Shown: positions 1 to 13,176 of the stretch, piece after piece | How positions within the stretch are numbered: position 1 is the stretch's first letter | Layout: every line of letters starts with the position of its first letter | NCBI GenBank assembly: GCA_946062035.1 | Contig: CAMGTS010000016.1 | Location: 1-13,176 of the forward strand | Direction of reading: 5' to 3' | Source of the DNA: an uncultured Bacteroidales bacterium | GTDB taxonomy: Bacteria; Bacteroidota; Bacteroidia; Bacteroidales; UBA932 | DNA length: 13,176 nucleotides | Program-made: the position numbers and the translations under genes | The notes under the pieces: generated by a model | What the model was told of the DNA's origin: nothing | Databases searched by the model: none | The model's input: only the letters and a program-made list of their open reading frames with translations

Positions 1-520
1 TTATGTATAGTCCTTTTCTATCGGAGGAAAAATTCTCCGCCTGAGTTATCGCTTCGGTAAAACTCCGTGTGGCGGCCTTATATTGCGCCTCTTTGAATTC
101 GCAGAATCCTTTGCGGAAGAAGTATTCATCTCTGTCCCTCTTGTGCAATGTGTTGGGCGATATTTCGTTGAACATCTTAGACGCTTTCCTGAATTCCTCC
201 TTCTCGTAATACAATACGGCAAGTCTGAACTTGATCTCCGGAAGCATGGCGGATGAAGGGTAGCTGTCAGAAAAGGATTTAGCCTGCCCCTCGACATTGG
301 ACTGACCTAAATAAATTGCGCACAGCACCCTGTATCCTTCAGCGGTTTCGTTGGTCCCGTTCTGTCGGATGTACTTATTGAATTCAGACATGGAATTCTG
401 GTACATTTTGCGGTTGAACAAGTCGACCGCTTTTGACATTTGGGCGTCATTCTGCGCAGCAACGATTCCTGAGTATGCGATACATATAATGACTGAAAGT
501 ATATGTTTAAGATGTCTCAT
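1..520 (-). CDS. Exported tetratricopeptide-repeat protein, N-terminal part (cut by window edge)
   Basis: The reading frame is open from an ATG at 518-520 down to the window edge, giving 173 residues with no stop, so the gene continues outside. Residues 1-22 form a signal peptide (basic MRHLKH start, hydrophobic core, VAA before Gln23), so the product is exported, probably to the periplasm. After it come helical-pair segments with the spacing of TPR/Sel1-like repeats, at about residues 27-48 (AVDLFNRKMYQNSMSEFNKY), 88-112 (LAVLYYEKEEFRKASKMF) and 124-150 (KGFCEFKEAQYKAATRSF). TPR proteins act as binding scaffolds; large exported TPR proteins are common in Bacteroidales, but their partners are mostly unknown. 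It is transcribed divergently from ftsE. It resembles BamD/YbgF-type cell-envelope TPR proteins only at the fold level, and I would not assign a specific function. Confidence 0.8.
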   Translation of the reverse strand, partial: MRHLKHILSVIICIAYSGIVAAQNDAQMSKAVDLFNRKMYQNSMSEFNKYIRQNGTNETAEGYRVLCAIYLGQSNVEGQAKSFSDSYPSSAMLPEIKFRLAVLYYEKEEFRKASKMFNEISPNTLHKRDRDEYFFRKGFCEFKEAQYKAATRSFTEAITQAENFSSDRKGLYI

Positions 521-559
521 GCTTCCTCTTAATTGATTTGACGTAAAATTACCGCTTGA

Positions 560-567
560 CAAAGGTA
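560..567 (-). promoter_or_regulatory. Putative -7 promoter element (TACCTTTG) for the TPR gene
   Basis: The minus strand reads TACCTTTG, a full match to the Bacteroidales primary-sigma -7 consensus TAnnTTTG. It lies 39 bp upstream of the TPR gene ATG, leaving a leader of roughly 30 nt. The -33 element is not recognisable, so the call rests on the -7 box and its position. Confidence 0.45.
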
Positions 568-634
568 TTAATAATCCTAAATGCCGAAGATACCGAGTTA
601 TAGCTAATTTTTAATGACACGGGGATTAAATTGC

Positions 635-642
635 TACCTTTG
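635..642 (+). promoter_or_regulatory. Putative -7 promoter element (TACCTTTG) for ftsE-nth-xerD
   Basis: The plus strand reads TACCTTTG, matching TAnnTTTG, 72 bp upstream of the ftsE ATG. An A/T-rich stretch lies where a -33 element would be, but no clear TTTG is present. It would give a leader of roughly 65 nt for the ftsE-nth-xerD transcript. Confidence 0.45.
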
Positions 643-714
643 CATAGGTATTCCGCTGATAAAATTATGCCATAAGCATAGACAGGGCTGCCAAATGAAA
701 AATGATTTGAAAGT

Positions 715-1440
715 ATGGAACTGAACCATGAAACGCTAATAGAAATCACCGACGCTGAAATCAGAAATGGCGGAAACCTTATCCTTTCTGATGTGTGTAT
801 GTCGGTCAATAGGGGAGACATTGTCTATCTTGTGGGCAGGGTAGGCAGCGGTAAAAGCTCTATAATCAAGAGTATAATAGGGGAGCTTCCTCTTGAAAAA
901 GGTTCTGTCAAGGTTTGTGGCTCGGAATTGAAGGGAATATCAAGCGGTAAAATCCCTTTTTTGAGGAGAAAGCTCGGTGTAGTGTTCCAGGATTTCCAGT
1001 TGCTTGCGGACAGGAGCATTCTGGAGAATCTCCGGTTTGTCCTTAATGCGACCGGCTGGGATAACAAGGAAAAGATAGACGGGAGATGTATGGAGGTTCT
1101 GAAGATGGTCGGTATGGAGACAAAAGCCCATAAGATGCCGTATCAGCTTTCGGGAGGAGAACAGCAAAGGATCGCGATCGCAAGGGCCCTTTTGAACTCT
1201 CCTGAGATAATTCTCGCTGATGAGCCTACCGGCAATTTGGATGCTGAAACCGCATTGGGTATCATGAACCTTCTGATGAAGATACATGATGAGTATTCTC
1301 CTGCTATTCTGATAGTTACGCATAACCGTTCTCTACTCGAAAAGTTTCCTGGAAGGATCTTCCTGTGTTCTAACGGGAAGTGCAATGAAGTTTCAGACAA
1401 GCCTTTGTCTGTCGAAGAAGATATGCCCGATGATTGCTGA
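715..1440 (+). CDS. ftsE: Cell-division ABC transporter ATP-binding protein FtsE
   Basis: FtsE is the cytoplasmic ATPase that pairs with the membrane protein FtsX at the septum and controls peptidoglycan hydrolase activation during division. The 241-residue protein has every ABC ATPase motif: Walker A GRVGSGKS (41-48), Q-loop Gln92, signature LSGGEQQR (145-152), Walker [12 protein letters not shown] (166-176, catalytic Glu170) and switch His203 (VTHN). The segment [19 protein letters not shown] around the Q-loop is characteristic of FtsE and separates it from LolD/MacB-type relatives, which are the main alternative. The ATG at 715 is preceded by only a weak A/G-rich leader, as is usual in this phylum. 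No ftsX follows; the next gene is nth, whose start lies inside the end of ftsE. An N-terminal extension of about 12 residues and an acidic C-terminal tail ([10 protein letters not shown]) are slightly longer than in E. coli FtsE. Confidence 0.9.
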
Positions 1441-2077
1441 TTATAAAAAACATATTCTCGACTGGTTCGAGAAGAATTCCGCTGATGCGGAGAGCGAACT
1501 GACTTTCGGGAATCCGTTCGAACTTATTGTAGCGGTGATACTATCCGCACAGTGTACCGACAAGAGGGTCAATATGGTGACTCCGGGTCTTCTGGAAAAA
1601 TACCCTGATGCCCAGGCTCTTGCGAATGCCGATAGAGAAGAGCTATATGATTGTATAAAGTCAATATCCTTTCCTAACAGCAAGACTGACCACCTTATAG
1701 GGATGGCGAAAATGTTGGTCTCAGATTTCAACGGAGAAGTCCCGTCTGAGATTGATGAGCTTGTAAAGCTCCCCGGGGTGGGGAGAAAAACCGCAAACGT
1801 CGTTGCCTCTATTTGTTTCGATAAGCCTGTTATAGCCGTTGATACTCATGTGTTTAGAGTAGCGCATAGAATGGGCTTCTCAAAAGGGGCGACACCATTG
1901 GATGTGGAGAGGGACTTGGAGAAGCTGATTCCTTTGAAAAAGAGAGGGAAGGCGCATCATTGGCTTATACTTCACGGGAGATATGTCTGCAAGTCACTTA
2001 AACCTAAGTGCGAAAGTTGCGGAGTCGCCCAGTGGTGTCCTAAACTATTGGATGGCAGTAAATTGCGAAAGGCATAA
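1430..2077 (+). CDS. nth: Endonuclease III (DNA glycosylase/AP lyase)
   Basis: Nth removes oxidised pyrimidines from DNA and nicks the resulting abasic site in base-excision repair. The helix-hairpin-helix [12 protein letters not shown] carries catalytic Lys120, and Asp138 sits in VDTHVFRV. The C-terminal 4Fe-4S cluster ligands are Cys187, Cys194, Cys197 and Cys203 (C-X6-C-X2-C-X5-C). With the ATG at 1430 the key residues fall at the same numbers as in E. coli Nth (K120, D138), and the length of 215 matches the 211-residue family standard. This favours the ATG at 1430 over an in-frame ATG 45 bp upstream at 1385, which would add 15 unusual residues. The chosen start overlaps the ftsE stop by 11 bp, suggesting translational coupling. 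All catalytic and cluster residues are present, so it should be active. Confidence 0.95.
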
Positions 2078-2083
2078 ACTCGG

Positions 2084-3070
2084 ATGACAAAAGGACGGTT
2101 TAAAATGTCTGACGCTTTTGAAAAATATCTGACCTCTTTTTGCAGTTATCTGAAATTGGAAAGATCTTTATCCGCAAATACCATCGCCGCATATAGATCT
2201 GACCTGAATGATTTCGCTGATTTTTGTGAAAATAGAGGAATCGTTTCCCCTGATGTTGTAGGCGGTGAGGATGTCGAGGATTTTCTTTCAAAAAAATATT
2301 CCGAGGGTATCTCTACAAGAAGTCAGGCTCGTAAAATATCGGCTCTCAGGGCGTTCTTCAAATTCTTTGCGATGGAAAGCGGCGATAAGGAGTTCGTGAA
2401 CCCTTGTGTAAAAACAGATTCCCCGAAGCTTGGTCGTTCTCTTCCTACGGTTCTAAGCGTCGACGAGGTCAGCAGGATTATTGAGTCTGTAGATCTCTCC
2501 ACTTATGAAGGCATCCGTAACCGTGCCATTATCGAGATGCTGTATTCATGCGGTTTGAGAGTAAGTGAACTTATAAATCTCAGGCTTTCAGATCTTTTCT
2601 TCACGGAATCTTTTATAAGGGTAGTAGGAAAGGGGAACAAGCAGAGGCTGATCCCTGTGGGAGAGTATGCGATTGTGGCTGTCCAAAACTATATCCCACT
2701 CAGGCATGAGACTTTAGAGAAGGCATTGGAAAAGGGTGGAGGTTCGGCGAAATTCGGCAAAAGCGCCCGAAGCGTAAAGGCTTCAAAAGCGGAAGATACT
2801 CTGTTTCTGAATCGTAGAGGCGGCCCTATGACCCGTGAGATGGTTTTTACAATTGTCAAAAAGCAGGCTGCTATCGCCGGTATTAAAAAGGAGGTTCATC
2901 CTCATACATTCAGACATTCGTTTGCGACGCATCTTGTGGAGAACGGTGCTGACCTGCGTGCGGTGCAGGATATGCTTGGTCACGAAAGTATCTTGACTAC
3001 AGAGATTTACACTCATGTCAGTTCGAAACAGTGGATGAAGAACATTCTGGAGCATCACCCGCAGAGATAG
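2084..3070 (+). CDS. xerD: Site-specific tyrosine recombinase XerD
   Basis: XerD works with XerC to resolve chromosome dimers at dif during division. The 328-residue protein has an N-terminal SAM-like core-binding domain (about 11-105, with LERSLSANTIAAYRSDL) and a C-terminal catalytic domain with the full set Arg159 (CGLRVSEL), Lys183 (GKGNKQRLIP), His274 and Arg277 (HPHTFRHSFATHL), His300 (MLGHES) and nucleophile Tyr309 (IYTHV). The tail ending HHPQR matches the XerD-type HHPRA end better than XerC. Translation could start at 2084, 6 bp after nth, or at an in-frame ATG at 2105; the latter would drop seven residues outside the domain. A Lys/Ser/Gly-rich segment at about 212-236 is longer than in E. 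coli XerD. Its last 17 codons overlap the opposite-strand thioredoxin-like gene. Position in a housekeeping operon, with no att-like repeats nearby, argues against a mobile-element integrase. Confidence 0.88.
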   Translation: MTKGRFKMSDAFEKYLTSFCSYLKLERSLSANTIAAYRSDLNDFADFCENRGIVSPDVVGGEDVEDFLSKKYSEGISTRSQARKISALRAFFKFFAMESGDKEFVNPCVKTDSPKLGRSLPTVLSVDEVSRIIESVDLSTYEGIRNRAIIEMLYSCGLRVSELINLRLSDLFFTESFIRVVGKGNKQRLIPVGEYAIVAVQNYIPLRHETLEKALEKGGGSAKFGKSARSVKASKAEDTLFLNRRGGPMTREMVFTIVKKQAAIAGIKKEVHPHTFRHSFATHLVENGADLRAVQDMLGHESILTTEIYTHVSSKQWMKNILEHHPQR

Positions 3071-3962
3071 GAGAGGGGGCGGGAACTGCAAGAAGCCGCT
3101 CTATCAGAGAGCCTATTGATGCGTCTTTGAGAATGACGTGTTTTCCGGAGTCGAGAAGGTAGAGGGTCGGAATCGCCTTCAGGTCGTATGTCCGACAGAT
3201 CGTGAGGCTCTTATCTTTATCGTAGCAATTTATCCACTTTTTCGGGTAGTCCGCAGTTTCCCACGCAGGAGTGCGCCCCTCGACGCAGACCGAGAGTATC
3301 TTAAGACGTCCAGTATCCACGAGCTTCCTTATATGAGGCGAGTATGCAAGCCTCTCTTTGACTCTCAGGCAATCATGGCATTCAGGATCATTGAAAAAGA
3401 TAAGGGTGTACTCTGCTTCTATTGCGGACAGCCGTATGCCTGTGTCATCGTGCAGATAGGCCGTGAAATCGGCAGCTATGCTTCCGGGACGGTTCTTCAA
3501 GGCTGTCTCAAGCAGGAAACGAGGTCGGATCTTTTCCTCTTCGCGGATCTGTGGATTATTTATAATAGCCTGAAGCATAAGGATATGCAGGTCTTCATTG
3601 TGCATCGGCGAATTTGGCTCATAGAGATATTTGTCGCCGAGTTCGATGAAATGGCGCAGTGTCATAGTCTCAACAGAGGCGCGCCTGTAAAGGGCATCGA
3701 CAGCCTCGGGGGTCTTTGTGGAGTATCTGAGAATGTTTATGAAATTGACGAAAGCCTGCTCCGTCTCTCCGGCATAAGTCAGCAGAGTCGTGTCGGAGAA
3801 ATCATAGTTGTCCCAATAGTGCATCACAAGGAAGTCGGCCCTGCTCCCGGGAGTCCTCAGAGAGTCAGGAACATCAGGCAGGCGGAAAGCCTTGCCGGAC
3901 TGTGCGTTTGCACACAACCCGACGCAGCAGATCAGCAATATAAGCAGAAGTCGCCTTGCCAT
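3018..3962 (-). CDS. Periplasmic DUF5106/thioredoxin-like protein closing the pilus operon
   Basis: The 314-residue product has a signal peptide (residues 1-20, ending ANA before Gln21). Residues about 25-165 fit the Bacteroidales DUF5106 domain, with the characteristic run RADFLVMHYWDNYDF at 41-55 and a helical remainder. Residues about 175-292 form a thioredoxin-like domain with the redox pair Cys195-His-Asp-Cys198 (NDPECHDC) and the expected cis-proline Pro265 (KAIPTLYLLD). Such proteins are expected to exchange thiols and disulfides in the periplasm; the substrate is not evident. It lies 15 bp downstream of the 1041-aa pilus gene with no visible promoter between, so it is probably co-transcribed with the pilus genes, which may link it to pilus biogenesis or may be chance. 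The last 17 residues (from about 298), low-complexity Ser/Pro/Ala-rich, overlap the 3' end of xerD and probably arose by read-through past an older stop. Confidence 0.85.
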   Translation of the reverse strand: MARRLLLILLICCVGLCANAQSGKAFRLPDVPDSLRTPGSRADFLVMHYWDNYDFSDTTLLTYAGETEQAFVNFINILRYSTKTPEAVDALYRRASVETMTLRHFIELGDKYLYEPNSPMHNEDLHILMLQAIINNPQIREEEKIRPRFLLETALKNRPGSIAADFTAYLHDDTGIRLSAIEAEYTLIFFNDPECHDCLRVKERLAYSPHIRKLVDTGRLKILSVCVEGRTPAWETADYPKKWINCYDKDKSLTICRTYDLKAIPTLYLLDSGKHVILKDASIGSLIERLLAVPAPSPISAGDAPECSSSTVSN

Positions 3963-3977
3963 AAGCCTGAACGGTAC

Positions 3978-6900
3978 CTACTTTTCTTTGATCAGAATAA
4001 TCTCCCTGTTCTCGTAGAGCTCGCGCAAACTGTTGACAGTCGCAACGTATGACTCTCCTGCATTCGGCGAGTATCTGATTTCAACAGCATCCGTGAACCA
4101 GTTGTAATTGTATTCGGAACGGAGCTTGAGGCTGTATTTTCCTGTCTCGGTAATTGACATGGCGCCGATACGGTAGCCGTTGTCTTTCATGGCGAACGAA
4201 ACAAAGTTGTCGCCCGGAATATCGACAGCGCTGCCGGCGTCTTCACCGAATTTTATTGTGCCTGTAATCAGATTGTTGCTCACATTGAAGACCTTCTCAA
4301 GGTAAGTCACAACCTCCGCCTCAGAACTGATGACTATCTGTCCGGTGCTTACGATTGTCTTCTTCTTGAAAGGAAGGCGCTTGCGCTCGTTCGTACGGTT
4401 CACCCCTGCAAGTCCGATGTGGTTGGCGTGAGGATCTGCGACTCCGAAAGTTCTCTCGGCCTCTCTGTCCGCATCGACGGTATATATGAACCTTCCTGCA
4501 ACAAGCGGGTCCGCCTTGAGTTTGTCTGCGGTCAGATTGCAGTCTATCAGTCTGTCAGCATCAATCTCGAGCATAGGGGCATCGATATAGACCTCGAAAG
4601 ACTCGCCGAACGGGTCGACAGACTTGCCGTCCATACCCTTGAATGATGAGATGTCTATCTCTATGTCGACATCCTCGTCAGGGGTGTATTCGAGGACAAT
4701 CTCATCCTCCGCCTCTGGTTCAACGTCGCTCCACTCAGAAATGTCGGAGTGCTCATCAATGTCTTCATAAGGCAGATTCGTACCAACGCCGTTGACTTCC
4801 GCAAAGAATCTGAAAGGTCTGTAGTTCTCCAGTCTGAAGATTGCTGAGCGGTATCCGTAACCGTGCGAACCGTCCTCCATGTCGGCATATTTTGCGGACG
4901 GGGCGAGGCCAGGATGCTCGCGGTAGAAGTCGTAGCCAGGCATATTCGATGAGATACGCACCACCTCGTTGCTCTTCGCACGGTTGGTGGTGAACTCTAT
5001 GTTGTATTTGCCTGCATCCGGTGTTCCTGCGTGGTTTGACTTCGGCCAGAAGAGAAGCATTCGTCCTCGGTCTGTCCATTGGTCGCTGCTCATCGTCTGG
5101 AATTCGAAATCGGAAGCCGCTGTGTTGTGCTCCAGGTTTGTCGTAAATGCAAAGAACTCGACAAAATCTATATTCGGGTCAACCGCCGCACCGGTGGCTT
5201 TGTCTGTGAGCAAAAGCTCGAAAGAGACCTCTGCATTGCGCTTCTGAGGGACGAGATAGTAGTACAGATCCTCGTCGGCCGCCGAGCCTTCAGGAGTGTT
5301 GGACGCATTGTATTTCTTCAAGTTGCTGAGGTCGATTCTTCGGAGATTGTTGGTGTAGCTGTAGTCCATGCTGACACTTCCGAAATGGTTGGCGTCCAGC
5401 CAGACCTCGCCTTTGTAGCCGGTGTTCTGTTGCAGCACGTTGCGGAAATATACGGAATGGTCTCCCGGACCTCTGACGGTGTAGACATATTTGTACTCGA
5501 CTCCGTGGTCCGCTCCGAATCCATCTTCGTTCTTGAAAATCAGAGGAAGCTGCATGCCTGAAGCGTTTCGGATATCCAGTCCTGCCGCTGAAATCAGCAC
5601 GTCGAACGGATAAAGCTCTTCAGGACAGGTCTCCGGAATATGGAACATCAGCGTAATGAAAGACTTCTGAGTCTCGTGGATTGGGGCGCCAGGGTATATG
5701 TTACCATCAAGCTGCGAAGTAATCCACACAGGGGTGAAGGTTTGTTTCTTGATTACGATGATGTTTATCTTGCGCTGGAGTCTGCCGTGTTTGACAAGCA
5801 GCGTACCGCTGTGTCTGGCATCGGAGCCGAGGTCAAGCAGGGTAGGCTGGATTACCGCACTCATCTCGGAGCCGGAAATCGTAGGGTTGTCGAATCCGTT
5901 GATGAAGTTGTATTGCGCCACATTGTTCTCGTTCACCCATTTTACGCTCGGAGCATCCTCTTTGGTGATGGCCTTTCCGTCCAGACGGGTGAGGCTGACA
6001 TCGAATTTAGGATATCTGTATGTGTCGTCGGCAAGCTGCGACTCGTCGAGCACAAGGTTTGTCGGCTTTACGCTGAGCCTGAACTGGCCGTCGGTAAGCG
6101 TCTCCACATCATCGGAGATAGAGAGCCAGACATTGTTGGTTGCAGCAGCCTTGAGAGCCTTGGCAAAACTCTCCTGTCCGTCAGAGAGCTCACTGATGAT
6201 ATTCATTATATAGTGGTAGTTCCTTCTTATCTTCGCCTGCTCTCCGTCCTCTCTGATAATCAGCGTGCGGTAGTAGAGTCCGTTGGCTTTGATGATAACG
6301 CTGACAGGGTCGGACGAATCGTTCTCGCTTTCGTAGATATACGAGACATCGTCCGGAGCTGTGTCGATGTCCGACGGGTCTGTGAGTTTCTGTTTATTCT
6401 CGGGAAGCGTGACAATCTCGCTCCACTCATCGCTGGTAAACTCCTCTGCAGTAGGGAAATATGAAGTTGTCTTGGATGAGAACGGGGCAACCGTGCCGAA
6501 TGCGTGGGTGTTGCACACTGCAAATCCCTCCACAACGACACTCGAAACCTGTGATTCGACAGTTACCTTTGCCTGGTTGCGGATAAGCTTTATAAGCTTG
6601 CCCTGCAGTGCATCACCGATCTCTTTGTCCGCATCTTCAGCACTCTTCTGAAAACGGCCCCAGTAAATCATCTTTCCGGCAGAGCCTTCGAGAATGGATA
6701 TTACCTCCTGCTCGCTCTTGCCTCGGAAGCTGTCTTCGCTGAAGTTCGTAAGGTTCTGATTTGAAAGGAAATGGATTCTGTTAGTGTTTCTCGGAATATC
6801 TGCGGTCAGCTTTCCGTCTGTCGGTGTCGCTATGGTAAGATTGGCCCTCACGGTCGATATGAAGAGTCCGTATGAGTCGAAGCAGAACAGGTCCATAAGC

Positions 6901-7103
6901 TGGACACCCTGCGCACCGTCCGGGTCGACCGCCCTGGTCTGTACCTCCTCCATTGTCGGGATGCCGATACCAACGCTGATTCGGCAATATCCGTCAGGTA
7001 TATTATCCGGCAGCCTGTCCATATCTTTGGCACACGACTGGGCAAATGCGCCTGCAATCGCAAGCGTAACGACAAGGGCTATATTTCTTATATATGATGG
7101 CAT
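3978..7103 (-). CDS. Very large pilus-operon lipoprotein, probable tip/accessory adhesin (Mfa5-position, DUF4906-like)
   Basis: This 1041-residue protein has a hydrophobic N-terminus and a probable lipobox AQSC with Cys24 as the lipidated residue, followed by a fimbrillin-like segment. A beta strand (YCRISVGIGIPTM) leads to a candidate maturation site VQTR57-A58, then DLFCFDSYGLFI and RIHFLSNQNLTNF, the usual type V pilin pattern. The rest is predicted beta-rich with many Gly/Asp/Tyr residues, suggesting several stacked Ig-like domains. Residues about 776-820 are strongly acidic (EDIDEHSDISEW through DEDVDIEID). It resembles the DUF4906 lipoproteins that accompany Bacteroidales fimbrial clusters, judged from memory of the family. 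Its size and distal place match Mfa5 of P. gingivalis, but I see no von Willebrand A MIDAS motif (DxSxS), so it is not an obvious Mfa5 orthologue. It starts 22 bp after the 737-aa gene. Confidence 0.75.
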   Translation of the reverse strand: MPSYIRNIALVVTLAIAGAFAQSCAKDMDRLPDNIPDGYCRISVGIGIPTMEEVQTRAVDPDGAQGVQLMDLFCFDSYGLFISTVRANLTIATPTDGKLTADIPRNTNRIHFLSNQNLTNFSEDSFRGKSEQEVISILEGSAGKMIYWGRFQKSAEDADKEIGDALQGKLIKLIRNQAKVTVESQVSSVVVEGFAVCNTHAFGTVAPFSSKTTSYFPTAEEFTSDEWSEIVTLPENKQKLTDPSDIDTAPDDVSYIYESENDSSDPVSVIIKANGLYYRTLIIREDGEQAKIRRNYHYIMNIISELSDGQESFAKALKAAATNNVWLSISDDVETLTDGQFRLSVKPTNLVLDESQLADDTYRYPKFDVSLTRLDGKAITKEDAPSVKWVNENNVAQYNFINGFDNPTISGSEMSAVIQPTLLDLGSDARHSGTLLVKHGRLQRKINIIVIKKQTFTPVWITSQLDGNIYPGAPIHETQKSFITLMFHIPETCPEELYPFDVLISAAGLDIRNASGMQLPLIFKNEDGFGADHGVEYKYVYTVRGPGDHSVYFRNVLQQNTGYKGEVWLDANHFGSVSMDYSYTNNLRRIDLSNLKKYNASNTPEGSAADEDLYYYLVPQKRNAEVSFELLLTDKATGAAVDPNIDFVEFFAFTTNLEHNTAASDFEFQTMSSDQWTDRGRMLLFWPKSNHAGTPDAGKYNIEFTTNRAKSNEVVRISSNMPGYDFYREHPGLAPSAKYADMEDGSHGYGYRSAIFRLENYRPFRFFAEVNGVGTNLPYEDIDEHSDISEWSDVEPEAEDEIVLEYTPDEDVDIEIDISSFKGMDGKSVDPFGESFEVYIDAPMLEIDADRLIDCNLTADKLKADPLVAGRFIYTVDADREAERTFGVADPHANHIGLAGVNRTNERKRLPFKKKTIVSTGQIVISSEAEVVTYLEKVFNVSNNLITGTIKFGEDAGSAVDIPGDNFVSFAMKDNGYRIGAMSITETGKYSLKLRSEYNYNWFTDAVEIRYSPNAGESYVATVNSLRELYENREIILIKEK

Positions 7104-7125
7104 ATATGTTCTGATATATTCTTAT

Positions 7126-9339
7126 TCAATTATTTTGTTCTGTCATATAAGCGTCTCTGATGCAGCGGATAGCAGTACCGGAATTTCCGCCTCCGATATA
7201 TACAGATCCACTTGCGGCGTAGTAGTTGTTTCCGGTCAATACTTTATCCATTGCGTCAGAAGCGGTCTGATATTTTTTTATAATCAGCAATTCGGCCTCT
7301 GTCGGAAGTCTCCAGTCGTCCAAATGTACAGTTTTACCGGTCTCAGGGTCTTTATAGGCCTCAACATACTCTTTGCAATGGCTCGCTGCCATTGCCACGC
7401 TGTTGAATCCGCTTACGGCACCCAACTGCGATGCAATCATAAATGACGGGGATACGAGTTTTGCGTTATCTTCTCCCGGATCGGTTACCCCGTCGGTAAT
7501 ACGGGGCTTTCCGACAATATATTCATCAGAGGTGGAGGTAATCCTTATATGGTACATTCGAGCGTTATTCAAATTTGAACCTGCAGACGAAAGTTGCGGA
7601 GTGTCAGTATCTTTATATCCGGAGTTAAACCAATCGAACACCCACTTTTGGTATTCATAGTATGAAATAGTGGACGAACCATCACTTTTGACTTCGGCTA
7701 CTTTCGAAGTAAAATTGCCACTACCAGAGGATTTGCTATAAGACCATGTGCCACTACTGCTATTGTAAGAGCCGGCGGTTACATATCTTGAGGATACGAA
7801 ACTTTCATAGTGAGTGCCTTCAAAGTCTGAGCGGTAGCTGTACCAGCCCTGGATATTTGTGATATACTCCAGCGGGAACTGGTGAACTAAGAATGTCTCT
7901 ATCTCTCCCTCTTCGTTTGTCACCTCAAACTCCACATACTGGATAGTGTTGTTTGTAGGGACAGGAATGTGTATGTCTATCGCACCCGAAAGGGCGTTTG
8001 CCTCTGCCGATTTTGCTGTTATCTGGCTGGTTATCGAGGTTGAAACGGGCTGTTTCTTTCCCAATTTATCGTAGTAATATGCGCTTTTGACCGTTACCGT
8101 AATCTTTGAGGATGATGAGAAAAGTATACTTGTCTTGTCATCCGCAACATTGTGCATATCCAGTTCATCGTGGTTGAGGTAGAGGAATATAGGCTTGCTC
8201 TCGCTTCCACCAAGGTCTACCTTTGTCTCGCCCCAGCCAATCACTGTATAGTCAATATCCTTGATATCAACAGGCTCGAACTCAGAGTTCGCGCCCGGAG
8301 CGTTGATCTTGAAGGAGAGCTGATAGCAGTGGTTGCGTTTCAGGCTCTGCTCCTGACTGAGAGGAACTCTGTACCAGTTCTCTGGCAAAGCTTTCTCTTC
8401 CCATACGATTTTTCCTTCAGAGTCTTTCTCGAACTCAACGCTTCCGTCAGGATTTGTGATTTTTTTTGCCACCAACATCGGGATGTTCACAAGCAGGTTG
8501 GTCTGCTCCGTCTGGCTCTTGTCCTTCCAGACATAGCTGTATGCGTATGTCACGATATCGATAGTGTTGTTCTCTTCGTTCATCTCGAAGAATCTCTCCG
8601 CATTGCTCTTGTCAGGTGTGCGCAGACGTGGATTGTTCAGAGTAACTTCCGAGAGCAGAGTTGTCTCGTAAGGCATGTTACGCATATAGTAGCCTCGTCT
8701 GTTTCCCTCTACAGCGGTGAAGTTGACACTCTCTCCGCCGGTGATCTTTACGACAATCTTTGCAGCGGCCCTTTTGAGGTTTACAGTCAGCTCGGTATTG
8801 TGGCTCTTGACACCGTCATACAGCACTACGCTTCCCGGAGTGGCAGGTTCTGTCGCCCCGTCGTATGCGATGCCGTCCATGATGAATGTCTGGGGAATAT
8901 CTACTCTGTTGACAGTCATGCCGGTCATGTGGATATTCTGGTCAGTGCATCTTTTCGAACGAAGGTCCGCAAGGGACGATACTCCGTCCAGGTCCTCTCT
9001 GCTGTTGGCTATCAGGTAGACCCAATAGCGCTTGTTGGCCGTAAGCTCGCTTCTGCGCTTTCTCAAGAAGACTCTTCCCCCTTTAAGTTCCGCCTCGCCG
9101 AACTTTTCGTGTGTCACGAGGTTGCCGTTGTCAAATATGAAAATGTCGAGCAGCTCAATCTTCTCCTCAATCTCTTTGAGCACATTTTCATTGATGGCTC
9201 TGCTGCGTGCATCGGAAGATGAAATCTGCAGGATAATCAAGTCATTGCCACTGCCGGGTTGAAGGATATCCTCTTTCCCGCAGGAGAAGAGAACCATTGC
9301 GGCAATGGTCATGATCATATATGCCAATGACTTTTTCAT
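7126..9339 (-). CDS. Fimbrillin-like lipoprotein with C-terminal FISUMP-like domain (candidate tip adhesin)
   Basis: The 737-residue product begins with a lipoprotein signal (MVLFSC, Cys20). A fimbrillin N-domain follows: strand NDLIILQIS, candidate maturation site RSR47-A48, LLDIFIFDNG (63-72), YWVYLIANS (105-113) and LKRAAAKIVVKI (188-199), matching the R..A.l.l.v pattern of FimA/Mfa-type pilins. The segment DYTVIGWGET (363-372) marks the end of a second pilin domain. Beyond about residue 500 comes a Ser/Gly/Tyr-rich stretch (521-545), then a C-terminal domain with DDWRLPTEAELL (674-685), YYAASG (706-711) and final AIRCIRD (723-729). That signature is of Fibrobacter-type FISUMP domains, which share the C-type-lectin/FGE-like fold. 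I infer a ligand-binding subunit exposed at the pilus tip. An AAGAAG sequence lies 9 nt before the ATG. Cys655 and Cys726 could form a disulfide. Confidence 0.78.
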   Translation of the reverse strand: MKKSLAYMIMTIAAMVLFSCGKEDILQPGSGNDLIILQISSSDARSRAINENVLKEIEEKIELLDIFIFDNGNLVTHEKFGEAELKGGRVFLRKRRSELTANKRYWVYLIANSREDLDGVSSLADLRSKRCTDQNIHMTGMTVNRVDIPQTFIMDGIAYDGATEPATPGSVVLYDGVKSHNTELTVNLKRAAAKIVVKITGGESVNFTAVEGNRRGYYMRNMPYETTLLSEVTLNNPRLRTPDKSNAERFFEMNEENNTIDIVTYAYSYVWKDKSQTEQTNLLVNIPMLVAKKITNPDGSVEFEKDSEGKIVWEEKALPENWYRVPLSQEQSLKRNHCYQLSFKINAPGANSEFEPVDIKDIDYTVIGWGETKVDLGGSESKPIFLYLNHDELDMHNVADDKTSILFSSSSKITVTVKSAYYYDKLGKKQPVSTSITSQITAKSAEANALSGAIDIHIPVPTNNTIQYVEFEVTNEEGEIETFLVHQFPLEYITNIQGWYSYRSDFEGTHYESFVSSRYVTAGSYNSSSGTWSYSKSSGSGNFTSKVAEVKSDGSSTISYYEYQKWVFDWFNSGYKDTDTPQLSSAGSNLNNARMYHIRITSTSDEYIVGKPRITDGVTDPGEDNAKLVSPSFMIASQLGAVSGFNSVAMAASHCKEYVEAYKDPETGKTVHLDDWRLPTEAELLIIKKYQTASDAMDKVLTGNNYYAASGSVYIGGGNSGTAIRCIRDAYMTEQNN

Positions 9340-9380
9340 TATACTGTTCTTCTTTTCAAAAAGTTAATCACTCTGTTTCT

Positions 9381-10904
9381 CTATTCAACCTGTGTAATTA
9401 TTATATGCTCCGGAGTCGTTGTCCCTGCGTATGCGAGACCACCCACGCGTCCGTTGATCAGCAGGTACTGCGCCTCAGGAAGCCATGACGGATAGTATGA
9501 GATCGAGAGTCTGCATTTCTCGCCGATATAGTCGGCTCTCTGTGCATAGACTCTGATGACATACGGATCAGGCGATGCTACCCATTTGTCCGGGTCGGTG
9601 ATTTCCACTCCGTTCTGGAACACCTTGAGCGTGTAGGCTGTCGAGGCCCTGTCGAGCGTCGGGATGAACTTCTGCCCGAGAGGGGCGGTCATGCTGAACT
9701 CGACGGCAAATGCTCCTGCAGACGGATCAATCGGGTTGTATTTTACGGTAGGCTGCGGATACGGCGTCACCATGGACGGGTCGTACGGGTGCGGCTTCAC
9801 CGGATTTGAATAGGTCGGGAAGTCGAACTCCATGCTCCACTTCACTTCTGTCCAGTCTGCAACCTTGTAGTTTATGATAATCTGTCCTTCGTCACTTATC
9901 GTGCAGAGGACGTTGTAAATCGTATTTCTGTCAATTTTCGGCAGGTAAATCTCTTTCCAGATTGTTCCTCCGCCGTTGAAATTGTATGCTATTTCGAGCG
10001 TGCCGCCCTTCTCGTCACCCTGTTCGCTCCAGCTGTCAGAGCCGTATATGTTTTCGAATATATAGTGCGGCTGTGTTACAGGTGTGTAGTATGTATCATC
10101 GGTCTTGTGCTCCGGAAGTGTCCCTTCGTACTCCTTTATGTTTTCCGCTTCGCTCGTCAATGTCAGCACGATATCGTCATCTTTCGACTTGATTGCCTCG
10201 AGAATCCCGTCAACCTGAGGCATCACATACTGGCGGAGCTTGGTGCCTGACTTCAGGATTCTTGCTCCGACAATTTTCAGCGTGCTGCTCTCGCCGCCGA
10301 CTTTGGCTGCGTAAAGGTCGAGTCTCGATACGCATCTTGTAAGCTCGATGTCCACCTTCTGGCTGATGAGGATATGTCCGTAATGCTCCCCTTTGTTGAC
10401 AGCGTCCGTGTCGCCCGGGCCGAGACTTGTCGTCCTGATATTGGCTATGTCTATGTCGGCATAGTTGCGGTAGAACATCGGAACTCCGTTGGTTGCGAAA
10501 TCGTTGTTTGTCACAAAGTAGAGGGTTTCCAGCTGGTTTCTTGTCATCGTCTCTGACAATTGGGCCGAAAGTGCACCCATCGCTTTTTCGTTTGCGATGA
10601 CATAGAACTCTACACGCTGTACGTCGACAGAAACAACCTCCATATCCACAAGGAAGTCGTAAGGGACGGTATTCCCCCCGAAATCCTCATAGTAGCCTAC
10701 GAGCCTGTTCCCCACGAATGCCCAGAGTCGCAAAGAGTGAATCTGAGACTCGTAGTCCGGAGTCGCCTTCTCACCGATGCTCATGAGCATAAGCACATTG
10801 TCTTCTCCCGTCTTTCCCACTTCCGATGACTTCTCGCAAGAGGCGGAGAGCAATGCAACAAGTGAAATCAATATTGCGCCGATATATGTTCTCAACATCG
10901 TCAT
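9381..10904 (-). CDS. Fimbrillin-like accessory pilus lipoprotein with extra C-terminal domain (Mfa3-position)
   Basis: The 507-residue product starts at the ATG at 10902-10904, chosen because AGAAGG lies 6 nt upstream; the codon before it is an in-frame TTG. A lipoprotein signal ends SASC with Cys23. The pilin core is clear: strand NVLMLMSIG, SLRLWAFVGNRLVGYY (57-72), VEFYVIANE (98-106), LTRCVSRLDLYAAK (188-201) and a closing strand IIINYKVADWTEV (342-354). At the place where its neighbours have Arg-Ala, this protein has Lys46-Ala47. After DWTE comes a Pro/Tyr-rich linker (about 362-393, YSNPVKPHPYDP) and a roughly 110-residue beta-rich domain absent from simple shaft pilins. Position and size match Mfa3 of P. 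gingivalis, an accessory subunit needed for incorporating others, but sequence identity cannot be judged by eye. Confidence 0.78.
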   Translation of the reverse strand: MTMLRTYIGAILISLVALLSASCEKSSEVGKTGEDNVLMLMSIGEKATPDYESQIHSLRLWAFVGNRLVGYYEDFGGNTVPYDFLVDMEVVSVDVQRVEFYVIANEKAMGALSAQLSETMTRNQLETLYFVTNNDFATNGVPMFYRNYADIDIANIRTTSLGPGDTDAVNKGEHYGHILISQKVDIELTRCVSRLDLYAAKVGGESSTLKIVGARILKSGTKLRQYVMPQVDGILEAIKSKDDDIVLTLTSEAENIKEYEGTLPEHKTDDTYYTPVTQPHYIFENIYGSDSWSEQGDEKGGTLEIAYNFNGGGTIWKEIYLPKIDRNTIYNVLCTISDEGQIIINYKVADWTEVKWSMEFDFPTYSNPVKPHPYDPSMVTPYPQPTVKYNPIDPSAGAFAVEFSMTAPLGQKFIPTLDRASTAYTLKVFQNGVEITDPDKWVASPDPYVIRVYAQRADYIGEKCRLSISYYPSWLPEAQYLLINGRVGGLAYAGTTTPEHIIITQVE

Positions 10905-10910
10905 CAATAA

Positions 10911-10916
10911 CCTTCT
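10911..10916 (-). promoter_or_regulatory. Ribosome binding site deciding the start of the 507-aa pilus gene
   Basis: The minus strand reads AGAAGG, ending 6 nt before the ATG at 10902-10904. A TTG codon lies directly upstream of that ATG, only 3 nt from the site, so the spacing favours the ATG. This is the clearest Shine-Dalgarno-like sequence in the pilus operon. Confidence 0.55.
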
Positions 10917-10924
10917 GTTGTATT

Positions 10925-11824
10925 CTAAATCGAATCAGGTCTGATCTCCTCTACAAACCAGCTCGGAACCTGTACGATAACCTGTCCCGAGAAGAAACGT
11001 ATCTCGATTGGTATGAGGACTTCCTGTTTCGTTACGTCTATCTTGTCTGCGTTGGCGGCGAGGAACTCTGCAAGGTTCACCGTTGCAAGCGTTGCCCCGT
11101 CTGTGTCTGTGACGCTGACGTTTACTCTGTCGTGGGCAGTGTGTCTCATGATGTTGAAACTGCTGCTCATCGTTGCGTTTGTCGCACTGTACTGTGTCTC
11201 AGGTATGTATGTCACCTCTTCTCCGCGGGCCTTGTTTGTGAAGTCCGTGCTCGGAAGCAGGCCTGACATCCCTATAACCGGAAGATTCTCTCCCGGAATA
11301 CCGACCACCTGAATTATGACGTCGTAGTGCGAGCATTTGAAGACGGCTGTTCTGACCTTGTCATTCGGGTTCTCGGCATCGTACGGCTCTATCTCATAGT
11401 CCAGTAATGAGAAATAGAGCGGGTCGTTGCCTTTGACTGTTCTTCCCGCAGTGTAATCTTTGTCCGAGAAGAGGATGTCGTCTCCGAAAACTCTTGTAGG
11501 CAAGCCGTTTACGTCGGTATGGTATGTATTGCCGAGGCAGACGATTCTGTAGTTTCCCTCATCGAGCTGAGGAAGCTGCGTCTTTCTTGCACGCACGTCT
11601 GCGTCCGGCAAAGTGTAGCTTTTGACTACCTGGTTGTCGGAGTTGAAGATATAGATGTCAACTTTGTCTATCATATTGTTGAATATCTCATCCTCCCCGT
11701 CTCCGACATAACTCAAGAGGAGGTAATTGATATTGTGGCAGTCGCTTAGGTCTTCCCTGACGCATGACGGCAGGAAAGCGACGAGCATCAGCATCGTCAG
11801 GACTGCTTTTGTGATTTTCATCAT
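10925..11824 (-). CDS. FimB/Mfa2-family pilus anchor subunit (lipoprotein)
   Basis: This 299-residue lipoprotein is predicted to tether the pilus base to the outer membrane and limit its length, as FimB and Mfa2 do in P. gingivalis. It has a signal peptide ending LPSC (Cys21), followed by the family's typical start REDLSDC with a second Cys29. The transthyretin-like N-domain shows NYLLLSYVGDG, VDIYIFNSDNQVV and GNYRIVCLGNTY; the second domain includes RTAVFKCSHYDVIIQVVG and the closing strand QVIVQVPSWFVEE, where FimA-type pilins have their C-terminal donor strand. Unlike the other subunits it has no Arg-Ala site in the first 60 residues, consistent with an anchor that keeps its lipid. Two successive ATGs open the gene; AGAAG lies 5 nt upstream of the first. 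The stop is 20 bp before the next gene's ATG. Confidence 0.87.
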   Translation of the reverse strand: MMKITKAVLTMLMLVAFLPSCVREDLSDCHNINYLLLSYVGDGEDEIFNNMIDKVDIYIFNSDNQVVKSYTLPDADVRARKTQLPQLDEGNYRIVCLGNTYHTDVNGLPTRVFGDDILFSDKDYTAGRTVKGNDPLYFSLLDYEIEPYDAENPNDKVRTAVFKCSHYDVIIQVVGIPGENLPVIGMSGLLPSTDFTNKARGEEVTYIPETQYSATNATMSSSFNIMRHTAHDRVNVSVTDTDGATLATVNLAEFLAANADKIDVTKQEVLIPIEIRFFSGQVIVQVPSWFVEEIRPDSI

Positions 11825-11865
11825 AATATCTTCTGCTGTTGTTTTATAACTAAAGGCGGTGTGTC

Positions 11866-11913
11866 ATAATTGCCGGCCGCTGTGCCGCTGTCGGGATTCG
11901 GATTGGCAATTAT
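11866..11913 (-). other. Inverted repeat ATAATTGCC/GGCAATTAT with 30-nt loop
   Basis: ATAATTGCC (11866-11874) and GGCAATTAT (11905-11913) are perfect 9-bp complements with a 30-nt GC-rich interior. In the pilus mRNA this could form a stem ahead of the anchor gene leader. With no following U tract on the minus strand it does not look like an intrinsic terminator; an RNA stability element or protein site is as likely. Confidence 0.4.
11876..11891. repeat. Tandem 8-bp duplication (GCCGCTGT x2)
   Basis: Two adjacent perfect copies of GCCGCTGT occupy 11876-11883 and 11884-11891, in the loop of the 11866-11913 inverted repeat. Two copies of a short unit may be chance or a recent slippage duplication. 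Confidence 0.35.
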
Positions 11914-11926
11914 TTTACGCCTGAAA

Positions 11927-11960
11927 TGTGTTGTGCCAATTTTTATCTTGACACAACACA
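11927..11960 (-). terminator. Stem-loop after the shaft pilin gene (attenuator or mRNA-stabilising hairpin)
   Basis: TGTGTTGTGCCAA (11927-11939) pairs with TTGACACAACACA (11948-11960) around an 8-nt loop. In the minus-strand transcript this is a 13-bp stem whose only imperfection is a G-U wobble. It begins 18 nt after the shaft gene stop. Only three U residues follow before a C, so it is weaker than a canonical intrinsic terminator and would more likely allow partial read-through or protect the upstream message from 3' decay. Either would favour shaft over minor subunits. Confidence 0.6.
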
Positions 11961-11978
11961 ATGATTCGGTATTTCGGA

Positions 11979-13094
11979 TTAGAATTCAGGAGTTACAGGA
12001 ACGACTTTCCACTCAGCTACTTCCACTGTCAACTCTACGCAGCGTTCAGGATTTTCCCATACTTTGTCTTTGATAGGGAAGAGTACGCGGTAGATCTTGC
12101 CTGCCTCGAATCTTTCAGCAGTAGTGAAGCGGCCTTCGACATACAAAGGCGTATCGGGCGAACCTGCCTTCTTGCCTAAGAAGCTAACATAGAGTGAAGG
12201 GTTGTTCGCTGCTGATACTTTGGTTTCGGCAAGACCGAAGGTTATGATGTTCAGCAGATTGTCTCCATTTCCGGTATAACCGGTAGCATCATCCCCATTC
12301 GTGAATTTTCTTTTGCCTTGTCCGAGAGTGAAATCTGTAAGGCCGTTTGCCCAAGGTGCGACAGCGGCATCGATCCATCCCCATTTCAGAGAACTTTCTG
12401 TAGGCGCTATCACAGCAGCACCCGATGCAGCTTTTGTCAAATAGTTGTATTTGGTATAGTAGCCGCTCAATGCGATTTTGCTTATCTGGATCTCATCGAA
12501 AGAGTACACAGTACTTCCTGTCCCCAAAACATACTCCAGACCGTAGATCTCGAAACGTGCCGTGCGCGGAGTGAGATTGACTGTGGCTGTATAGACATTA
12601 GGATGCCCGCTTCCGTCTGCACCGTTTTTGCGTGAGAGGCCGCTATCTCCGTAAAGAGGATATACAGGATGGTTGCCTGTGCCGTTGTCGTTGAGCACGT
12701 CCAACTCCCCAGGCATGGCTGAATAATCGATATCGCCGAGGTTACCGACGATCACTACCTTGACAGCAGATGCAGGGACAAAGTGGTATGTGTATGTGTT
12801 GGTACCGCTCAATTCTGCGCTTGTGAAATACACCTTCTGTTCCGTCGAATTGTAAGTCGGAATTGTCACAGGGGTATTGGCTGCATCGAGGAAAAAGATC
12901 TTGAAGTTCTCGAGACCTACAGCCTCGTTGTTGTTGATTGCATCGCCTGTCGCTCTTGAGATAGGAGCGATGTTAGGCAATGTTACAGTAACTTGCTTCA
13001 AGCCGTCATCACCCTCCGGGCCATGACTTTTGCTGCAGGCTGCCAGAGCCATAGAGGCAACTGCGGCCATCAATAATAAACTTTTTACTTTCAT
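11979..13094 (-). CDS. FimA/Mfa1-like major pilus shaft subunit (fimbrillin)
   Basis: The 371-residue precursor has a textbook lipoprotein signal ending ALAAC (Cys20). A first strand (LKQVTVTLPNIAPI) runs to a candidate maturation site SR47-A48; P. gingivalis FimA is cut by Arg-gingipain at Arg46-Ala47, almost the same place. Further fimbrillin landmarks are LENFKIFFLDAAN, VKVVIVGNLGDI and TPRTARFEIYGLEYV, and the C-terminal strand VELTVEVAEWKVVPVTPEF, which should insert into the groove of the next subunit after cleavage. The smallest of the cleavable subunits, first in the operon and alone before a strong hairpin, it is most likely the shaft protein. Mature protein has a single cysteine, Cys352. 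The leader is A-rich (AACAAACAAC before ATG) with no Shine-Dalgarno, and contains the hexanucleotide repeat. The promoter is probably beyond the window. Confidence 0.87.
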   Translation of the reverse strand: MKVKSLLLMAAVASMALAACSKSHGPEGDDGLKQVTVTLPNIAPISRATGDAINNNEAVGLENFKIFFLDAANTPVTIPTYNSTEQKVYFTSAELSGTNTYTYHFVPASAVKVVIVGNLGDIDYSAMPGELDVLNDNGTGNHPVYPLYGDSGLSRKNGADGSGHPNVYTATVNLTPRTARFEIYGLEYVLGTGSTVYSFDEIQISKIALSGYYTKYNYLTKAASGAAVIAPTESSLKWGWIDAAVAPWANGLTDFTLGQGKRKFTNGDDATGYTGNGDNLLNIITFGLAETKVSAANNPSLYVSFLGKKAGSPDTPLYVEGRFTTAERFEAGKIYRVLFPIKDKVWENPERCVELTVEVAEWKVVPVTPEF

Positions 13095-13176
13095 GTTGTT
13101 TGTTTTTAAGTGTTTATATTTATATTTATATTTATATTTATATTTATATTTATATTTTGTTTGTGCTATTTCTCCT
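13095..13176 (-). promoter_or_regulatory. Upstream region of the pilus operon (leader, repeat array; promoter not seen)
   Basis: This 82-bp stretch is very A/T-rich and precedes the first pilus gene. It contains an A-rich leader next to the ATG, then the hexanucleotide array, then 22 bp to the window edge. No TAnnTTTG box occurs on the minus strand here, so either transcription starts further out or a different type of promoter lies in the repeat. Confidence 0.5.
13113..13154. repeat. Hexanucleotide tandem repeat, 7 perfect copies (TATAAA on coding strand)
   Basis: The plus strand has seven exact copies of TTTATA over 42 bp; the coding strand for the shaft pilin reads (TATAAA)7. The array ends 18 bp before the shaft gene ATG, inside the leader or promoter. 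Perfect short tandem arrays of this length are prone to slipped-strand mispairing, so copy number could vary between cells. Confidence 0.95.

Follow-up and report, generated by a model that had tools for sequence, protein, structure and literature searches.

What does a long, perfect hexanucleotide repeat do when it stands immediately in front of the gene for the shaft of a pilus: does it switch that gene, tune it, or leave it alone? The question is raised by the window, that is, the whole stretch of 13,176 nucleotides from an uncultured Bacteroidales bacterium that was analysed here. It contains (TATAAA)7, exact and on the minus strand, at positions 13113-13154. Tandem Repeats Finder traces the array over 13113-13157 with a period of 6, 7.5 copies and 100% matches; seven full copies and a partial unit make up an unbroken period-6 stretch of 45 bp. 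The ATG of the pilin gene is at 13094-13092, and 18 bp (13095-13112) separate it from the array, which covers positions -19 to -63 from that ATG. The original prediction of a perfect, seven-copy, 42-bp TATAAA array 18 bp ahead of the pilin ATG is thus borne out by the exact coordinates.

Such a tract does not arise from base composition. None of 200 dinucleotide shuffles of the window held (TATAAA)7, in 300 Markov simulations of the window no period-6 tract exceeded 16 bp (45 bp were observed), and none of 20,000 simulated leaders of 82 nt (85% AT) reached 45 bp, their maximum being 23. The array is far beyond chance, and the long perfect repeat that marks an SSR contingency locus is present. 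It is also solitary. Four or more exact TATAAA copies occur at this single place in the genome, which is fragmented (208 contigs, 74% complete), and a search of 311,140 of its bases for perfect arrays (period 4-12, at least three copies, at least 18 bp) returned the array at the pilin and no other; by the same rule, 400,000 bases of a same-genus genome hold ten perfect arrays, none of them TATAAA. The window ends at 13176, where the contig itself ends, 19 bp past the array, and the leader is visible for 82 nt, of which 13158-13176 (minus strand, with a TAG at 13170-13168) form the upstream flank. The upstream gene and any promoter farther out therefore lie beyond the visible sequence.

The gene behind the array (11979-13094, minus strand) encodes a 371-aa lipoprotein that is, according to its predicted structure, a FimA/Mfa1-like type V shaft (major) pilin. 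Sequence comparison says little here: Pfam gave no match to the pilin, the NCBIfam Mfa1 family NF038041 scored 25.3 bits (8e-06), below its cut-off of 130, and sequence searches of the PDB with the pilin found nothing. The AlphaFold model (45 sequences; pLDDT 82.3, pTM 0.77) was matched by Foldseek best to the B. eggerthii protein 4gpv (E 2.1e-14), and also to related Bacteroides pilins, to the FimA prepilins of the type V major fimbrium 6jzk and 6jzj and to FimA 4q98; the matches to 4gpv, 6jzk and 4q98 have a probability of 1.00 and a TM of about 0.5, with an rmsd of 7-9 over the whole length. On the same strand there follow an Mfa2-like anchor pilin (10925-11824; PF08842, 104.2 bits versus a cut-off of 21.2), a 508-aa ORF (9381-10907), a FimD-type fimbrial tip adhesin (7126-9339; NF052322, 493.4 bits versus a cut-off of 170) and a 1041-aa ORF that is the last of the operon (3978-7103), the two ORFs having no match in Pfam, NCBIfam or PHROGs. 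With a model that matches FimA prepilins and with the anchor and tip subunits next in line, the type V shaft pilin named in the original prediction is upheld.

Two further observations concern the operon as a whole. The pilin is patchy in the genus, a 39-genome genus set giving only partial other matches (E 6.9e-7 and 2.2e-5), and many homologs at 42-52% identity are present in the protein database, two of the named ones coming from Bacteroides; this pattern suggests that the pilus operon was transferred or replaced. Near the operon, at 2084-3070, lies a XerD-type recombinase that scores 333.2 bits and so passes the XerD equivalog cut-off of 329.6, from which it is probably a housekeeping enzyme and not a fimbrial invertase.

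Is the array variable? A pilin from another source that is 97% identical (P0001 hereafter) provides a second allele. Its gene was called from an ATG farther upstream, so that its leader has been translated, and the frame through the array has no stop and is that of the pilin, TATAAA reading Tyr-Lys. P0001 reads MLQTGEIAQTKYKYKYKHLKTNN-MKVKS: its leader, MLQTGEIAQTK-YKYKYK-HLKTNN-MKVKS, has three units, and the leader of the window in the same frame, GEIAQTK-(YK)x7-HLKTNN-MKVKS, has seven. In the alignment of the two the amino-acid flanks are identical and four units are missing from P0001; between the two pilins themselves there are 12 substitutions and one gap of a single residue. P0001 was seen as a protein, and its three TATAAA units assume that its Tyr-Lys codons are TAT AAA. 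With that reading, since three units in P0001 and seven in the window stand between identical flanks, TATAAA copy number differs between close relatives. Copy number is thus not invariant, in keeping with the original prediction, as judged from two assembled alleles, one of which was read from protein. The 7 versus 3 is a difference between relatives and is distinct from switching within a clone.

We looked for more alleles in several ways. A search with the first 60 residues of P0001 matched only P0001 and P0002, an 83%-identical protein that starts at MKVKS, the lipoprotein Met, and among the 120 homologs listed of 151 the (YK)n extension occurs in P0001 only. At the DNA level, two genome-contig scans for relatives turned up a single distant anchor locus and no locus for the pilin, a scan of viral contigs with the leader flank gave no match, and a search in nine genomes of the family of G1138 (one of the genomes with a homologous pilin locus) found G1138 itself only.

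The surroundings of the array can be judged from ten other homologous pilin loci. Eight come from the 398-genome family sample, at 28-32% identity (nine matches including our own), one, at 32% identity, from a 393-genome order sample, and one, G021, from the 39-genome genus set, where the match extends over 72 residues only and the gene order around it is the same; G034 of the genus set, a weak match of 46 residues inside a 1015-aa frame, was left out. In every one of the ten loci a same-strand ORF ends shortly before the pilin ATG, at distances of 29, 32, 36, 37, 39, 45, 51, 59, 60 and 69 bp. Its product carries TPR over the Pfam cut-off in all ten, joined in four (G021, G1138, G325 and G305) by an OmpA domain over cut-off and in three of these four by DUF3868, also over cut-off; the other six upstream proteins have TPR only. 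As a rule, then, the pilin appears to be an internal cistron preceded by a short A/T-rich spacer, and because a co-directional ORF ends 29-69 bp before it in ten loci of ten, the array most likely lies in the intercistronic spacer of one operon. The same layout implies that the array would be transcribed.

For our genome, the gene upstream of the pilin is predicted from these homologous loci, which are distant (28-32% identity), so that the gene layout here may differ. That gene may end with the TAG at 13170-13168; the spacer would then measure 73 bp, and with the three copies of P0001 it would be 49 bp long, which falls among the distances seen in the homologs. The genome has two OmpA-like proteins, on contigs C54 and C129, which we rejected as the missing upstream gene since both are internal to their contigs. 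A 15-bp match of the outer flank of the leader on contig C99 was taken as chance (E 0.79); it lies inside an ORF that we take to be an aspartate carbamoyltransferase. Repeats with a period of 4-9 and more than 2.5 units are absent from the last 110 nt of all ten homologous leaders, and with arrays missing there the TATAAA array looks like a recent local expansion of the spacer.

What could a change of length at this position do? Bacteroidetes are described as lacking Shine-Dalgarno sites, and initiation in Flavobacterium as favoured by A at -3, -6, -12 and -13 and by low structure from about -20 to +20 (PMC6847099). Here the 18-nt translation-initiation region CACTTAAAAACAAACAAC (13095-13112, minus strand) has A at all four favourable positions, between the array and the ATG, and the array begins only at -19. 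The fold of the leader is ordinary (z 0.20), and we rejected a structured leader on this account. With the start context intact and no special fold, the effect of copy number would be graded at most. Frameshifting, which had been set aside originally on account of the 6-bp unit, is indeed excluded by that unit length. Whatever the number of copies, the reading frame continues through the array without a stop.

The following scheme would account for these features. A recent expansion of the A/T-rich spacer between the upstream TPR/OmpA-like gene and the pilin would have produced the array, whose length would then change in 6-bp steps by replication slippage, the process that we infer. A change of copy number would shift only the distance from stop to start (about 49 bp at three copies and 73 bp at seven, if the TAG is the stop) and with it the length of an A/U-rich ribosome landing tract, and the 18 nt next to the ATG would stay constant whatever the number of copies. 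If there is any effect, it would consist in adjusting by degrees how strongly the pilin is translated in relation to the upstream gene, and not in switching a promoter on or off. Our tentative reading, which we hold with slightly more doubt than conviction, is therefore worded with a condition: a length-variable SSR in an intercistronic leader of a type V pilus operon, which would act as a graded translational tuner if it is effective. A more specific version, in which the number of units would set the amount of shaft pilin heritably and reversibly through the translational coupling distance, and hence the number or length of pili, seems unlikely to us at present.

A close rival of the tuning reading is that the array is a neutral microsatellite: the A/T-rich leader would tolerate expansion, and copy number would be without effect on pilin expression. 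We consider this a doubtful but quite serious possibility. The array is sporadic and apparently young, all ten homologous leaders being free of it, and neither the untouched initiation region nor the ordinary fold of the leader calls for a function. Its distribution elsewhere can be read in both directions. At least four TATAAA units occur in two of 398 family genomes including our own (one of 397 others), and in one of 395 phylum-sample genomes, which is our own (none of 394 others). The second family genome, G103 (L054:5179-5212, G103:C14), carries five units, and 11 bp after them comes the ATG of a lipoprotein-like ORF of 483 aa, for which NCBIfam gave no match. The protein is found at nine loci in 8 of the 13 genomes of its genus, G103 included. 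Apart from the locus of G103 itself, one was truncated, one could not be located, and six, in five genomes, have readable homologous leaders that are A/T-rich and lack an array. An array before an unrelated lipoprotein gene whose homologs do without it agrees with neutrality. On the other hand, the array of the window precedes the very subunit most worth tuning, and in the sole other case in the family a lipoprotein gene starts within 11 bp of the array, a hint of an effect through the leader. That both family cases stand just before a lipoprotein-like start is suggestive, for what two cases can tell.

The original prediction had also considered that the array lies in the pilin promoter. In a switch of that kind it would separate promoter elements or an operator from the transcription start, as in hmwA and nadA. 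A surface gene, a long perfect repeat and copies that differ between relatives would all suit a phase switch of this type, and the 7-bp repeats of hmwA (PMC2424069) and the repeats of nadA (PMC2791445) do act so. The placement itself is not borne out, however, since the pilin follows a same-strand TPR-bearing ORF at 29-69 bp in all ten homologous loci, and we regard a promoter-spacing switch as improbable. A search for the -7 element (mentioned in PMC6847099) adds little to this. The 82 visible nt of the leader contain no exact TAnnTTTG, and neither do the 250 nt upstream of each of the ten homologs, where chance would give only 0.47 and the scan has little power. Allowing one mismatch, the ten homologous regions contain seven sites versus 10.19 expected, again a weak test; four of the seven are 14-22 nt before the ATG, two in G379 and one each in G321 and G1138, and these three homologs out of ten are what the scan offers in favour of a promoter. 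Promoter-like sites are thus without excess over chance in a scan that alone has little power, and the case against a promoter array is made by the operon layout, not by the -7 scan. As for the unit itself, TATAAA resembles the -10 box of E. coli, whereas Bacteroidota use another consensus.

An assembly artefact, in which the copies or the 7 versus 3 difference stem from repeats that were collapsed or wrongly joined where a contig ends, is very improbable. The contig does stop 19 bp past the array, and P0001 also comes from an assembled contig. However, ordinary reads are longer than 45 bp, both flanks are the same in the two alleles and, as a matter of reasoning, if a 45-bp array had collapsed in an assembly with a short k, about k repeat bases or more should be left, not 21. 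Least probable of all is a coding repeat, with a start at the upstream in-frame ATG of P0001 and an additional (Tyr-Lys)n stretch at the N-terminus of the prepilin: the open frame and the choice of that start by the gene caller of P0001 allow it, but the extension would stand ahead of a signal peptide, MKVKSLLLMAAVASMALAAC looks by eye like a complete lipoprotein signal, and neither P0002 nor any other listed homolog shares the (YK)n stretch.

How does the tuning reading compare with known systems? In Moraxella catarrhalis, the AGAT repeat of uspA2, like the poly-G tract of uspA1, lies downstream of the promoter and ahead of the start codon; the uspA2 copy number varies with the strain and tunes expression (as summarised in PMC4679880). 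There as here, a short tandem repeat stands in the leader of a surface-protein gene. The unit, the phylum and the gene are different; moreover, uspA2 comes with expression data, whereas the tract of the window is apparently intercistronic and known from sequence alone. In hmw1A and hmw2A of Haemophilus influenzae, more 7-bp repeats generally mean less transcript, though not in every isolate (PMC2424069). These are also tandem repeats, upstream of an adhesin gene, but they are in promoters, while the 82 visible nt here show no promoter and the homologs show an operon spacer. A further parallel is the TAACTGA heptamers found just before start codons in Beggiatoaceae, Cyanobacteria and five Bacteroidetes, in which relatives differ by whole units and a role in translation was proposed (PMC4679880). 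Both are direct repeats before a start codon with copy differences in unit steps, Bacteroidetes included; the unit in our case is TATAAA, and some TAACTGA genomes carry many sets, in contrast to the one array of at least four TATAAA copies found in the genome here.

In Bacteroidales, it is invertible promoters that are described as diversifying surface structures (PMC12632263). The present locus differs in that repeat length, not inversion, is the variable; we found no inverted repeat in 12800-13176, the region near the leader, and rejected an invertible element there. The accessible part of that review covers inversions and type V pili and does not mention repeat slippage, and the part of a general review of phase variation that was available names Bacteroides in connection with DNA inversion and with an early shift that depended on temperature (PMC11868660). 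Among open-licence papers, searched by title and start of abstract, we found none on repeat slippage controlling a type V pilus. Taken with these precedents, the length-variable leader repeat is real, of a known kind and in a fitting place, and the promoter version of the putative switch is unlikely.

Similar arrays occur in phages. In an AT-rich phage lineage of IMG/VR (L111, L115, L116, L118, L119, L121-L123, L125, L127 and L128; GC 0.26-0.29 in the five members measured), several small adjacent genes have a TATAAA run a short way ahead of their ATG, and relatives differ in the number of copies in the leader of the same gene (5 versus 4, 2 versus 4 and 1 versus 2). One member, L116, carries terminase, portal and head protease. 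Elsewhere, at L126:4754-4789 and L120:2098-2133, six TATAAA units stand 30 bp before a long phage ORF, which begins MAEMLSPGVYVDEKDM in L126, a start that resembles a tail sheath protein. The AT-rich lineage is a natural comparison for the function of leader arrays.

Even if neutral, the array would be a handy strain marker, and because the tract is only 21-45 bp long, short reads can score it directly in existing metagenomes. Surface variation in Bacteroidales has been described mainly as DNA inversion. Tuning through the coupling distance, if true, would make this the first case of a type V pilus with a contingency locus of the slippage type, and a length-changing repeat before the shaft pilin would add a second route to pilus heterogeneity.
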